Source of the DNA: Brachyspira murdochii DSM 12563
GTDB taxonomy: Bacteria; Spirochaetota; Brachyspiria; Brachyspirales; Brachyspiraceae
NCBI RefSeq assembly: GCF_000092845.1
Contig: NC_014150.1
Coordinates: forward strand, 1-64,000
Length of the DNA: 64,000 nt
Direction: 5' to 3'
Part shown: positions 1-64,000 of the stretch, piece by piece
How the letters are laid out: every line of letters starts with the position of its first letter
Numbering within the stretch: the first letter of the stretch is position 1
Position numbers and translations under genes: made by a program
The notes under the pieces: generated by a model
Seen by the model: the letters and a program-made list of their open reading frames with translations, nothing else
Database searches by the model: none
Told to the model about the DNA's origin: nothing

Positions 1-131
1 AAATAATTTTACTGTATAAAATAATATTAGGTATAATATGTAAAATTATAATAAAAATGAAACTTCTATACTTTCGCTGATAAATACCGATGATAAAATT
101 GTTAGAATATAGTTATAAAGATAGTTGAATT

Positions 132-1511
132 ATGGAAGATATTAAACAGTATTGGAATGAATTTTTAAACATTATTAGCGAAGATGATGAGTTTACAGCT
201 GTAGCTTTACTTAAAGGCAGTGTATTTGTTGCTGAAGAGGATAATAAGGCTGCTATTGTATGCTCAGGAGATTTTGCTGCTACTCATATAAAAAAAGACT
301 TTTTGGGTAGAATAAAAAAATTTTTTAATGATAAATGCTCAAATAATATAGATATAGATGTAAGAGTTGATGCCGACTTTGTCAATGAACATTTAATGCC
401 TGAAGAAGAATATCATGAAAAATCAGAAAAAACTGATAATAATGCAGAAGTATCTAACACTGTAAAAAAAGAAGTTTCTAATAATAAATCGAATTTAAAT
501 GATTATTTCAGATTTGATAACTTTATACAAGGCAATAATAACAGATATGTATTTGAAGCAGCTAAGTATGTATCATCTAATCCGGGAAAGGAGTACAATC
601 CTTTTTATGTATACGGAAGTGTAGGCATAGGAAAAACACATTTACTTCAGGCTATAGGAAACAGCTATCTTGAAGCTAATCCTAATGCTAAAGTGCTCTA
701 TATAGACGGAAGCGGATTCAGAGATGAATATGTATCATGCCTTCAGAATAAAAAACCAGAAGTTTTTAAAAGAAAATATAAATCATTGGACATGCTTTTA
801 TTAGATGATTTACAGCTTCTTGAAAGTGCTCAGGAAACATCTAAGGAATTATTTGAAATTTTTCAGGCATTGGATAGTGCAGCAAAACAGATGGTATTTG
901 TAAGTGATAAACCTCCTAAAGAATTGAGAAATATAGAATCAAGATTAAAAAACAGGTTTGAAAAAAGCCTTATTCTTTCAATAGAGCCTCCTCAATATGA
1001 AACAAGACTTGCTATTATAGAAAGGAAATTATTTGATTTGCATACTTCTATAGATGAGGAAGTAATGAAATATATGGCTGAAAATATTACTACAGATGTA
1101 AGAAAGATAGAGGGTGCTATAAGGGCGTATTTATCCGTTAGAGATTTGATGAAGATTACTCCAGACGTAGAGCAGTGCGAGAAAATGGGTATATTTAAAG
1201 ATTATTTTACCAATAAGCCTAAATTAAAAAATGCCACTGTTAAAGAAATTAAAAAAATGGTTGCAGATTATTACGGTATAGAAATGTCTTCTTTTGAGAG
1301 CAAAGACAGAACCAAATTTATAGCGAAAGCAAGACATGTTGCTATATATTTATCATGCGAATACTCAAAAAAATCAGTTACAGAGATAGGTTTGGAGTTT
1401 AATAGAGATCATGCTTCCATAATACATGGAAGAGATAAAGTAAAAGATGAATTAAGAAGCGGTTCTCATTTATTTTCAGAAATTAATGAAATTATATCGA
1501 ATATTTCATAA
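132..1511 (+). CDS. dnaA: Chromosomal replication initiator DnaA
   Basis: The 459-residue product has the whole DnaA layout: a small N-terminal domain (about 1-80), a variable Asn/Lys-rich linker, an AAA+ domain with Walker A GSVGIGKTH near residue 162 and Walker B LLLDDL near 223, and a C-terminal helix-turn-helix ending in the signature RDHASIIHGRDKV near 425, which binds DnaA boxes. It melts the replication origin and may act as a transcription factor. No SD sequence is obvious before the ATG; the start is chosen because the N-terminal domain begins here. Unlike many bacteria, dnaN does not follow; the next genes are grpE and dnaK. A TATAAT-like hexamer lies about 95 nt upstream. Identity is secure from motifs; origin location is not. 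Confidence 0.95.
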   Translation: MEDIKQYWNEFLNIISEDDEFTAVALLKGSVFVAEEDNKAAIVCSGDFAATHIKKDFLGRIKKFFNDKCSNNIDIDVRVDADFVNEHLMPEEEYHEKSEKTDNNAEVSNTVKKEVSNNKSNLNDYFRFDNFIQGNNNRYVFEAAKYVSSNPGKEYNPFYVYGSVGIGKTHLLQAIGNSYLEANPNAKVLYIDGSGFRDEYVSCLQNKKPEVFKRKYKSLDMLLLDDLQLLESAQETSKELFEIFQALDSAAKQMVFVSDKPPKELRNIESRLKNRFEKSLILSIEPPQYETRLAIIERKLFDLHTSIDEEVMKYMAENITTDVRKIEGAIRAYLSVRDLMKITPDVEQCEKMGIFKDYFTNKPKLKNATVKEIKKMVADYYGIEMSSFESKDRTKFIAKARHVAIYLSCEYSKKSVTEIGLEFNRDHASIIHGRDKVKDELRSGSHLFSEINEIISNIS

Positions 1512-1550
1512 TTTTATAGCATATTTTTAGAAAAAAATCGAAAAAATAGA

Positions 1551-1578
1551 TTGACATTTGTCATATATTGTATATAAT
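1551..1578 (+). promoter_or_regulatory. Strong sigma-70 promoter after dnaA
   Basis: A perfect TTGACA (1551-1556) is followed after 16 bases by a perfect TATAAT (1573-1578). The predicted start is near 1585. No credible ORF follows before the hairpin terminator at 1622, so this promoter appears to drive a short non-coding transcript or an attenuated leader for the grpE operon. Confidence 0.7.
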
Positions 1579-1584
1579 AAAGGA

Positions 1585-1659
1585 GTATTGTTAAATTAAT
1601 ACAATTTTTCATAAACCTCCTTATCACCCTGCTCTTTTTTATCAGGGTGATACTTTTTT
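1585..1659 (+). ncRNA. Candidate small RNA (about 75 nt)
   Basis: This stretch runs from the predicted start of a consensus promoter to an intrinsic terminator and contains no ORF (the first possible start gives three codons). It begins with a small imperfect hairpin (GTATT...AATAC) and carries CCTCCTTA at 1616-1623, the same sequence as the anti-Shine-Dalgarno 3' end of 16S rRNA. It could be a trans-acting RNA or simply a prematurely terminated leader of the chaperone operon. No known RNA family was recognised. Confidence 0.4.
1622..1659 (+). terminator. Intrinsic terminator
   Basis: A perfect 10-bp stem (TATCACCCTG at 1622-1631 with its complement at 1643-1652), an 11-nt loop and a run of six T at 1654-1659. 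An alternative smaller pairing exists between AGGGT (1644-1648) and ACCCT (1661-1665), followed by another T-rich stretch. Confidence 0.8.
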
Positions 1660-1966
1660 AACCCTTTTTCTTTTATTCTTATAATCTATATACACAATTA
1701 CATATAATATTTATACATTCTTTTTTTATAATAGTGTTAAAATAATACAGTATTTATTATATAAAATGTATTAAAACTATACATCATTTTACATAAATGT
1801 ATAATATTTTAATATCTAGTTTTTTATATATAATATTTCGCTTTTAATAAGCATAACTTTTCAATAATATTATAAAAATATATAGTTTTATAATACATAT
1901 TATACATTTGTTTGAGTTATTTGATGTTTTTTACAATCTTTTTATTTATAAAAAAATAACTAATAT
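1660..1966. other. Gene-free AT-rich stretch between dnaA and grpE
   Basis: About 300 nt of almost pure A+T with several TATACATT-like octamers (for example near 1710 and 1902) but no exact DnaA box (TTATCCACA) on either strand. It contains no ORF. Adjacent to dnaA it is a possible origin region, but nothing here proves that. Confidence 0.4.
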
Positions 1967-1982
1967 TGGCACATTTTTTGCA
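1967..1982 (+). promoter_or_regulatory. Sigma-54-type -24/-12 promoter of grpE-dnaK
   Basis: TGGCAC (1967-1972), five bases, then TTGCA (1978-1982): an exact match to the RpoN consensus TGGCAC-N5-TTGCW with GG and GC ten bases apart. The predicted start near 1994 leaves a 5' leader of about 57 nt before grpE. No CIRCE inverted repeat (the HrcA operator) is seen. A sigma-70-like TTGACG at 1989 has no convincing -10 partner. Confidence 0.55.
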
Positions 1983-2050
1983 TATATATTGACGTATGCC
2001 TGATTAAAGATTTTAGGCAGTAATAATAAATATCCATTAAAGGAGATTAA

Positions 2051-2671
2051 ATGGAAGAAGAAATAAAAGAAACGAATGAAAGCGGTGATAAAGAGGATAT
2101 TAATAAAGAGAATAATGAAGAATTGGAAAATAATAATGAAGAGAATAAAGAAAGTAGCAATGAAGAAGCTGCTAATGATGAAGTATCAGAATTAAAGAAA
2201 AAAGTAGAGGAGCTGCAGCAGGAAGCTTCTGATATGAAAAATAAATATATGTACGCTATGGCAGAAGCAGAGAATATCAGAAAGAGAACAGCTAAAGAAA
2301 AAACAGATGCAATAAAAAGAGCAAATAAAGGATTATTATTATCGCTTTTAACTTTCATGGATAATTTTGAAAGAGCTTTAAAAGCTGGTGAAAAAGATGA
2401 GAATATACAAGGCACTGAATACTATAAAGGTATAGAGTTGATACATAAACAGTTTATAGACTTTATGCATGACAATGGAGTTTCTGAAATAGAGTCTTTA
2501 GGAGAAGAGTTTGACCCTAATATACATGAAGCATTAACTATGATAGAAGTTCCAGATCTTGATAAAGAAAAAGTTGTTGAAGTTTATGCTAAAGGATATA
2601 AATTGAATGATGAACTTTTGAGAACAGCTAAGGTAGTAGTGGGAAAACCTCCTGCGGCACCTAAAGAGTAA
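2051..2671 (+). CDS. grpE: Nucleotide exchange factor GrpE
   Basis: The 206-residue cytoplasmic protein has the GrpE plan: an acidic low-complexity start (1-45), a long dimerising coiled coil (about 45-105, with the typical MAEAENIRKR stretch) and a C-terminal beta domain containing NIHEALTMIEVPD and the ending VVVGKPP. GrpE drives ADP release from DnaK. SD AGGAGA lies 6 nt before the ATG. It is first in a tight chaperone group with the 69-residue ORF and dnaK. A sigma-54-like element about 70 nt upstream may control it. Confidence 0.95.
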   Translation: MEEEIKETNESGDKEDINKENNEELENNNEENKESSNEEAANDEVSELKKKVEELQQEASDMKNKYMYAMAEAENIRKRTAKEKTDAIKRANKGLLLSLLTFMDNFERALKAGEKDENIQGTEYYKGIELIHKQFIDFMHDNGVSEIESLGEEFDPNIHEALTMIEVPDLDKEKVVEVYAKGYKLNDELLRTAKVVVGKPPAAPKE

Positions 2672-2692
2672 ATAAATTAATTAGGAGATTTT

Positions 2693-2902
2693 ATGGCACA
2701 TATTCAACTTTTTAGAGCTTATTACGAGCCGAAAGCAGACAAAAAAGAAAGTATACAGCATATAAACAGAGTTCTTCAGGATTTGACTGATGCGATTAAC
2801 AATCACATCAAAGATAAAGAAGTAATCAATGTAGACCTTACTACTTCGCATTTGGGTAATGGTCATACTGAATATGTTGTTAGTGTTCTGACGAAAGACT
2901 GA
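2693..2902 (+). CDS. Small conserved-looking protein between grpE and dnaK
   Basis: A 69-residue cytoplasmic protein with a good SD (TTAGGAGATTTT before ATG) placed 21 nt after grpE and 89 nt before dnaK on the same strand. It has a mixed alpha/beta pattern: an N-terminal strand, a Lys-rich helix (about 15-45), then a hydrophobic strand with LTTSHLGNGHTEYVVSVL. No signal peptide or membrane segment is present. I do not recognise the family. The position inside the chaperone block suggests co-expression with DnaK and a possible accessory role, which is inference only. Its strong SD and normal codon use argue that it is translated. Confidence 0.75.
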   Translation: MAHIQLFRAYYEPKADKKESIQHINRVLQDLTDAINNHIKDKEVINVDLTTSHLGNGHTEYVVSVLTKD

Positions 2903-2991
2903 CAATAAAATATATAACAAACAATCTTTATACTAATATTAATTTACAATATTAAAAAATATTAATTAAATAATTAAAAGGAGAAATTTAT

Positions 2992-4908
2992 ATGAGTAAA
3001 ATAATTGGAATAGATTTAGGAACAACAAATTCATGTGTATCAGTAATGGAAGGCGGAAAACCTGTAGTAATAACAAACAGTGAAGGAAATAGAACAACAC
3101 CTTCTATAGTAGCATTCACAAATAAAGGTGAAGTATTAGTAGGTCAGCCTGCTAAAAACCAAATGGTAACTAACCCAGAAAATACAATATTTTCTATTAA
3201 ACGTTTTATGGGAAACACTTATGCTGAAGTATCAGAAGAACGTTCAAGAATGCCTTATACAGTTATAGAAGATGGCGGAAAAGTAAAAATCAAAACTTTG
3301 GAAGGAAATTTCACTCCTCAAGAGATAAGTGCTAGAATACTTCAAAAGATGAAACAAACAGCAGAAGAGTATTTAGGCGAAACAGTAACTGACGCTATTA
3401 TTACAGTACCTGCATACTTTAATGACAGTCAAAGACAATCTACTAAAGATGCTGGACGTATTGCTGGACTTAATGTATTAAGAATAATAAACGAACCTAC
3501 AGCAGCAGCATTAGCTTATGGTATGGAGAAAAAGAAAGATGAAAAAATCGCAGTTTATGACTTGGGCGGTGGTACTTTCGATATATCTATACTTGAATTG
3601 GCTGACGGAGTATTTGAAGTAAAAAGTACAAATGGTGATACTCACTTGGGCGGTGATGACTTTGACCAAGCTATAATTAATTGGCTTATAGATGAGTTCA
3701 AAAAAGATACAGGCGTTGATTTGAATAATGATAAAATGGCTTTACAAAGATTAAAAGAAGCAGGCGAGAAAGCTAAAAAAGAACTTTCAAGCTCATTACA
3801 AACAGATATTAACTTGCCTTATCTTACAGCAGATGCATCAGGTCCTAAACACTTGAATGTATCTTTGACAAGAGCTAAATTTGAAGATTTAATCAGAGAT
3901 TTGGTAGAAAAAACACGCATCCCATGTGAAAAAGCATTGAAAGATGCAGGACTTTCTATAGGCGATATAGATGAGGTAATACTTGTAGGAGGTTCTACAA
4001 GAATACCTATGGTTCAGGAAACTGTTAAAAACATATTTAATAAAGAACCAAACAAAAGCGTAAACCCAGATGAAGCAGTAGCAATGGGAGCAGCTGTACA
4101 AGGCGGTATTATTAAAGGTGATGTTAAAGATGTACTTCTTCTTGACGTTACTCCGCTTTCACTTGGTATTGAAACAGAAGGTTCAGTAATGACTGTTTTA
4201 ATCAACAGAAACACTACTATACCTACAAACAAAAAACAAGTATTCTCTACAGCAGCAGACAATCAATCATCTGTAACTATCAGAGTATTACAAGGTGAAA
4301 GAAAAATGGCTAATGACAACAGAGAGCTTGGAAGATTTGACTTGGTAGGCATACCGCCTGCTCCAAGAGGAGTTCCTCAAATAGAAGTATCATTTGATAT
4401 AGACGCAAACGGTATAGTACATGTTACAGCTAAAGATTTGGGTACTGGTAAAGAACAAAAAATAAGAATAGAATCTTCAAGCGGATTAAGCGAAGATGAA
4501 ATAAACAGAATGGTTCAGGATGCTGAAAAACATGCTGAAGAAGATAAAAAGAAAAAAGAAGAAGTAGAAGCTAAAAACAATGCTGACCATATGATTTATC
4601 AGACAGAAAAATTATTAAAAGAAAACGGCGACAAATTACCTGCTTCTGACAAATCAGAAATTGAGTCAAAAATGAATGCTTTGAAATCAGCAGTAGAATC
4701 TAATAATACAGATAATATTAAAAGAGCTACAGACGATTTACAAGCAGCATGGAGCAAAGCTTCAGAAGCACTTTATAAACAAGCAGGTGCACAGCAAGGT
4801 CAGGCAGATGGAGGACAACAAGCACAGCAAAATAACAGCCAAGATTCAGGCAGAAAAGATGACGGCGTAGTTGATGCTGATTATGAGATAGTTGATGATA
4901 ATAAATAA
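2992..4908 (+). CDS. dnaK: Chaperone DnaK (Hsp70)
   Basis: This 638-residue Hsp70 begins with the phosphate-1 motif [14 protein letters not shown], contains the phosphate-2 motif [14 protein letters not shown] near residue 195 and the adenosine motif [11 protein letters not shown] near 330, then the substrate-binding domain with [10 protein letters not shown] and a helical lid. It ends in a Gln-rich linker and the acidic tail DADYEIVDD, similar to the canonical EEVKDDDK-type bacterial tail. It refolds client proteins with GrpE and DnaJ, both encoded in this window. SD AAGGAG lies 8 nt before the ATG. A hairpin follows at 4951. Confidence 0.97.
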
Positions 4909-4950
4909 TAAAATAGATAAAAAGTAAAAGTTGAATATATAAAGTCTAAT

Positions 4951-5002
4951 GGGCGATTGGAAGTTAATTTTTTGAAAGTGTTGATTTTCAATCGCCTATA
5001 TT
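4951..5002 (+). terminator. Probable terminator after dnaK
   Basis: GGCGATTG (4952-4959) pairs with CAATCGCC (4989-4996) around a 29-nt A/T-rich loop and is followed by TATATTTTTA. The large loop makes it less typical, but it is the only GC-containing inverted repeat between dnaK and the ankyrin remnant. Confidence 0.5.
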
Positions 5003-5019
5003 TTTATGGAGTATATAAA

Positions 5020-5455
5020 ATGATTGAATTATTAGAAGCCTCTAAAAATAATGATTTATAAACATTAAAAGCCTTAATAGAAAAAGGAGCTGATGTAAAT
5101 TAATTATAATGTTACAGCTTTGATGTTGGCTTTAGAGAATGGGCATTTAGAAGTAGTAAAATATTTATTAGAAAACGGAGCCAATGTTAATTTAAAAAAT
5201 ATAACAGACGTTAGTGCTTTAATATTAGCTTCAATGGATAATCATTTAGAAATAGTAAAATATTTGCTAGATAAAGGAGCTGATATAAATGCCAAAGATA
5301 ATTATGGTAAAACAGCTTTGATGTATGCTTCAGAAAAAGGTCATTCAGAAGTAGCTAAATTTTTAAAATCAAAAGGGGCTAAAAAATATATTTACAATTT
5401 TTGTTCTTTGACAATTTACCATAATACTAGTATAATAAACATACAATCATTTTAA
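5020..5455 (+). pseudogene. Ankyrin-repeat gene, broken by a stop and a frameshift
   Basis: Reading from the ATG at 5020 gives the usual start of an ankyrin protein (LLEASKNNDL), a TAA at 5059 where a Glu codon is expected before TLKALIEKGADVN, and then a +1 shift near 5100 into the frame that continues with ALMLALENGHLEVVKYLL. From there about three ankyrin repeats run on to 5361, followed by a non-ankyrin tail ending at 5455. An uninterrupted 111-residue frame from a TTG at 5120 exists but has no SD and starts inside a repeat. I read this as a decayed gene. Its 3' end overlaps the promoter of the next gene. Confidence 0.75.
5408..5436 (+). promoter_or_regulatory. Consensus sigma-70 promoter of the Rpn-type gene
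   Basis: TTGACA (5408-5413), a 17-base spacer and TATAAT (5431-5436): a perfect consensus promoter. The predicted start near 5443 leaves about 22 nt of leader before the ATG at 5465. It lies within the tail of the ankyrin remnant. Confidence 0.75.
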
Positions 5456-5464
5456 AAGGCTAGT

Positions 5465-6406
5465 ATGGAATATTCAGAGTATCTTGAAAAACTTAAAAAA
5501 GAAATTATCACTGTTGATAATATGAACAGAATAAATGACTGCTATATAAGGTATTTATTTTCAGAGAAAGGTAATGAGAGAATAATACTTAGTTTTATAA
5601 ATTCTGTTATGAAAAATATGCATTTTAGAACTTTTGTAAAAGCTGAGATTCTTAATCCCTTTAACCTAAGCAAATATTTAGAATCTAAAGAGTCTGTGAT
5701 GGATATAAGGTGTACCACTGACAGCGGAGAAGTTGTTATTATAGAGATACAGTCTCAGGGCAATATTGAGTTTATTTACAGAAGTTTATTTTATTGGGCT
5801 AATGGTTATGCTGTGATGTTAAATAAGGGCGATAATTATAATAATTTATGTCCAGTAATAAGCATTAATATTTTGAATTTTAATTTGATGTATGATATAA
5901 AGGATATTCATACATGTTATGTTTTGAAAGAGATTAAACATAATAGAATACTTACTAATCATTGTCAGCTTCATTATATAGAGCTTCCTAAATTTAATTT
6001 TAATTCAAGTTATGATGAAGCGGAGAAGAAATTTTTATCTTGGTTAAAATTTTTTAAGGGGGATAAAATGGAAAATTTATTGAAAGAAGATACTATATTT
6101 GAAGAGGTAAAATTAAAATCCGAATCATTTGTGCATACTAATCCTTTAATAGACAGCTATAGAAGAAAAGAGGCTGATGAATATTTTAATAAAAGAATGC
6201 TTGATTATGAATTAGCAGAGGCTGAGAGAAAAGGTATATCAAAGGGTATAGAGAAAGGTATAGAGAAAGGTATTGAAAAAGGTATTGAAAAAGGTATTGA
6301 AAAAGAAAAATATGTGTTAGCTAAAAATATGAAGAATGAAAATCTTGATATAAATTTAATAAGCAAAATAACTGGTTTAAGTACTGAAGAAATTTTAAAA
6401 TTGTGA
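5465..6406 (+). CDS. Rpn-type PD-(D/E)XK nuclease/transposase-family protein
   Basis: The 313-residue protein matches the Rpn/PF12784 type by pattern: an N-terminal segment with FLFSEKGNE-like sequence (here YLFSEKGNERIILSFINS), the nuclease core with D near residue 80 and the EIQ motif in VVIIEIQSQGN, a FYRSLFYW-like region, then the Lys/Glu-rich tail. These proteins are thought to be DNA endonucleases that stimulate recombination; many are annotated as transposases although they lack a classical transposase fold. The tail carries six KGIE units, a feature common in this family. It has its own consensus promoter. Upstream lies an ankyrin remnant, so this is a small accessory patch between dnaK and the DUF1275 gene. 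Confidence 0.85.
   Translation: MEYSEYLEKLKKEIITVDNMNRINDCYIRYLFSEKGNERIILSFINSVMKNMHFRTFVKAEILNPFNLSKYLESKESVMDIRCTTDSGEVVIIEIQSQGNIEFIYRSLFYWANGYAVMLNKGDNYNNLCPVISINILNFNLMYDIKDIHTCYVLKEIKHNRILTNHCQLHYIELPKFNFNSSYDEAEKKFLSWLKFFKGDKMENLLKEDTIFEEVKLKSESFVHTNPLIDSYRRKEADEYFNKRMLDYELAEAERKGISKGIEKGIEKGIEKGIEKGIEKEKYVLAKNMKNENLDINLISKITGLSTEEILKL
6233..6304 (+). repeat. Six 12-bp tandem units inside the Rpn-type gene
   Basis: Six in-frame 12-bp units (GGTATAGAGAAA or GGTATTGAAAAA variants) encode Gly-Ile-(Ser/Glu)-Lys. Copy-number change would keep the frame and alter only the length of the charged helix. The last three units are identical, which suggests recent expansion. Confidence 0.85.
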
Positions 6407-6555
6407 TTTAATAATTATATATTTTTTATATGAACGAAATATTTGTAGAAGTATTTTGCAATAATGAGGAATCTTTTGATTATAGATATTATAAAAATGT
6501 TTCTAAAAATATTTTTTTGTGATATAATATTTGACAATAAAATTGAGGCGGTAAA

Positions 6556-7248
6556 GTGAAAAATAGTTTTATAGCTTTTATAAAAAGAAAAAATGAATCA
6601 ATACACACAACAGAAACTATATATATAGCTTCTATACTTACTTTGGTAGGCGGATTTGTAGATGCTTATACATATATCACCAGAGACGGAGTATTTGCTT
6701 ATGCTCAGACTGGTAATATGATATTTTTTGCTATGCATTTGGCTAAAAAAGAGTTTGCTATTACCATGCATTATTTGATACCTATTTTGGTTTTTATTAT
6801 TGGAATCTGGACTGCTTTATATATAAAAAAAGTTTTAAATAAAAAAAAGTTAATGGAATTGGAGTACGTTATTATATTAATGGCGGCTGTTATACTTTTT
6901 ATAGTTGGTTTTCTGCATAAAGGTATTTCAAACATTATAGTTGTAAGTGTTATATCATTTATGTCGGCTGCTTTAATGATAACTTTTAATAAGGTTGAAG
7001 GGCTTGCTTATGTTACTAATATGTGTACTGGTAATTTAAAATCAGCTTCAGATAATTTATTTAGATTTTTATTTAATAGAGATAGAGTAGGATTAAAGAA
7101 CGGACTTATATATTTAACTATTCTTTTTTCATTTACTTTGGGAGCTTTTTTGGGAAGTTTTTTTACTAATATGTTTGGTATTAAATCTATATGGATTGCT
7201 TCAGGTTTATTATTTATTGTTGAGAGTTTAATGTTTTTTGATAATTAG
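6556..7248 (+). CDS. DUF1275 (YoaK-type) membrane protein
   Basis: The 230-residue protein starts at a GTG with SD GAGG 7 nt upstream; a TATAAT at 6523-6528 is a likely -10. It has about six to seven hydrophobic helices. The N-terminal GGFVDAYTYI and AYAQTGNMIFFAMHLA stretches, and the later VTNMCTGNLKSASDN, are typical of the DUF1275/YoaK family of inner-membrane proteins of unknown function. It lies 25 nt before the small J-protein gene and may be co-transcribed with it. Function cannot be assigned from sequence. Confidence 0.8.
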   Translation: MKNSFIAFIKRKNESIHTTETIYIASILTLVGGFVDAYTYITRDGVFAYAQTGNMIFFAMHLAKKEFAITMHYLIPILVFIIGIWTALYIKKVLNKKKLMELEYVIILMAAVILFIVGFLHKGISNIIVVSVISFMSAALMITFNKVEGLAYVTNMCTGNLKSASDNLFRFLFNRDRVGLKNGLIYLTILFSFTLGAFLGSFFTNMFGIKSIWIASGLLFIVESLMFFDN

Positions 7249-7273
7249 ACAATAATATAAGGATATATTTATT

Positions 7274-7564
7274 ATGGATAAAGATTATTATGCAATACTT
7301 AATGTTAATATGTTTTCCAGTAATGAAAAAATAAAGAAATCTTATAGAGAATTAGCTATGAAATATCACCCAGACAGAAATGCTGGAGATGAAAAAGCTA
7401 ATCGTATGTTTATAGATATAACAGAGGCCTATGAGGTTTTATCAGATAAAGAGAAGCGTATGCAGTATAATATTTTATATGTGGGTTCTAATAAATATGT
7501 TGTTGGGGCTTTAGCTGCAGCAGGGTTTGGACTAGGTCTGATATTAAGCAGAAGAAAAAAATGA
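7274..7564 (+). CDS. Small membrane-anchored J-domain protein
   Basis: This 96-residue protein consists of a J domain (about 3-70) with the HPD motif in MKYHPDRNAGDEKANR, and one C-terminal transmembrane helix (about 76-91, GALAAAGFGLGLIL) ending in SRRKK. It lacks the Gly/Phe, zinc-finger and C-terminal domains of DnaJ. The positive tail suggests the J domain is cytoplasmic, so it could recruit DnaK to the membrane. It sits 39 nt before dnaJ on the same strand and 25 nt after the DUF1275 gene. The recruitment role follows from known J-protein biology; the client is unknown. Confidence 0.85.
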   Translation: MDKDYYAILNVNMFSSNEKIKKSYRELAMKYHPDRNAGDEKANRMFIDITEAYEVLSDKEKRMQYNILYVGSNKYVVGALAAAGFGLGLILSRRKK

Positions 7565-7603
7565 TTTTTATATTAATGATAATTTTAATAGAGGATATAA
7601 TAA

Positions 7604-8734
7604 ATGGCAGAAAAAAGAGATTATTATGAAGTATTAGGAGTGGCAAAGACTGCTACTAATGATGAAATAAAAAAAGCATACAGAAAATTGGCTATGCAGT
7701 ATCACCCGGATAGAAATCCGGGAAATAAAGAGGCTGAAGATAAGTTTAAAGAAGCTACTGAAGCCTATGAAATATTATCTGATGAGAAAAAGCGTGCTCA
7801 ATATGATCAGTTTGGTTTTCAGGGTGTCCATAGTGATTTTGCTGATGCTTATGGCAGAGGTGGTTTTGATTTCTCTCAGATGTTTGGAGGTTCCGGCGGA
7901 TTCGGAGATTTAGATGATATATTTAGTTCATTTTTTGGAGGAGGATTTTCTGGAAGATCTTCAAGGTCTCAGAGAAGAGGAAATGATTTAAGGCATGATA
8001 TTACCCTTTCTTTGGAGGATGCAGTTTTCGGTAAGAAAATGGAAATAAAACTTGACAAAAATGATATATGTGATGTTTGTCATGGTACAGGAGCAGAACC
8101 CGGAACTAAAACTCAGACTTGTCCTACCTGCGGAGGAAGCGGGGAAGTAAGAATGGCTCAGGGATTTTTTAGCGTAAGAAGAACCTGCAGTAAATGTAAT
8201 GGCAGCGGTTCTATAGTAACTACTCCTTGTAAGAAATGCCGAGGAACTGGAACAGTTAAGAAAAATAAAACTATATCAGTTAATATACCAAAAGGAATAG
8301 AAGATAATACTCAGCTTAGAGTAAGCGGAGAGGGTGAAGCAATAGGAGGAGGAGTGGCAGGAGATTTATATTTATATATACATGTAGCTCCTCATCAATA
8401 TTTTGTTAGAGACGGTATAGATTTAATAACTGAAGTAGGAATTAATATAGTACAGGCTGCACTTGGAGCGGATATTTATATACAGACTTTGGATAAAAAG
8501 AAAGTTAAAATTAAAATACCAGCAGGTACTAACAGCGGTCAGGTATTCAAATTAAAAGGAAGCGGTGCTGCTCATATAAATAGATCTGGAAGAGGAGATT
8601 TATTTGTAATAGTAAATATAGATGTTTCTTCAAAATTATCTTCAGAAGAAAAAAGATTATTTAATGAGCTTAAAAAAGTTATGCCGAATAATGATGAACC
8701 TGTTTTAAGAAAACCTAGCAGAAATAATTGGTAA
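7604..8734 (+). CDS. dnaJ: Chaperone DnaJ (Hsp40)
   Basis: A full class I DnaJ of 376 residues: J domain with HPD (about 1-70), Gly/Phe-rich linker (about 75-125), a zinc domain with CxxCxGxG repeats ([32 protein letters not shown]) and the two C-terminal beta domains. It delivers substrates to DnaK and stimulates its ATPase. The gene is 2.7 kb downstream of dnaK on the same strand, separated by accessory genes, so the classical dnaK-dnaJ adjacency has been opened here. A terminator follows at 8749. Confidence 0.97.
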
Positions 8735-8748
8735 AAATATTATATTTA

Positions 8749-8773
8749 GGGGCTTTAAAAAGTCCCTTTTTTA
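8749..8773 (+). terminator. Terminator of dnaJ
   Basis: GGGGCTTT (8749-8756) pairs with AAAGTCCC (8759-8766), with one G-T pair and a very short loop, followed by a run of T (8767-8773). Confidence 0.75.
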
Positions 8774-8858
8774 TTTGCATATTTTTAATGAATTAAATAT
8801 TTTAAATATATTAATTTTAATGTTATAATTAATATATTTAAAATAGGAAGTAACTATT

Positions 8859-9899
8859 ATGAAAGGTTTGGTTTATTTAGGTAATAAAAAAATAGATTTA
8901 AAAAAAATAGAAAATCCTAAAATATTAGATTCAAAAGATGCAGTAGTAAAAGTAACATTATCAAGCATATGCACAAGTGATTTGCATATAATTAATGGTG
9001 CTGTTCCTAGAGCAAAAGAGAATATTGTTCTTGGGCATGAATTTGTAGGGGAGGTTATAGAAGTAGGCAAGGATGTAAAAAAAATAGAAATAGGTGATAG
9101 AGTATCATGTAATTGCATTACTTTCTGCGGAGAATGCTATTACTGCAAAAATGGTTTTATAAATAATTGTGAAATAGGCGGCTGGGAAATAGGATGCCGT
9201 ATTGATGGCTGTCAGGCTCAATATGTGAGAGTACCTTTTGCTGATACTGCATTAAATACCATTCCAGAAAATGTAACTTATGATAGGGCTTTGTTTGTAG
9301 GAGATATTTTAGCAAGCGGATATTTTGGAGCAGAGCTTTCAGAAGTAAAAAATAATGATACTGCTGCTGTAATCGGAGCTGGACCTGTAGGGCTTTGTTC
9401 TATGATATGTGCTAGAATATTTGGGGCAAAAAATATAATAGCTATAGATATAGATGAAAATAGATTAAATATTGCAAAAGAAAAAGGATTAGCAGACTTC
9501 TTTATAAATCCAAATAAAACAGAAAATATTGAAGAGTTTATAAAGGATATAAATAAAGGCAGACTTGCTGATAATGTTATAGAGGCTGCCGGAGGAGATA
9601 ATACATTTGAATTAGCTTGGAAAATAGCACGTCCTAATTCATCAGTTGCTTTAGTTGCTATGTATGAGAAGCCTCAGATACTTCCGCTTAATATAATGTA
9701 TGGAAAAAATTTAATATTTAAAACTGGCGGGGTTGATGCTGTTCATAGTGATGAAATATTAAACCTTATATCCGAAGATAAAATAAATACTGATTTTATT
9801 ATAACTCATAGAATAAAATTAGATAATATTATAAAAGGCTATGATATATTTAAAAGTAAAAAAGATAACTGCATGAAAATAGCTGTAGAATATGATTGA
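8859..9899 (+). CDS. Zinc-dependent alcohol dehydrogenase (MDR family)
   Basis: The 346-residue enzyme has the medium-chain dehydrogenase layout: catalytic-zinc residues in SICTSDLH and LGHEFVGEVIEVG (N-terminal third), a structural-zinc loop with four Cys (CGECYYCKNGFINNC), and a Rossmann domain with the nucleotide motif AAVIGAGPVGLCS near residue 170. An Asp-rich IAIDIDENR after it favours NAD over NADP. Substrates could be secondary alcohols, polyols or threonine; this cannot be fixed from sequence. SD AGGAAG lies upstream of the ATG. The gene is monocistronic, after the dnaJ terminator and before a repeat-filled spacer. Confidence 0.88.
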   Translation: MKGLVYLGNKKIDLKKIENPKILDSKDAVVKVTLSSICTSDLHIINGAVPRAKENIVLGHEFVGEVIEVGKDVKKIEIGDRVSCNCITFCGECYYCKNGFINNCEIGGWEIGCRIDGCQAQYVRVPFADTALNTIPENVTYDRALFVGDILASGYFGAELSEVKNNDTAAVIGAGPVGLCSMICARIFGAKNIIAIDIDENRLNIAKEKGLADFFINPNKTENIEEFIKDINKGRLADNVIEAAGGDNTFELAWKIARPNSSVALVAMYEKPQILPLNIMYGKNLIFKTGGVDAVHSDEILNLISEDKINTDFIITHRIKLDNIIKGYDIFKSKKDNCMKIAVEYD

Positions 9900-10025
9900 T
9901 TTATATTGAAACAATTTTTTGTCAAATTTTTGATATATAGAAATTTTTATCCTCGTATATACTTCTCAAGAACTCAACCACTGATGCTTTATATGTTGGT
10001 AATATGATAATGCATATATTTTAGT

Positions 10026-10236
10026 TAAAAATGCAGTCTTTTTTCCTCAGTGGTATTTCGTATGAGTTGCTGCCAAAGGCACGCTTCGCGAAAGTGCAAA
10101 TTATAAAAATAATCATACATTGTACTAAATATGTTTTATATGTAAGATAAATTTAGTCAGAAATATAGTCTTTTTGCTTCTTTGTGGCACAGCGTCCAAA
10201 AGAAGTGAGGTGCGGGGCAAAGCCCTGCAATATTTT
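10026..10236. repeat. Two degenerate copies of an interspersed palindromic repeat
   Basis: Between the dehydrogenase and uvrB, two stretches (about 10026-10100 and 10155-10236) share motifs with sequences at 42260 and 49447: a (T)GCAGTCTTTT-like start, a GC-rich middle (TTCGCGAAAGTGC at 10085) and a strong hairpin around GGGCAAAGCCC (within 10213-10229). These GC-rich islands stand out in an AT-rich spacer. There is no ORF. The 9900-10025 part of the spacer is plain AT-rich sequence apart from a TTTGTCAAA that also occurs, inverted, near 10258. Confidence 0.6.
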
Positions 10237-10251
10237 AAATATGACAAATTT

Positions 10252-10284
10252 ATTTTTGACAAACTATATTTGTTTAGCTATATA
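10252..10284 (-). repeat. 33-nt motif immediately downstream of uvrB
   Basis: ATTTTTGACAAACTATATTT plus the next 13 bases recur, with one indel and one substitution, at 27282-27313. Each copy lies directly after the stop codon of a minus-strand DNA-repair gene (uvrB here, the DinG-type helicase there). It may be a 3' processing or termination signal or a dispersed repeat. Confidence 0.6.
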
Positions 10285-10287
10285 CAA

Positions 10288-12336
10288 TCATCTTTTAGTT
10301 TTTCCATTAGGATTTTTTGAAGTTACATTTTTATGTGCTGTTTTTTTAGAAGGTTTTAATTGTTTTAGCTGATTAATTTTCTCTCTTATTTCAATAGCTT
10401 TTTCAAACTCTAAACTGTCTGAAGCCCTTTTCATTTCTTTTTCAAGTTCTTTTATATATTCATCACTTTGCTGTTTAGGATCAATTTTTACTCTTTCATT
10501 AAAGCGTCTAAAATCAAAATGAAGCTCATAAGAAGTTTCAACTTTTTCTTCTCTTTCTATTATATCCTGTATTTTTTTGATAATCGTTTTTGGAGTAATA
10601 TTATGCTCTTTGTTATACTCCATTTGTATTTTTCTTCTCCTTTCTGTTTCATCAATTGCTACTTTCATAGCATCGCTTATACTGTCTGCAAACATTATAA
10701 CTCTGCCGTTAGCATTTCTAGCAGCACGTCCTATAGTCTGTATGAGAGTAGTGGTATTTCTTAAAAAGCCTGTTTTGTCAGCATCAAGTATTAATATCAA
10801 AGATACTTCAGGTACATCAAGCCCCTCTCTCAAAAGGTTTATCCCTACAAGTACATCAAAAGCTCCAAGTCTTAAATCTCTTATTATCTCTACGCGTTCA
10901 ACTGTCTGAATATCCGAATGCAGATAACGTGTTCTAACTCCGTTTTCATTTAGATATTTTGTGAGGTCTTCAGCCATTTTTTTTGTAAGAGTTGTTATAA
11001 ATATTCTTTCATTGTTTGATATAGTTTTTTTTATTTCTTCAAGTATTCTGTCAATTTGTCCGTCAATAGGATATACCTCTATAATAGGGTCAAGCAGTCC
11101 AGTAGGTCTGATTATCTGCTCTACAACCTTACTGCTTTTTTTAAGTTCATATTCTGCAGGAGTGGCACTTATATATATTGTATCATTAGTAAGTTTTTCA
11201 AACTCTTCAAAAAATAAAGGTCTGTTATCAAGTGCTGAAGGAAGTCTGAAACCGTACTTTACTAGAGTCTCTTTTCTGCTCCTGTCTCCAAAAAACATAC
11301 CTCTAATCTGAGGCACACTTACATGCGACTCGTCTATGATAGTTAAAAAATCTTTTGGGAAGTAGTCTATTAAACAAGCAGGTCTGTCTCCTTCTTTACG
11401 CCCTGATAATGGTCGCGAATAATTTTCTATTCCAGCACAGTATCCAACCTCTCTAAGCATTTCCAAGTCGTATTTAGTTCTTCCGTATATGCGTTCTGCT
11501 TCTACTAATTTTCCTTCAGATTTGAACTTATTATACTGCTCTTCAAGTTCCTCTTCTATTAATTTTATGCCGGCAGCTAGTTTATCTCCTCCTGTAACGA
11601 AGTGTTTGGCCGGATATATTACAACTCTGTCTTGTTCTGATAATTTTTTTCTTGTTACAGGATTAATTTTTATTATTCTTTCAACTGTGTCTCCGAAAAA
11701 CTCTATTCTTATCACCTCATCAGAATATGCACTCATTATTTCTAATGTATCTCCTATTACCCTAAATCTGGCACGTTCAAGTACATCTTTAACACGTTCA
11801 TACTGAATAGAAACTAATTTTTCAATAATTTCATCTCTATCATATTCACCGTCTTTTTCTATTGAAATGTAGAGTTTTCTGTAATCTTCGGGTGAACCCA
11901 AACCGTATATGCATGAAACAGAAGCTACTATTATAACGTCACGCCTTTCAAGAAGTGAAGTAGTTGCTTTAAGTCTTAATCTGTCAATTTCATCATTAAC
12001 AGAAGCATCTTTGTCAATGTACAAATCTTTAGCAGGAACATATGCTTCAGGCTGATAGTAGTCATAATATGAAACAAAGTATTCTACGGCATTATTAGGA
12101 AAAAAATCTTTAAGCTCCCTGTAAAGCTGAGCTGCAAGAGTTTTGTTGTGCGACATTACAAGTGTTGGTCTGTTTGCCTTTTCTATAACATTAGCTATAG
12201 TAAAAGTTTTTCCGCTTGCTGTAACTCCCAAAAGAGTTTGATATTTATTCTTATTTTCAAGCCCTTTTACAAGAGATTCTATTGCTGTTACTTGATCCCC
12301 AGAGGGTTTGAAGTTGGATTCTAATTTAAAATTCAT
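10288..12336 (-). CDS. uvrB: Excinuclease ABC subunit B
   Basis: UvrB is the DNA-damage-verifying helicase-like subunit of nucleotide excision repair. Seen here: Walker [13 protein letters not shown] near residue 40, the beta-hairpin region [16 protein letters not shown]-box motif [11 protein letters not shown], helicase motif [11 protein letters not shown], and the C-terminal UVR motif ([19 protein letters not shown]) that binds UvrC, followed by a Lys-rich tail. I start at the second Met because the family begins MxFKLxSxF; an ATG 9 nt upstream is also in frame. Neither has an SD. A TATAAT directly overlaps the upstream ATG, with TTTACT 17 nt before, so the mRNA may be nearly leaderless. 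uvrC is at 51576. Confidence 0.95.
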
Positions 12337-12372
12337 GCAAAACATTATACTATATTTTTAATAATTAGTAAA

Positions 12373-13278
12373 TTACCTAAATATTTTTTTGATTTTATTT
12401 TTGAAAACGTTAAATTCTCTGTATATGTTTATATAATATGGATTAAAGTTTAAATCTTTATTTTGATATAGTTTTTTTATATATAATTTTGACCAAACTA
12501 CAAAATGGAGTGTATGAAATCTTATTTTACTGTTTACTGTTCCGTCATTATAATTGCAGAAAGGTATATTATTTTCAAAAAATATTTTTTTCATTTCATA
12601 TTTGTCTTTTTTAAGCATTTCAAAATTAGGAGCTCCATAAACAATAGCAAAATCAAAAATAGAATTATTTTTTATTTCTGACAAATTTCCTACTGGCAAA
12701 TGAAAATCAGAAAAAAATTCTCTTGAAATATCCATATCAGATATACTTCCAGCAACTCCATTATTTACTCGGTAGGTATTATAATACATATCTTTTAATT
12801 TATTTATTTCTTTTTCATCAGTGTATTTAAACAATAAATATTTTGAAAACTCTTCGAGTATTTTTATATCTCTAATGTACATAGTTAAAGCTAAATTATT
12901 TGCTAATGATATTGAATATTGATTAAATGGATTTAATGCATCTTCCATATTAGAAAATAATAATACATCACTGTCAATATGCAGGCATTCATTAATATTA
13001 TATATTTTCATAAAATCTTTTAATATAATCCACCTTTGCATACAAAACATTTCATAATTAGGATTGCTTTTACCAAGATGTATATATTTATTTTTAAAAA
13101 GTATTGCTTCATCTTTAGTAACTTTATTTATATCTACAAATATAGAGTATTTAGAATATTCTTTATATTTTCTGTCAGATATTAAAAATATATTTGAGTT
13201 TTTATTTGTTTCTTTAATTTTTTTTAATGCATAAACTAAGTATTTAGCAAATCCGGTATGTATTATAACTATATTCAT
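12373..13278 (-). CDS. Glycosyltransferase-like protein with DxD motif
   Basis: The 301-residue cytoplasmic protein begins with a strand-helix unit (MNIVIIHTGFAKYLVYAL) and has HIDSDVLLF near residue 122, a DxD-type motif used by GT-A glycosyltransferases to hold the nucleotide sugar and metal. A later NNGVAGSISDMDI and YGAPNFEML fit such a fold. No signal peptide is present. The C-terminus is strongly basic and aromatic, as in enzymes that bind the membrane face. It lies 36 nt upstream of uvrB but has a separate predicted promoter whose -35 lies inside a heptamer repeat tract. Family assignment is by motif only; a surface-glycan role is inference. Confidence 0.55.
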   Translation of the reverse strand: MNIVIIHTGFAKYLVYALKKIKETNKNSNIFLISDRKYKEYSKYSIFVDINKVTKDEAILFKNKYIHLGKSNPNYEMFCMQRWIILKDFMKIYNINECLHIDSDVLLFSNMEDALNPFNQYSISLANNLALTMYIRDIKILEEFSKYLLFKYTDEKEINKLKDMYYNTYRVNNGVAGSISDMDISREFFSDFHLPVGNLSEIKNNSIFDFAIVYGAPNFEMLKKDKYEMKKIFFENNIPFCNYNDGTVNSKIRFHTLHFVVWSKLYIKKLYQNKDLNFNPYYINIYREFNVFKNKIKKIFR

Positions 13279-13340
13279 TATAATACATGCCTTTTATTAA
13301 TTAACAATAAATTTTTTTTGTATGATGCAAAAAAGTAGCT

Positions 13341-13369
13341 ATTATAATTATTTAACTGTAGACTGTAGA
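13341..13369 (-). promoter_or_regulatory. Promoter with -35 inside the heptamer tract
   Basis: On the minus strand, TATAAT (13346-13341) is preceded by a 17-base spacer and TCTACA (13369-13364), which is part of the tandem heptamer. It would start transcription near 13334, about 55 nt before the ATG at 13278. The -35 match is 4 of 6. Confidence 0.45.
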
Positions 13370-13448
13370 CTGTAGACTGTAGACTGTAGACTGTAGACTG
13401 TAGACTGTAGACTGTAGACTGTAGACTGTAGACTGTAGACTGTAGACT
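13356..13448. repeat. Heptanucleotide tandem repeat (CTGTAGA)13
   Basis: Thirteen perfect copies of CTGTAGA plus two bases, without a single mismatch. It lies between two minus-strand genes, 78 nt upstream of the glycosyltransferase-like start and 61 nt after the stop of the M23 peptidase. Seven is not a multiple of three, but the tract is intergenic, so length change would move upstream DNA relative to the promoter rather than shift a reading frame. Confidence 0.97.
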
Positions 13449-13509
13449 TAATTAAATTCATTAATATATTATATATTATTATTATAATTAGTCAATATAA
13501 ATTTATTTT

Positions 13510-14364
13510 TTAATAAAAATTAACAGTTCTAGTCAGCACTACTGTTTTATTGTCAAAATCAGTAACTTCAGCTTTAAATGTATATTTTCCTCTTTTCGGA
13601 GTAAATACGCCGCCTCTATAAAAATGGGAGTCCACTCCGTATACTTCTTCAAATCTATAATTTGGAGATATATAATATACATTATCTCTTTTTATAAAAT
13701 ATGTAAAGTCATAATCTCTTACAAGTTCATCATTCATATATATTTTTACTCTTTTAAGCCCCATAGGAATGCTTCCAAGCAAATCATAAGCCTTTACAAA
13801 TAATTTGATTTCTCCTTTATAACTCATAGGCATTTTATCTTTTATTTGTATAAGTCTGTTTTCAGTTCTTAAATAAATACCATGAATTAAAGGAGGCTGA
13901 GAAGAACCTTTATCTATATTAAGATATTCTAAAGGGTCTACAACCAAACCTTCTTTCATATTTTCTATAGTAAGATGCAGATGTGCTCCTCCAGACCTTC
14001 CGCTGTTGCCAGTAAGAGCTATAACATCTTTTTCTGTTACTTTGGCATAAGATTTTTCTATAGTACCGGGTTCTATATGATAATAATAACTTCTTAAATT
14101 ATCAGGGTGCTCTATCATAACTACATTTCCAACTCCGTAAAGCGGTCTTGTAGGGTCTTCATCTTCATCAAGATAATAAACTATCTCTCCGTCTTTAACT
14201 GGATATATTTCCATTCTGTTTCCGCCGAAGTCTACACCGTTATGGAAATGGTCAGTTCTAAACTCTCCGAATGTGCTTGTTATTCTTATTCTGTTATCAT
14301 CAATAGGCACTCTTGCAAATAGTAAAGATGATATTATAAATAATATTAATATATATTTTTTCAT
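13510..14364 (-). CDS. Secreted M23 (LytM-type) peptidase
   Basis: A 284-residue protein with a signal peptide (1-18, cleavage near FARVP) and an M23 metallopeptidase domain (about 20-150). The zinc and catalytic residues are visible: HFHNGVDFGG (H and D) and GGAHLHLTIEN (HxH). M23 enzymes cut peptide cross-links in peptidoglycan. The C-terminal 130 residues are beta-rich, with a KRGKYTFKAEVTDFDNKTV-like Ig-type pattern. Its start codon overlaps the stop of the upstream propeller-like gene by 4 nt (ATGA), so the two are translationally coupled. It is the last gene of a four-gene envelope operon. Confidence 0.88.
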   Translation of the reverse strand: MKKYILILFIISSLLFARVPIDDNRIRITSTFGEFRTDHFHNGVDFGGNRMEIYPVKDGEIVYYLDEDEDPTRPLYGVGNVVMIEHPDNLRSYYYHIEPGTIEKSYAKVTEKDVIALTGNSGRSGGAHLHLTIENMKEGLVVDPLEYLNIDKGSSQPPLIHGIYLRTENRLIQIKDKMPMSYKGEIKLFVKAYDLLGSIPMGLKRVKIYMNDELVRDYDFTYFIKRDNVYYISPNYRFEEVYGVDSHFYRGGVFTPKRGKYTFKAEVTDFDNKTVVLTRTVNFY

Positions 14365-15536
14365 AGTTTAACTCTCTTATATGTATAAATCATTTTGTCG
14401 CTTACTATCATATATTCATTTTCTAAACTGGATATATCAAGATTATATACCCAGCCGTCTAAATATTTTTCAAAAACTATTTCTTTGGCATTATTATCAT
14501 ATATTAAAACTACACTTTTAGCATCTTTGGATACGCTCATAATTGTAGAATTAGTTTCGCTGTTAAGTTTCATATTAACGGCATTCATCATATTATACTT
14601 TTCTAAATTGATTCTGTCAATTTCTTTTCCTTTGTTTAGTGTATATAGTACAATGTCTCTGTCAGCTAGCATAAAAGCAGTCATTGATTTTTCACTTACA
14701 TAACTTGATACATGGCGTCTTCTGTTTAAACCTGTTTCTAAATACCACATAGTGCTTCCGTTTGCATCATAAAGTGTTATATATTCTGGTCTTATACCGC
14801 TAACCGACATAGCAAAACTTCCATACTCACTTATAGCAACTGATTTAACTATATTTATCTCACTTAATATTGTAGATATAGCAAATGATAGATTTCCGTT
14901 TCTGTTAATATATGCTATATCTCCGCTTGAAAAACCAGCTATATAATCTCCAGTATTAAGAGCAAAAGCCCCGTCAGTAATAATTTCTCCGTATTGTACA
15001 TGCCTACTTAAAGGGTTATTATTAAAATCAAACATCTGTATCTTTGAATTATCGCTTGAATGATATATTATTCTCTCAGCATAAGGAGCTATTTCTGGAT
15101 AAATAGATGTATTTGTACGCCATATAATAATTCCCATGTTATTATATGCATCTATGTAATTACCGTATCTTTTATATATTATAAAGTTTTGATTATTTGC
15201 TGTAGCTAATTCGCCTCGGGATAAATTAGTAGAGTATATTGTATCTCCGTTAAAATCAAAGTAGTGTACTATGCCTTCTGGTTTTGTGAAAAAATTTTGT
15301 TTGAATATGCCGTCTATATTAAAATTATCATCATGTGAAGGCGGTTCTATAGATTGAGTTTCTTTATTCCAAACATTTACCGTATTATATTCTTCATTAA
15401 GTCTATTAGTTCCAAAGAAAAATATAAATGAAATTATTAAAACAACAGAACTTATTATAGTTAAATACCTAATAAAGAAAGGCTCTATTTTGTGTATATT
15501 TTCTAATTCTATTATTGATTTTTCTTTAATCTGCAT
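14361..15536 (-). CDS. Membrane-anchored beta-propeller-like protein
   Basis: A 391-residue protein with a short cytoplasmic N-terminus, one transmembrane helix (about 24-42, YLTIISSVVLIISFIFFFG) and a periplasmic domain of repeated beta blades with motifs such as YDANGSTMWYLETG and YNNMGIIIWRTN, which resemble PQQ/WD-like propeller strands. No catalytic residues are recognised. Overlap with the M23 gene (4 nt) and a neighbouring second M23 gene suggest it works with peptidoglycan hydrolases, perhaps as a regulator or scaffold, which is inference from context. I do not recognise a named family. Confidence 0.65.
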   Translation of the reverse strand: MQIKEKSIIELENIHKIEPFFIRYLTIISSVVLIISFIFFFGTNRLNEEYNTVNVWNKETQSIEPPSHDDNFNIDGIFKQNFFTKPEGIVHYFDFNGDTIYSTNLSRGELATANNQNFIIYKRYGNYIDAYNNMGIIIWRTNTSIYPEIAPYAERIIYHSSDNSKIQMFDFNNNPLSRHVQYGEIITDGAFALNTGDYIAGFSSGDIAYINRNGNLSFAISTILSEINIVKSVAISEYGSFAMSVSGIRPEYITLYDANGSTMWYLETGLNRRRHVSSYVSEKSMTAFMLADRDIVLYTLNKGKEIDRINLEKYNMMNAVNMKLNSETNSTIMSVSKDAKSVVLIYDNNAKEIVFEKYLDGWVYNLDISSLENEYMIVSDKMIYTYKRVKL

Positions 15537-15592
15537 TACTTATAATATCTCTCTTAAATAAAAGTTTATAATAATTATTATTTTATCTTAAT

Positions 15593-16780
15593 TTACTTTA
15601 TCTGTGTTAATACTTTTGTGTTGAAAGAAACAGGTTTTTCTAATATGCTTAAAGGATCAAAAGTCATATTTCCAGCCCTCATTTCCCAATGGCAGTGAGG
15701 ACCAGTTGACATTCCAGTAGAACCTATTAAACCTATAACTTCACCTTTTTTTACATACTGTCCTTCTTTTGCTATTAATTTAGACATATGAAAGTATGAA
15801 CTATATACTCCTTCACCATGATCTATAACAACGCAGTTACCTCTTACAAACAACTCTCTTGATACTCTTACAACACCGTTATTGGCTGCTATTATAGGAG
15901 TGCCGTTTGTATTTGCTATATCAAAACCTTGATGATATCTTGCATAGTCTTTTGTGTATCCTCTAAAAGCTCCAAAACCTGAGGAGTATCTTCCTTGAGA
16001 TGGCATTATATATACCTTATCTGCATAATTAGTAGGGGTGTAGCTTATATAAATATTTCCATTTAATAGTTCTCTTTCTTCTCTTGATTTTTGAGGATTG
16101 CTTATAATATTTTTCATAGTAGAAGTAACGCCCGGTATTTGTTTTGGTTTTGGTGGGGGAGGAGTGAAATCAAGTTTTATATCTATAGCTACACTAAGAG
16201 TAGTTTTATCTTTTAATTCTATATTTGATACGAACTGATACTTTTCATCTTGGGCACCAACATATATTCCAAATATGCTTTTATATACTTTTAAGTTTCT
16301 ATCAGCATCTTTAACTTCAAAAAATTTAACTATAGGTCTTGCACTTCCAAGAAGTTTTGAATTTTCTATTTTTATTTCATCTTTAGAGGTTATGAATATA
16401 GTTGATACTTTACCTGCATAAAAAGGAAAAGGGTCTGCATATATTTTTATGTCTTTATCATAATCTTTAAAATCATCTAAAGAATCAAAGTTTTTATCTC
16501 TTGTATATAAAGCCCCATTAATAATTTTGGCATTAGAAGAAGTTATTTGTACTTTACTATTTGGAGCTATATAATAATATTTACCATTTATATTTATTTG
16601 AGCAAAAGAGTCTTTCTTTGTTTCTAATATATCATTATCTTTAAGTTCTGGCATTTTGTTTATAGTTTGACCGTCTCTTACTATCGATATATTATTTCCC
16701 AAATATTCGGCCTTGTACTGCGAATATAAGCTAAAAGAAAAAATATAAAATGATAATATGATTGTTATTATATACTTCAT
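15593..16780 (-). CDS. Secreted M23 peptidase with FecR-like N-terminal region
   Basis: The 395-residue protein has a signal peptide (1-20), a FecR-like segment (about 25-95: KDSFAQININGKYYYIAPNS and ALYTRD), a central beta region, a Pro-rich linker (PPPPKPKQIPG near 210) and a C-terminal M23 domain (about 270-390) with HQGFDIAN and HCHWEMRAGN. The zinc ligands H-D and HxH are all present, so it should be an active peptidoglycan endopeptidase. It lies between the TPR gene (51 nt upstream) and the propeller gene (56 nt downstream), all on the minus strand. The FecR-like part may bind glycan or act as a stress sensor; that is a guess. Confidence 0.88.
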   Translation of the reverse strand: MKYIITIILSFYIFSFSLYSQYKAEYLGNNISIVRDGQTINKMPELKDNDILETKKDSFAQININGKYYYIAPNSKVQITSSNAKIINGALYTRDKNFDSLDDFKDYDKDIKIYADPFPFYAGKVSTIFITSKDEIKIENSKLLGSARPIVKFFEVKDADRNLKVYKSIFGIYVGAQDEKYQFVSNIELKDKTTLSVAIDIKLDFTPPPPKPKQIPGVTSTMKNIISNPQKSREERELLNGNIYISYTPTNYADKVYIMPSQGRYSSGFGAFRGYTKDYARYHQGFDIANTNGTPIIAANNGVVRVSRELFVRGNCVVIDHGEGVYSSYFHMSKLIAKEGQYVKKGEVIGLIGSTGMSTGPHCHWEMRAGNMTFDPLSILEKPVSFNTKVLTQIK

Positions 16781-16831
16781 AACTCCCCCTAATAATATTT
16801 TTTATAATTTTATAATATATTTATTTTGATA

Positions 16832-17521
16832 TTATTTTTTATATGATAATTGGTCTAGTTTTAATAAATGTTCTTTTATATCTCTGTTTGTAGGAGCTAG
16901 TTCAAATGCTTTTGTTAAATATTCTTTTGCATGAGGCAAATCATTTTTCTTTAGGAAAGCCCAACCCAAAGAATCTAAATAAGCTGGATTACTAGGATCT
17001 ATTGATACGGCTTTTTTTATTTCTTCTATTCCTTCATCAATGTTAGTTTCAGTATCCGCTAATATAAACCCCAAAGAGTTTCTTGCATTTGCACTTTTAG
17101 GGTCAAGATTTACTGCCTTTTTTAAATGTTCTATAGCCTTTCTAATATTTCCCTTTTTGTAGTATACATATCCTAAAGCAGCATGTATTTGAGTATTTTC
17201 TACTCCAGAAGATAAAGCGTCCATAAGTTCAAATTCAGCTAGGTCATACATTTCTTTTACAGCGTATATATATCCTACGATAATATGAGCCTGCATAAGT
17301 CTTAATGGATTATCCAAACGCCTCATTATTTTATCAAATACCTGAAGAGTATTATCATAATCCTGAATTTGAGCATAGGCTAATGCTAAATGATATCCGG
17401 ATTCTACATCATTTTTTTCTGAAAATATTTTTTCTAATGAGTCAATAGCTTCTTTATAGTTTTCATTTCTAAAGAATTTTATACCGTCTTCTAATTTGCT
17501 TCTGCTAGAGCCTATACTCAT
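16832..17521 (-). CDS. TPR-repeat protein
   Basis: A 229-residue soluble protein without a signal peptide, built of about five to six tetratricopeptide repeats (for example AALGYVYYKKGNIRKAIEHL and SLGWAFLKKNDLPHAKEYL). TPR proteins are scaffolds; no enzymatic motif is present. As first gene of the minus-strand group TPR - M23 - propeller - M23 it may assemble a peptidoglycan-processing complex from the cytoplasmic side. SD AGGAGT precedes the ATG. Confidence 0.85.
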   Translation of the reverse strand: MSIGSSRSKLEDGIKFFRNENYKEAIDSLEKIFSEKNDVESGYHLALAYAQIQDYDNTLQVFDKIMRRLDNPLRLMQAHIIVGYIYAVKEMYDLAEFELMDALSSGVENTQIHAALGYVYYKKGNIRKAIEHLKKAVNLDPKSANARNSLGFILADTETNIDEGIEEIKKAVSIDPSNPAYLDSLGWAFLKKNDLPHAKEYLTKAFELAPTNRDIKEHLLKLDQLSYKK

Positions 17522-17745
17522 ATATACTCCTAATATATATTTGATTTTAGCTATATTGTATATTTATAATTTAAAAATCTCAATATATTTTCTATAAAAC
17601 TTTAATAAAAAAATTATGTAAAGTTTTTATAGAAAATTACATTTATTTTACTTTGATTTTGATTTAGATTAATATAAAAGTATGATTTTGTAAAAATTAT
17701 ATTAATTTTATAGTATAATAAAAACTATATTTTTTTTGTAATGTA

Positions 17746-17774
17746 TTGACTTTTTATTTGTTTTGATATATTAT
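17746..17774 (+). promoter_or_regulatory. Promoter of tRNA-Cys and the PBP gene
   Basis: TTGACT (17746-17751), a 17-base spacer and TATTAT (17769-17774). The predicted start near 17781 is about 11 nt before the tRNA. Confidence 0.65.
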
Positions 17775-17791
17775 TAATAAATCTAAAATAC

Positions 17792-17862
17792 GGCGGCGTC
17801 GCCAAGTGGTAAGGCAGGAGTCTGCAAAACTCTTATCATCGGTTCAAATCCGTTCGCCGCCT
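17792..17862 (+). tRNA. tRNA-Cys (anticodon GCA)
   Basis: A complete cloverleaf: 7-bp acceptor stem GGCGGCG (17792-17798) with CGCCGCC (17855-17861), a D arm with AAGTGGTAAGG, an anticodon stem GGAGT/ACTCT around the loop CTGCAAA (anticodon GCA), and a T arm with GGTTCAAATCC. The discriminator is T, as usual for tRNA-Cys. CCA is not encoded (CATTTT follows), so it must be added after processing. It lies 12 nt before the PBP start codon and appears to share its promoter. Confidence 0.95.
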
Positions 17863-17874
17863 CATTTTCTAATT

Positions 17875-19782
17875 ATGAATGAAGCTCGTATAAAAAAACT
17901 ATATTTATTTCTTGTATGTTTCGCAATAGTAACTATTGCTATATTTTTCAGATTATTTAATCTTACAATAAAAAACAGAAAATCTATAACTTCTTTAGAC
18001 GGTCTTGATAAGCCTAGAGGAACTATATATGACTCAAAAATGCGTCCTCTTACAATTAATATTCCAGCTTATACAATATACCTTGATACAGAATCCGTTT
18101 CATTAGACGGAAATGAAAATACTGATATTAATGAAGCATACAGCCAAATTTTTAGTATTATTGGTATTACTAAAGAAAAATTTTCTGATTTAATATCTGC
18201 AAAAAGAAGAACTATAAGATTAGCTCAAAATATTAATTTGGACTCTTATAAAAAGATAAAAGAAATAAAAGATAAATATACAGTAAAAAGTATTTATGGT
18301 ATAGAAAGCTACAAAAGATTTTATCCGTATGAAGATGTTTTTGCACATGTAATAGGATATATGAACAAAACTGAAACAGAAGGATATGCAGGACTTGAGG
18401 CTACCTATGAATCAATTTTATCATCGGAAAATGATAATCCAAAAGATATAGTATTAACTTTAGATATAGATGTTCAGACTATAGTGAGAAATGAAGTATT
18501 AAAAACTGTTGCTGAAATATCTCCTCAGTCAGCTACAGTCATAGTCTCAGATGTTAATACTGGTGCTGTAATAGCAAATTATTCTTATCCTTCTTTTGAT
18601 CCTAATAATCCGTTTATCTATGTTAATAACGAGAGAATGGATAGAAGTATAATGAGTACAATATACCCCGGAAGTACAATGAAAATATTTGCGGAGCTTG
18701 CTGCTATAGAACAGGGCGTTGTAAATAGTGATGAGATTTTTCATTGTAAGGGATATTATGATTACAGCAGACAGACACGCATACATTGTGATTATCCGCA
18801 TGGTGATGTAGCTTTTAATGATATATTAAAATACAGCTGCAATTATGCTATCGTTACTATAGCTGAGAGAATAGATAAGCAGTTTTTTTATGATTATCTA
18901 AAAAGATTTGGTTTCGGAGAGCCTACAGGTGTTGGACCTTATAAAAATGAATGGAGCGGTATATATCACCCTTTAAATAAATGGCATAGATTTTCACGCG
19001 GATATTTGGCTATAGGATACGACTTGAGTGTTACCCCTATGCAGATAGCTGCCTCTTATCTTCCGCTTCTTAATGGAGGCTGGAAAGTACCTATGCATGT
19101 AGTTGATGCTATTTATGACGGTATAGAGAAAATAAGTGTTACAAACAGGCTTAAAAAGACTAGAATTATAGATGAACAGTATTCTCAAATAGCTAGGGTT
19201 CTTTTAAGAAAAGGTGTTGAATCTGGTTCTACAGGATACAGAGCTAATTTGCTTAATATTGATGTTGTAGGTAAAACTGGTACTGCTATAACTGAAGTTT
19301 ACAGAGATAATGAATCAGAAAAACCAGAAAAATATTATCAGTCCATATTTATCGGAGGTTTTCCTCTTGAAGATCCAAAAATATCAATACTCGTTCTTCT
19401 TGATGACCCTCAGGGAAAAGGTACGCAGTCAGCTGGAAGGGTAGCTGCACCTCTATTTGCTAAAATTGCAAATCAGATAATACCTTATTTAGGGCTTGTT
19501 GATGGGGATATTTATACCATAAATACAAATGACTTTTTATCATTAGTTCCTCCTTCTAATAGCTATTACAGTGCTACTAATAATATTATGCCTAATATAA
19601 TGGGGCTTTCTTTAAGAGATGCTTTGAATAATATATCATATATAGTATCAAATAATAATGCTAAAATAGCTATACAGGGTGAGGGATATGTTTATGATTA
19701 TTCTCCTCAGGCAGGCTCCGAAATAACAAATAATTCTATAGTAAGATTATTATTAAAAGCACCTATTGATAATAAAGAGTAG
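17875..19782 (+). CDS. Penicillin-binding protein, FtsI/PBP2 class B with PASTA domain
   Basis: From the ATG at 17875 the protein is 635 residues: an N-terminal membrane anchor (about 8-26), a dimerisation domain with RGTIYDSKMRPL, a transpeptidase domain with the serine motif STMK (in YPGSTMKIF), SCN and KTG (in VVGKTGTAI), then a C-terminal PASTA domain (about 570-630, starting MPNIMGLSLRDAL). It cross-links peptidoglycan, probably at the septum. The open frame extends upstream into the tRNA, but that part cannot be protein. There is no SD: only 12 nt separate the tRNA end from the ATG, so after tRNA 3' processing the mRNA would have an almost leaderless 5' end. Confidence 0.92.
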   Translation: MNEARIKKLYLFLVCFAIVTIAIFFRLFNLTIKNRKSITSLDGLDKPRGTIYDSKMRPLTINIPAYTIYLDTESVSLDGNENTDINEAYSQIFSIIGITKEKFSDLISAKRRTIRLAQNINLDSYKKIKEIKDKYTVKSIYGIESYKRFYPYEDVFAHVIGYMNKTETEGYAGLEATYESILSSENDNPKDIVLTLDIDVQTIVRNEVLKTVAEISPQSATVIVSDVNTGAVIANYSYPSFDPNNPFIYVNNERMDRSIMSTIYPGSTMKIFAELAAIEQGVVNSDEIFHCKGYYDYSRQTRIHCDYPHGDVAFNDILKYSCNYAIVTIAERIDKQFFYDYLKRFGFGEPTGVGPYKNEWSGIYHPLNKWHRFSRGYLAIGYDLSVTPMQIAASYLPLLNGGWKVPMHVVDAIYDGIEKISVTNRLKKTRIIDEQYSQIARVLLRKGVESGSTGYRANLLNIDVVGKTGTAITEVYRDNESEKPEKYYQSIFIGGFPLEDPKISILVLLDDPQGKGTQSAGRVAAPLFAKIANQIIPYLGLVDGDIYTINTNDFLSLVPPSNSYYSATNNIMPNIMGLSLRDALNNISYIVSNNNAKIAIQGEGYVYDYSPQAGSEITNNSIVRLLLKAPIDNKE

Positions 19783-19803
19783 AGATTATTTAGGAGTTTA
19801 TTT

Positions 19804-20706
19804 ATGAATAATATACTTAGTTTCGGAGAGCTTTTATACGATGTATATGATAATGTTTCTGTAATAGGAGGTGCTCCATTTAATTATTCTATACAGCTTT
19901 CTAGGCTTATGGGACATGACGACAGGCTTAGATTTATAACTGCATTGGGTGATGATGATTATTCTAAAGATGCATTATCATTTATAAATAATGAAAATAT
20001 AGATAAGTCATTGATACAGATATTAGATAATTATGAAACTGGTAAAGCTACAGTATTTCTTAATGAAAAAAAAGTTCCAGACTATATTATACATGAAAAT
20101 GCAGCTTGGGATAATATAGAATATAATAAAGATATAGAAAATGCTTTAAATGAAAATTATGATTTATTTTATTTTAATATACTCTCTCAAAGAAATGATA
20201 AATCATATACTACATTAAAAAAAATATTTAAAAATATTAAATCTAAATACAAAGTATGCGATGTTACTTTTAGAAAAAATTATTACACAAAAGAAAAAAT
20301 AAAAGAATCTTTAGAGTTTGTCAATATATTAAAAATCAATGATGATGAGCTTGCTGTAATAAAAGGGCTTTTTTATCCTTCATTAGAAAATGATAATAAA
20401 ACTTTACTCAAAGCCATTAATAAAGATTTTAATATCGATTATATATTTCTTACACTTGGATCTAAAGGGGCAAGCGTATTTTATAATAATGAGTATATAT
20501 TCAAGCCTTCAAATAAAGTTAATGTTATTGATACAGTAGGAGCAGGCGACAGTTTTTGTGCGGCTTTAAGTTATGCTATATTAAGAAATTTGGATATTAA
20601 AAATGTATTAGAGTTTGCTTCTGATGTTTCTGAGGAGATGATTCAGGTAAAAGGCGGAACAGCAAAATATGATATTAAAAAAGTAAAATCTAAATTTAAT
20701 TTATAG
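19804..20706 (+). CDS. PfkB-family carbohydrate kinase
   Basis: A 300-residue cytoplasmic sugar kinase. The N-terminal SFGELLYDVYDNVSVIGGAP and the C-terminal ATP/anion-hole motif DTVGAGDSFCAAL (catalytic Asp of GAGD) define the PfkB/ribokinase family; the N-terminal GGAPFNYSIQLSRL resembles fructokinases. It phosphorylates a sugar, most likely fructose, at the primary hydroxyl. It follows the PBP gene by 21 nt with SD AGGAG and may share its transcript. It converges on the minus-strand gene at 20711 with only 4 nt between stop codons. Confidence 0.88.
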   Translation: MNNILSFGELLYDVYDNVSVIGGAPFNYSIQLSRLMGHDDRLRFITALGDDDYSKDALSFINNENIDKSLIQILDNYETGKATVFLNEKKVPDYIIHENAAWDNIEYNKDIENALNENYDLFYFNILSQRNDKSYTTLKKIFKNIKSKYKVCDVTFRKNYYTKEKIKESLEFVNILKINDDELAVIKGLFYPSLENDNKTLLKAINKDFNIDYIFLTLGSKGASVFYNNEYIFKPSNKVNVIDTVGAGDSFCAALSYAILRNLDIKNVLEFASDVSEEMIQVKGGTAKYDIKKVKSKFNL

Positions 20707-20710
20707 AATT

Positions 20711-21265
20711 TTATGTTCTTCCAGTATAATATTTAAATTTCTCTTTTGTAATAAATAGAAGCGAAGTAAAGCGTCCTGTGTACTTTTCATTTAATATAAT
20801 ATTATTTCTTATATCATCATAAAACTGCTGTAAATTATTCTGCATCATATTATCTATATAGCTTGACGGATATTTAGCAATGTATTCATATATTTGTCTG
20901 TTTATTAATAGAGTTATAAATTTTTTGGGAGGAGTATTATAAGCTAAAAGACCTTCATATATTCTAATATTTTGATTTAACTGCATTTTTTCTTCTTGAG
21001 TTTTGGCTTTATCAAGTTTTTTTTCTAAATCGTTTAAAGTTGTTTGAATATTATATATATTATTGCTGTATATGGATTTTCCTTCTTCAGTAAAAATATA
21101 ATTGGCATCTATATAAAAAACATATTCTTTATTGTCAGATGAGAGTAATTTATCGAATTTTTCTATTACCCTAAATTTCACATTCAAATTATAATCAAAT
21201 GAATTTTGCGGGTATAAAAAACTGAAATATGCCGTTATTATTAATAATGTAAAATAAATTTTCAT
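20711..21265 (-). CDS. Secreted protein of unknown function
   Basis: The 184-residue protein has a signal peptide (1-19, MKIYFTLLIITAYFSFLYPQ) and a mature part rich in Lys, Asn and Tyr with a coiled-coil-like segment (about 75-105, NDLEKKLDKAKTQEEKMQLN). No lipobox Cys, no catalytic motif and no recognised family. It is the last gene of a minus-strand group behind a secreted transglutaminase-like protein (27 nt upstream), so a periplasmic or outer-membrane role is likely. Confidence 0.6.
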   Translation of the reverse strand: MKIYFTLLIITAYFSFLYPQNSFDYNLNVKFRVIEKFDKLLSSDNKEYVFYIDANYIFTEEGKSIYSNNIYNIQTTLNDLEKKLDKAKTQEEKMQLNQNIRIYEGLLAYNTPPKKFITLLINRQIYEYIAKYPSSYIDNMMQNNLQQFYDDIRNNIILNEKYTGRFTSLLFITKEKFKYYTGRT

Positions 21266-21292
21266 ATACTATTATTCGGCATTATTTTTTTA

Positions 21293-22465
21293 TTATTTTG
21301 GTATTGAAGACAATAATCTAATAAAATCCCTATCATTTGGAAATAATTTTAAAGCTTCTTCGGATATTGTATTGGCATTATTATATCTTCTTTCATTATA
21401 TTCTGTAACAGCATAATTATAATATGAAACTTTCAAATTTCTTTTTAATACACTTGCATCATCGCCTATATCAGATATTCCTATTTTGTATATTTGTATA
21501 GCATTAGGATAGTCTTTTTGGCTTAAATAAGAAGTACCTATTGTATTATAATAATGTATTCTATTATTTTTAGTCATAGAACTTGAAGGATCAAAAACAT
21601 ATGCTTCTTCCAAAGTTTTATATGCTGCTTCATAATCATTTTTTTTAAGATAATCTAATGCCAATCTATTATAGGCATTAATTAGGTTCTTATTATATAT
21701 TTCAGTGTTAGGAGACAGATAATATGCTTTTTTTGCCATAACAAGCTGTTTTTCTAAATCTTTTTCTATTTTTTTTAATGATATAGAGTTAGGATAAAGT
21801 GTTGCTATCAATGTAAATATATCTACTTCATTTCTGTCTCTATAATTACCCTGAGGAACAAAAGTAACTATTGTTGAATTTCCTGTATTTCTTATTTCTT
21901 TCTGACCAGGGTTAAATCCTCTTGATATGGTTGTTTCTACATCTATTTTTCCCTGTTCAGTGTATACTGTGCAGAAAGCATGACTTGATGTTAATACGCC
22001 TGTAACTTTAAAGCCAAACTCACTGTATAGCAAAGAATATAGTATGCTTGAACTTAAGCAATTATATTCTCCTTTATATATTAGATCCTGAAATAGTGTA
22101 GAGGTTTCAAAATATTTTTTTAATACACCGCTTGAATAAAGCCAGTTTAATAATCTTTTTCCAAATGCATAGGCTCCTTCTTCGGTATACTGAGAAAGAT
22201 CTTTTTTAGCAAGATTTCTTATTTCATCTAATTTTCCTCTGTAAAATTTAAACTCTTCTTCATCAGTTATTCCAGAAGCTATTATAAATCCATCATAATG
22301 AAGCTCTAAATCATTAGTCTCTCCGTTATCAATTTTGGTAAAGAAATCATATTCTAATTCTGTAAGCTCATCAGAATCAAACCTTATTTTATCAGAAGGT
22401 TTTGCATATATAACAGAATATGTAAGAATAAGAAAAAGTAAAATAGTTTTTATATAGTATTTCAT
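21293..22465 (-). CDS. Secreted transglutaminase-like protein with TPR repeats
   Basis: A 390-residue protein with a signal peptide (1-21) and a papain-like fold core: Cys136 in YNCLSSSILY, His162 in SSHAFCTVY and Asp175 in KIDVETT match the Cys-His-Asp triad of transglutaminase-like domains. The C-terminal half (about 240-385) carries TPR repeats (YNRLALDYLKKNDYEAAYKT). Such proteins can be proteases or protein-modifying enzymes in the periplasm. It lies between the BFN gene (26 nt upstream) and a secreted unknown protein. Triad residues are seen; the activity is inferred. Confidence 0.75.
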   Translation of the reverse strand: MKYYIKTILLFLILTYSVIYAKPSDKIRFDSDELTELEYDFFTKIDNGETNDLELHYDGFIIASGITDEEEFKFYRGKLDEIRNLAKKDLSQYTEEGAYAFGKRLLNWLYSSGVLKKYFETSTLFQDLIYKGEYNCLSSSILYSLLYSEFGFKVTGVLTSSHAFCTVYTEQGKIDVETTISRGFNPGQKEIRNTGNSTIVTFVPQGNYRDRNEVDIFTLIATLYPNSISLKKIEKDLEKQLVMAKKAYYLSPNTEIYNKNLINAYNRLALDYLKKNDYEAAYKTLEEAYVFDPSSSMTKNNRIHYYNTIGTSYLSQKDYPNAIQIYKIGISDIGDDASVLKRNLKVSYYNYAVTEYNERRYNNANTISEEALKLFPNDRDFIRLLSSIPK

Positions 22466-22491
22466 TATAACCTCTATAAATATAAAAGTTA

Positions 22492-23142
22492 TTATTCGCT
22501 CAAATTATCAAGTTCATCTCTATATTTTGCAGCATCTTCATATCTTTCTTCTTTTACTGCCTGATCTAGTAATCTCTGCAGTTCTTCTTTATTTTTTTTA
22601 TAGTCTTTAGTATTTGTATTGTTATTATATTCTTCAGGTTCTTTTTTGGTAAATATATTTTCGCTGCTTGTTTCTTTAAGGTCTTCTCTGTCAAATCTTT
22701 GATATGTAAAAGGTATGCTGTCTTTTACTTTCATAAGGCTGTCATTATCTTCAAGTACAATACCTGCTTTATCTACGACATGCTCTTCTATAAATATAGG
22801 TGCTTTAGATTTTAGAGACAGTGCTATCGCATCAGAAGGTCTGGAATCTATAAATATATTTTTGCCGTTATGTTCTATTACTAATTTAGAAAAGAATGTG
22901 TCTATATGTACATTGTCAATTATTATATTAATTAATCGTATGCCGCAGTTTTGAAATATACTGCTTACAATGTCATGAGTGAGCGGTCTTTCAATTTTGT
23001 ATCCTATAAGGCTTGCCATTATAGACTGAGCTTCTAAATATGCTATCGATATAGGAACAACTTTATCAGACTTTTCCGGTTTTAATATTACAACAAAACC
23101 TTTATCAGTTATTGCTAAATTAAGTATCTTTGCTTCAACCAC
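22492..23142 (-). CDS. Bifunctional nuclease domain (DUF151) plus UVR motif
   Basis: A 216-residue cytoplasmic protein. Residues 1-135 form a DUF151/BFN domain (PISIAYLEAQSIMASLIGYK, RPLTHDIV and the core DSRPSDAIALSL). The C-terminus (about 180-214) is a UVR helical hairpin (LLDQAVKEERYEDAAKYRDE) like those of UvrB and UvrC. BFN domains were described as having DNase and RNase activity in plants; bacterial roles are unclear. The BFN-UVR combination occurs in several bacterial phyla. uvrB and uvrC are both in this window but not adjacent. Confidence 0.88.
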   Translation of the reverse strand: MVEAKILNLAITDKGFVVILKPEKSDKVVPISIAYLEAQSIMASLIGYKIERPLTHDIVSSIFQNCGIRLINIIIDNVHIDTFFSKLVIEHNGKNIFIDSRPSDAIALSLKSKAPIFIEEHVVDKAGIVLEDNDSLMKVKDSIPFTYQRFDREDLKETSSENIFTKKEPEEYNNNTNTKDYKKNKEELQRLLDQAVKEERYEDAAKYRDELDNLSE

Positions 23143-23338
23143 TTTTAAAACCTCTTTAATTTTATATACTACCTATTTATTATAATATTAATATATATAT
23201 ATTATTTGTCAAGGTAAATTTTTTTTATTAATTTACTTGTAGATAATGAAAAATAGTATATTATAATTTTTACTATTTGTATTGAAATATAGTTTATTTA
23301 TAGTTATAATTATTTGAAAAAATCTATAAATTTATAAT

Positions 23339-25096
23339 ATGGAAGCTATGGAAAAAAGAATATTTTTTATTTTTGCATTACTATTTGTTTTTGCATTCAA
23401 TTTATTTACGCAGACAGAAGATTTGCCTAAAACCCCTCCAGAAAACCCGGAAGTTATCCCCATAAGTGAGATTTATGAAGGTATGGAAGGTGTTGGCTAT
23501 ACGGTTATACATGGTACAAATGTAGAGCCTTTTAAGGTAAAGGTATTATCTATATTAAAAAAGAGATGGCATAACAGTGATGCTATACTTATACAGTGTG
23601 AAGGTCTTAATTTGGATCATTCAGGCACAGTAGCAGGTATGAGCGGTTCGCCTATATATTTTAATGGTAAAATAGCTGGTGCTTTGGCTTTCGGCTGGAA
23701 TTATGCTAAAGACCCTATAGCTGGTGTTACTCCTATAGAGGAAATGTATAAATTATATGAAGATACTAATGCTAAATCTCCTCTTTTAGGTTTTGCTGAT
23801 AATAATTCTCTTCAAACTCCATTAATATTTTCTGGTATAAGCAGTAAGGCATTTGATGAATACTCTTCTTCATTTAAAAAAAGCGGATTTTATCCTATGC
23901 AGACTGGAGGCTCTATTTCCGACACAAATCAGGCAACTAAATTTTTGTTTGGGGACTCTGTTGCTATAGTATTGGCAGACGGAGATGTTTCTATGGCTGG
24001 TATTGGAACAGTTTCTCATACTGATAATGAAAAGTTTTTGCTTTTTGGGCATTCAATGTGGTCTAAAGGAAGATTAAGAGCTCCTGTTTCTAGGGCTTAT
24101 ATTAATCATATAGTAGCTTCAGTAGATTCTTCTTTCAAACTTGGTGCTGCTTATTCTAATTATTTAGGATATACTGTTTATGACGGTGTATTCGGAGTAT
24201 CTGGAGTGTATGGTGAAGTTCCAGAAAATACTATGGTGCCTGTAAAATTGGAAATAGAAGATCAAACTTTCCTTACAAGAGATTATAATTTTAGAGTATT
24301 AAATGATCCTACATATTTCTCTGATATACTTTCTATGGCTATATATAGTGCTATAAGTTCTACTGCAGGCGGTGAAGAAGAGGGTGTATTCAGCATAAGC
24401 TACGAAATAGAAACTGATTATTTTGAAGAGCCTTATAAAGTAAATGATAGAATATTAGCATATTCTTCTACAGATGCTTTTAAATCTGCTATAGAACAGC
24501 TTATATCTCCTATAGATTTCTTTATATACAATAATTTTAATAGAGTAGGTATAAAGTCTGTTAAATTATCAATTAAGAGAAATAATCTTGAATATGCTTT
24601 CTTAAATGATATAACTTTGGTAGAGCCTAGAGCTGTAGCAGGAGAAACTATACATTTGAGAGTAGGACTTACACCTTATGGTAAAGAGAAACAGTACATA
24701 GATATACCCGTAAAACTTCCTGTTAATTTGAAGACAGATGTTTATAGTATTTATGCTGCTAATGAATATATTTATAATTATGCAGAACAGTTGTTTATGC
24801 CTAATAAATATGAGATAAGAAGTTTAGACGATGTTATGCGTATTTATGGAAAGAGCTATGATGACAGTTCTCTTAGGGTATGGCTTTATTCATCATCAAG
24901 GGGCGTACAGATAGGTAAGGATCTATATCCTACACTTCCGCCTTCCAAATATGGTATAATGGCAAAAAATGCTACTTCTGATAAGGCGGCTGTTATTACT
25001 GCTGTTGACGGAAAATATGAAATGCCATGTTCTACACTTGGATTAATTAAATTAGATATAATAATTGAAGGGGCTAGAAAATATGAAAATCGCTAA
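23339..25096 (+). CDS. SpoIVB/S55-type serine peptidase-like secreted protein
   Basis: A 585-residue protein with a signal peptide (about 1-25). The region 40-300 matches the S55 (SpoIVB) pattern: GMEGVGYTVIHGT, then GMSGSPIYFNGKIAGALAFGW near residue 100 (catalytic-Ser motif), and a later LLFGHSMWSKG that may supply the His. The remaining 280 residues are beta-rich and unassigned. SpoIVB peptidases act in signalling at spore or envelope membranes; this organism does not sporulate, so another envelope role is likely. Two ATGs (23339 and 23348) are possible starts. The end overlaps the next gene by 14 nt. Confidence 0.78.
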   Translation: MEAMEKRIFFIFALLFVFAFNLFTQTEDLPKTPPENPEVIPISEIYEGMEGVGYTVIHGTNVEPFKVKVLSILKKRWHNSDAILIQCEGLNLDHSGTVAGMSGSPIYFNGKIAGALAFGWNYAKDPIAGVTPIEEMYKLYEDTNAKSPLLGFADNNSLQTPLIFSGISSKAFDEYSSSFKKSGFYPMQTGGSISDTNQATKFLFGDSVAIVLADGDVSMAGIGTVSHTDNEKFLLFGHSMWSKGRLRAPVSRAYINHIVASVDSSFKLGAAYSNYLGYTVYDGVFGVSGVYGEVPENTMVPVKLEIEDQTFLTRDYNFRVLNDPTYFSDILSMAIYSAISSTAGGEEEGVFSISYEIETDYFEEPYKVNDRILAYSSTDAFKSAIEQLISPIDFFIYNNFNRVGIKSVKLSIKRNNLEYAFLNDITLVEPRAVAGETIHLRVGLTPYGKEKQYIDIPVKLPVNLKTDVYSIYAANEYIYNYAEQLFMPNKYEIRSLDDVMRIYGKSYDDSSLRVWLYSSSRGVQIGKDLYPTLPPSKYGIMAKNATSDKAAVITAVDGKYEMPCSTLGLIKLDIIIEGARKYENR

Positions 25097-27134
25097 GATT
25101 ATTTTTATACTGCAGTTTATACTAATACTTACTTCTGCTAATGTTTTTGCAGTTGTTACTAGGACATTGTCTAGTACAAAAAGAGGTTTTTTTGACAATG
25201 GAGTATATGACGGAGTTATGCTTACAGAACAGGGCAGTTTAACATTAGCCCCTGTTATAGAACAAGACGGAGCTATTTCCGGAAAGGATATTTGGAAAAT
25301 TTATCCTGTAAGTGACGGCGGTATGTTTGCTGCTATAAGCGGAAGCGGTGCTGAACTATATAAAAGAGATGCAGAATCTACAAATTTTACTTCTTTTGCT
25401 TCAGAAAGTAATGAAAGTGCTTTTACTGCTGTTATAAGCGACAGTCAGGGCAATGTATACGCTGCTGTAGGACCTTATGCTAAAATAATAAAGTATGATA
25501 GCAGCGGCAAGGAACTTTGGAGAAAAACTTTAGATGATACTTATATATGGGATATGAAGTTTGACAATAACGGAAACCTTTTTGCTGCAGCAGGCGGAAA
25601 TAATGCAAGAGTAATAAAAATATCATCAGATGGTGAAATTAAAGAGATATTAAAAACTGAAGAACAGCATGCCATGTCATTATATTTTGACAGCAAAAAT
25701 AATAAAATGTATGTGGGTACTGCTGGAAGAGGTTTGGTATTATGTATAGATTTATCTACAAATTTAGAAAATCCTTCATACAGTGTAGTCTATGATACTG
25801 CCGAAAATGAAGTTTATGCTATTACTATGGATAATATAGGTAATTTATACTTTGGTACAGCTACAAGACAGCCTGCTTATTTAATACTGCCTTCAATTAT
25901 AGACGGAGATAAAAGACCTGATGAAGCTGATAAAGAGTTTAGAAACTCTCTTTATAGAGCTGATACTAATGGAACTGTTCAAAGATTATTTTTCTTAAAT
26001 CAGACATTAGTTTTAGCATTGAGCAGCGATAAAAACAATAATATATATTTTGTTACTGGAGATACTGCTGATATATATAAAATTAACGGAGATGACGGAC
26101 TTTTATCATATATAGGCGGATTAAAAAATAAAATACTTTCTACATTTGCAGTTTCTGAAGACGGGCTTTATTTTGCTATATCAAAAACTGGTGAGATATA
26201 CAGAATAAAACATGGATATCCTAATTACGGAAGTTTTACAAGCGACACATTAGATTTAAAACTTTTAAGTAAATTAGGAAGTTTTAATGCTATGAGTACA
26301 GTTCCTCAAGGCGGCAATATATCTGTTGAAGTTAGAACTGGTAATGCTGCAAGAGTTGATAAAAGCTGGAGTGATTTTATGCCTATTGATGCCAATGGTA
26401 AAGTAAATGTTCCAGAAGGCAGATTTATGCAGTTTAAGGTTACAATGGAGACTTCTGATACTGAAATAACTCCAGTATTAAATTCTATGGATTTTACATA
26501 TGTTGAAAACAATTTAGCTCCTGAAGTATTAAATGGAGGACTTACTACAAGATACCGTCAGCAGAATGATTCTTCTGAAACAGCTAAAAGCCCTCAATTA
26601 GAAGAAAACGAAGCTATGGTATATTGGAAAGGCTCTGATCCTAACGGTGATAAATTATCATATGATTTGGAATACAGATTAAAAGGTGAAAAAAATTATA
26701 GAAAATTAGCTTCCAATTTGGAGACATCATACTATAAATTTAATTCCTATTTAATGCCTTCTGGTATATACGACTTTAGAATAACAGCAAGCGATAAATA
26801 TGATAATCCCGTAGGTGAGATAAAAACAAAAACTTTAGAAGTATTTAATGTTAAATATGATAATGATCCTCCTGAACTTTTTGATTTTAATGTTACTGGA
26901 GAAGGATCAGGAAGGGTAGTCACATTCAGAGTAGAGGATAAATTATCATTCATTAAAACTGTGAGATATTCTACTATAACAGGAGAATGGAGATATATAG
27001 TTCCAAATGACGGATTATTGGATTCTATGAATGAAGCATTTACTATTAATATAGATGATGCTGAAGCTGGTTCCGTTACTATAGAGGTTATGGATACTGA
27101 AGGAAATACTAAATATTATTCATTTATTATATGA
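25083..27134 (+). CDS. Secreted beta-propeller protein
   Basis: Start chosen at 25083 because AAGGGG lies 9 nt upstream and the signal peptide (MKIAKIIFILQFILILTSA) begins here; a TTG 18 nt upstream is also in frame. The 683-residue product has propeller-like blades over residues 50-390 (repeats such as DSQGNVYAAVG, DNNGNLFAAAGG, DNIGNLYFGTA), a following beta-sandwich region and a fibronectin-like part (GSDPNGDKLSYDLEYRL). No catalytic motif is seen. It overlaps the S55-type peptidase gene by 14 nt, so the two are probably co-translated and may form one periplasmic or surface unit. Confidence 0.75.
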   Translation: MKIAKIIFILQFILILTSANVFAVVTRTLSSTKRGFFDNGVYDGVMLTEQGSLTLAPVIEQDGAISGKDIWKIYPVSDGGMFAAISGSGAELYKRDAESTNFTSFASESNESAFTAVISDSQGNVYAAVGPYAKIIKYDSSGKELWRKTLDDTYIWDMKFDNNGNLFAAAGGNNARVIKISSDGEIKEILKTEEQHAMSLYFDSKNNKMYVGTAGRGLVLCIDLSTNLENPSYSVVYDTAENEVYAITMDNIGNLYFGTATRQPAYLILPSIIDGDKRPDEADKEFRNSLYRADTNGTVQRLFFLNQTLVLALSSDKNNNIYFVTGDTADIYKINGDDGLLSYIGGLKNKILSTFAVSEDGLYFAISKTGEIYRIKHGYPNYGSFTSDTLDLKLLSKLGSFNAMSTVPQGGNISVEVRTGNAARVDKSWSDFMPIDANGKVNVPEGRFMQFKVTMETSDTEITPVLNSMDFTYVENNLAPEVLNGGLTTRYRQQNDSSETAKSPQLEENEAMVYWKGSDPNGDKLSYDLEYRLKGEKNYRKLASNLETSYYKFNSYLMPSGIYDFRITASDKYDNPVGEIKTKTLEVFNVKYDNDPPELFDFNVTGEGSGRVVTFRVEDKLSFIKTVRYSTITGEWRYIVPNDGLLDSMNEAFTINIDDAEAGSVTIEVMDTEGNTKYYSFII

Positions 27135-27166
27135 TTTTAATTAATTATTAATGATGTTTAATTGTA

Positions 27167-27201
27167 ATAGGAGTAAATTTAATTATTTGCTCCTATTTTT
27201 T
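27167..27201 (+). terminator. Terminator of the peptidase/propeller operon
   Basis: ATAGGAGTAAAT (27167-27178) pairs with ATTTGCTCCTAT (27185-27196) with a single mismatch, followed by a T run (27196-27201). Confidence 0.85.
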
Positions 27202-27281
27202 ATTGCTATAATAATTTATTTACTTTTTTATATGATAATTAATTATAGTATGCTATGTTTCATAGAAATTTAAAAAAATTC

Positions 27282-27313
27282 ATTTTTGACAAACTATATT
27301 TTTTAGGTATATA
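27282..27313 (-). repeat. Second copy of the post-stop motif, after the DinG-type helicase
   Basis: The first 20 bases, ATTTTTGACAAACTATATTT, are identical to the motif after uvrB (10252-10284), and most of the next 12 also match. It directly abuts the TAA of the minus-strand helicase gene. Confidence 0.6.
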
Positions 27314-29854
27314 TTAATACTCAAAAAAATTATTCATATCGTTAAATATTTCTTTCATACTTGCCTTTATCACTTTAGCATTAGGAAGAGATTGAATGAA
27401 TTGAACGCCGTAATTTTTGGTATAGAGCCTTTTATCGAGTACAAATACAACCCCTCTGTCATCTTTACTTCTTATAAGGCGTCCAAAACCCTGCTTGAAC
27501 TTTATAACGGCAAATGGAAGGGCGTAGTCTAAAAATGCATTTCCTCCATTTTCTTCAATATATCTGTATCTTCCTTCACTTATAGGGTCTGTTGGTACAG
27601 CAAACGGCAGTTTTGGTATAATAACTACTTCCAAATTTTTGCCTGCTACATCAACACCTTCCCAGAAAGAATCTACTCCGTAAAGTACATTGTTTGAAGA
27701 TGATTTGAACATATCAAGCAGAGTATGTCTGTGTACTGATGCTGTTTGAGCTAAAGCATTTATATTTTTACTCTTTAATTTTTTAACAGTATTTTCATAT
27801 ACACTCATAAGTGATGAGAAAGATGTGAATAATATAAAAGCTCTTCCTCCTGTAATATCGCATACATCCAATAGTACTTTTGATGTAAAGTCATTAAATG
27901 TATCAGAGGCAACATCGGGCATATCAGCTGCTATATAAAGCCTTGCATTATCCTCATAATTAAAAGGCGATTCCAAATATATTTCTATTTTTTTATTTTT
28001 TTCTATATAATCAAAACCCAGTCTGTTTGAGAAAAAATTAAAACTTTTTGATACAGTTAAAGTAGCAGAGTACATTGCAACTGTATCAAATCTTGAATAT
28101 AGAAAATCATTTAAATTTTTTGCTACTGTTACAGGTGTCAAATGCCAATTTAGTATAAGACTTCCTTTTTTTGTGAGTCTTGTCTCTATCCATCTTATAT
28201 ATTCATCTTTTTTATAATCTATTACAGCATTTAATGATACTAATTGTCTTTTTAGTCTCTCTAAATATGCATTTGCCATTTGTGCTATTTCTTCATAATC
28301 AAAATCTTTTTCAATGGCTATATCAAAAAACTTTTTGTATAATTTATCGCAAATATTTACAAGAGAAGTCATTGAAAGCACCATCTCTCTAAGAGGTTTT
28401 AATCCGTCATTTTTCCAATGATTAGTATTTACAAGTTCTGGGCTTATTCTAAATTTATAGCCTAATCCTTCTTTTGTTTGTATGTTTTTATGGCAGTAAT
28501 TCATAAACTCTTTTGTTTTATCTTCAGTAACATTTCTTACCCTTGAAGTTAAATCATGAGCTTTATTTATTAAGTCTAGTATTTCATCATATTCATGCTT
28601 TTCGATTAATGATTTCTTATCATTAAGCATATTGTTAATACTTTCTATAATTCCAAGTCTCTTATTTTTCTTCATTCTTGAAATATAAAAAAGTGCCTTT
28701 GATATTCCGTTTTTACTTCCTTCATCTCCAAAATAGCTTGAAGCAGAGTTTTCAAAATTATGTGCCTCATCGATTAAAACTTTTGTATATCTAGGAAGTA
28801 GGCTGTATCGTCCTGCTGTTTCTGCATATAAAGATAAATCTGCACATAGTATATGATGATTAACTATTAATAACTGAGCTGCATTTAACTGCTTACGCAT
28901 TTTATAAAAATAGCAGTCTTCCAAGTATTCGCATTTTCTATGAGTACAGGTATCGGTATCGCAGGCAACCATTTCCCATAATTCTCCCTGCGGTCTGTAT
29001 CCCAAATCTGTTATAGAACCGTCTTTAGTTATACTAAGCCAATTATTAATATCTTCAAAAAATCTTATCTGTTCTTCAAAGTCAAGTCTGTCAGTATCAT
29101 TTAAAGCATCTTTAACCTTTTTTATGCATACATAATTGTTTCTGCCCTTAACCAAAGCATATTTTACATTAGGGGCAATTCCTCCTATAATAGAAGGTAT
29201 ATCCTTTGATATAATTTGTTCCTGTAAGTTTATAGTGTTGGTAGAAATTACTATTCTAGTTTTATTTTCTTTAAGCCATAATAGGGCAGGTACTAAATAT
29301 GCAAAAGATTTTCCTATTCCAGTGCCTGCTTCTGATATTAAATGTTTATTATTATTAAATGATTCAATGGTAGCTTCAACAAGTTCTGTTTGTTCTTGTC
29401 TGTATTCGTACTTTTTTAATAATTTGCTCAATGTACCGTTTTCTGTGAACATATATAAAGCGTCTGGAACATCTATAGTTTTTATATTTTCTGCTTTTAT
29501 CGGCTTTACTACTTCATAATAATCATCAACATCATTATTAACTATATAAAAACCTACACCAGCATTATTTCCAAGTTCGCTTGCTATTGCTAAATCAGGT
29601 CTTGAAGGTGTAAGCTGTCCAGATGGGTGATTATGAATTACAGCGTCAAACTCTAATGATAATGATATTATAGCAGGTACAGAGTCTTTGTTTCCTCTAG
29701 CCATAACTTCTATATAATCAAGTATACCGTAGGCATTAAAATTTATTCCAAAGTATACTTCATTGCCGTAAGCATCTGCTATTGCTTTTCTCATGTAGCT
29801 TATTGCGTTTGTAGAAAATACGCTGTCTATTTCTCTGTCATAATTATTACTCAT
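27314..29854 (-). CDS. JAMM/RadC-like domain fused to a DinG/XPD-type helicase
   Basis: The 846-residue protein has two parts. Residues 1-120 form a JAB/RadC-like domain with a full metal motif H74-x-H76-x10-D87 in IHNHPSGQLTPSRPD and Glu49 upstream. Residues 150-846 form an XPD/DinG superfamily-2 helicase: Walker A EAGTGIGKSFAY, four cysteines of an Fe-S cluster (CDTDTCTHRKCEYLEDC near 325-340), DEAH in LIDEAHNFENS and a C-terminal motif QGFGRLIRSKDDRG. DinG unwinds forked DNA, R-loops or quadruplexes. The JAMM fold is a metallopeptidase in other contexts, while RadC activity is unsettled. The fused domain could act on DNA-bound proteins; that is inference. Confidence 0.88.
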   Translation of the reverse strand: MSNNYDREIDSVFSTNAISYMRKAIADAYGNEVYFGINFNAYGILDYIEVMARGNKDSVPAIISLSLEFDAVIHNHPSGQLTPSRPDLAIASELGNNAGVGFYIVNNDVDDYYEVVKPIKAENIKTIDVPDALYMFTENGTLSKLLKKYEYRQEQTELVEATIESFNNNKHLISEAGTGIGKSFAYLVPALLWLKENKTRIVISTNTINLQEQIISKDIPSIIGGIAPNVKYALVKGRNNYVCIKKVKDALNDTDRLDFEEQIRFFEDINNWLSITKDGSITDLGYRPQGELWEMVACDTDTCTHRKCEYLEDCYFYKMRKQLNAAQLLIVNHHILCADLSLYAETAGRYSLLPRYTKVLIDEAHNFENSASSYFGDEGSKNGISKALFYISRMKKNKRLGIIESINNMLNDKKSLIEKHEYDEILDLINKAHDLTSRVRNVTEDKTKEFMNYCHKNIQTKEGLGYKFRISPELVNTNHWKNDGLKPLREMVLSMTSLVNICDKLYKKFFDIAIEKDFDYEEIAQMANAYLERLKRQLVSLNAVIDYKKDEYIRWIETRLTKKGSLILNWHLTPVTVAKNLNDFLYSRFDTVAMYSATLTVSKSFNFFSNRLGFDYIEKNKKIEIYLESPFNYEDNARLYIAADMPDVASDTFNDFTSKVLLDVCDITGGRAFILFTSFSSLMSVYENTVKKLKSKNINALAQTASVHRHTLLDMFKSSSNNVLYGVDSFWEGVDVAGKNLEVVIIPKLPFAVPTDPISEGRYRYIEENGGNAFLDYALPFAVIKFKQGFGRLIRSKDDRGVVFVLDKRLYTKNYGVQFIQSLPNAKVIKASMKEIFNDMNNFFEY

Positions 29855-30232
29855 ATAGGTATAATAATATAGTATATATTGAAATCTTTGTCAATGATTT
29901 TTTAATTATAAAAGTTAAATAATATAGTTGTATTATGATTTAAAAGTATATTATTTTTTTAATGAAACTATCTTTACAGAGCATATATCTCTTTTTATAT
30001 TAATACTGCTTTATAATCAAAATATTAAAAAATTATAACTAATTTTTATAAATCTATTAAATAATAATTGTTTTATTGTGTTTCTATTTTATGTAATATA
30101 TTAGAAATATATTTTATTAATTATTTTTTATATTAAAAATAAATTTATTTTCATTAATAAATATTATATTAAATTTTAATAGCATGTTTATTTATATTTT
30201 TATATTTTAAAAAATAAATAAAAAATTATATA
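29855..30232. other. Gene-free, extremely AT-rich spacer
   Basis: About 380 nt between the divergent helicase and AAA+ genes. It holds no ORF of note, no GC-bearing hairpin and no recognised RNA, only A/T tracts and the promoters of the two flanking units. The length is unusual for this compact region. Confidence 0.6.
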
Positions 30233-30260
30233 TTGACTTTTTTATAAAATAATGTATTAT
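30233..30260 (+). promoter_or_regulatory. Promoter of the AAA+ operon
   Basis: TTGACT (30233-30238), a 16-base spacer and TATTAT (30255-30260). It predicts a start near 30267, 16 nt before the ATG at 30283, leaving just room for the SD. Confidence 0.6.
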
Positions 30261-30282
30261 ATTGTCAGTAAGGAATAAAATA

Positions 30283-31614
30283 ATGAAAAAAATAGTAGAA
30301 TTAGATAAGCCCAAATTTGATGATAAATTAAAAGCAGAATATTCTGAATTTTTTGATTTTTTAAATAAAAAAATAGATGCTTTTGATATGGTTAATACTA
30401 ATATAAAAAGTTTGTTTGTATATTTAGTATTTGATAGTGTTTTGTACAATATTACTAGACCTGAAAGTGTTATTTGCAGATTTTCAAAGCAAGTAGAAAT
30501 ATCAAAAGAAGGAGATATAAAAATCTCTCTTTTGAGATTTCAGTTGGATACTTTGATTAACGATTATAAATATAATAATTTAAAAATTATATTATTTTTT
30601 AATATACCAGAAGATGAAATTTTATCAAAATATTTAATACCTAAAAACTCAAAAAATAATACTGTATCAAATACAGATGACCCTGTTTTAAATGTTGTAC
30701 CTATAAAACCAATATATAGCTTAAAACAAATGGTATTAAATCCGGCAACATATGATGAAATTAATAAAATTATTATTATGATAAAAAATATTGATAAAAT
30801 ATATAATGAATGGGGGTTTTCAGAAATAGATTCTGTACCAAAATGTATTGTTAATTTTTTTGGTCCTCCGGGTACTGGAAAAACTATGGCAGCACATGCT
30901 ATAGCAAATGAATTGGGGGTTAATATACTAGCATTGAATTATGCTGATATAGAATCTAAATTTGTGGGAGATGCACCTAAAAATTTAGTATCGGCATTTA
31001 AAATAGCTGAAAAAGAAAAATCTATGATGTTTTTTGATGAAGCAGATTCTTTTTTGGGTAAAAGAATTACAAATGTTAGTTCTAGTTCTGATCAGGCTGT
31101 TAATTCTTTAAGAAGCCAGATGTTAATTTTATTGGAATCATTTAACGGCACAGTAATATTTGCAACGAATTTACATAAAAATTATGATAGTGCATTTGAA
31201 AGCAGAATATTGAAACATATAAAATTTGAACTGCCGGATTTGGATATGAGAGCCAAAATAATAAGAAAAATGATACCTAGTAAAGCTCCTATAGATTGCA
31301 GTTTATTTACAGATGAGTATTTGTTAGAACTATCCAATATATTAGATGGATTTTCTCCAAGAGAAATAAAAAATACTATATTGGATTTATTTATATCATT
31401 TTTGTATAGCGGTAATACTGAAATAGATAAAGAATTTATTAATAATGTATTCAAAAATGCCAAAGAAAAATTTGATGAAGTAAAAAATAAGACTAATTTG
31501 TCTTCTGAGGCAAAAAAGAAATTAGAATCTTCTATCAAAGATAACTTGGAAAATAATAATTATGTTGTAGAAAAAATAAAGGAGAATACTGAAGAAGAGA
31601 ATAATATTAATTAA
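30283..31614 (+). CDS. AAA+ ATPase (SpoVK/Cdc48-like), head of the MIVLK operon
   Basis: Start at 30283 because AAGGA lies 8 nt upstream; a TTG at 30262 has no SD. The 443-residue protein has an uncharacterised N-terminal domain (1-145) and one AAA+ module: Walker A GPPGTGKT (194-201), Walker B MMFFDEAD (about 248-255), sensor 1 VIFATN, an arginine in ESRILKH, and sensor 2 FSPREIKN, all classical-clade AAA features. The C-terminal 60 residues are Lys/Glu/Asn-rich and helical. No membrane segment. The next six genes follow within 0-42 nt; four of their products share a C-terminal sequence. By analogy with other AAA+ proteins it may thread or remodel tagged partners, which is inference. Confidence 0.85.
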   Translation: MKKIVELDKPKFDDKLKAEYSEFFDFLNKKIDAFDMVNTNIKSLFVYLVFDSVLYNITRPESVICRFSKQVEISKEGDIKISLLRFQLDTLINDYKYNNLKIILFFNIPEDEILSKYLIPKNSKNNTVSNTDDPVLNVVPIKPIYSLKQMVLNPATYDEINKIIIMIKNIDKIYNEWGFSEIDSVPKCIVNFFGPPGTGKTMAAHAIANELGVNILALNYADIESKFVGDAPKNLVSAFKIAEKEKSMMFFDEADSFLGKRITNVSSSSDQAVNSLRSQMLILLESFNGTVIFATNLHKNYDSAFESRILKHIKFELPDLDMRAKIIRKMIPSKAPIDCSLFTDEYLLELSNILDGFSPREIKNTILDLFISFLYSGNTEIDKEFINNVFKNAKEKFDEVKNKTNLSSEAKKKLESSIKDNLENNNYVVEKIKENTEEENNIN

Positions 31615-31656
31615 AAATTATTATAATATATAAATTTTAAATAAGGAGAATAGAAT

Positions 31657-32154
31657 ATGAATTATAACAAAGATGATATATTGAGAGTTGCAAGAGATTA
31701 TATGAAAAAAATAGAAATATCTAATAAAGACACTATAGATAGTATATTAGATAAACTAAAAAAACTTCCTGAAGATGGTGTGGCAAAAATAACTGATTAT
31801 TTAAAAAATTTAAATCAGGCAGTATCTAATCATGAAGAGGGAGTATTAGGTATTATCAAAGAAGCTTGGAACTTGCATGAAGAAAAAAGAGAAGTATTGT
31901 CATTAGAAGATTGTATTTCTATGATTAAAGGGAATATTAATCCTAAAGAACATTCTGCTGCATGCATATTTTTGAAAAGTACTGGTAAAAATTCTAAACA
32001 TTATGCTAATTATGAAATTCATGTTTTTTATATGGATCATAATAATAATCCTATGATAAATGGAAATAGTCCGCATTGGATAATATATACTAATGAATTG
32101 TCAAAGGATTTGAGCGAAGAATTTGGTAATGGTGATATGATAGTATTAAAATAA
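31657..32154 (+). CDS. Tagged protein 1 of the MIVLK operon
   Basis: A 165-residue soluble protein with SD AAGGAG and no signal peptide. The first 75 residues are helical and charged (DILRVARDYMKKIEISNKD); the middle has a mixed region with NPKEHSAACIFLKSTGKN and HYANYEIHVFYMDHNN, which looks like beta strands. It ends FGNGDMIVLK. Apart from that tail it does not resemble the other operon members, which makes the shared C-terminus stand out. Family not recognised. Confidence 0.75.
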   Translation: MNYNKDDILRVARDYMKKIEISNKDTIDSILDKLKKLPEDGVAKITDYLKNLNQAVSNHEEGVLGIIKEAWNLHEEKREVLSLEDCISMIKGNINPKEHSAACIFLKSTGKNSKHYANYEIHVFYMDHNNNPMINGNSPHWIIYTNELSKDLSEEFGNGDMIVLK

Positions 32155-32170
32155 TTATTAGGAGTGTAAA

Positions 32171-32500
32171 ATGAATTTCTGGAAAGATTTATTAAAAAAG
32201 TTATGGGGAAAAATAAAAAAGATTTTTGCTAAAGTACTGAACTTTATGAAAAATATCTTAGATTTTTTCAAAGATCCAAGCAGACTTGCAAAATTAAAAG
32301 CTAATAACGATTTATTGGCTATATCCATTAAAGAAAAATTAGAAAGCGGAAATTATAGAACTGTTAATTGTTTATTTAATAATTCTACTAAGGAAGTAGA
32401 GGATTATAGTGAAGAAAATGCACTAGGTATAGAGTCAGAATCAATAGATGCTCAAACATCAAATACCTTTAGTGATAAAGATATGATTGTTTTAAAATAA
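32171..32500 (+). CDS. Tagged protein 2: cationic amphipathic helix plus MIVLK tail
   Basis: A 109-residue protein with SD TAGGAG. Residues 1-43 form a strongly basic amphipathic helix (MNFWKDLLKKLWGKIKKIFA and on), with Trp, Phe, Leu and Ile on one face and Lys on the other, much like a membrane-active peptide. A small domain follows (NDLLAISIKEKLESGNY, then FNNSTKEVEDY) that also occurs in the 132- and 137-residue proteins of this operon. It ends FSDKDMIVLK. No signal peptide cleavage site is seen. A membrane-binding or membrane-disrupting role is inferred from the helix only. Confidence 0.75.
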   Translation: MNFWKDLLKKLWGKIKKIFAKVLNFMKNILDFFKDPSRLAKLKANNDLLAISIKEKLESGNYRTVNCLFNNSTKEVEDYSEENALGIESESIDAQTSNTFSDKDMIVLK

Positions 32501-32512
32501 ATGGAGAATCAA

Positions 32513-32899
32513 ATGGAGGGTAAGGATATGTTATATGCTTTAATCGGAGCTATTGTAGTTGTTGGAGGCGGATTTATTATATATAAATTATCAAAAGTAG
32601 CAGCTAATAATTTAGTTAATAAGGCTGTATATAAAGATATTGTAACTATGGAAGAGCTTATTAGATTTTATAAAAATGATGATGTTATACAGCATTTAAA
32701 AGAAAATAAAGATTTATTAGCAGTTGCCATAAAGAAACAACTAGATGATGGTAATATACATATATTAGCAACAATTTTCAATAATAATACTAAAGAAGCA
32801 GAATATATTGAAAAATATATGTTAAATTATAAAACTGCCAAATTAGACGAAGATTTGAAAAATGCTTTTAAAGATAAAGATATGATAGTGTTAAAATAA
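32513..32899 (+). CDS. Tagged protein 3: transmembrane helix plus MIVLK tail
   Basis: The frame opens at an ATG at 32501, touching the previous stop codon. I prefer 32513 because GGAG lies 6 nt upstream; ATG 32528 with GGAGGG is also possible. The 128-residue product has one N-terminal transmembrane helix (LYALIGAIVVVGGGFIIYKL), a helix with MEELIRFYKNDD, then the shared domain (KDLLAVAIKKQLDDGN, FNNNTKEAEY) and the ending FKDKDMIVLK. Orientation is probably N-out, C-in, because Lys residues follow the helix; that would leave the tail in the cytoplasm near the ATPase. Unknown family. Confidence 0.72.
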   Translation: MEGKDMLYALIGAIVVVGGGFIIYKLSKVAANNLVNKAVYKDIVTMEELIRFYKNDDVIQHLKENKDLLAVAIKKQLDDGNIHILATIFNNNTKEAEYIEKYMLNYKTAKLDEDLKNAFKDKDMIVLK

Positions 32900-32901
32900 T
32901 T

Positions 32902-33447
32902 ATGGGTGCTTTAATATTTATAATATTTTATTTCATACTAACTAGGATAGCATTAAAAATAAAAAGTAATATCAGTAATAGAATTATTTATTATATTACT
33001 GATATTATATTTTTTATATTAATAATGTTTTTATTGTATGATTATTTTTTATTTGAGAATGGATTTATTAATAATAGAATTGTTAATATAATACCATTTC
33101 ATATAGGTTTCTTATCTATTTTAGATAAATTCTTTATATATTCTTATAATATAATAAATAGTTTAATTGGATTTTTGATAAATTTGAATGAAAATAAACA
33201 ATTAATACTGATGAATGATGAATATAAAAAGATGCTTATTGTAGAATTGGCAGTGATAGTATTTTCTATTCTTATTTTGTTTAGAGCTAGGATGATAAGA
33301 AAAAAGATAAAAAATTATTATTCAGATACTAGCCCTGCTCTTAGTATTATAGAAAGTGAAATAAGGAAAAATCTTATATTGAATAATATGTTAAAAATAT
33401 CTAAGTTTGTTATTTTTATAATAACTATATGTTGTATAAAATTATAA
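32902..33447 (+). CDS. Membrane protein of the MIVLK operon (no tag)
   Basis: A 181-residue protein beginning 2 nt after the previous stop, with no SD of its own, so translation is probably coupled. It contains about four to five hydrophobic helices (MGALIFIIFYFILTR, IIFFILIMFLLYDYFLF, LIVELAVIVFSILILF, FVIFIITICC) and basic loops. It lacks the MIVLK tail. It resembles no family I know. As one of two untagged membrane proteins in the operon it could be a membrane partner or protector of the tagged proteins, which is a guess. Confidence 0.65.
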   Translation: MGALIFIIFYFILTRIALKIKSNISNRIIYYITDIIFFILIMFLLYDYFLFENGFINNRIVNIIPFHIGFLSILDKFFIYSYNIINSLIGFLINLNENKQLILMNDEYKKMLIVELAVIVFSILILFRARMIRKKIKNYYSDTSPALSIIESEIRKNLILNNMLKISKFVIFIITICCIKL

Positions 33448-33456
33448 GGAAATGTT

Positions 33457-33870
33457 ATGGGAGAAATAATAGATGCTATCATAGATATAATACGTACTTT
33501 TATTAATATAATAAGAAGAATAATAGTTAAAATAATTAATTTTGCTAAACATATTGCCAGATTTTTTAAAGATAAAATAAAGCAGTTTAAAAAAGATATA
33601 TCAAAAATTTTTATAAGCTTGAAGCTTGATAAAGATGAATTTTCTAAAAAGATTGCTGAGAATATGGAGAGCGGAAATTATAATGAAGTAAGTATGCTTG
33701 ATCTTAGTCCGGAAACTGAAAAGACTGTTATTAATGTTGTTTATGATAGAGATACTAATTCTATAACAGATTATGAGGAGAATGCTGAGCTAATAGAGGC
33801 AGAAAGCGGCATAGATCAGGTAACCCTTAAAAAATTCAAAGGCAAAAATATGATTGTTCATAAAAGCTAA
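33457..33870 (+). CDS. Tagged protein 4: amphipathic helix plus MIVHK tail
   Basis: A 137-residue protein with SD AAGGAA. Residues 1-55 are a long Ile/Phe-rich basic helix (IIDIIRTFINIIRRIIVKII, then FKDKIKQFKK). The following domain (FSKKIAENMESGNYNEVSML) and the acidic DYEENAELIEAESGID stretch align with the 109-residue protein (DYSEENALGIESESID), so the two are paralogues. It ends FKGKNMIVHKS, a variant of the tag with His for Leu and one extra Ser. Membrane association is likely; no signal peptide is seen. Confidence 0.75.
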   Translation: MGEIIDAIIDIIRTFINIIRRIIVKIINFAKHIARFFKDKIKQFKKDISKIFISLKLDKDEFSKKIAENMESGNYNEVSMLDLSPETEKTVINVVYDRDTNSITDYEENAELIEAESGIDQVTLKKFKGKNMIVHKS

Positions 33871-33889
33871 TTATATTATTGGAGATAAT

Positions 33890-34120
33890 ATGGAAAAGAT
33901 ATATTATGACTTTATGCTCTTATCATCTATAATAATATTTTTTATTATTAGAAAAACATATAAATCATTAAAAGCTGCAGCTTTTGTTTCAAAACAATAT
34001 GGTGAATATACAATTGAAATAAAATTATATAAGTTATTATATTTATTATTATTTTTGTCATCTTTTGCTTTTCTAATATATTCATTTTTAGAATTTATCA
34101 GTTTTATAGTAAAAGATTAA
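33890..34120 (+). CDS. Small two-helix membrane protein of the MIVLK operon
   Basis: Start at 33890 because TTGGAG lies 6 nt upstream; the frame stays open upstream but overlaps the previous gene. The 76-residue product has two hydrophobic helices (about 8-22, FMLLSSIIIFFII; and about 50-70, LLYLLLFLSSFAFLIYSFL) joined by a basic loop. It has no tag. It is the last gene of the operon; a convergent minus-strand gene ends 36 nt further. Function unknown. Confidence 0.6.
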   Translation: MEKIYYDFMLLSSIIIFFIIRKTYKSLKAAAFVSKQYGEYTIEIKLYKLLYLLLFLSSFAFLIYSFLEFISFIVKD

Positions 34121-34155
34121 TAATAAGTTTATTCATTATTATACCAATAATTTAT

Positions 34156-35343
34156 TTAATTATAATAAGCCAAACTTTCATTAGAAACTGCATCATTATA
34201 ATTAGTTACATCGAATGTGAACATAGTCTTTACTTTTTCATTTGTCAAAGGAGAGTAGAAATTATGTATAAGTTCATATCCTTTTTTAATGGCATTAGTA
34301 TCATAAGCACTATAAACATAATTGCTTGAGAGAGTAGGCATACTAATATTAGGGTCTTCTTTTATGGGCTTCATTACTACTTCGAAGCCGTTTTGTCTAA
34401 AGAAAGCATAATAAGTTGGAACATATGAAAAACTAATTTCTCTGTTTTCATTTATATTTAATGAAACCACTGTACCTATATCGAGATAAGGGTATCTTCC
34501 CTTGTGATTTGCAATAAAGTTTCCAAGCGAATATATTATTATACCGCTATGATTAGTACCTTCATATATTTCTGCAGGTCTTGGTACATGCGGGTGATGA
34601 CCTACTATTATATCAACGCCGTTTTCTATCAAAGCTCTGGCAGTTTTTATTGTAGCTTCTTCTGGAGCTGTTGTATATTCTAAACCAAAGTGCAGAGATA
34701 TTATTTTTATTTCATTGTTTGTAGCAAGGGCTAAATCGGACTTTACTTTTTCTATCAAATCTTCCTGTTTAGGATAAAAGTTCATAAAGTAGAAATAATC
34801 GTTTTTATTAGTTTTATGGCTAAGTCCATTATCAAGCATGGTATAGGCAGATATAAAAAGAGGTATATTATTAATATTTGTTATAATAGGTGCTATGTTA
34901 GGAGAGTTAGTAGATCCTCCTAAAGTTAATTTATTATTTCTATGAAGTTCTGCTACAGTTTCGGCTTCAGCCTGAGCTCCTTGATCATAGGCATGATTAT
35001 TAGCAATAGAAAATGTATTAAAATAGTTAAAGAAATATTTTAAATAATCTAAAGAGCCATTAAACTCTGGATAAGGCATAGGAGGTTTATTTGTATTAAC
35101 AACAAACTCTAAATTTGCAAAAACAATATCACCTTGAAAATACTCTTTTAAATCTATTAAAACATCATTACTTTGAAATGCATTCACTATAGTAGGGTGC
35201 GTCATTATATCGCCAGTAAATACCAGCTGAATGCTTTTAGGAGGTTCTGGTATTTTTTGTTCTTTTTCTGTGCTATCCTTTTTGTCAGAGCATGATAACA
35301 GAGAAAATATTAATAGTATAGTGATGATTATTGTTTTTATCAT
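34156..35343 (-). CDS. CapA/PgsA-family metallophosphatase-like lipoprotein
   Basis: The 395-residue protein has a lipoprotein signal (lipobox LLSC at 15-18) and a calcineurin-like CapA domain: VFTGDIMTHPT, NLEFVV, SIANNHAYDQG and VDIIVGHHPHVPRP carry the Asp/Asn/His metal ligands. CapA relatives take part in poly-gamma-glutamate capsule synthesis; many homologues in non-capsulated bacteria have unknown substrates. No capsule genes (capB, capC) are near. It is the last gene of a minus-strand group cheX - amidase - CorC - capA, 50 nt after CorC. Confidence 0.85.
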   Translation of the reverse strand: MIKTIIITILLIFSLLSCSDKKDSTEKEQKIPEPPKSIQLVFTGDIMTHPTIVNAFQSNDVLIDLKEYFQGDIVFANLEFVVNTNKPPMPYPEFNGSLDYLKYFFNYFNTFSIANNHAYDQGAQAEAETVAELHRNNKLTLGGSTNSPNIAPIITNINNIPLFISAYTMLDNGLSHKTNKNDYFYFMNFYPKQEDLIEKVKSDLALATNNEIKIISLHFGLEYTTAPEEATIKTARALIENGVDIIVGHHPHVPRPAEIYEGTNHSGIIIYSLGNFIANHKGRYPYLDIGTVVSLNINENREISFSYVPTYYAFFRQNGFEVVMKPIKEDPNISMPTLSSNYVYSAYDTNAIKKGYELIHNFYSPLTNEKVKTMFTFDVTNYNDAVSNESLAYYN

Positions 35344-35393
35344 AGTTTAGCCTAATTTTGATTTGTTTATTTTTATTTATATTATTAATTATC

Positions 35394-36797
35394 TTATTCA
35401 TTTACAATTTCTAAATCATTTTTTTCTATATCATGTACATCTTGTATTTCATTATTTTCATTGTTATCATTAGCATCACTGTTCCTTGCTGTGTATTTTA
35501 GAGGAGTAAACTCTATTTCTACTATTCTTCTGTCTTCAACCTTCATTATTCTTCCTCTATATCCTTTTAATATAAAACGTTCATTAGTTTCAGGTATATG
35601 ATCCAGCATATCAAGTACATATCCGGCTATGGTTTGATACTCTTCATGTTCTAATTCTAATTTTAAAGTTTTATTTACATCTTCTATAGAGGCATTACCA
35701 TTTATAATAATTCTTTTTCCCTTAAATCTTATAACATCCGCTTCTTTTTTATCGCTTTCATCTTCTATATCACCCATAATTTCTTCGATGATGTCTTCCA
35801 TAGTAACAAGTCCGGCAGTTCCGCCATATTCATCGATTGTAATAACCATTTGAAGTTTTTTCTTTTGCATATCAGTAAATAAACTGCTTATAGTTTTAGT
35901 TTCAGGTACAAAGTATGGAAGCATTATATAGTCAATAGCTTTCTTTTTTAATTTGCTTTTTTTAGAAGAGCCTTTTACATATTCTTTAAATAAAGCTCTT
36001 GTATGAAATATTCCTATTATATGATCAACAGTTTCTTCATACACTGGAAATCTTGAAAGTCCTGTTTCTACAGTAAGTCTTATAATTTCATCAACATCAG
36101 TTTCAGCCTCTATACATACCATATCTACACGAGGAGTCATAATTTCTTCTACGGTTTTATTCCTAAAGTCTATTACTCCAGTTAAAAGTTCATGAGTGTA
36201 TTCTTTTATTATACCTTCTTTATGTCCTAAATGAATTATGGTCGTAATGTCGTCCATACTTGATAATGCACTTCTTTTCTCTGTATTTCTTAATTTTTTT
36301 GGAACGAAGTAATTCATTATAAAAGTAGTTATTTTATCCATTAAAAAAGTTATAGGCTTAAATATAAAATGGCAGAATTTCATAAAATAGAGAAGATAAG
36401 GCATCATCTTTTCAGCATTAACTCTCATAAGAACTTTAGGCAGTATCTCACCAAATATAATAATAAGTACAGTTATTGTAGCAGTTGATATAGTAACCAT
36501 AAGATTTGTGGATATATGAGGCAATGCTTCAGCAAGCCTTATTGCAAATACAGTTATAATAGAGCTTGCTGTAATATTTACAATATTATTTCCTACAAGT
36601 AGTGTTGGTATCATAGAACTAGATTTTTCCCAGTATTTTTTATCTTCTTCTTTAATTTTTTTCTCTCTTACCAAACGCATTAATGTAACATCATCAATAG
36701 AAGTATATGCAGTTTCACTTCCTGAAAATAACGCTGAAAGCATTATAAGTATAATAATTGTCAATATTTCAAATAAATAAACTAATAGCATTTCCAT
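35394..36797 (-). CDS. CorC/HlyC-family protein (DUF21-CBS-CorC_HlyC)
   Basis: The 467-residue protein has three to four N-terminal helices of a DUF21 domain (MLSALFSGSETAYTSID, then VGNNIVNITASSII, IIIFGEILPKVL), a CBS pair (about 200-335, with IMTPRVDMVCIE and EYGGTAGLVTMEDIIEEIMG) and a C-terminal CorC_HlyC domain (IINGNASIEDVNKTL). This family is linked to magnesium or cobalt efflux and is often called hemolysin, but transport is its likely role. It is 18 nt after the amidase gene and probably co-transcribed. Confidence 0.9.
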   Translation of the reverse strand: MEMLLVYLFEILTIIILIMLSALFSGSETAYTSIDDVTLMRLVREKKIKEEDKKYWEKSSSMIPTLLVGNNIVNITASSIITVFAIRLAEALPHISTNLMVTISTATITVLIIIFGEILPKVLMRVNAEKMMPYLLYFMKFCHFIFKPITFLMDKITTFIMNYFVPKKLRNTEKRSALSSMDDITTIIHLGHKEGIIKEYTHELLTGVIDFRNKTVEEIMTPRVDMVCIEAETDVDEIIRLTVETGLSRFPVYEETVDHIIGIFHTRALFKEYVKGSSKKSKLKKKAIDYIMLPYFVPETKTISSLFTDMQKKKLQMVITIDEYGGTAGLVTMEDIIEEIMGDIEDESDKKEADVIRFKGKRIIINGNASIEDVNKTLKLELEHEEYQTIAGYVLDMLDHIPETNERFILKGYRGRIMKVEDRRIVEIEFTPLKYTARNSDANDNNENNEIQDVHDIEKNDLEIVNE

Positions 36798-36815
36798 AAT
36801 TTTAACCTTGTATAT

Positions 36816-37502
36816 TTATATTCTTTTTCTTAATTCCTGCATAAAGTTTGTACCAGGATCTATTTTGTTTGGATTAATATATTTTGTATTAAGTTCCTTG
36901 TATAGAGAGTAATGCGGTAAAGTTTTATCTTTATATTCATAATGAGCTATAACATATTTAATACTTTTGTATTTGTTTTGCAGATATTTTATTAATTTAA
37001 CATTTGCCTCTAACTGCTCTTTTGTGAGTTTATCTGCATATCCTATATTTTCAATACTAATTGCTGTATAGTTAAATCCTACAGTATGTCTGGCTATATA
37101 TTCGGTAGGAGTATTAGCATATATAGTACCATCAAAATCTACCATAAAATGAGTACCGACATTTACTTCTCCTCCTGCCTCTATATCTGGTCTTCCATGA
37201 AGCACATCTCTTTGAAAAATATTTGCTGTAACTTTCAGATTAGGAGTTTCTGCAGAATGAACAACAATTATCTGTGGATTTTCCAAATATATTAAAGGCT
37301 GTCCATAATGTACTTTCGTATATTCGGATAATAATTTGAGCCTTAGTGAATTAGGTGTTATTTTGTAATCATTATTGATAATTAATTCTTGAGTATTCGT
37401 TTGTACATTATAATCATTAGTATATTTTACACTGCTCTTTATAGTATTATTGCATGATAATATACATATTATGATAAATATACCGATTATATTTTTTAGC
37501 AT
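36816..37502 (-). CDS. N-acetylmuramoyl-L-alanine amidase lipoprotein (amidase_2)
   Basis: A 228-residue protein with a lipobox (ILSC near 14-17) and an amidase_2 (PGRP-like) domain: zinc ligand His in IIVVHSAETP, GTHFMVDFDGTIY, ARHTVGFNYTAISIEN, and a C-terminal KIDPGTNF. It should cleave the amide bond between muramic acid and the stem peptide, acting at the periplasmic face. It lies 11 nt after cheX and 18 nt before corC. Confidence 0.88.
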   Translation of the reverse strand: MLKNIIGIFIIICILSCNNTIKSSVKYTNDYNVQTNTQELIINNDYKITPNSLRLKLLSEYTKVHYGQPLIYLENPQIIVVHSAETPNLKVTANIFQRDVLHGRPDIEAGGEVNVGTHFMVDFDGTIYANTPTEYIARHTVGFNYTAISIENIGYADKLTKEQLEANVKLIKYLQNKYKSIKYVIAHYEYKDKTLPHYSLYKELNTKYINPNKIDPGTNFMQELRKRI

Positions 37503-37513
37503 TTAATTATCAA

Positions 37514-38014
37514 TCATGCGTCCATAGCAATATTAACACTTACAAATCCTAATGAAGATTGGAATGGTATAATGATAGTTTGTAAGTTTTTAGGTATTAT
37601 TTGTATTTCTTTACCAAAATAAAGTATAGGAGGAGTTATATCGCAGCTTATACCTTCTTCTGCCAATTTAGTTATAGCAAGCCCGCTTATAGTGTTTCCC
37701 ATCTCATTAATGACACTTCTCATCATATCCTCAAAATCATCTTCAGAGTCATACTCTCCGCGTTTTTTATCAGTGAGATTCTCAGTGAGAAGCTGTGAAA
37801 AGTTTTCTGGGAATTCATATAAAACCTGTCCATTAACATCACCCACAATTCCTATAGCAACACCGTATCCAGAGAAAAGTTTACGTCCCTGACCTTTAAC
37901 AAGTGTTCCTTTTTCCATAGTAAGACCTGCCATTTCTTTGAATATTGATACTAATGATACTATGAATGGATTAATAAATCTTACATCCATAAATTTAATA
38001 GGAGTTGTAGCCAT
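37514..38014 (-). CDS. cheX: CheX-type chemotaxis phosphatase
   Basis: The 166-residue cytoplasmic protein fits the CheC/CheX/FliY phosphatase family. The helix SVINEMGNTISGLAI supplies the E-x2-N residues that remove phosphate from CheY-P; FINPFIVSLVSIFKEMAG at the N-terminus is typical of CheX. CheX is the main CheY-P phosphatase in spirochaetes such as Borrelia. It leads an operon of envelope genes, an unusual setting for a chemotaxis gene. The MCP at 63483 is the only other chemotaxis gene in the window. Confidence 0.85.
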   Translation of the reverse strand: MATTPIKFMDVRFINPFIVSLVSIFKEMAGLTMEKGTLVKGQGRKLFSGYGVAIGIVGDVNGQVLYEFPENFSQLLTENLTDKKRGEYDSEDDFEDMMRSVINEMGNTISGLAITKLAEEGISCDITPPILYFGKEIQIIPKNLQTIIIPFQSSLGFVSVNIAMDA

Positions 38015-38393
38015 ATTTGTTTCCTTAAATTTTTATTTATTCGCTAATTATAACATAGTTAATTTTTATTTCAATAATAATTAGCTTTAATTTAAATTAT
38101 ATTATTTAAAACAAAATTGTCAAATTTAAGGACTAAAAAATATTGTTTATTTATTTGCACTATATGTAATGATATTGTGTAAAATTAAAAATATTATTTT
38201 TGAAGATATGGATTAAGAGGTTATTAATATTTATACATAAACTATTTTATTATTAAACAATAATAAATTTTATAATAAATATACCGTAAATATTTATAGT
38301 AAAAATATAAAAACTATTTATATATTTTTTATGAATTTAACTTGATATTTAACTTAAATGATATAGAATATGACGAGTAAATAGGGGTTTAAT
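38015..38393. other. Divergent spacer between cheX and dnaE
   Basis: About 380 nt of AT-rich sequence with no ORF, no GC-bearing hairpin and no recognised RNA. It must hold the promoters of both units; a TTGATA near 38343 with a TATAGAAT-like hexamer is the best but weak candidate for dnaE. Confidence 0.5.
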
Positions 38394-41300
38394 ATGTCAT
38401 TTGTTCACTTGCATGTACATACACAATATTCAATACTTGACGGAGCTTCACGCATAAAATCTCTTTATTCTAAAAAAGATAAGAAGAAGAGACTTATACC
38501 GGGATTAATAGACAGAGCCGTAGAGCTTGAAATGCCCGCTATAGCAATTACAGATCATGGTAATATGTTCGGTGTTATGGAGTTTTTCTCTGAGGCTAAA
38601 GATAAAGGCATTATACCCGTAATAGGCTGTGAGCTTTATGTAGCCCCTAAAACTAGATTTGATAAAAAGATAGAAAACTCAGAAGAAAAAAGTGCTATGC
38701 ATCTTATTCTTCTTGCCAAAGATAAAGAAGGATATGATAATTTATGTAAGCTTGTAACTTTCGGATATACTGAAGGTTTTTATTATCGTCCTAGAGTAGA
38801 TCATGAACTTATAGAAAAATATAATAAGGGATTAATTTGTTTATCTGCTTGTATGGGCGGAGAAATACCTATTGCTATAAGAAAAAAAGATTATAAACAG
38901 GCATCAAAACTAGCTGAATATTATAAATCTATTTTCGGAAATGATTTTTATATAGAACTTCAGGATCATAATATCCCTGAAGAAAAATCATTAAACAGTG
39001 CATTATATAAATTGGCCAATCATCATAGTATAGAAATGGTTGTAACTAATGATGTTCATTATGTATTAAAAGAAGATGCCAAAGCTCATGAGATACTTCT
39101 TGCCATACAGACAAAAGCTACTTTAGATTCTCCAAGAAGATATAAGTTTCCAAGTAATGAGTTTCATTTAAAAAGCAAAGAAGAGATGATGAAGTCATTT
39201 GCAAAACTCCCTAAGGCATTTGAAAATACTGTGAAAATAGCAGAGCAATGCAGAGACTTGAATATAATGACTAAAACTTATTATATGCCTAATTATGAAC
39301 TTCCAAACGGAGAAACAGAAACTACAGCACTTAGAAATATGTGTATGGAAGGGCTTAATAAACATTATAACAATAATATTCCCAAAGAGGCTATGGAAAG
39401 GCTTGAAATGGAATTGGGTGTTATAAGTAAAATGGGTTTTGAAGGATATTTTCTTGTAGTTCAGGATTTCATCAACTATGCAAGAAATCATGATGTTGCT
39501 GTGGGACCTGGCAGGGGAAGTGCAGCCGGATCAATAGTGGCATTTGCTACTGGAATTACTAAGGTTAATCCTCTTGATTATAATTTGCTTTTTGAAAGAT
39601 TTTTAAATCCGGAAAGAAAAAGCATGCCGGATATAGACGTTGACTTCCAAGATGATAAAAGAGAAGTAATAATAGATTATGTAAAAGAAAAATACGGTAA
39701 AGATAATGTTGCTCAGATTGCTACATTCGGTGCTTTGGGAGGACGTTCTGTTATAAGAGATGTTTGCCGTGTTATGGGTATAGACTTAGCTACTGCCGAC
39801 AGACTTGCTAAGGGTATACCTAATGATGTAAGCAGAGTAGTTGATATATATGATCACCCAGATTGTGCCGAGTTTAGAAAGGAAGTAGAAAGCAGCAGAG
39901 AATTAAAAAATATGTATGAGATATCTACAAGACTTGACGGTTTGGTTAGGAATGTAGGCTTACATGCAGCTGGAGTTATTATATCTTCGCACCCTATAAT
40001 GGATTTAGCTCCGGTTTATCAGGATTCTAAAACAGGCACTAGGGCTTGTCAGTATGAGATGACTTATGTTGAAAGTGCTGGGCTTATAAAGATGGACTTT
40101 TTAGGTATCAAAAACTTAAGACTTATAAAAGATGCTGTAAAAGATATAAAAGAAAGATATGGTACTGAAATAGATATTGATAAAATTCCTTTAGATGATG
40201 AAGCTGTTTATGATATATTTAGAAAAGCTGATACTGGAGGAGTATTTCAGTTTGAAAGTCCCGGTATGCGTCAGATGCTTATTAATATACAGCCCACAGG
40301 TTTTGATGATTTGGTTTCAAGCGTTGCATTATACCGCCCTGGTCCTTTAAACTCTGGTATGGATAAAGATTATGCCGATAGAAAAAATAAAAGAAAAGAA
40401 ATAGTATATAAGCACCCAGATTTAGAGCCTATACTTAAAGAAAGTCAGGGAGTATTAATATATCAAGAGCAGATTATGGCAATAAGCCGGGTTATAGGAG
40501 GGTTTACTGCTGCTGAAGCTGATGATTTGAGAAAGGCTATGGGTAAAAAAATCGTAGAGAAAATGAACTCTATGGAAGAGAAATTCATTAACGGCGGTCT
40601 TGAAAGAGGTTATGATAAAGAGTTATTAACTTATTTATTTGATACAATGAAAGGTTTTGCTGAATATGGTTTCAATAAATCGCACTCTGTCTGCTATGCC
40701 TTAATTGCCTATCAGGAAGCATATATTAAAGCACATTATCCTATGGAATATTATGTGGCACTTCTTAATACTGTTATAGCAGATACTGATAAAATATCTT
40801 TATATCTTAATGAAGTTAAACAAAAAAATATAGATATAGTTACAGCAAGCGTTTTTGAAAGCAATGCATTATTCTCTCAGAAAAACGGAAAGATAGTTTA
40901 TGCCTTGCATGCTGTTAAAGGTGTAGGTCTTCATGCTGCTTTGGCGATTGAAGAAGAGAGAGAGAAAAACGGACAGTTCAAAAACTTAGAAGATTTTGTT
41001 AAACGTGTTGATGTTCATTTGGTTAATAGAAAAGTTTATGAAACATTAATTAAATGCGGTGCTTTCTCAGAGTTCGGACATACTGAAAGTGCTTTGCTTG
41101 CATCTCTTGATGCGATACTTGCTCATGCTTCTAATTATCAAAAAGAAACTTTATCTGGTCAGACTATGCTTTTTGACTCTATGTCTGAAGATGACAGCGG
41201 AAGTGCTTCTTTGGTTATAGAAAAACAAGTGGAATATGCTTCTAATATTTTAATGGAAAATGAAAAGGAAGTTTTAGGCTTTTCTTTAAGATATCATCCT

Positions 41301-42116
41301 TTTGCTAGATATATTAGTAAAATTGATTATAAATATTTTAATAATACTTTGGATATTGATAATTTAAAAGATAAAGATGAGTTTTCTCTTCCTTGCGTAG
41401 TTATGTCTGTAACAGAATCAACTACAAAGAAAAATACTCCTATGCTAACATTAAAAGTAATAGATTTATTTACTGAGTATGTATTTTATATTACAGCAAA
41501 AAATCAGATAGATAAATATAAAGATATGATCTCTGAACAGGCTGGAATATTAATAAAAGGACGCAGAGAAAAAAATAGATTCTCTGATAAAATATACAAT
41601 AATATTTCAGACATAAAATTATTGGATAGTTATTTAAATGATAAAAATCTCAAACTTAAAGAAGTTAAAAGGGATAATATAAAAAGAGACAGTGTATCTG
41701 AAGTAATTTCTGATAGTAGAAATGATAACAAAGCAGTTCAGATAAATAAAAATGATTCACCATTTAAAAATACTTCTAATAAAGAGAATGATATTAAACG
41801 CTCTGATAATGTTGTTTCTAATGCAGCATTTACAAGCAGACCTAATAACAGTATAGCAGTTAAGCATACTAACAGCGGTAAAAAGCAATTGGCTCTTTAT
41901 GTTAATAAAAATATATTTGATGATATGGATTTGTTATGTCTTCAAAATGCTATATCTTCAAATCCGGGGGATTATACTATATTCTTAAAGTTAAAATCTG
42001 AAAGCGGTACTGAAGTATTCAAGATAGGCGAAAATTACAAAGTCGATCCTAATCAGAGATTTTTAAATGAAGCTAAAAGTGCATTAAGATCATTAATAGA
42101 AATTGAATATGCTTAA
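38394..42116 (+). CDS. dnaE: DNA polymerase III alpha subunit
   Basis: The 1240-residue replicative polymerase starts with a PHP domain (HLHVHTQYSILDG, ITDHGNMFG), followed by the Pol III palm with the catalytic aspartates in PDIDVDFQDDKR near residue 415 and GPGRGSAAGS near 370, then the fingers (ALYRPGPLNSGMD), the tandem HhH region and an OB domain. The C-terminal 200 residues are Asn/Lys/Ser-rich linker and a small terminal domain. SD AGGGG lies before the ATG. It is monocistronic; the MITE-like element and a shared terminator separate it from trpS. Confidence 0.97.
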   Translation: MSFVHLHVHTQYSILDGASRIKSLYSKKDKKKRLIPGLIDRAVELEMPAIAITDHGNMFGVMEFFSEAKDKGIIPVIGCELYVAPKTRFDKKIENSEEKSAMHLILLAKDKEGYDNLCKLVTFGYTEGFYYRPRVDHELIEKYNKGLICLSACMGGEIPIAIRKKDYKQASKLAEYYKSIFGNDFYIELQDHNIPEEKSLNSALYKLANHHSIEMVVTNDVHYVLKEDAKAHEILLAIQTKATLDSPRRYKFPSNEFHLKSKEEMMKSFAKLPKAFENTVKIAEQCRDLNIMTKTYYMPNYELPNGETETTALRNMCMEGLNKHYNNNIPKEAMERLEMELGVISKMGFEGYFLVVQDFINYARNHDVAVGPGRGSAAGSIVAFATGITKVNPLDYNLLFERFLNPERKSMPDIDVDFQDDKREVIIDYVKEKYGKDNVAQIATFGALGGRSVIRDVCRVMGIDLATADRLAKGIPNDVSRVVDIYDHPDCAEFRKEVESSRELKNMYEISTRLDGLVRNVGLHAAGVIISSHPIMDLAPVYQDSKTGTRACQYEMTYVESAGLIKMDFLGIKNLRLIKDAVKDIKERYGTEIDIDKIPLDDEAVYDIFRKADTGGVFQFESPGMRQMLINIQPTGFDDLVSSVALYRPGPLNSGMDKDYADRKNKRKEIVYKHPDLEPILKESQGVLIYQEQIMAISRVIGGFTAAEADDLRKAMGKKIVEKMNSMEEKFINGGLERGYDKELLTYLFDTMKGFAEYGFNKSHSVCYALIAYQEAYIKAHYPMEYYVALLNTVIADTDKISLYLNEVKQKNIDIVTASVFESNALFSQKNGKIVYALHAVKGVGLHAALAIEEEREKNGQFKNLEDFVKRVDVHLVNRKVYETLIKCGAFSEFGHTESALLASLDAILAHASNYQKETLSGQTMLFDSMSEDDSGSASLVIEKQVEYASNILMENEKEVLGFSLRYHPFARYISKIDYKYFNNTLDIDNLKDKDEFSLPCVVMSVTESTTKKNTPMLTLKVIDLFTEYVFYITAKNQIDKYKDMISEQAGILIKGRREKNRFSDKIYNNISDIKLLDSYLNDKNLKLKEVKRDNIKRDSVSEVISDSRNDNKAVQINKNDSPFKNTSNKENDIKRSDNVVSNAAFTSRPNNSIAVKHTNSGKKQLALYVNKNIFDDMDLLCLQNAISSNPGDYTIFLKLKSESGTEVFKIGENYKVDPNQRFLNEAKSALRSLIEIEYA

Positions 42117-42123
42117 AAAATAT

Positions 42124-42397
42124 TAGACTTGTTTCAAAAGTAATTGACAAACAATTTTATGAGTTTATGATTTTATGCTAAATTAAATAATATTAATTAT
42201 GATTTAATTAGATATTTTACATGTTGTATAAATTGTATGTTTAAGCTAAAAAATGCAGTTCTTTTGGTTCTTTTATACCAATAAAAGAACTGGGGTTTTG
42301 CGAAGCACACAGCGTGGTGGGCAAAGCCCCAACTATAATTTAAAAATATTAAATAAAAATTATAAATATTAATAAATTTAGTTTTGAAACAAGTCTA
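42124..42397. mobile_element. 274-bp MITE-like element with 16-bp terminal inverted repeats
   Basis: TAGACTTGTTTCAAAA (42124-42139) and its exact reverse complement (42382-42397) bound a segment without an ORF. Both outer dinucleotides are TA, so this may be a 14-bp inverted repeat flanked by a TA target duplication, as made by IS630/Tc1-type transposases. Inside lie a perfect 10-bp hairpin (GTTCTTTTAT, loop ACCA, near 42264-42287) and a GC-rich part with GGGCAAAGCCC shared with the repeats at 10.2 kb and 49.4 kb. No transposase is in the window. Confidence 0.7.
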
Positions 42398-42428
42398 TTT
42401 ATAATTTTTACATATTTTATGAATACAA

Positions 42429-42463
42429 AAAAGACTGCTAATTTTATCAATTAACAGTCTTTT
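42429..42463. terminator. Bidirectional terminator between dnaE and trpS
   Basis: AAAAGACTG (42429-42437) pairs with CAGTCTTTT (42455-42463), continued inside by TAATT/AATTA after one mismatch. A tract on one side and T tract on the other suit both converging genes. Confidence 0.85.
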
Positions 42464-42484
42464 CTTATTTGGAATACTTAAATA

Positions 42485-43477
42485 TTATTTTCTTTTGTCG
42501 TCTACTAAGCCCATTAATTTTCTTACATCATATAAAGTTTTTTCTGCCACCTCTGAAGCTTTTTTAGCTCCTTCTTTTAATACATCATAAACATAGTCTT
42601 TATCATTAGAGTATTTATTAATATTTTCTCTGATAGGTGCTAATTCTTTATTGATATTTTTAGCAAGCATTTTTTTACATTGTACGCAGCCTATAGAAGC
42701 ATTCTTACAGCCTTCGCATACTTCTTTTTGCTCTTCTTCAGTTGAAAATATTTTATGATAGCTGTAAACATTACATATATCAGGATTACCAGCATCAGTT
42801 TTGAGTTTTCTATTTGTATCAGTCATAGCTTTCTGCATTATTAATTTTTCAGTTTCTTCCTCAGTTAAAGACAATGCTATATGATTATTCAAAGATTTGC
42901 TCATTTTATTCTGACCGTCCAAACCTAATATTCTTAAAACCTTTCCATGGTAAGTATCTGGTTCTTTAAAATATTCTCCATATCTGTTATTAAACTTTCT
43001 TACTATCATTCTAGTAAGTTCAACATGCTGTTCTTGGTCTTCTCCCACAGGTACAATATCAGGGTGATAAAGCAAAATATCAGCAGCCATCAAAGAAGGG
43101 TAGGTAAGAAGTGCCGCATTAATATTTTCTGCATTTTTTCTGGATTTATCTTTATACTGCGTCATTCTTTCTAGTTCTGCAACTGGTATAATAGAGTTAA
43201 ATATCCAAGCAAGTTCGGTATGAGCTCTTACATCAGATTGTACAAATATAGAACATTTTTTAGGGTCAAGTCCGCATGCCAAATATTGTACTGCAGCATC
43301 CATTATTCTTTTTTGCATTTGAGCAACATCATATTCTATAGTAATAGCATGATAATCAACTATACAAAAAAATCCGTAATACTCATCAAGTATATTAACC
43401 CAATTCTTCAAAGCACCAAGATAATTACCTATATGAAGTGAACCAGTAGGCTGTATTCCGCTTAACATAACTTTCAT
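42485..43477 (-). CDS. trpS: Tryptophanyl-tRNA synthetase
   Basis: A class I synthetase of 330 residues: the HIGH-type motif in GIQPTGSLHIGNYLGA at the N-terminus and KMSKS in NKMSKSLNNH near residue 195. It also has CxxC clusters near residue 253 (CEGCKNASIGCVQCKK), which form the zinc or Fe-S site seen in some bacterial TrpRS such as that of Thermotoga. It charges tRNA-Trp. Monocistronic, with a shared terminator towards dnaE. Confidence 0.96.
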   Translation of the reverse strand: MKVMLSGIQPTGSLHIGNYLGALKNWVNILDEYYGFFCIVDYHAITIEYDVAQMQKRIMDAAVQYLACGLDPKKCSIFVQSDVRAHTELAWIFNSIIPVAELERMTQYKDKSRKNAENINAALLTYPSLMAADILLYHPDIVPVGEDQEQHVELTRMIVRKFNNRYGEYFKEPDTYHGKVLRILGLDGQNKMSKSLNNHIALSLTEEETEKLIMQKAMTDTNRKLKTDAGNPDICNVYSYHKIFSTEEEQKEVCEGCKNASIGCVQCKKMLAKNINKELAPIRENINKYSNDKDYVYDVLKEGAKKASEVAEKTLYDVRKLMGLVDDKRK

Positions 43478-43553
43478 AGTATAACTCCATTTAATTTATT
43501 TCTAATAAAAACTGCAAATTATTAAAGGCGTGCAATTTTTATTATTATACATT

Positions 43554-44540
43554 TTATTCAGCCTTAATATTTGCAATTAAAAAACCTTCTTCATTAGTTT
43601 TTAAATCGCTTACATTAATATATAAAAGTCTCTTATCCTCTGTTTCTATCAGTAATTTTTTATTTAAAGGATTAAGATCTTTTATTACAGCAGGTACGCT
43701 GTTAAATACTAATTTAGTTCCAACTTTAGGCAGATCTTTTTTTAATGAACAATAAGCCTGATATTCATGTCCCAAACAGCACATTAATCTTCCGCACTGA
43801 CCGGATATTTTCATTGTATTTAAAAGCATTCCCTGTTCTTTAGCCATTTTTATTGTTATAGTTTCAAATTTTCCTCTTATTACTTTGCAGCATAATTCTC
43901 TTCCGCATATTCCGCATCCGCCTATAGATCTGGCCTCATCTCTTACACCTATTTGTCTTAATTCTATTCTTGTCTTAAAATGTGCTGCTAAATCTTTTAC
44001 TAATTCTCTAAAATCTATTCGCTCCTCAGCAATAAACTCAAATAAGAGCTTTGCTCTGTCTAAAAAATAATAAGAGCTTATTAATTTTAAATCCAAATTA
44101 TGGTTATTAACTTTTTCCCTGCATATTTTAAATGCCTCTGCGGCATCTTCTGTATTTATTTTATGCTGCTCTAAATCTTTTTCATCAGCTATTCTGAGTA
44201 TATTAAATATTTTATTTTTATTATTTTTAGGTTTTACGTTATGGTTTTCTTCTGCAGCTACAATATCCTTGAGCTCATCTGATAATTCCTCATCGGTAGA
44301 TATGTTATCATCATGTGAAGATTCATCATCATGTGTTTCATTATTTACTGTGTTTTCATTATTATCATTTTCTAGTGAATCAACATCAATATCTTCAAAG
44401 TTTAATACATGACCTATTTCTATACCTTCATCTGTTTCTATAACACAGGTATCTTTTACTTTAATATTTTCTATATGTAAATGTTCAAATTTTCCTATAT
44501 TAGACCCCCTAAATTTTATATGGGCTATATTTTTTATCAT
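43554..44540 (-). CDS. PSP1-domain protein (RicT/YaaT-like)
   Basis: The 328-residue protein has an N-terminal part (1-45, IAHIKFRGSNIGKFEHLHIE), an acidic Asn/Asp/His-rich insertion (about 50-105) and a PSP1 domain (about 110-300). The latter contains the cysteine-rich core GGCGICGRELCCKV and GQCGRLMCCLGHEYQAY typical of RicT. In Bacillus, RicT with RicA and RicF binds Fe-S clusters and helps RNase Y. Whether those partners exist here is unknown. The acidic His-rich insertion is unusual and may bind metal. Confidence 0.88.
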   Translation of the reverse strand: MIKNIAHIKFRGSNIGKFEHLHIENIKVKDTCVIETDEGIEIGHVLNFEDIDVDSLENDNNENTVNNETHDDESSHDDNISTDEELSDELKDIVAAEENHNVKPKNNKNKIFNILRIADEKDLEQHKINTEDAAEAFKICREKVNNHNLDLKLISSYYFLDRAKLLFEFIAEERIDFRELVKDLAAHFKTRIELRQIGVRDEARSIGGCGICGRELCCKVIRGKFETITIKMAKEQGMLLNTMKISGQCGRLMCCLGHEYQAYCSLKKDLPKVGTKLVFNSVPAVIKDLNPLNKKLLIETEDKRLLYINVSDLKTNEEGFLIANIKAE

Positions 44541-44708
44541 TAATACTCACTCCTAAAAATATTAAATTTATAGATACTATATTCTATTTTTAAGTTGATA
44601 TAATTGCAAGTATTATTTTTTGATATACTATAAAAAAATATAAAAATCATTGATAAATATTTTATATAGTATATCATATATGTTTTAAGAGTATTTAAGC
44701 AGTTTGTT

Positions 44709-45326
44709 ATGAGGTTATTTTTATCGTTTACATTATTATTTTTAATGATTTCTTGTGCAAGTACGCCAGAAATTTATTTAAAAACTAATAATGCATACTA
44801 TTGGAAAGAACTTATAAAAAATAAAGTAGCCTCTGATGATTATCAAAATATATACCGATTTGATGAAAAAGCAAATATGACTCTTACTGTATATGGATAT
44901 AAATCAAAAATCAAATACACATTATTTTTGATGAAAGAACATAATCAGGCATTTTATTATAAAAACTTTACTCTTAAAAATTATATTGTAGAGAGTCTTC
45001 CATCATTTAATCTGTATGAAGACGCTGTTACAAAGAATGATTATTCAATATTGTATCTTGATTATTCATATTACTTTTCTAAAAATTTCCCAGACAGAAG
45101 TATTTATCTTCCTATAGGTTTGATGATAGAAGATAATAATTTATATATAACAAAATCATATGATGATGGTTATATGGACAGACTATCACATTGGCTTAGG
45201 AAAAACGGATACGGCAGAGGCAAAGAGTGGATACCTGCTGTAAATGCCGATTGGGAAAGTTATCCAGTACCTACAGAACATGAAATTGATTGGGAAAAAA
45301 TAGAACTTGTAGGAGTATTGTTTTAA
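44709..45326 (+). CDS. Lipoprotein of unknown function
   Basis: A 205-residue protein with a lipobox (LMISC, Cys at 16) and a Tyr- and Asp-rich mature part without recognised domains (for example WKELIKNKVASDDYQNIYRF). Upstream, TTGATA (44650) and TATCAT (44672) form a plausible promoter. Its stop codon overlaps that of the converging DUF285-DUF4132 gene: the four bases TTAA serve both. Confidence 0.65.
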   Translation: MRLFLSFTLLFLMISCASTPEIYLKTNNAYYWKELIKNKVASDDYQNIYRFDEKANMTLTVYGYKSKIKYTLFLMKEHNQAFYYKNFTLKNYIVESLPSFNLYEDAVTKNDYSILYLDYSYYFSKNFPDRSIYLPIGLMIEDNNLYITKSYDDGYMDRLSHWLRKNGYGRGKEWIPAVNADWESYPVPTEHEIDWEKIELVGVLF

Positions 45327-48019
45327 TCAAATAATTCTGTAAGCCTAAAATCACAAATCATTAAAATAAGTAAAGTATAAATAAATCTTTCTGAAACTTT
45401 AGTATTATTTTCATTAGAGAATTGTATATTTATTTTAATCTTATCTTTATAATCAATATCATTATTTGCATTTATTTTTATTTCAAAATAATCGTTATTA
45501 TCTAGTTTTAAATTATAACTTTCAACTGCACCGTATTCTAAATAACTAGGAGTCATTGAATATCTAGCACCGAATGCCTTAAAAGTACCGTAAGATATTT
45601 CTATGTTTTGTAATTTGTTTATTTCATTTTCCAAATTATTTTTATCTAATTTTATTATACTTAATTGCTGTATAGGCTGTATTAATTCATAATCTTCTAA
45701 TTGTTTTCTCCATTTATTTATAGTCTCTTCATTCATTTCTATAGGGCTTGCCAAACTTATGAAACTATTTTCATCAATATTTATTTCTTCATCTTCGCAG
45801 TTTGAATAGCTTCCGTCATTAGAGTATCTAAAGTTTGTTAAAAATAAATTATCTTTATCATACAAATTCCATATTAGTGAAGAGGAAAATTTATTCATTA
45901 AAGGATTATCAATAAACACTTCTTTGAAAAAACTGTAATTATATTTTTTCTCATACATCAATGATTTAGTCAATTTTAGAGAAAGTTTTTTTATCACTTT
46001 TGGAATTTCATTTTTTATATATTTTATTTCTTCTTTTGTGTTATCATCAAAATTTTTAGGTGCTGCCTTTAATACATTATTATTTTTTATATCAAATACA
46101 TTCACAGAATAATCACTATTCAAAATCAATTTATAATCATCATTAATAACTTTTTCGCCTTTTGAGTCAAAGCCAAAATTTGAACTAAATTTCAATTCTA
46201 AATCATCAATATCAAGGCCTATTTCTTTTGATATTTTATTTATTAAATTAAAAGCATTTTCTCTCAATTCTGATTTTTTAGTTTTTGAATAGATATCATA
46301 TAATAATTTAATACTATATTCTGTTCTTTTTACTGATGATAAAATTATTAAAAAGAAATTAGAGTCTTTCTCTTTTTTGTATATTTCTCTTAAAGCTTCA
46401 TCTCCGCCATACAAACTATAAACAACAGCAGCAGCTTCTTTATGTGTTTCTATATAAATATTTTTAGCAAAAGTTAAAAAACTTTCTCTGTCAAGTAAAT
46501 TAATAATAGAATCAATTTCAAGTAAATAATAAATATCTCTTTTAAGTTCCAAATATTTTAAGTATATATATTTTATAACTTTTATATCAACATCTCTTGA
46601 TTTATCTTTTATTAATACATTACAATTTTCTATATAAGAAACTTTCTTTTCATCTTTTTTACTTAATTTAATATTTTCTTCATATTGTTCAATAGTATCA
46701 AATAATTGATAATTAAGAAATTCTTTTAAATCATTAAAATAAAAATTTTCTAATTTTCTTTTAGCTGATTGAACTTTTTTATTTTTTATTTCTGAAGCTA
46801 TTTTATGAATCTCTTTTATATTATCCTCTATTTTTTTAATTATAATTTTATTTTCATTATCAAAAGCATACAAATATAAAATCCATTTCAAACTTAATTT
46901 ATCTATATTTTTAGAAATAACATCAGACCAATCGCCTAAATACTCAAGAGATTCAATATTCCAATTCTCTAAAGAATCATAATACTGAAAGCCGCTTCTA
47001 AATAACATTCCAATCATATTTTCTACTTTATTAACTTTCCAAGTACCCAAAGTCTGATTAAAACTTTCTGCATCATAAAATAAACATTGCATAGATACTA
47101 CATTAGAAGTGTCCCATTTATACAAAGGCTGATTAAACTTTTTAGCTTTATCAAAAACATAATCCATTTCTATAATTTGAGATGTATTCCAAGTATTTAA
47201 TGGCTGATTAAATTCATAGCAAAATTTAAACATATTTGATATATATTTCAAATTAGATGTATCCCATTTATCTAAAGGCTGATTAAAACTATAACAATCT
47301 TCAAACATACTATTTGCATATTCTAATTTAGAAACATTCCAATTATTAATATTTTGATTGAAGTTTATACAATGCTTAAACATACTAGCAGTACTTATTA
47401 CATTAGAAGTATCCCATTTATCTAAAGGCTGGTTGAAATTCCAGCATTCTTCAAACATATTATTTGCATATTCTAATTTAGAAACATTCCAATTATTAAT
47501 ATTTTGATTGAAATTTCTACAATTCATAAACATACCAGCAGCACTTATTACATTAGAAGTATCCCAATTATCTAAAGGCTGATTAAAATCTACACAGCCT
47601 CTAAACATAAGTGACATATCCTTCACTTTACTTGTATCCCATTTATTAAGAGGATGATTAAAATTAGTACAGCCTTTAAACATTCCTCGCATATCTGTAA
47701 CATTTGATACATTCCACTCAGAAATATTTTGATTAAAATTTATGCAGTTATAAAATAAATGTCCCATATCTTTAACATTAGAAATATTCCATTTTTCTAT
47801 ATCTTCATTAAAACTATAGCAATTATAAAACATTCCTCTCATATTTGTAACATTAGAAGTGTTCCAATTTTCTATGCCTGAAAAATCTTTTCTTCCTTCA
47901 AATGAGAATAGTCCGCTCATGTCGGTAATTAAACTTGTATCAATATCGCCCAAGTAAATATTTTCATCTTGTACTAACTTTTGTAGTTCATCTTTTGTTT
48001 CTGGTTTGTATTTAGACAT
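45323..48019 (-). CDS. DUF285 (BspA-type) repeats fused to a DUF4132 domain
   Basis: I start at MSKYKPETK (48019) rather than an in-frame ATG 15 nt upstream. The 898-residue protein has no signal peptide. Residues about 25-360 hold some 13 BspA/DUF285 repeats of 23-25 residues (pattern FNQPLDKWDTSNVxxMxxMF). The C-terminal half (about 580-898) is DUF4132: DDLELKFSSNFGFDSKGEKV, an FxxNPLMNKFSSSLIW segment and WRKQLEDYELIQPIQQLS. DUF4132 occurs in E. coli MolR/YehI-type WGR proteins of unknown function. DUF285 proteins are usually surface-bound; without a signal this one is probably cytoplasmic. Confidence 0.82.
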   Translation of the reverse strand: MSKYKPETKDELQKLVQDENIYLGDIDTSLITDMSGLFSFEGRKDFSGIENWNTSNVTNMRGMFYNCYSFNEDIEKWNISNVKDMGHLFYNCINFNQNISEWNVSNVTDMRGMFKGCTNFNHPLNKWDTSKVKDMSLMFRGCVDFNQPLDNWDTSNVISAAGMFMNCRNFNQNINNWNVSKLEYANNMFEECWNFNQPLDKWDTSNVISTASMFKHCINFNQNINNWNVSKLEYANSMFEDCYSFNQPLDKWDTSNLKYISNMFKFCYEFNQPLNTWNTSQIIEMDYVFDKAKKFNQPLYKWDTSNVVSMQCLFYDAESFNQTLGTWKVNKVENMIGMLFRSGFQYYDSLENWNIESLEYLGDWSDVISKNIDKLSLKWILYLYAFDNENKIIIKKIEDNIKEIHKIASEIKNKKVQSAKRKLENFYFNDLKEFLNYQLFDTIEQYEENIKLSKKDEKKVSYIENCNVLIKDKSRDVDIKVIKYIYLKYLELKRDIYYLLEIDSIINLLDRESFLTFAKNIYIETHKEAAAVVYSLYGGDEALREIYKKEKDSNFFLIILSSVKRTEYSIKLLYDIYSKTKKSELRENAFNLINKISKEIGLDIDDLELKFSSNFGFDSKGEKVINDDYKLILNSDYSVNVFDIKNNNVLKAAPKNFDDNTKEEIKYIKNEIPKVIKKLSLKLTKSLMYEKKYNYSFFKEVFIDNPLMNKFSSSLIWNLYDKDNLFLTNFRYSNDGSYSNCEDEEINIDENSFISLASPIEMNEETINKWRKQLEDYELIQPIQQLSIIKLDKNNLENEINKLQNIEISYGTFKAFGARYSMTPSYLEYGAVESYNLKLDNNDYFEIKINANNDIDYKDKIKINIQFSNENNTKVSERFIYTLLILMICDFRLTELFD
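47281..47580 (-). repeat. Tandem 150-bp duplication inside the DUF285 array
   Basis: Two adjacent 150-bp units (47281-47430 and 47431-47580) are nearly identical at the DNA level, each encoding two 25-residue DUF285 repeats. The duplication is in frame. High DNA identity shows a recent event, in contrast to the diverged outer repeats. Confidence 0.8.
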
Positions 48020-48181
48020 AAATATAATCCACATAATAAGTTTTTTAATTAAAACCTATTATGTGAAAAAATGATAAATTATTATTGTTGCTAGTTTATC
48101 GCTTAAAAACTTATAACATAACTAATATTTAATTTTTATATTAATATCAGCAATAAATAATAATTGTTATTATTTTAATAT

Positions 48182-49216
48182 TTAATAATTTTGTTTCATA
48201 AATGCTTCAACTCTTTTTTTAGCATTTGCTTTCAAATCAAAATAGTAAAGTTCTATATCCCAAGCATGAAAAATACCTTTGCTAAAAACTCCTGCTCTGT
48301 CTGTAAAAAATATGTTAGTATCTGCCGTAGAACATTTAATTACTCCTCTAACTTTATCAACCTTAGCATCAGAGAAATTAGTAATTTGATTGATTAATGT
48401 ATTTTCATTAGTAATATTTGCCCCTAAACTCAATTCTTTGGCTGCTAAAGTTTCTTCTAAAGTCCAAGTAATAGGGTTAATTGTTATAGAGTTTTCAAGA
48501 AGTGTAGGATTATAGCCATTAAAATCTGGGCTTTCTGTATTATAAGAAATTATAACTCCTGTATCATATTCTCCGCTTGCAAATTTTAAATGCGGATTTT
48601 CTTCTATATCTTCTTTAGTTACAGAATATCCTATTATATAAGCAGCTATTAGTCTTTTCTGCAAATATTCATTATCTTTAAAATAATCCTTCAATATCTC
48701 TTTTATCATCATAGCACCTTGAGAATGTCCCATTAATATAATAGGTCTATTATTATTATAGTTTTTAATAAAATAATCGAATGCGGCTATAGCATCATCT
48801 TTAGGAGTAGAGAATAAATAGCTGTTTAGTTCTTCTTTGCTTATATTATTAGTTTGATTTAGTAAATACAATGCATTAGCTTGTCTATAAAAAGGTGCAT
48901 ATACATTTCCATATTCTTCAAACATACTAGTATGCATAATTACTTTATTTGTTACCGTGGCACGCATAGGAGTATAATCTATAGGACATATCATAAAGTT
49001 GCTGTCATCACTTGCCCAAGTAGTAGGATACAGATAAAATATGTCTATATTTCCATTGTTATTATTAGGAAGATTAAGCCAGTTATTTGAATCAGAATAA
49101 TCAATATTTTCTAAGTAATAGTTATTATTAGCTTTAACATTTTCATTGTTATTTTGAGAACATGCTAGTATTAAAATAGTTATTAAAGATATTATTGATA
49201 ATTTTATTTTTATCAT
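48182..49216 (-). CDS. DUF3089 alpha/beta-hydrolase-like lipoprotein
   Basis: The 344-residue protein has a lipobox (LILAC, Cys at 19) and a DUF3089 domain: IDIFYLYPTTW, VYAPFYRQA and the nucleophile elbow ILMGHSQGAMM near residue 165. Catalytic Ser is present, so an esterase or lipase activity at the cell surface or periplasm is plausible. A C-terminal FHAWDIELYYFDL supplies a His. Substrate unknown. Monocistronic on the minus strand. Confidence 0.85.
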   Translation of the reverse strand: MIKIKLSIISLITILILACSQNNNENVKANNNYYLENIDYSDSNNWLNLPNNNNGNIDIFYLYPTTWASDDSNFMICPIDYTPMRATVTNKVIMHTSMFEEYGNVYAPFYRQANALYLLNQTNNISKEELNSYLFSTPKDDAIAAFDYFIKNYNNNRPIILMGHSQGAMMIKEILKDYFKDNEYLQKRLIAAYIIGYSVTKEDIEENPHLKFASGEYDTGVIISYNTESPDFNGYNPTLLENSITINPITWTLEETLAAKELSLGANITNENTLINQITNFSDAKVDKVRGVIKCSTADTNIFFTDRAGVFSKGIFHAWDIELYYFDLKANAKKRVEAFMKQNY

Positions 49217-49736
49217 AATTTTCTCCTTAGTATATTAGTATCATTTTTGTGTATTCTAATATATAAAAAAATAATCATCAAATACTTATGTTTTATAACT
49301 AGATATAATTTTTTTAATAAATATTGTTTTATATCTGCACTCTTAAGTAAATTATTATATGTTAATTTTTTATTTGTAAACTGACGCACTTTACATAGTA
49401 TTATCAACTTTTTTTACGCACATGCTATAAGTTTATGACTTCTCAAATGCAGTTCTTTCAGCGAAAGTGGGGCTGTGCCTTATACCAATAAAAGAACTTG
49501 TGGTTTGCTTATAGTTGTTTAGGGATATACCAAGAAGAAATATTATTTTCTACAGGAAAACCTAAAAAAGTATAGTAAATTATATTTCTGAATAATTCGC
49601 TTATATTGTGAATGTATATTATTTTTAACCATATTTTAATAAAATAGTAATAATTAGCTAATGATATAGTTATTTTAACTGATTTATTTTTTTTTTAATA
49701 TTATTTAGAATATCAAAAATAAAGGAGGATAAATAT
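49217..49736. repeat. Gene-free spacer with a fourth interspersed-repeat copy
   Basis: About 520 nt without a gene. At about 49447-49505 lies GCAGTCTTT-like DNA (here GCAGTTCTTTCAGCGAAAGT), GGGGCTGTGCC, and the ATACCAATAAAAGAAC stretch that matches the MITE-like element at 42.26 kb. The rest is AT-rich. The hemolysin III SD (AAAGGAGG) is at its end. Confidence 0.55.
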
Positions 49737-50429
49737 ATGGCTAATACTTCAGCATTTCAGTTAATTAATAGATTAAATAGTGATAAATTGAAAATAGATA
49801 AAAAAAATAAAAAAATAGGTGAGCTTTACTCAGCAGTATCCCATGGAGTAGGTGCCTTGCTTGCTATAGCAGGACTTGTACTTATGCTTATAAAGGTGCA
49901 TGGTAATCCTATGCCTGTTATAATTTATGGTGCGGGTATAATATTTTTATATACATTTAGTTCGCTGTATCACTTTTTCCCAGACGGAAAGGTAAAAAAA
50001 TTATTTAGAAAATTCGACCATATAGGAATATATATTTTTATAGCAGCAACTTATACTCCGCTTTGTATATTCTCTCTTCCAAAAAATATTGGTATATTGA
50101 TTTTATCTGTTATATGGGGCTGTGCTTTGATAGGAGTATTGTCAAACACAGTTTTTAAGTACAAAAATATATATTTAAGACTTATTTTATATATACTAAT
50201 GGGCTGGATAATAATATTCGCTTTTAAACCTTTATTAAATTCTTTTGATGTGCTTCATTTGAATTGGCTTATATTCGGAGGTATATTCTATACTATAGGT
50301 GCTTTCTTATATGCCTTGGGTAAAAAATTTAATGATAAATCAAAACAGTTTACGCATGACATATTTCATATATTTGTATTAGCAGGTTCTTTTGCTCACT
50401 ACTGGTTTTTATATAGTTATGTTATATAG
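49737..50429 (+). CDS. Hemolysin III / PAQR-family membrane protein
   Basis: A 230-residue protein with about seven transmembrane helices and the PAQR signature: AVSHGVGALLAIAGL near residue 30, SSLYHFFPDGKVKKLFRKFDHI near 80 (H and D metal ligands) and a C-terminal FAHYWFLYSYV. Despite the name, the fold suggests a membrane hydrolase or receptor-like protein; bacterial roles are poorly defined. SD AAAGGAGG is strong. Confidence 0.88.
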   Translation: MANTSAFQLINRLNSDKLKIDKKNKKIGELYSAVSHGVGALLAIAGLVLMLIKVHGNPMPVIIYGAGIIFLYTFSSLYHFFPDGKVKKLFRKFDHIGIYIFIAATYTPLCIFSLPKNIGILILSVIWGCALIGVLSNTVFKYKNIYLRLILYILMGWIIIFAFKPLLNSFDVLHLNWLIFGGIFYTIGAFLYALGKKFNDKSKQFTHDIFHIFVLAGSFAHYWFLYSYVI

Positions 50430-50510
50430 TTTATTTTTTGTTAAAAACCCTTTACATTTTTTATTTTATCTATATTATTATAAAGTTATCTTTTCAGCAG
50501 TGGGGCATAA

Positions 50511-51551
50511 ATGGTTAAGCGTATTAATATAGATGATTTTTTGAGAATGCAGAGAGAAGAAAATTTACCAATAATAGATGTACGTTCTCCTATAGAATAT
50601 TCACATGCTCATATACCAAATGCATATAATGTTTATTTGTTTAATGATGAAGAGCGTAAGAATGTAGGAACTATTTATAAGCAGGTAGGAAGAAAGGAGG
50701 CTGTATTAAAAGGATTAGAATACGTATCTGTAAGAATTACGGATATATTAAAAAGCATAGATAATATAGCAAAAAATTATAATAATACTAATAAAATACT
50801 TATGCATTGCTTTAGAGGCGGTATGCGAAGTGAGTCTGTTGCTTGGCTTTGTTCTAGCTATGGATATGATGTTTATGTACTTGAAGGCGGATATAAAAAA
50901 TATAGAAATTATGTATTATCTTCATTTGAAAAAAAATATAGAATATATCTTCTTACTGGAAGAACTGGAAGCGGAAAAACTCTTATATTAAAAATATTAA
51001 AAGATAAAGGTTTTAATGTAATAGATTTAGAGAAAATAGCAAAACATAAAGGATCAGCATTCGGCTGGATAGATGAGGGTGAACAGCCTAGTCAGGAACA
51101 ATTTGAGAATCTTTTATCTTATGAACTTTCTAAATATGATATTAATTCTATTTTATGGTTTGAAGATGAGAGTCTGCTTATAGGAAGACGTGCTGTACCA
51201 AAATCATTATTTAATAATATGAGAGATGCTGAGAAGATAATTTATTTAGATATACCTCTGGAATGCAGAGCTATGTATATAGTTAATACTTATGGAAAAT
51301 ACAGTATTGATGATTTAAGAGAATCTATATTAAAAATAGAAAAACGTTTAGGCGGTGAAAGATTAAAGGAATCATTAGAACTGCTTGATAATGGAAAAAT
51401 GTATGAATGCGTACTAAATATGCTTTATTATTATGATAAGGCTTATAAACTCAGCATTACTGATGATGAAAAGAGACTTGTATCTATAGAGTGTAAAAAT
51501 CAGAACTTTGATGAGATAGTAGATTTAATATTAGCAAGAGTGAAATGTTAA
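50511..51551 (+). CDS. mnmH: tRNA 2-selenouridine synthase MnmH
   Basis: A 346-residue enzyme with an N-terminal rhodanese domain (IIDVRSPIEYSHAHIPNA; catalytic Cys100 in LMHCFRGGMRS) and a C-terminal P-loop domain (GRTGSGKT at 150-157, later GSAFGWIDEGEQPSQEQF). MnmH converts 2-thiouridine at the wobble position of some tRNAs to 2-selenouridine using selenophosphate, via a geranylated intermediate. Its presence implies that selenophosphate is made, but selD is not in the window. It is 24 nt before uvrC and may be co-transcribed with it. Confidence 0.9.
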   Translation: MVKRINIDDFLRMQREENLPIIDVRSPIEYSHAHIPNAYNVYLFNDEERKNVGTIYKQVGRKEAVLKGLEYVSVRITDILKSIDNIAKNYNNTNKILMHCFRGGMRSESVAWLCSSYGYDVYVLEGGYKKYRNYVLSSFEKKYRIYLLTGRTGSGKTLILKILKDKGFNVIDLEKIAKHKGSAFGWIDEGEQPSQEQFENLLSYELSKYDINSILWFEDESLLIGRRAVPKSLFNNMRDAEKIIYLDIPLECRAMYIVNTYGKYSIDDLRESILKIEKRLGGERLKESLELLDNGKMYECVLNMLYYYDKAYKLSITDDEKRLVSIECKNQNFDEIVDLILARVKC

Positions 51552-51575
51552 TTTGGGCAGTAGTAATAAAAAATT

Positions 51576-53417
51576 ATGAATCAGGAAATTAAAAGTTATA
51601 TACATGAAAAGTTAAAACGTATTCCAGATAAGTCTGGAGTATATTTTATGAAAGACAACAAAGAGACTATAATATATATAGGTAAAGCAAAGTCTCTAAA
51701 AAAAAGAGTATCATCATATTTTAATAATTCAAATAAAGATGCTAAAACTACAGCATTGGTAGAGCATATAAGAGATATTGATTATATACTTACAGAAAAT
51801 GAGGTTGAAGCTTTGATATTAGAAGCAGAGATGATAAGAAAGCATAAGCCTCATTATAATATACTTCTTAAAGATCAGAAATCATTTCCATTTATAGCTG
51901 TAACAAATGAACATTTTCCAAGAGTTATAAAGGCTAGAAATGTTATAGATAAAGAAAATGCTAAAAAATATAAAAAGTACTACGGACCTTATGTTGCTGC
52001 TGAGAAAGCTGATAATATAGTAAAGTTTGTTGTAGAAAATTTTAAGTTAAGAAGATGCAAATATGATTTCCCATTAAAAAAGCCTATAAGACCTTGCCTT
52101 TATTATCATATAGGAAAATGTACTGCTCCATGTGCTGATTTGATAAATGAAGAAGATTATGATAAAACTATTGATGATGCCATTATGGTGCTTGAAGGAA
52201 ATGTTGATGAGCTTTCTGTAAGACTAAGACAGGAGATGTTTCAGCATGCAGAAAAGTTAGAATTTGAGGCTGCAAAAGATTTGAGAGATAAAATTGATTT
52301 GCTTAAATATATAACAGTAGAGCAGAGCATATATATTCCAGAGAGCGATGATATTGATATAATAGGAGCCTATGGAGAGAATGGAAATTATATAATAGTT
52401 ATTTTATCAGTTAAAGGAGGTAAACTTGCAGACAGAAAAACTTTTAGTATGCAGTCTCCTAATAATGACGAATATTATGCAGAAAAAGGCGTATCAAAAT
52501 ATTCTGAAATACTTTCTGCTTTCTTTACTCAGTATTACACCCATGCTAATTTGATACCTGCATCCATATCTGTAGATTTTCCTATTATAGATATTGATAT
52601 TATAAAAGATTATTTAAAACAAATATCAGGAAGAGAAGTTGATATAAGACTTGATAAAAGCAGGAAAGGTTTAATGGCTATAGCAAATGAAAATGCCAAA
52701 CATATATTTAAAGAAAAAGCACTTATCAGAGAAGTTCCTTTAGGTATAACAAGACTTCAGGAAATATTTAAACTTAAAAAAGCTCCTAGCATAATAGAAT
52801 CTTTCGATATAGCCCATATTCAGGGAAGCTATACTATGGCCGGAATGGTGCGTTTTGTTAATGGGGTATCGGATAATAAAAATTACAGAATATTCAATAT
52901 GAAAACAGTTACTGGAATAGATGATTTTGCTTCAATAAAAGAGGCAGTATATAGAAGATATAAAAGGCTTAGAGATGAGAATCTTACTTTTCCAGATTTG
53001 ATACTTATAGACGGAGGAAAGGGACAGCTTAATTCGGCAATAGAGGCATTGAAAGAACTCGATATAAAAGGGCAGCCTATAATGGCATTAGCTAAAAAAT
53101 TTGAAGAGATATATTTGCCAAATAGAAATGAACCGGTAAGACTTAATGATAATGAACCTGCAAGACTTTTTTTACAGAAGGTAAGAGATGAAACGCATAG
53201 ATGGGTTAATACCAGTCATGGTAAGAAAAGAAGCAGAGAGATGGTTAAAAGCGAGCTTGAAGGTATAAATGGATTAGGTAAAAAAGGAATAGAAAAACTC
53301 TATGCTCATTTTATAAATATAGATAATATCAAAAATGCATCTTTTGAAAGCATAAGAAATATACCGGGCATTAGTTATAAAGTAGCTAATAATATTTACG
53401 ATCATTTTCATAAATAG
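51576..53417 (+). CDS. uvrC: Excinuclease ABC subunit C
   Basis: The 613-residue nuclease of nucleotide excision repair: an N-terminal GIY-YIG domain (SGVYFMKDNKETIIYIGKA), a UVR motif near residue 210-235 (EKLEFEAAKDLRDKID) that meets UvrB, a Cys-containing segment (RPCLYYHIGKCTAPC), the RNase H-like 5' nuclease domain (IESFDIAHIQGSYTMAGMV, DLILIDGGKGQLN) and C-terminal helix-hairpin-helix motifs. The stop overlaps a small palindrome (AATAGCAGCTATT). The next gene converges 15 nt away. Confidence 0.96.
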   Translation: MNQEIKSYIHEKLKRIPDKSGVYFMKDNKETIIYIGKAKSLKKRVSSYFNNSNKDAKTTALVEHIRDIDYILTENEVEALILEAEMIRKHKPHYNILLKDQKSFPFIAVTNEHFPRVIKARNVIDKENAKKYKKYYGPYVAAEKADNIVKFVVENFKLRRCKYDFPLKKPIRPCLYYHIGKCTAPCADLINEEDYDKTIDDAIMVLEGNVDELSVRLRQEMFQHAEKLEFEAAKDLRDKIDLLKYITVEQSIYIPESDDIDIIGAYGENGNYIIVILSVKGGKLADRKTFSMQSPNNDEYYAEKGVSKYSEILSAFFTQYYTHANLIPASISVDFPIIDIDIIKDYLKQISGREVDIRLDKSRKGLMAIANENAKHIFKEKALIREVPLGITRLQEIFKLKKAPSIIESFDIAHIQGSYTMAGMVRFVNGVSDNKNYRIFNMKTVTGIDDFASIKEAVYRRYKRLRDENLTFPDLILIDGGKGQLNSAIEALKELDIKGQPIMALAKKFEEIYLPNRNEPVRLNDNEPARLFLQKVRDETHRWVNTSHGKKRSREMVKSELEGINGLGKKGIEKLYAHFINIDNIKNASFESIRNIPGISYKVANNIYDHFHK

Positions 53418-53432
53418 CAGCTATTATAATTT

Positions 53433-54557
53433 TTATCTTGATACAATTTTCCATATTTTTATTATGTCATTTATACTATAATCAAGAAAATCCTTATATC
53501 CGCAGAAAGTTTTATCTTTATTGTCTATATACATATTTTCTAACATTCTTTTGCAGCCTAATTTGCATATTTTAAAATATCTGCATGAACGGCATAATTT
53601 ATAATCATCATTATTTATGATATCAGTCTTTTCATTAATAAAATCTTTGGCTTTTTGATTGTAAAAAATATTATCAAAATCTTCATCTGCTATATTGCCT
53701 AATTTATAATTATCCAAGCAGTAAAAATCACAAGGAAAAACATCGCCGTTACTTTCTATTATCATCTGGTTTGTGCATATTCCGTTTATACCGCAGGTCA
53801 TAGGAGCATATCCGCCTCCAAATAATGGTATTATATTATCAAAAAACTGAATGCTGTAATAAATATTATTAAAAAAATCTTCTTTCCATAATGAAAATAT
53901 TTCTTTATAGAAGTTTGAAAATTCTTTTGGAGTTATTGAATAAGTATTATTATCATTTGAGTTTATATCAGATAGACAGGGTATAAACTGAGTATATTTT
54001 AGATTGAGTTTTTTTATTTTCTTATATACATCTTTAGGGTATTTAGAGAGTTTAGATGTTAATACTGTGAGTATGTTGTATTCTATATTAAAGGCATCAA
54101 ATAACTTTTTAGTTTCCAATACTTTGTTGTATGTTGCATTTCCTATTTTGTCTGTTCTGTATTTATCATGAATATCTTTTATCATATCAAAAGAAAGTCC
54201 AACTAAAAAATTATTTTTTTTGAATAACTCACCCCATTTATCATCTATTAATATGCCATTAGTTTGTATGCTGTATTTTACATTAATGTTTTTTTTATTT
54301 CTATTATTAACATAATCTATAAACGAATTAAAATATTCTATTCCTGCAGTAGTTGGCTCTCCGCCTTGAAATGAAAACAATACATTTTTATCAGCATTTT
54401 GAAGAACTTTATCTATTATAGCCGTCATAACTTTTTCAGTCATAATACCGTTATTTTCTATTTTTCTATTTTTTGCTTCATCTATATAAAAGCAGTATTT
54501 GCATTTTATATTGCACAAAGATGATGAGGGTTTAATTAATACTGATACATTATTCAT
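53433..54557 (-). CDS. Radical SAM/SPASM protein (anaerobic sulfatase-maturase-like)
   Basis: The 374-residue enzyme has the radical SAM cluster motif C15-x3-C19-x2-C22 (SSLCNIKCKYCFY), the GGEPT motif near residue 66, and a C-terminal SPASM region with many Cys (MTCGINGICTN, FPCDFYCLDN, CRSCRYFKICKLGCKR) for two auxiliary Fe-S clusters. This layout is that of anaerobic sulfatase-maturating enzymes, which make formylglycine from Cys or Ser. No sulfatase gene is nearby, so another peptide-modifying role is possible. Monocistronic. Confidence 0.85.
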   Translation of the reverse strand: MNNVSVLIKPSSSLCNIKCKYCFYIDEAKNRKIENNGIMTEKVMTAIIDKVLQNADKNVLFSFQGGEPTTAGIEYFNSFIDYVNNRNKKNINVKYSIQTNGILIDDKWGELFKKNNFLVGLSFDMIKDIHDKYRTDKIGNATYNKVLETKKLFDAFNIEYNILTVLTSKLSKYPKDVYKKIKKLNLKYTQFIPCLSDINSNDNNTYSITPKEFSNFYKEIFSLWKEDFFNNIYYSIQFFDNIIPLFGGGYAPMTCGINGICTNQMIIESNGDVFPCDFYCLDNYKLGNIADEDFDNIFYNQKAKDFINEKTDIINNDDYKLCRSCRYFKICKLGCKRMLENMYIDNKDKTFCGYKDFLDYSINDIIKIWKIVSR

Positions 54558-54734
54558 AATTTTATCATAATATATAATTTTATAAATTTCAATGTTTACT
54601 ATATATAATATAAAAAATATAAGATATTATAAGTATATTTTATAAATAAAAAATTAAAAAAAAATATTAATATAAACTTATAATCTATTATATTTTTTGT
54701 ATATAGTATAAAGTTTTTTTTTTAGAGGCTTAAA

Positions 54735-55670
54735 ATGAATAATAAAAACTATTATACTATAATACTTTCAAGTGTAAGATATGATAAGAGATTAAAATCA
54801 TTATCAAAACTTATTTACGGAGAAATACTAGCACTTACCAATGATAAAGGCTACTGCTGGGCTAATAATAATTACTTTGCAGATATTTATTCTGTGAGTA
54901 AAGATACTATTTCAAGGTCTATAAAACAGCTTGAAAAATATAATTATATAAAATGCGTATATGACAAAACTAAACAAAATAATGAGAAGAGAAAAATATA
55001 TATAAAAAAATTTAATCTTGTACCAGCAAAAAACACTATACAGTATAGTGAAAATTGTGATGACGGTATAGACAAAAAAGCAGAAGATAATAATAAATAT
55101 AATAACTTAAATAATAAAGATAGTGAACTAAAAAATACAAATCAATTAAATAAAACAGATACAAATAAAATAGATAATAAACAATATTCTCCCTCTCCTG
55201 ATTTTGATTTATTTATTAATGAGCTTATCGATACTTTTAATTTTCTTACTGGAAATAAAGCAAGTAAATTATATCATCTTCATTCTTTTAAGACTAAAGG
55301 CAAGCAGGAAGAGATTAAATCAATTTTTGAAGATAGGAAGTATGATTGGAAAGGCTGTATTAATTTAGCAAAGGAGAAAGTGAAAGATAAAGATAATTTA
55401 TCAGGTATATGGCTTGATTTTTTAAGTTATTTAAAAATATATTTAATAAAAGGAGACAGAGAAAACAGTATTAAAAGACATTACAGCAAAGAGGAGTTGA
55501 TAAAAAGAGAAAAAATCTTAAAAGAAAGAGAGTTAATTAAAATACAAAGAGAGAAGGAAGAACAATTAAAAATGCTTGAAGAAGAAAAAAGACTTGGATT
55601 TAATAATATGACAGAAGATGAAATAATTGAGTTTACAAAGAAGAGCTTGATGCATTTAAAAAGGGCTTGA
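54735..55670 (+). CDS. Winged-helix DNA-binding protein, replication-initiator-like
   Basis: The 311-residue cytoplasmic protein has an N-terminal winged helix (about 15-85: LSKLIYGEILALTNDKGYCW, NYFADIYSVSKDTISRSIKQ) like those of phage or plasmid replication proteins and HTH_36 families, a Lys/Asn-rich linker and a C-terminal helical part with a long charged helix (about 245-305). Its frame ends in LMHLKRA. It could be a relic of a mobile element or a chromosomal regulator. No phage or plasmid genes lie around it. Function unproven. Confidence 0.65.
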   Translation: MNNKNYYTIILSSVRYDKRLKSLSKLIYGEILALTNDKGYCWANNNYFADIYSVSKDTISRSIKQLEKYNYIKCVYDKTKQNNEKRKIYIKKFNLVPAKNTIQYSENCDDGIDKKAEDNNKYNNLNNKDSELKNTNQLNKTDTNKIDNKQYSPSPDFDLFINELIDTFNFLTGNKASKLYHLHSFKTKGKQEEIKSIFEDRKYDWKGCINLAKEKVKDKDNLSGIWLDFLSYLKIYLIKGDRENSIKRHYSKEELIKREKILKERELIKIQREKEEQLKMLEEEKRLGFNNMTEDEIIEFTKKSLMHLKRA

Positions 55671-55706
55671 TTATTTTGATACGATAAAAAATAATAATAT
55701 TTCTAT

Positions 55707-55735
55707 TTGAAATAATTATCATTTTATTATATAAT
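55707..55735 (+). promoter_or_regulatory. Promoter of the TPP-riboswitch operon
   Basis: TTGAAA (55707-55712), a 17-base spacer and TATAAT (55730-55735). The predicted start near 55742 is a few bases before the riboswitch aptamer. Confidence 0.75.
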
Positions 55736-55745
55736 ATAATAAAAA

Positions 55746-55846
55746 TTAGGGGAGCTTTAAAAGGCTGAGAGTAAGTTTTATTTATTAAGTTTGATAGATG
55801 AACTTAGACCCTTATAACCTGTTGGATAATGCCAGTGTAGGGAAAT
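55746..55846 (+). promoter_or_regulatory. TPP riboswitch (THI element)
   Basis: The conserved aptamer parts are all visible: GGGGAGCTT near 55749, GGCTGAGAGTAAG near 55763, a variable P3 arm (TAAGTT...GAACTTA), ACCCTTATAACCTG near 55808-55821, GGATAATGCCAG near 55824, and GTAGGGAAA closing P1. TPP binding would lower expression of the downstream operon. A T-rich run (TGTTTTTTAAGTTTT) follows directly; the expression platform could be a terminator or involve the SD near 55943. The three genes that follow include thiM, which fits thiamine regulation. Confidence 0.93.
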
Positions 55847-55954
55847 GTTTTTTAAGTTTTCTAATATAATATTATTTTCATTTTTTATTTTTATACACTC
55901 ATTATTTTCATTAAGGTTTCTCTAAATTATTAATTTATATTTAAGGAAATTTTT

Positions 55955-57307
55955 ATGAATAATATTTCAAATTCAGAAAATGTTTTAAGTAATAATGAAT
56001 TAGTTAGAAGCAAATATAGTAAATCATCTTATTTGAAGTTTATTGTATTTAGTTTTATAGGAGTATTTGTATTATTTGTACCTATTCAAATAGGAAATGT
56101 TAAATCTATACCAATGGATCATTTGGTTAATCTTATAAGAAAGATTCCTTTTGCTGATCCTTATTATGGTATTTTGATAACTATGTTTGGAAGTATATAT
56201 CCTTTTATAAGTAAGTCTTGGAATAAGAATAAAACAGAAATATTTTTTTCATTTGTCAAATTATTTTCTATTCCTTTTATTATAATGGCTTATTTCGGAT
56301 TAGGACCTGCTGATTTTCATAAACCTAATATGCTTCTTTTTTCTTATAATCTTCTTACTCAGATAGCATTAATTAATAGTATAGGTTTTATATTTTTATC
56401 ATTTTTGGTAGATTACGGACTTATGTCATTTGCCGGTATATTTATGCGTTGTATAATGAAGCCTATATGGAAAACTTCGGGTAGGTCTTCTTTAGATGCT
56501 ATAGCTTCATTTGTAGGCAGTTATTCTATTGCTCTTTTGATGACAAGCAAAGTTTATAAAAAAGGCTATTATTCAAAGAAAGAAGCATGTATAATAGCTA
56601 CAGGATTTTCTACTGTATCTACAACTTTTATGATAGTAGTTGCTAAAATGTTTGGAGTTATGGATAAATGGAATATATATTTTTTTGGCACTATGATTAT
56701 TACATTTTTGGTAACTGCTATAACTGTAAGACTTTATCCATTAAGAAGCAAGCCTAATAATGGATATATGGATAAAGAAGTTAAAGAAGAACCTGTATAT
56801 AAAGGCGGAAATATTTTTAAGCTTGCTTTAAACGAGGCTGCCGATACTGCTAGTCATGCTGATAATTTTTTTAGCAGTGTTATTAAAAACTTAAAAGAGG
56901 GACTTATGGTTTCTATTTCTGTTATGCCTAATTTTATGTCTATAACTTTTATCGGGCTTTTAATAGTTAATTATACGCCTATATTTGATGTTATAAGTTA
57001 TATATTTCTTCCTGTTACAAAATTATTAGGCTTAGGTGATGAGGCTTATATAGTGGCAAAGGCTTGTTCTGTTACATTAGTAGAGATGTCATGCTCTTCT
57101 AGTATTGTGATGTATGCTAGTCAATTTGCTAAGTCTGTTGTCGCTGTAGTTTGTGTTGCTGAGATTTTATATTTTGCTGCTCCTATACCTGTAATGCTTG
57201 CTGTTGGAATACCAATAAGTATAAAGGATATGATGATAATATGGGTTGAAAGAATAGTGCTTGCTTTGTTATTTGCTGTGCCTTTTGCTTATTTCTTTTT
57301 AAGTTAA
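55955..57307 (+). CDS. YjiH-like gate-domain membrane protein under TPP control
   Basis: A 450-residue protein with about ten hydrophobic helices and Gate-type motifs (SSLDAIASFVGSYSIALLMT, CIIATGFSTVSTTFMIVVA, SVTLVEMSCSSSIVMYASQF) typical of the YjiH/nucleoside-recognition family. It is the first gene after the TPP riboswitch, with PhzF-like and thiM genes behind it (gaps 24 and 73 nt). Known thiamine importers (ThiT, ThiBPQ, PnuT) look different. Context suggests transport of thiamine, its thiazole precursor or a related compound; that is inference. SD AAGGAAA precedes the ATG. Confidence 0.8.
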   Translation: MNNISNSENVLSNNELVRSKYSKSSYLKFIVFSFIGVFVLFVPIQIGNVKSIPMDHLVNLIRKIPFADPYYGILITMFGSIYPFISKSWNKNKTEIFFSFVKLFSIPFIIMAYFGLGPADFHKPNMLLFSYNLLTQIALINSIGFIFLSFLVDYGLMSFAGIFMRCIMKPIWKTSGRSSLDAIASFVGSYSIALLMTSKVYKKGYYSKKEACIIATGFSTVSTTFMIVVAKMFGVMDKWNIYFFGTMIITFLVTAITVRLYPLRSKPNNGYMDKEVKEEPVYKGGNIFKLALNEAADTASHADNFFSSVIKNLKEGLMVSISVMPNFMSITFIGLLIVNYTPIFDVISYIFLPVTKLLGLGDEAYIVAKACSVTLVEMSCSSSIVMYASQFAKSVVAVVCVAEILYFAAPIPVMLAVGIPISIKDMMIIWVERIVLALLFAVPFAYFFLS

Positions 57308-57331
57308 AAAAATAATAGGAGTTTTTTATTT

Positions 57332-58126
57332 ATGAAATGTTATATTATAGATGCTTTTGCTGATAGAGTTTTTATGGGTAATCCTACTGCTGTATGTATA
57401 TTGGATAAAGAAATACCGCATGAACTAATGCAAAATATTGCTTCTGAGAATAATATTTCAGAGACAGTATTTACTATAAAAAATAAAGATAATAATTATG
57501 ATGTTTATTGGTTTACTCCGGAATGTGAAATAGATTTCTGCGGACATGCTGTACTTGCTGTAGGATATGCTATATTAAATTTTAATGAGAGATATTCTAA
57601 TTTTGTTAATTTAGATACTAAAGAGGGTATATTAACTATTAAAAAAAATGGTGATCTATATGAAATGGATACCCCAAAATATAATTTGAAGCCTATAGAT
57701 ATTACAAACGATATAATAGAAGCCATAGGAGGCATTAAACCTACTGAAGCATATATTGGACGTGATATAGTATGCGTATTAGAAGATGAAAATCAGGTTA
57801 TAAATGCAAAAGTAAATTTAGAAAAAATAAAGCAGTTAGACGGATTATTATTTCATATTACTTCTATTGTCAAAGATAAATCTAATATTAATTATGATTG
57901 TGTAACTAGAACTTTCGGACCTAAACTAGATGTTGATGAGGTTGATGTATGCGGTTCTGGGCATTGTCATATTATACCTTTACTATCTTCTAAATTAAAT
58001 AAATATTATTTTGAGGCATTTCAATATTCTAAAAGAACTGGAGTATTATACTGCAATATAAAAGATAATAAACTTACTATATCAGGCAAAGCATGTTTAT
58101 ACTGCATTTCAGAGTTATTTGTTTAG
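57332..58126 (+). CDS. PhzF-family isomerase/epimerase-like protein
   Basis: A 264-residue protein of the PhzF/diaminopimelate-epimerase fold. Seen: IIDAFADRVFMGNPTAVC at the N-terminus, the catalytic Glu in NISETVF near residue 45, DFCGHAVLAVGYAIL, and VCGSGHCHIIPLL in the second half. Many PhzF proteins have unknown substrates. Its place between a TPP-controlled transporter and thiM (SD AGGAGT) suggests a part in thiamine salvage or degradation-product recycling, which is a context-based idea only. Confidence 0.88.
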   Translation: MKCYIIDAFADRVFMGNPTAVCILDKEIPHELMQNIASENNISETVFTIKNKDNNYDVYWFTPECEIDFCGHAVLAVGYAILNFNERYSNFVNLDTKEGILTIKKNGDLYEMDTPKYNLKPIDITNDIIEAIGGIKPTEAYIGRDIVCVLEDENQVINAKVNLEKIKQLDGLLFHITSIVKDKSNINYDCVTRTFGPKLDVDEVDVCGSGHCHIIPLLSSKLNKYYFEAFQYSKRTGVLYCNIKDNKLTISGKACLYCISELFV

Positions 58127-58199
58127 TAAAATAATTAGTAAAAATAAAATAATAAAAAGAATAAAAATAATTAAGAATAAAATTATAAGGAGTAAATAT

Positions 58200-58994
58200 A
58201 TGAGTACATTAAAAGAAGAAATATTTAAAGCAATTACAGATATGAAAGCTAAAAGCCCATTGGTTCATAATATAACAAATTATGTGGTTATGCAAATTAC
58301 AGCTAATGCCTTGCTTGCCGTGGGAGCTTCACCTGTTATGACATTTGAAAAGGAAGAGTTTGAGGATATGCTTTCTATAGCTTCATCGCTTGTTATTAAT
58401 ATAGGTACTTTGACTAAAAGTTCTATAGAGGCTATGCATAGTGCTTGTTCTATAGCAAATAAAAAAAATGTTCCATTTGTACTTGATCCTGTGGGAGCAG
58501 GTGCTACAAAATTAAGAACCCAGACTGCTATAGATATAATAAAAAATTATAATCCTAAAGTAATAAGAGGAAATGCCTCTGAGATAATGGTACTTGCAGG
58601 AGAGAGCATAAAAACCAAAGGGGTAGACAGTACTGCTAATGTTAATATGGCTTTGGAGGCTGGCAGACATTTAGCCAAAGAGTATAATACTGTTGTAAGC
58701 ATAAGCGGAGAAACTGATATTATAACAGATGGAAATAGAGTATTATATGTAAGCGGAGGTTCTCCTTTAATGCCTTTAAATACTGGTATGGGCTGTACTT
58801 CTACTGCAATAACTGCTGCTATGCTTGCGGTGTCAAATCCTTTAATTGCTGCTTCTTCTGCTATGTGCATAATGGCTGAGGCAGGTGAAGAGGCTTCTAA
58901 AAGAACAGATGCTCCTGCTAGCTTTGCTGTTTCATTCATTGATGAGCTTTATAAACTTAATATAAGTAACGCTTCTAATAGGGTAAAAGAATAA
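58200..58994 (+). CDS. thiM: Hydroxyethylthiazole kinase
   Basis: Start at 58200 because AAGGAG lies 7 nt upstream; the frame extends 81 nt further and would overlap the PhzF gene with a basic low-complexity leader. The 264-residue enzyme has the ThiM pattern: SPLVHNITNYVVMQITANAL, ALLAVGASPVM, VPFVLDPVGAGATKLR and the C-terminal NTGMGCTSTAITAAML. It phosphorylates 4-methyl-5-hydroxyethylthiazole, the thiazole salvage step to TPP. thiE and thiD are not in the window. A strong bidirectional terminator follows. Confidence 0.95.
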   Translation: MSTLKEEIFKAITDMKAKSPLVHNITNYVVMQITANALLAVGASPVMTFEKEEFEDMLSIASSLVINIGTLTKSSIEAMHSACSIANKKNVPFVLDPVGAGATKLRTQTAIDIIKNYNPKVIRGNASEIMVLAGESIKTKGVDSTANVNMALEAGRHLAKEYNTVVSISGETDIITDGNRVLYVSGGSPLMPLNTGMGCTSTAITAAMLAVSNPLIAASSAMCIMAEAGEEASKRTDAPASFAVSFIDELYKLNISNASNRVKE

Positions 58995-59070
58995 TATTTT
59001 AATTGATATAATAAATAAATGTAAGCAATATCTAAATTAATTGACTTTTTATTATTGGGAGTTAGTAATA

Positions 59071-59112
59071 AACAATGGGCTTTAATATTAAAGTCCATTG
59101 TTTAAGTATTTT
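59071..59112. terminator. Bidirectional terminator after thiM
   Basis: AACAATGGGCTTTAATATTA forms, with the following AAGTCCATTGTTT, a near-perfect palindrome (one G-T pair) followed by a TTTTTTT run at 59107 onward. It serves thiM and the converging BASS gene. Confidence 0.88.
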
Positions 59113-59122
59113 TTTATTATAA

Positions 59123-60061
59123 CTAATCTTTTATTTTTGACGCCATTATATTTGCTGCTATTGAGCCTGATATATTATGCCATACGCTGAATATTGCTCC
59201 CGGTACTGTTGCTAATGCCATAGAGGCAAAATGTGTTGCGGCTAAAGAAGTAGCAAGTCCAGAGTTCTGCATTCCTACTTCTATAGATACTGCCTTGCAT
59301 TTTGAATTACTTAATCTAAATAATTTACCTAATAAATAACCAAGTAAGTATCCCAAACAGTTATGAAGAATAACTACTATTATAACTAAATATCCAACCT
59401 GCATTAATCTTTGAGAATTGGCAGATACCACAGCAGCTACTATTGCAACAATGGCAAGTACTGATATTAAAGGAAGTATTTCTTTTATACTGCTTGTAAA
59501 CTTGTAAAAGAATTTATTTATTAAAAAACCTAAAGCTATAGGCAGTATAACAACCTGAACTATTGATATAAACATGCTAACAGCATTAACATCAACCTTT
59601 TGTCCTGCATATAAAAGAGTAAGTAAAGGAGTAGCTATTGGAGCAAGTATTGTTGATACAGAAGTCATACCAACAGATAATGCAACATCTCCATTTGCTA
59701 AATATGTCATAACATTTGAAGAAGTACCACCCGGACAAGTACCTACAAGTATAACTCCTACAGCAAGTTCCGGAGGGAGTTTAAACACAATAGAAAGTAA
59801 ATATGCAAGTAAAGGCATTATTGTAAACTGTGCTATAGCTCCTATGATAATGTCTTTTGGTCTTGTAAATACCACTTTGAAATCTTCAAGTTTTAATGTA
59901 AGCCCCATACCAAACATTACTATCATTAAGAGATAGTTAACATAACTTGTCTTTATGAAACTTACTGTTTTTGGAAAAAATAATGATACAGCAGCTACTA
60001 TTAATACAATTACTGCCATATACTTTCCAAAGAAATTGCTTATTTGTTTTAATGTTTTCAT
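59123..60061 (-). CDS. BASS-family (bile acid:sodium symporter-like) transporter
   Basis: A 312-residue protein with about nine to ten helices and the family signatures MFGMGLTLKLEDF, VGTCPGGTSSNVMTYLANGD and SIEVGMQNSGLATSLAA. Members move organic anions such as bile acids, pantoate or 2-keto acids with sodium. It lies 29 nt downstream of the Fe-dependent alcohol dehydrogenase and is probably in its transcript. The substrate is not predictable from sequence; a keto acid or a product of the dehydrogenase is possible. Confidence 0.9.
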   Translation of the reverse strand: MKTLKQISNFFGKYMAVIVLIVAAVSLFFPKTVSFIKTSYVNYLLMIVMFGMGLTLKLEDFKVVFTRPKDIIIGAIAQFTIMPLLAYLLSIVFKLPPELAVGVILVGTCPGGTSSNVMTYLANGDVALSVGMTSVSTILAPIATPLLTLLYAGQKVDVNAVSMFISIVQVVILPIALGFLINKFFYKFTSSIKEILPLISVLAIVAIVAAVVSANSQRLMQVGYLVIIVVILHNCLGYLLGYLLGKLFRLSNSKCKAVSIEVGMQNSGLATSLAATHFASMALATVPGAIFSVWHNISGSIAANIMASKIKD

Positions 60062-60090
60062 TTTTTTATCCTTAATTGTATTTTTATATT

Positions 60091-61176
60091 TTATTTTATG
60101 TACTGACTATTATTGTAGTGTTCTAAATCTATAATAGCTTTTAATATCGTTTCTTTATCAGCTTTATATGAACTTATATTTAACTCATCAAGAGCAAGTG
60201 TACCATCTAATGCTGTATTAAAATCTTCATCTTCTAAACTTAAATTATTTATGCCTATATCTTTTAAGCATGTTGGAAGAGACATAAATTTATTAAACTT
60301 AAAAATATCATCTCTGGCATCGTATTGTTTATCCATAGTAAGAAGCAGTAATATAGCATATGATACTAATTCGCCATGCAGTAATTTTTCTCCTACTGCT
60401 TTTAATTTTTTTAATCCATTATGTAAAGACATATGATAATTATCTTTTATCATTATAGATGTTAATCCTACTGTGTATATTATATGAAGTATAACTCTGT
60501 TTAGAGCATCTGTTACCTTTTTATTTCTAAAATCATCTACAGCTTCTAAATAATATTTTAATATATCATTAGAGCAGTTTTTTATAACTTCTATGCCTAA
60601 AAAATTTTTATAATTTAAGTTTTCATCTCTTGTGCATAATAATGCTTCATACTGTTTGGAAAGTGCATCTGATATACCAGCTATAAAATAATTTTCAGGA
60701 GATTTTAATATAACATCAGTATTTATAAATGTGTGTAAAGGCGGTCTTTTCAAATTAAACATTTCTCTAAAACTTCCGTCATTATAATATATAACAGATG
60801 AACAAGTTACAGCAGCACAGTTTGAAGCTAATGTTGGAAATGTAAATATAGGCTTATTCATCATATTGGCTAAAACCTTTGATGTGTCTAATGCTCTTCC
60901 GCCTCCTACAGCAAATATCATATCTGCTTCCATAACTGCTTTTTTCTCTTTAAGTAAATCGATATTTTCAAATGTAGAATTTCCTCCGTAATGAAGCATT
61001 CCGGTTATATTTATGTCCTTTATATTATGTAGTATAAGCTCTATTGATGCCTGAAGAGATTTTTTGCCGGATATTATAACAGCTTTGTTTCCATAATTTG
61101 AACATATATCATATATATATTTATAAGCGTCTTTTCCTATACTGAAATTAGGTAAAAATAAATTTTCTGTGGTCAT
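60091..61176 (-). CDS. Iron-containing alcohol/glycerol dehydrogenase-family protein
   Basis: The 361-residue enzyme has the Fe-ADH/GldA layout: an N-terminal nucleotide-binding domain with GGNSTFENIDLL and FAVGGGRALDTSKVLA near residue 90, FPTLASNCAAVTCSSVIY near 120, and a helical metal-binding domain with AGISDALSKQYEA and HGELVSYAI (metal ligands D, H). Closest in type to glycerol dehydrogenases or glycerol-1-phosphate dehydrogenases. NAD-dependent oxidation of a polyol is likely. First gene of a pair with the BASS transporter. Confidence 0.85.
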   Translation of the reverse strand: MTTENLFLPNFSIGKDAYKYIYDICSNYGNKAVIISGKKSLQASIELILHNIKDINITGMLHYGGNSTFENIDLLKEKKAVMEADMIFAVGGGRALDTSKVLANMMNKPIFTFPTLASNCAAVTCSSVIYYNDGSFREMFNLKRPPLHTFINTDVILKSPENYFIAGISDALSKQYEALLCTRDENLNYKNFLGIEVIKNCSNDILKYYLEAVDDFRNKKVTDALNRVILHIIYTVGLTSIMIKDNYHMSLHNGLKKLKAVGEKLLHGELVSYAILLLLTMDKQYDARDDIFKFNKFMSLPTCLKDIGINNLSLEDEDFNTALDGTLALDELNISSYKADKETILKAIIDLEHYNNSQYIK

Positions 61177-61498
61177 TTTTTCAATCCTTTTAATTAATAT
61201 TATTATTTAAAATTTTAAGTAAGTTATTTTTTAATTCATTAAATTATTTTTATTGTATATATTAAAATTAATAATTAATAATCATATTTTTCTCCTTATA
61301 AAAAATTTTTTGTTTAAAACAAATTTAGTCTATGCTTATATAAGCTATAAACTAAACAATTTTTATCCTGGCTTAAAAGATAGGTACCAAGCAGTCTGTA
61401 ATGTTAATTTTGTATAATGACTTTTAGATTATTAGTGCTTTTATTTGATGTTATAGTTAAGATAATAAACTATAACATCAATTTATTTTCATTAAAAA
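61177..61498. other. Spacer with structured sequence upstream of the Fe-ADH gene
   Basis: About 320 nt. It holds an imperfect long hairpin (TTTAGTCTATGCTTATATAA with its partner, about 61327-61359), the terminator at 61445-61481 and, on the minus strand, a strong SD (AAGGAGA) before ATG 61285 that opens only five codons (MIINY). The last could be a leader peptide or the stump of a lost gene. No recognised riboswitch. Confidence 0.4.
61445..61481. terminator. Hairpin after ilvD
   Basis: TTGATGTTATAGTT (61445-61458) and its perfect complement (61468-61481) form a 14-bp stem with a 9-nt loop, 18 nt downstream of the ilvD stop. No good T run follows on the minus strand; on the plus strand TTTATTTTC follows. 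A terminator or 3' stabiliser of the ilvD mRNA. Confidence 0.6.
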
Positions 61499-63181
61499 TT
61501 ATTTTAATATAGCACCAGTATTAGCAGACTGAACAAGTTTTCTGTATCTTCCAAGCCAGCCTCTAATTTCTTCTAAAGGTTTAATAGGAATCTCTTTTCT
61601 TCTTTTTTCCATTTCTTCATCAGAGATTTCTAAATTGATTTTATGATTAGGAATATCTATACTTATGATGTCATTTTCTTTTATAAAAGCTATTTCTCCG
61701 CCGCTTGCAGCCTCTGGGGAAACGTGCCCTATAGAAGCACCTCTTGAAGCTCCGGAGAATCTTCCGTCAGTGATTAAAGCAACATCTTTATCTAGTTTCA
61801 TACCAGCAAGAGCAGAAGTAGGGTTAAGCATTTCACGCATACCCGGTCCGCCTTTAGGTCCTTCATATCTTATAACTACAACATCGCCTTTATTTATTTT
61901 TCCAGCATATATAGCAGATATTGCCTCTTCTTCACTGTCAAATACTCTTGCAGGTCCTTTATGTACAAGCATCTCATCAGCAACAGCAGAACGTTTAACA
62001 ACGCAGCCGTCTTTAGCTATATTACCCCAAAGTATAGCAATTCCGCCTGTTTTACTGTAAGGGTTTTCTATATTTCTTAAAACATTATTATTTTTATTAA
62101 CAGCATCTTTTATATTTTCAGCTATTGTTTTACCAGTAGCAGTAAGAAGCGAAGTATTTATAAATCCGCCCTTATCAAGCTCTTTCATAACAGCAGGTAT
62201 TCCGCCGGCTTTGTATAAATCTTCTATATAGTTATGACCTGCAGGTGCTAAATGACATAAATTAGGAGTACGGTCACTTACTTCATTGATAGTTTTTAAA
62301 TCTATTGGTATTCCAGCCTCATTAGCTATAGCAAGCAAGTGAAGTACACTGTTTGTAGAGCAGCCCAATGCCATATCTACAGCAAGAGCATTCTTGAATG
62401 ATTCTGGAGTTATTATATCCAATGGTTTTATATTGTTTTTTAATAATTCCATAACCTGCATACCAGCTTTTTTAGCAAGTAATGTTCTGGCAGAATATAC
62501 TGCAGGTATAGTTCCATTTCCGGGAAGTGCTATACCTAAAGCCTCAGAAAGACAGTTCATACTATTAGCAGTGTACATTCCCGCACAAGAACCGCAGCTT
62601 GGACAAGTATTTTGTGCATATTCTTCTAATTCTTTATCATTTATAAGATTAGCCTTTTTTGCTCCTACCGCCTCAAATATATTTGATAAACTTATTTTTT
62701 CATCTCCATGATCACCCGGAAGCATAGCTCCTCCGCTTATGACAATGCCCGGTATATTCATTCTTAAAAGTCCCATTATCATACCCGGAACTATTTTATC
62801 GCAGTTAGGTACTAGTACAACTCCGTCTAAACCGTGTGCTATAACCATACTTTCTACAGAATCAGCTATTAACTCTCTTGAAGGAAGAGAATATTTCATT
62901 CCCAAATGTCCCATAGCTATACCATCACATACACCTATTGAAGGTATAAGTATAGGAGTACCTCCTCCTATTAAAACTCCGGCTTTAACAGCCTGAGAGA
63001 GTTTATCAAGATGTATATGTCCGGGTACAATTTCACTGTATGCAGAAATAATTCCAATCAGAGGTCTTTTTAATTCTTCATCTGTATAACCCATAGAATA
63101 GAATAATGATCTGTTTGGTGCTCTTTCATCACCTTTTAATACTCTGTCGCTTCTTAAAGAACTATTTTCTCTGAAACTCAT
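61499..63181 (-). CDS. ilvD: Dihydroxy-acid dehydratase
   Basis: The 560-residue Fe-S enzyme of valine, isoleucine and pantothenate synthesis. Motifs seen: [50 protein letters not shown] (cluster Cys), and in the C-terminal domain [14 protein letters not shown] and [20 protein letters not shown]. It dehydrates 2,3-dihydroxy acids to 2-keto acids. No other ilv or leu gene is near. SD GGAGA precedes the ATG; a small inverted repeat (CATTCT/AGAATG at about 63235-63252) in its leader may be an operator. Confidence 0.96.
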
Positions 63182-63482
63182 AATTATTTCTCCATTTAAT
63201 AAAATTGTTATTTATAGTAAAATTGTAATGCATACATTCTATTAGCAGAATGATAAAAAATCAAGAGTTTTTTTGTATTTTTTCTTATTATAAAATAAAT
63301 ATGATTTTTTCTTAAATAAATATTATTTTTTATTAAATAAATTTGATTTATTATAAATTTTTATTGACTTTTTTATTTCTAAGTGATAACATCTTTCTAC
63401 TAATTTACATTGTTATGTTATATTAGTAAAATTCTTTTTTAATAAATTAAATTTGTAATTAAGCAGTACAGGCAGGATAATC
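63182..63482. other. Divergent spacer between ilvD and the MCP gene
   Basis: About 300 nt of AT-rich sequence. It contains the ilvD leader with the CATTCT/AGAATG inverted repeat, A/T tracts and the SD of the MCP gene (CAGGATAATC before ATG). No ORF or recognised RNA. Confidence 0.5.
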
Positions 63483-64000
63483 ATGTTTAAAAAAGTTGGT
63501 CTACAATTTCAAATTACTATTTCAATATTAATTCCAATTATACTAATTATAATTTTAGCAAACGGATTTATAACAATATACAGCGGGAATATAAGTAAAA
63601 GTCTGTCATATAGAATATTAGAAGAGACTTCTTTAAAAGAGGCAAATATTATAAAAAATACCATTAATAATAACCTATATAATGTAATGGGACTTAAAAT
63701 TAATATAGAAAATATATACAATAGAGGAATAAGAGACAGAGAAACCTATAAACAATTAACTTCTGTATTTTTTAATAGCCTTCCTGATGATATAAATGGT
63801 CTTTCAATAGCTTTTGAACCTAATGCTTTAGATAATGATGCAGACTATACAAATTCAGAATATAGAAATGCTAACGGCAGATTTAATTATTACATATCAA
63901 GAAATGGAGAGGCATATTTATCTATAGATACTTTTAATGTGGATTATTACACAGAACCTAAAAGAACTGGAGATATATATGTATCTGGAGTTTATAATTC
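63483..64000 (+). CDS. Methyl-accepting chemotaxis protein, N-terminal part (cut by window end)
   Basis: Only the first 172 codons are present; the frame is open to the window edge. The product begins MFKKVGLQFQITISILIPII, with one transmembrane helix (about 10-35), then an extracellular sensor region with SLSYRILEETSLKEANIIKN, a long helix, and PDDINGLSIAFEPNALDNDA followed by YYTEPKRTGD. This is the pattern of dCache-type sensor domains of MCPs. The signalling domain, expected downstream, is outside the window. The ligand is unknown. Confidence 0.75.
   Translation, partial: MFKKVGLQFQITISILIPIILIIILANGFITIYSGNISKSLSYRILEETSLKEANIIKNTINNNLYNVMGLKINIENIYNRGIRDRETYKQLTSVFFNSLPDDINGLSIAFEPNALDNDADYTNSEYRNANGRFNYYISRNGEAYLSIDTFNVDYYTEPKRTGDIYVSGVYN

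Follow-up and report, generated by a model that had tools for sequence, protein, structure and literature searches.

We found that an operon of the spirochaete Brachyspira murdochii encodes a AAA+ ATPase together with four small proteins (B, C, D and C') that share a C-terminal domain, and that their MIVLK-type tail is, judging from profile comparison and structure prediction, the end of this domain of about 80 residues, which has not been previously described. The operon is accessory and moves horizontally. In our best reading, to which we give a probability of about 0.5, the four proteins would form a complex tethered to the membrane, and a threading AAA+ motor would take hold of it at the C-terminal domain.

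Results

The window, that is, the whole stretch of DNA analysed, covers bases 1-64000 of the single-contig 3.24-Mb genome. The operon is on the + strand at positions 30283-34120 and is compact, with the genes in the order ATPase, B, C, D, a 181-residue protein, C' and a 76-residue protein. The features are as follows; the N-terminal segments are predictions.

29929..34164, no strand: insertion bearing the entire operon, 4.2 kb, from comparison with the two closest genomes
30283..31614, +: AAA+ ATPase, 443 residues, from Pfam PF00004, alignment and PDB relatives
31657..32154, +: protein B, 165 residues; helical soluble N-terminal part, then the shared C-terminal domain
32122..32151, +: B tail FGNGDMIVLK; MIVL (residues 161-164) is the final beta-strand in the AlphaFold2 model
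32171..32500, +: protein C, 109 residues; N-terminal amphipathic helix (cationic), then the shared domain
32468..32497, +: C tail FSDKDMIVLK
32501..32899, +: protein D, 132 residues; single transmembrane (TM) segment at the N-terminus, then the shared domain
32867..32896, +: D tail FKDKDMIVLK
32902..33447, +: 181-residue protein with several hydrophobic segments, without the tail
33457..33870, +: protein C', 137 residues; second amphipathic-helix protein, a paralogue of C
33835..33867, +: C' tail FKGKNMIVHKS
33890..34120, +: 76-residue hydrophobic protein, without the tail

A sequence-only reading of this DNA had reported four such tails behind one AAA+ ATPase, and all the open reading frames and tails were found exactly as it claimed. 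Across the 3.24-Mb genome, MIV-x-K followed by zero or one codon and a stop occurs eight times. Four of these matches are the operon tails and the others do not look like ends of comparable genes, so that the pattern search found no other gene ending like B, C, D or C'. The tail is also kept in homologous operons from other genera and phyla. The 181-residue protein is conserved in the closest homologous operon (L026) only.

We built families B, C and D from four other Brachyspira genomes and from the homologous operons of Metabacillus (L036), Lachnospiraceae (L038), Clostridia (L229) and Bacteroidota (L037, L039, L040, L226, L227 and L228), and compared their profiles by local hhalign after the 12 C-terminal residues had been removed, using 60 column shuffles as a control. 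Even without the tail, C matched D with an E-value of 2.7e-12 and B matched D with 4.3e-7 over 73 columns, the match of B to C being weaker (1.3e-3), and none of the 60 shuffles reached the score of any of the three pairs. The tail-less homology of B to its neighbours spans about 70-80 residues. The 165-residue protein had been described as otherwise unlike the other three, which is therefore wrong, and what had been taken for a stand-alone tag on dissimilar proteins is the closing strand of a C-terminal domain that these proteins share by homology. When B was modelled by AlphaFold2 from seven sequences, its C-terminal 93 residues were arranged as beta-alpha-beta-beta-beta-alpha-beta, with MIVL forming the final strand and the domain pLDDT lying mostly at 70-89; the model of D (15 rows) was poor (pLDDT 55.7) and its tail was unstructured. 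Because the homology persists without the tail and MIVL is modelled as the last strand, the tail is the conserved end of the shared domain. Fold searches with the B model (pLDDT 66) gave a best E-value of 0.07 by Foldseek and a best Z of 3.9 by VIA-align, and neither search with this model returned a solved structure convincingly like it. Searches of Pfam, NCBIfam, PHROGs and PADLOC gave no noteworthy match for the small operon proteins.

These results bear on whether the tail is an ssrA-type degron or a AAA recognition tag carried by otherwise unrelated proteins. Such a tag would suit the C-terminal position and the strict tie to a AAA+ ATPase, but we consider it improbable, because these proteins remain homologous once the tail is removed, the ATPase has no fused protease and the operon encodes none, and the B model predicts a folded tail.

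The position of the C-terminus itself is conserved: the stop falls exactly one residue past the final strand in 43 of the 48 domain copies, and the penultimate residue is leucine in 37 of them. Conservation is higher in the last six columns than in the others, clearly in B and D and less so in C; column sets drawn at random were equally conserved in 82 (B), 135 (D) and 1,120 (C) cases per 20,000. A strand that served only the fold could be extended without harm, so the fixed stop position points to selection on the free C-terminal end, probably exerted through the ATPase or a partner subunit. Alternatively, the tail may be purely structural, the last strand of a small domain by which B, C, C' and D pair in a membrane complex, while the ATPase docks elsewhere and the C-terminus would not be a recognition element. 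We rate this as less likely than not. In its favour, MIVL is modelled as a strand in B, other positions of the domain (residues D and F ahead of the tail, and hairpin residues) are equally conserved, and the homology among B, C and D reaches about 70 residues beyond the tail. The excess conservation of the last six columns speaks against it, however, as does the stop one residue past the strand, for which a merely structural role gives no reason.

The segments ahead of the shared domain are diverse. Sequence prediction places no TM segment in B, amphipathic and mostly cationic helices in C and C', and one TM segment in D; a TM segment is also predicted in A. The homologous operon of Planktothrix (L032) encodes four small TM proteins with the tails LVIYQ, VVIYE, LVIYE and YVIYTLS, a D-like protein with the tail FRGKDMIVMT, and a 699-residue protein with Hsp70-like and TPR regions whose tail is FQNKDLLIFE, and the B protein of another homologous operon (L042) is as long as 640 residues. 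One domain on varied partners, always in the operon of the same ATPase, is what would be expected of a common docking or handling module.

The ATPase belongs to the classic, hexamer-type AAA proteins (Pfam PF00004, 94.8 bits against a cut-off of 21.2). Its core contains GPPGTGKT, FFDEAD, an aromatic pore loop (ESKFVG) and a conserved arginine at residue 308, and the Walker A, Walker B and arginine columns are invariant in the family alignment. The core is preceded by an N-terminal domain of about 120 residues without a recognised fold and followed by a charged C-terminal tail. An aromatic-hydrophobic-glycine pore loop is typical of AAA proteins that thread polypeptides, such as Vps4, spastin and FtsH; most members of this ATPase family have F/Y-V-G there, and the Planktothrix ATPase lacks the aromatic residue (ESPLLG). 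A PDB sequence search gave CDC48/VCP/Vps4-type proteins as the best relatives, a generic likeness only. In the three Brachyspira ATPases measured, and in most Bacteroidota and Bacillota ATPases with tailed partners, an extra N-terminal domain brings the residues ahead of Walker A to 176-201; most relatives without tailed partners lack it and have 70-110. The N-terminal regions of the Planktothrix and Geobacteraceae ATPases are shorter than those of Brachyspira and Bacteroidota, and no homology was detectable between the extra N-terminal domains of the Brachyspira and Bacteroidota enzymes.

The domain and the ATPase go together. Among 26 Brachyspira genomes, the identical five hold both the ATPase and the small-protein profile. 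Outside the genus the profile was found in 4 of 393 genomes of Bacteroidales and 1 of 399 of a Bacilli-type class, and 391 genomes of a Clostridia-type class gave two true matches and a false one (L230), which sits inside housekeeping-type genes and was rejected; every true match in these three groups adjoins the ATPase. In a tree built from the ATPase core alone, with no partner sequence included, all 12 rows with tailed partners fell into one group (support 99/93, 98% of bootstrap trees) that leaves out 40 relatives with other neighbours, and none of 500 shuffles gave as good a grouping. This clade spans at least five phyla. Within it Metabacillus branches with the spirochaetes, and one Lachnospiraceae genome pairs with one from Prevotellaceae, indicating horizontal transfer. 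Neither a homologous operon lacking the tail nor a tail lacking the ATPase, the two observations that the sequence-only reading had named as fatal to its proposal, was found when we looked for them, and the perfect co-occurrence in the genus, the constant adjacency and the single ATPase clade uphold the functional tie that it had suggested. The best ATPase matches in IMG/VR (35% or less) had no tail-domain neighbour, C matched no phage or plasmid sequence, and no description of the operon was found in the open-access literature searched.

In the two closest genomes the operon is absent between the same flanking genes, where 10-17 bp are present instead and the flanks are 93-95% identical; one of these genomes (G017) carries a divergent copy of the operon elsewhere, beside a groEL gene. 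The same interval is occupied by other cargo in further relatives. Among the neighbours of homologous or related operons we observed AbiD/Abi_2 and a dynamin-like GTPase (L037) and WYL regulators (near L226, and beside the relatives L060 and L257). The insertion, the interval cargo and the defence-type neighbours together fit an accessory conflict or envelope-stress system, and we put the chance that the operon serves in defence at about one half.

Another possible reading is a toxin-restraint or abortive-infection module, in which C, C' and the TM proteins would harm the membrane once released and the ATPase would restrain or trigger them. We hold this possibility only tentatively. The cationic amphipathic helices and TM segments are suitable for such an activity, the sporadic distribution, the clean insertion and the defence-type neighbours agree with it, and the AAA core is nearest to IetA among the PADLOC models. 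In several relatives, however, the ATPase gene is disrupted and the small genes are still open, which, unless these are assembly errors, speaks against the ATPase being a necessary restraint.

Discussion

The membrane-tethered complex gripped by a threading motor may be pictured as follows. B, C, D and C' would assemble at the inner face of the membrane through their shared domain, attaching in various ways: B as a soluble protein, C and C' by an amphipathic helix on the membrane surface, and D by a single TM anchor. The ATPase would engage the shared domain at its free C-terminal end with its N-terminal domain, its pore loops or both, and would pull on or disassemble the complex, thereby altering the state of the membrane, most likely when phage or some other insult strikes the envelope. 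We count in favour of such a motor the extra N-terminal domain on most ATPases with tailed partners and the F/Y-V-G pore loop. On the other side, an ATPase could not easily take hold of a strand that lies buried in its domain, the N-terminal domains of Brachyspira and Bacteroidota are not detectably homologous, the Planktothrix pore loop is non-aromatic, and the D model is poor. A bolder version, which we consider possible rather than probable, is a bacterial membrane-remodelling or immune machine with ESCRT-like logic and without common descent, in which a AAA+ motor is dedicated to membrane-bound proteins that all expose the same domain end as its handle, and which horizontal transfer would have carried into at least five phyla.

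If the motor model is true, bacteria possess a mobile system of a motor and its membrane substrates in which the logic of ESCRT/Vps4 evolved independently and the handle is a very small domain. The operon would then have brought to light an undescribed domain family without a weighty match in the four databases searched, and gut spirochaetes, Bacteroidota, Bacillota, Cyanobacteria and others would have a candidate system for defence or envelope stress. It also offers a test case for whether AAA+ motors can read the C-terminal strand of a folded domain as a handle.

Several known systems resemble the operon in part. The ssrA tag and other C-terminal degrons are likewise short conserved C-terminal sequences tied to a AAA+ machine; unlike a transferable tag of the ssrA type, the operon tail ends a shared domain of operon-specific proteins. 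The anti-phage system IetAS consists of the ATPase IetA and the protease IetS, and the AAA core of the operon is most like IetA in PADLOC (1.9e-28). We rejected identity with IetAS: NCBIfam NF042959 scored 80.5 bits against a cut-off of 510, an IetS-type protease is missing, with no peptidase match in the seven operon proteins, and the partners are small and of membrane type. Unnamed AAA operons of Selenomonadaceae, Moraxella and Comamonas (L047, L033 and L034) have a related ATPase core, and the small TM proteins encoded behind it have strand-rich C-termini, but they show no extra ATPase N-terminal domain and no match to the tail profile, and they fall outside the clade with tailed partners.

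The closest parallel in organisation is with ESCRT-III/Vps4 (Cdv) and with PspA/Vipp1 and their AAA+ partners, where one AAA ATPase likewise serves a number of paralogous proteins that bind the membrane and have a conserved element at the C-terminus. The likeness to Vps4 includes the classic AAA core and the aromatic pore loop, and the membrane binding of the operon partners is predicted from their sequences. The shared element differs: here it is the end of an alpha/beta domain, there a MIM motif, which is helical and belongs to a coiled-coil protein. No MIT domain was present on the ATPase among Pfam matches up to an E-value of 1, and no operon protein had a Snf7/PspA match in Pfam, the partner domain in B being modelled as alpha/beta; because both MIT and Snf7 are absent, the operon is not a member of Vps4/ESCRT-III. 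A survey of PSP systems reported bacterial Vps4-like ATPases with unrelated TM/TPR genes in place of snf7 (PMC11237479). By analogy, the operon is best read as Vps4/ESCRT-III-like in its logic and not by homology.

Variant carriers, companion genes and surroundings of the operons

The C-terminal domain of the small proteins B, C, D and C′ also occurs in Planktothrix (locus L032, 825-2924), where it stands at the end of a 699-aa protein with Hsp70-like and TPR regions (DSFQNKDLLIFE). Most tailed operons, in which the AAA+ ATPase adjoins proteins with this domain, are accompanied by a fourth small family, A, of 88-102 aa with one TM segment and a strand-like, IYLY-type C-terminus (L025 1987-2268, reversed; L028; L036-L040; L226-L229; L042). 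Family A is not present in the window operon. The divergent tailed operon L042 lies on a small contig (G002:C249) from a 7%-contaminated genome, together with an integrase-like ORF and a HECAH metallopeptidase-like ORF, and its sequence is probably not from Brachyspira.

A frameshift or stop splits the ATPase gene in three of the four other same-genus operons (L026, L027 and L028) and in L039 from Bacteroidota. Most small genes in these operons remain open, while L028 has a broken B gene as well. The splits could reflect either decay or assembly error.

The window operon occupies an interval (29854-34165) that holds differing cargo in many relatives (L235-L253), including a restriction-type protein in L237. 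Its borders are:

27314-29854, helicase-like gene
34156-35343, CapA-like gene

Elsewhere, the Metabacillus operon L036 is adjoined by a Colicin-DNase/WHH nuclease-domain protein (8084-8983, opposite strand), and WYL-domain regulator genes lie close to ATPase family members in L226 (by Pfam) and in L060 and L257 (by eye).

ATPase relatives with other partners

A small protein of one look directly precedes a related ATPase in L031 (4478-5801), L045 (6477-7885) and L069 (2630-4007); the L031 copy is annotated as a TipAS antibiotic-recognition domain. In eight further loci (L035, L049, L052, L060, L063, L064, L066 and L258), a related ATPase is followed by a ~420-aa protein and then a 490-715-aa protein which, judged by eye, resembles a MotA/TolQ/ZorA-type membrane protein, and L035, L064 and L258 additionally encode what looks like an OmpA-like protein. 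Loci of this make-up may represent an undescribed Zorya-like system.
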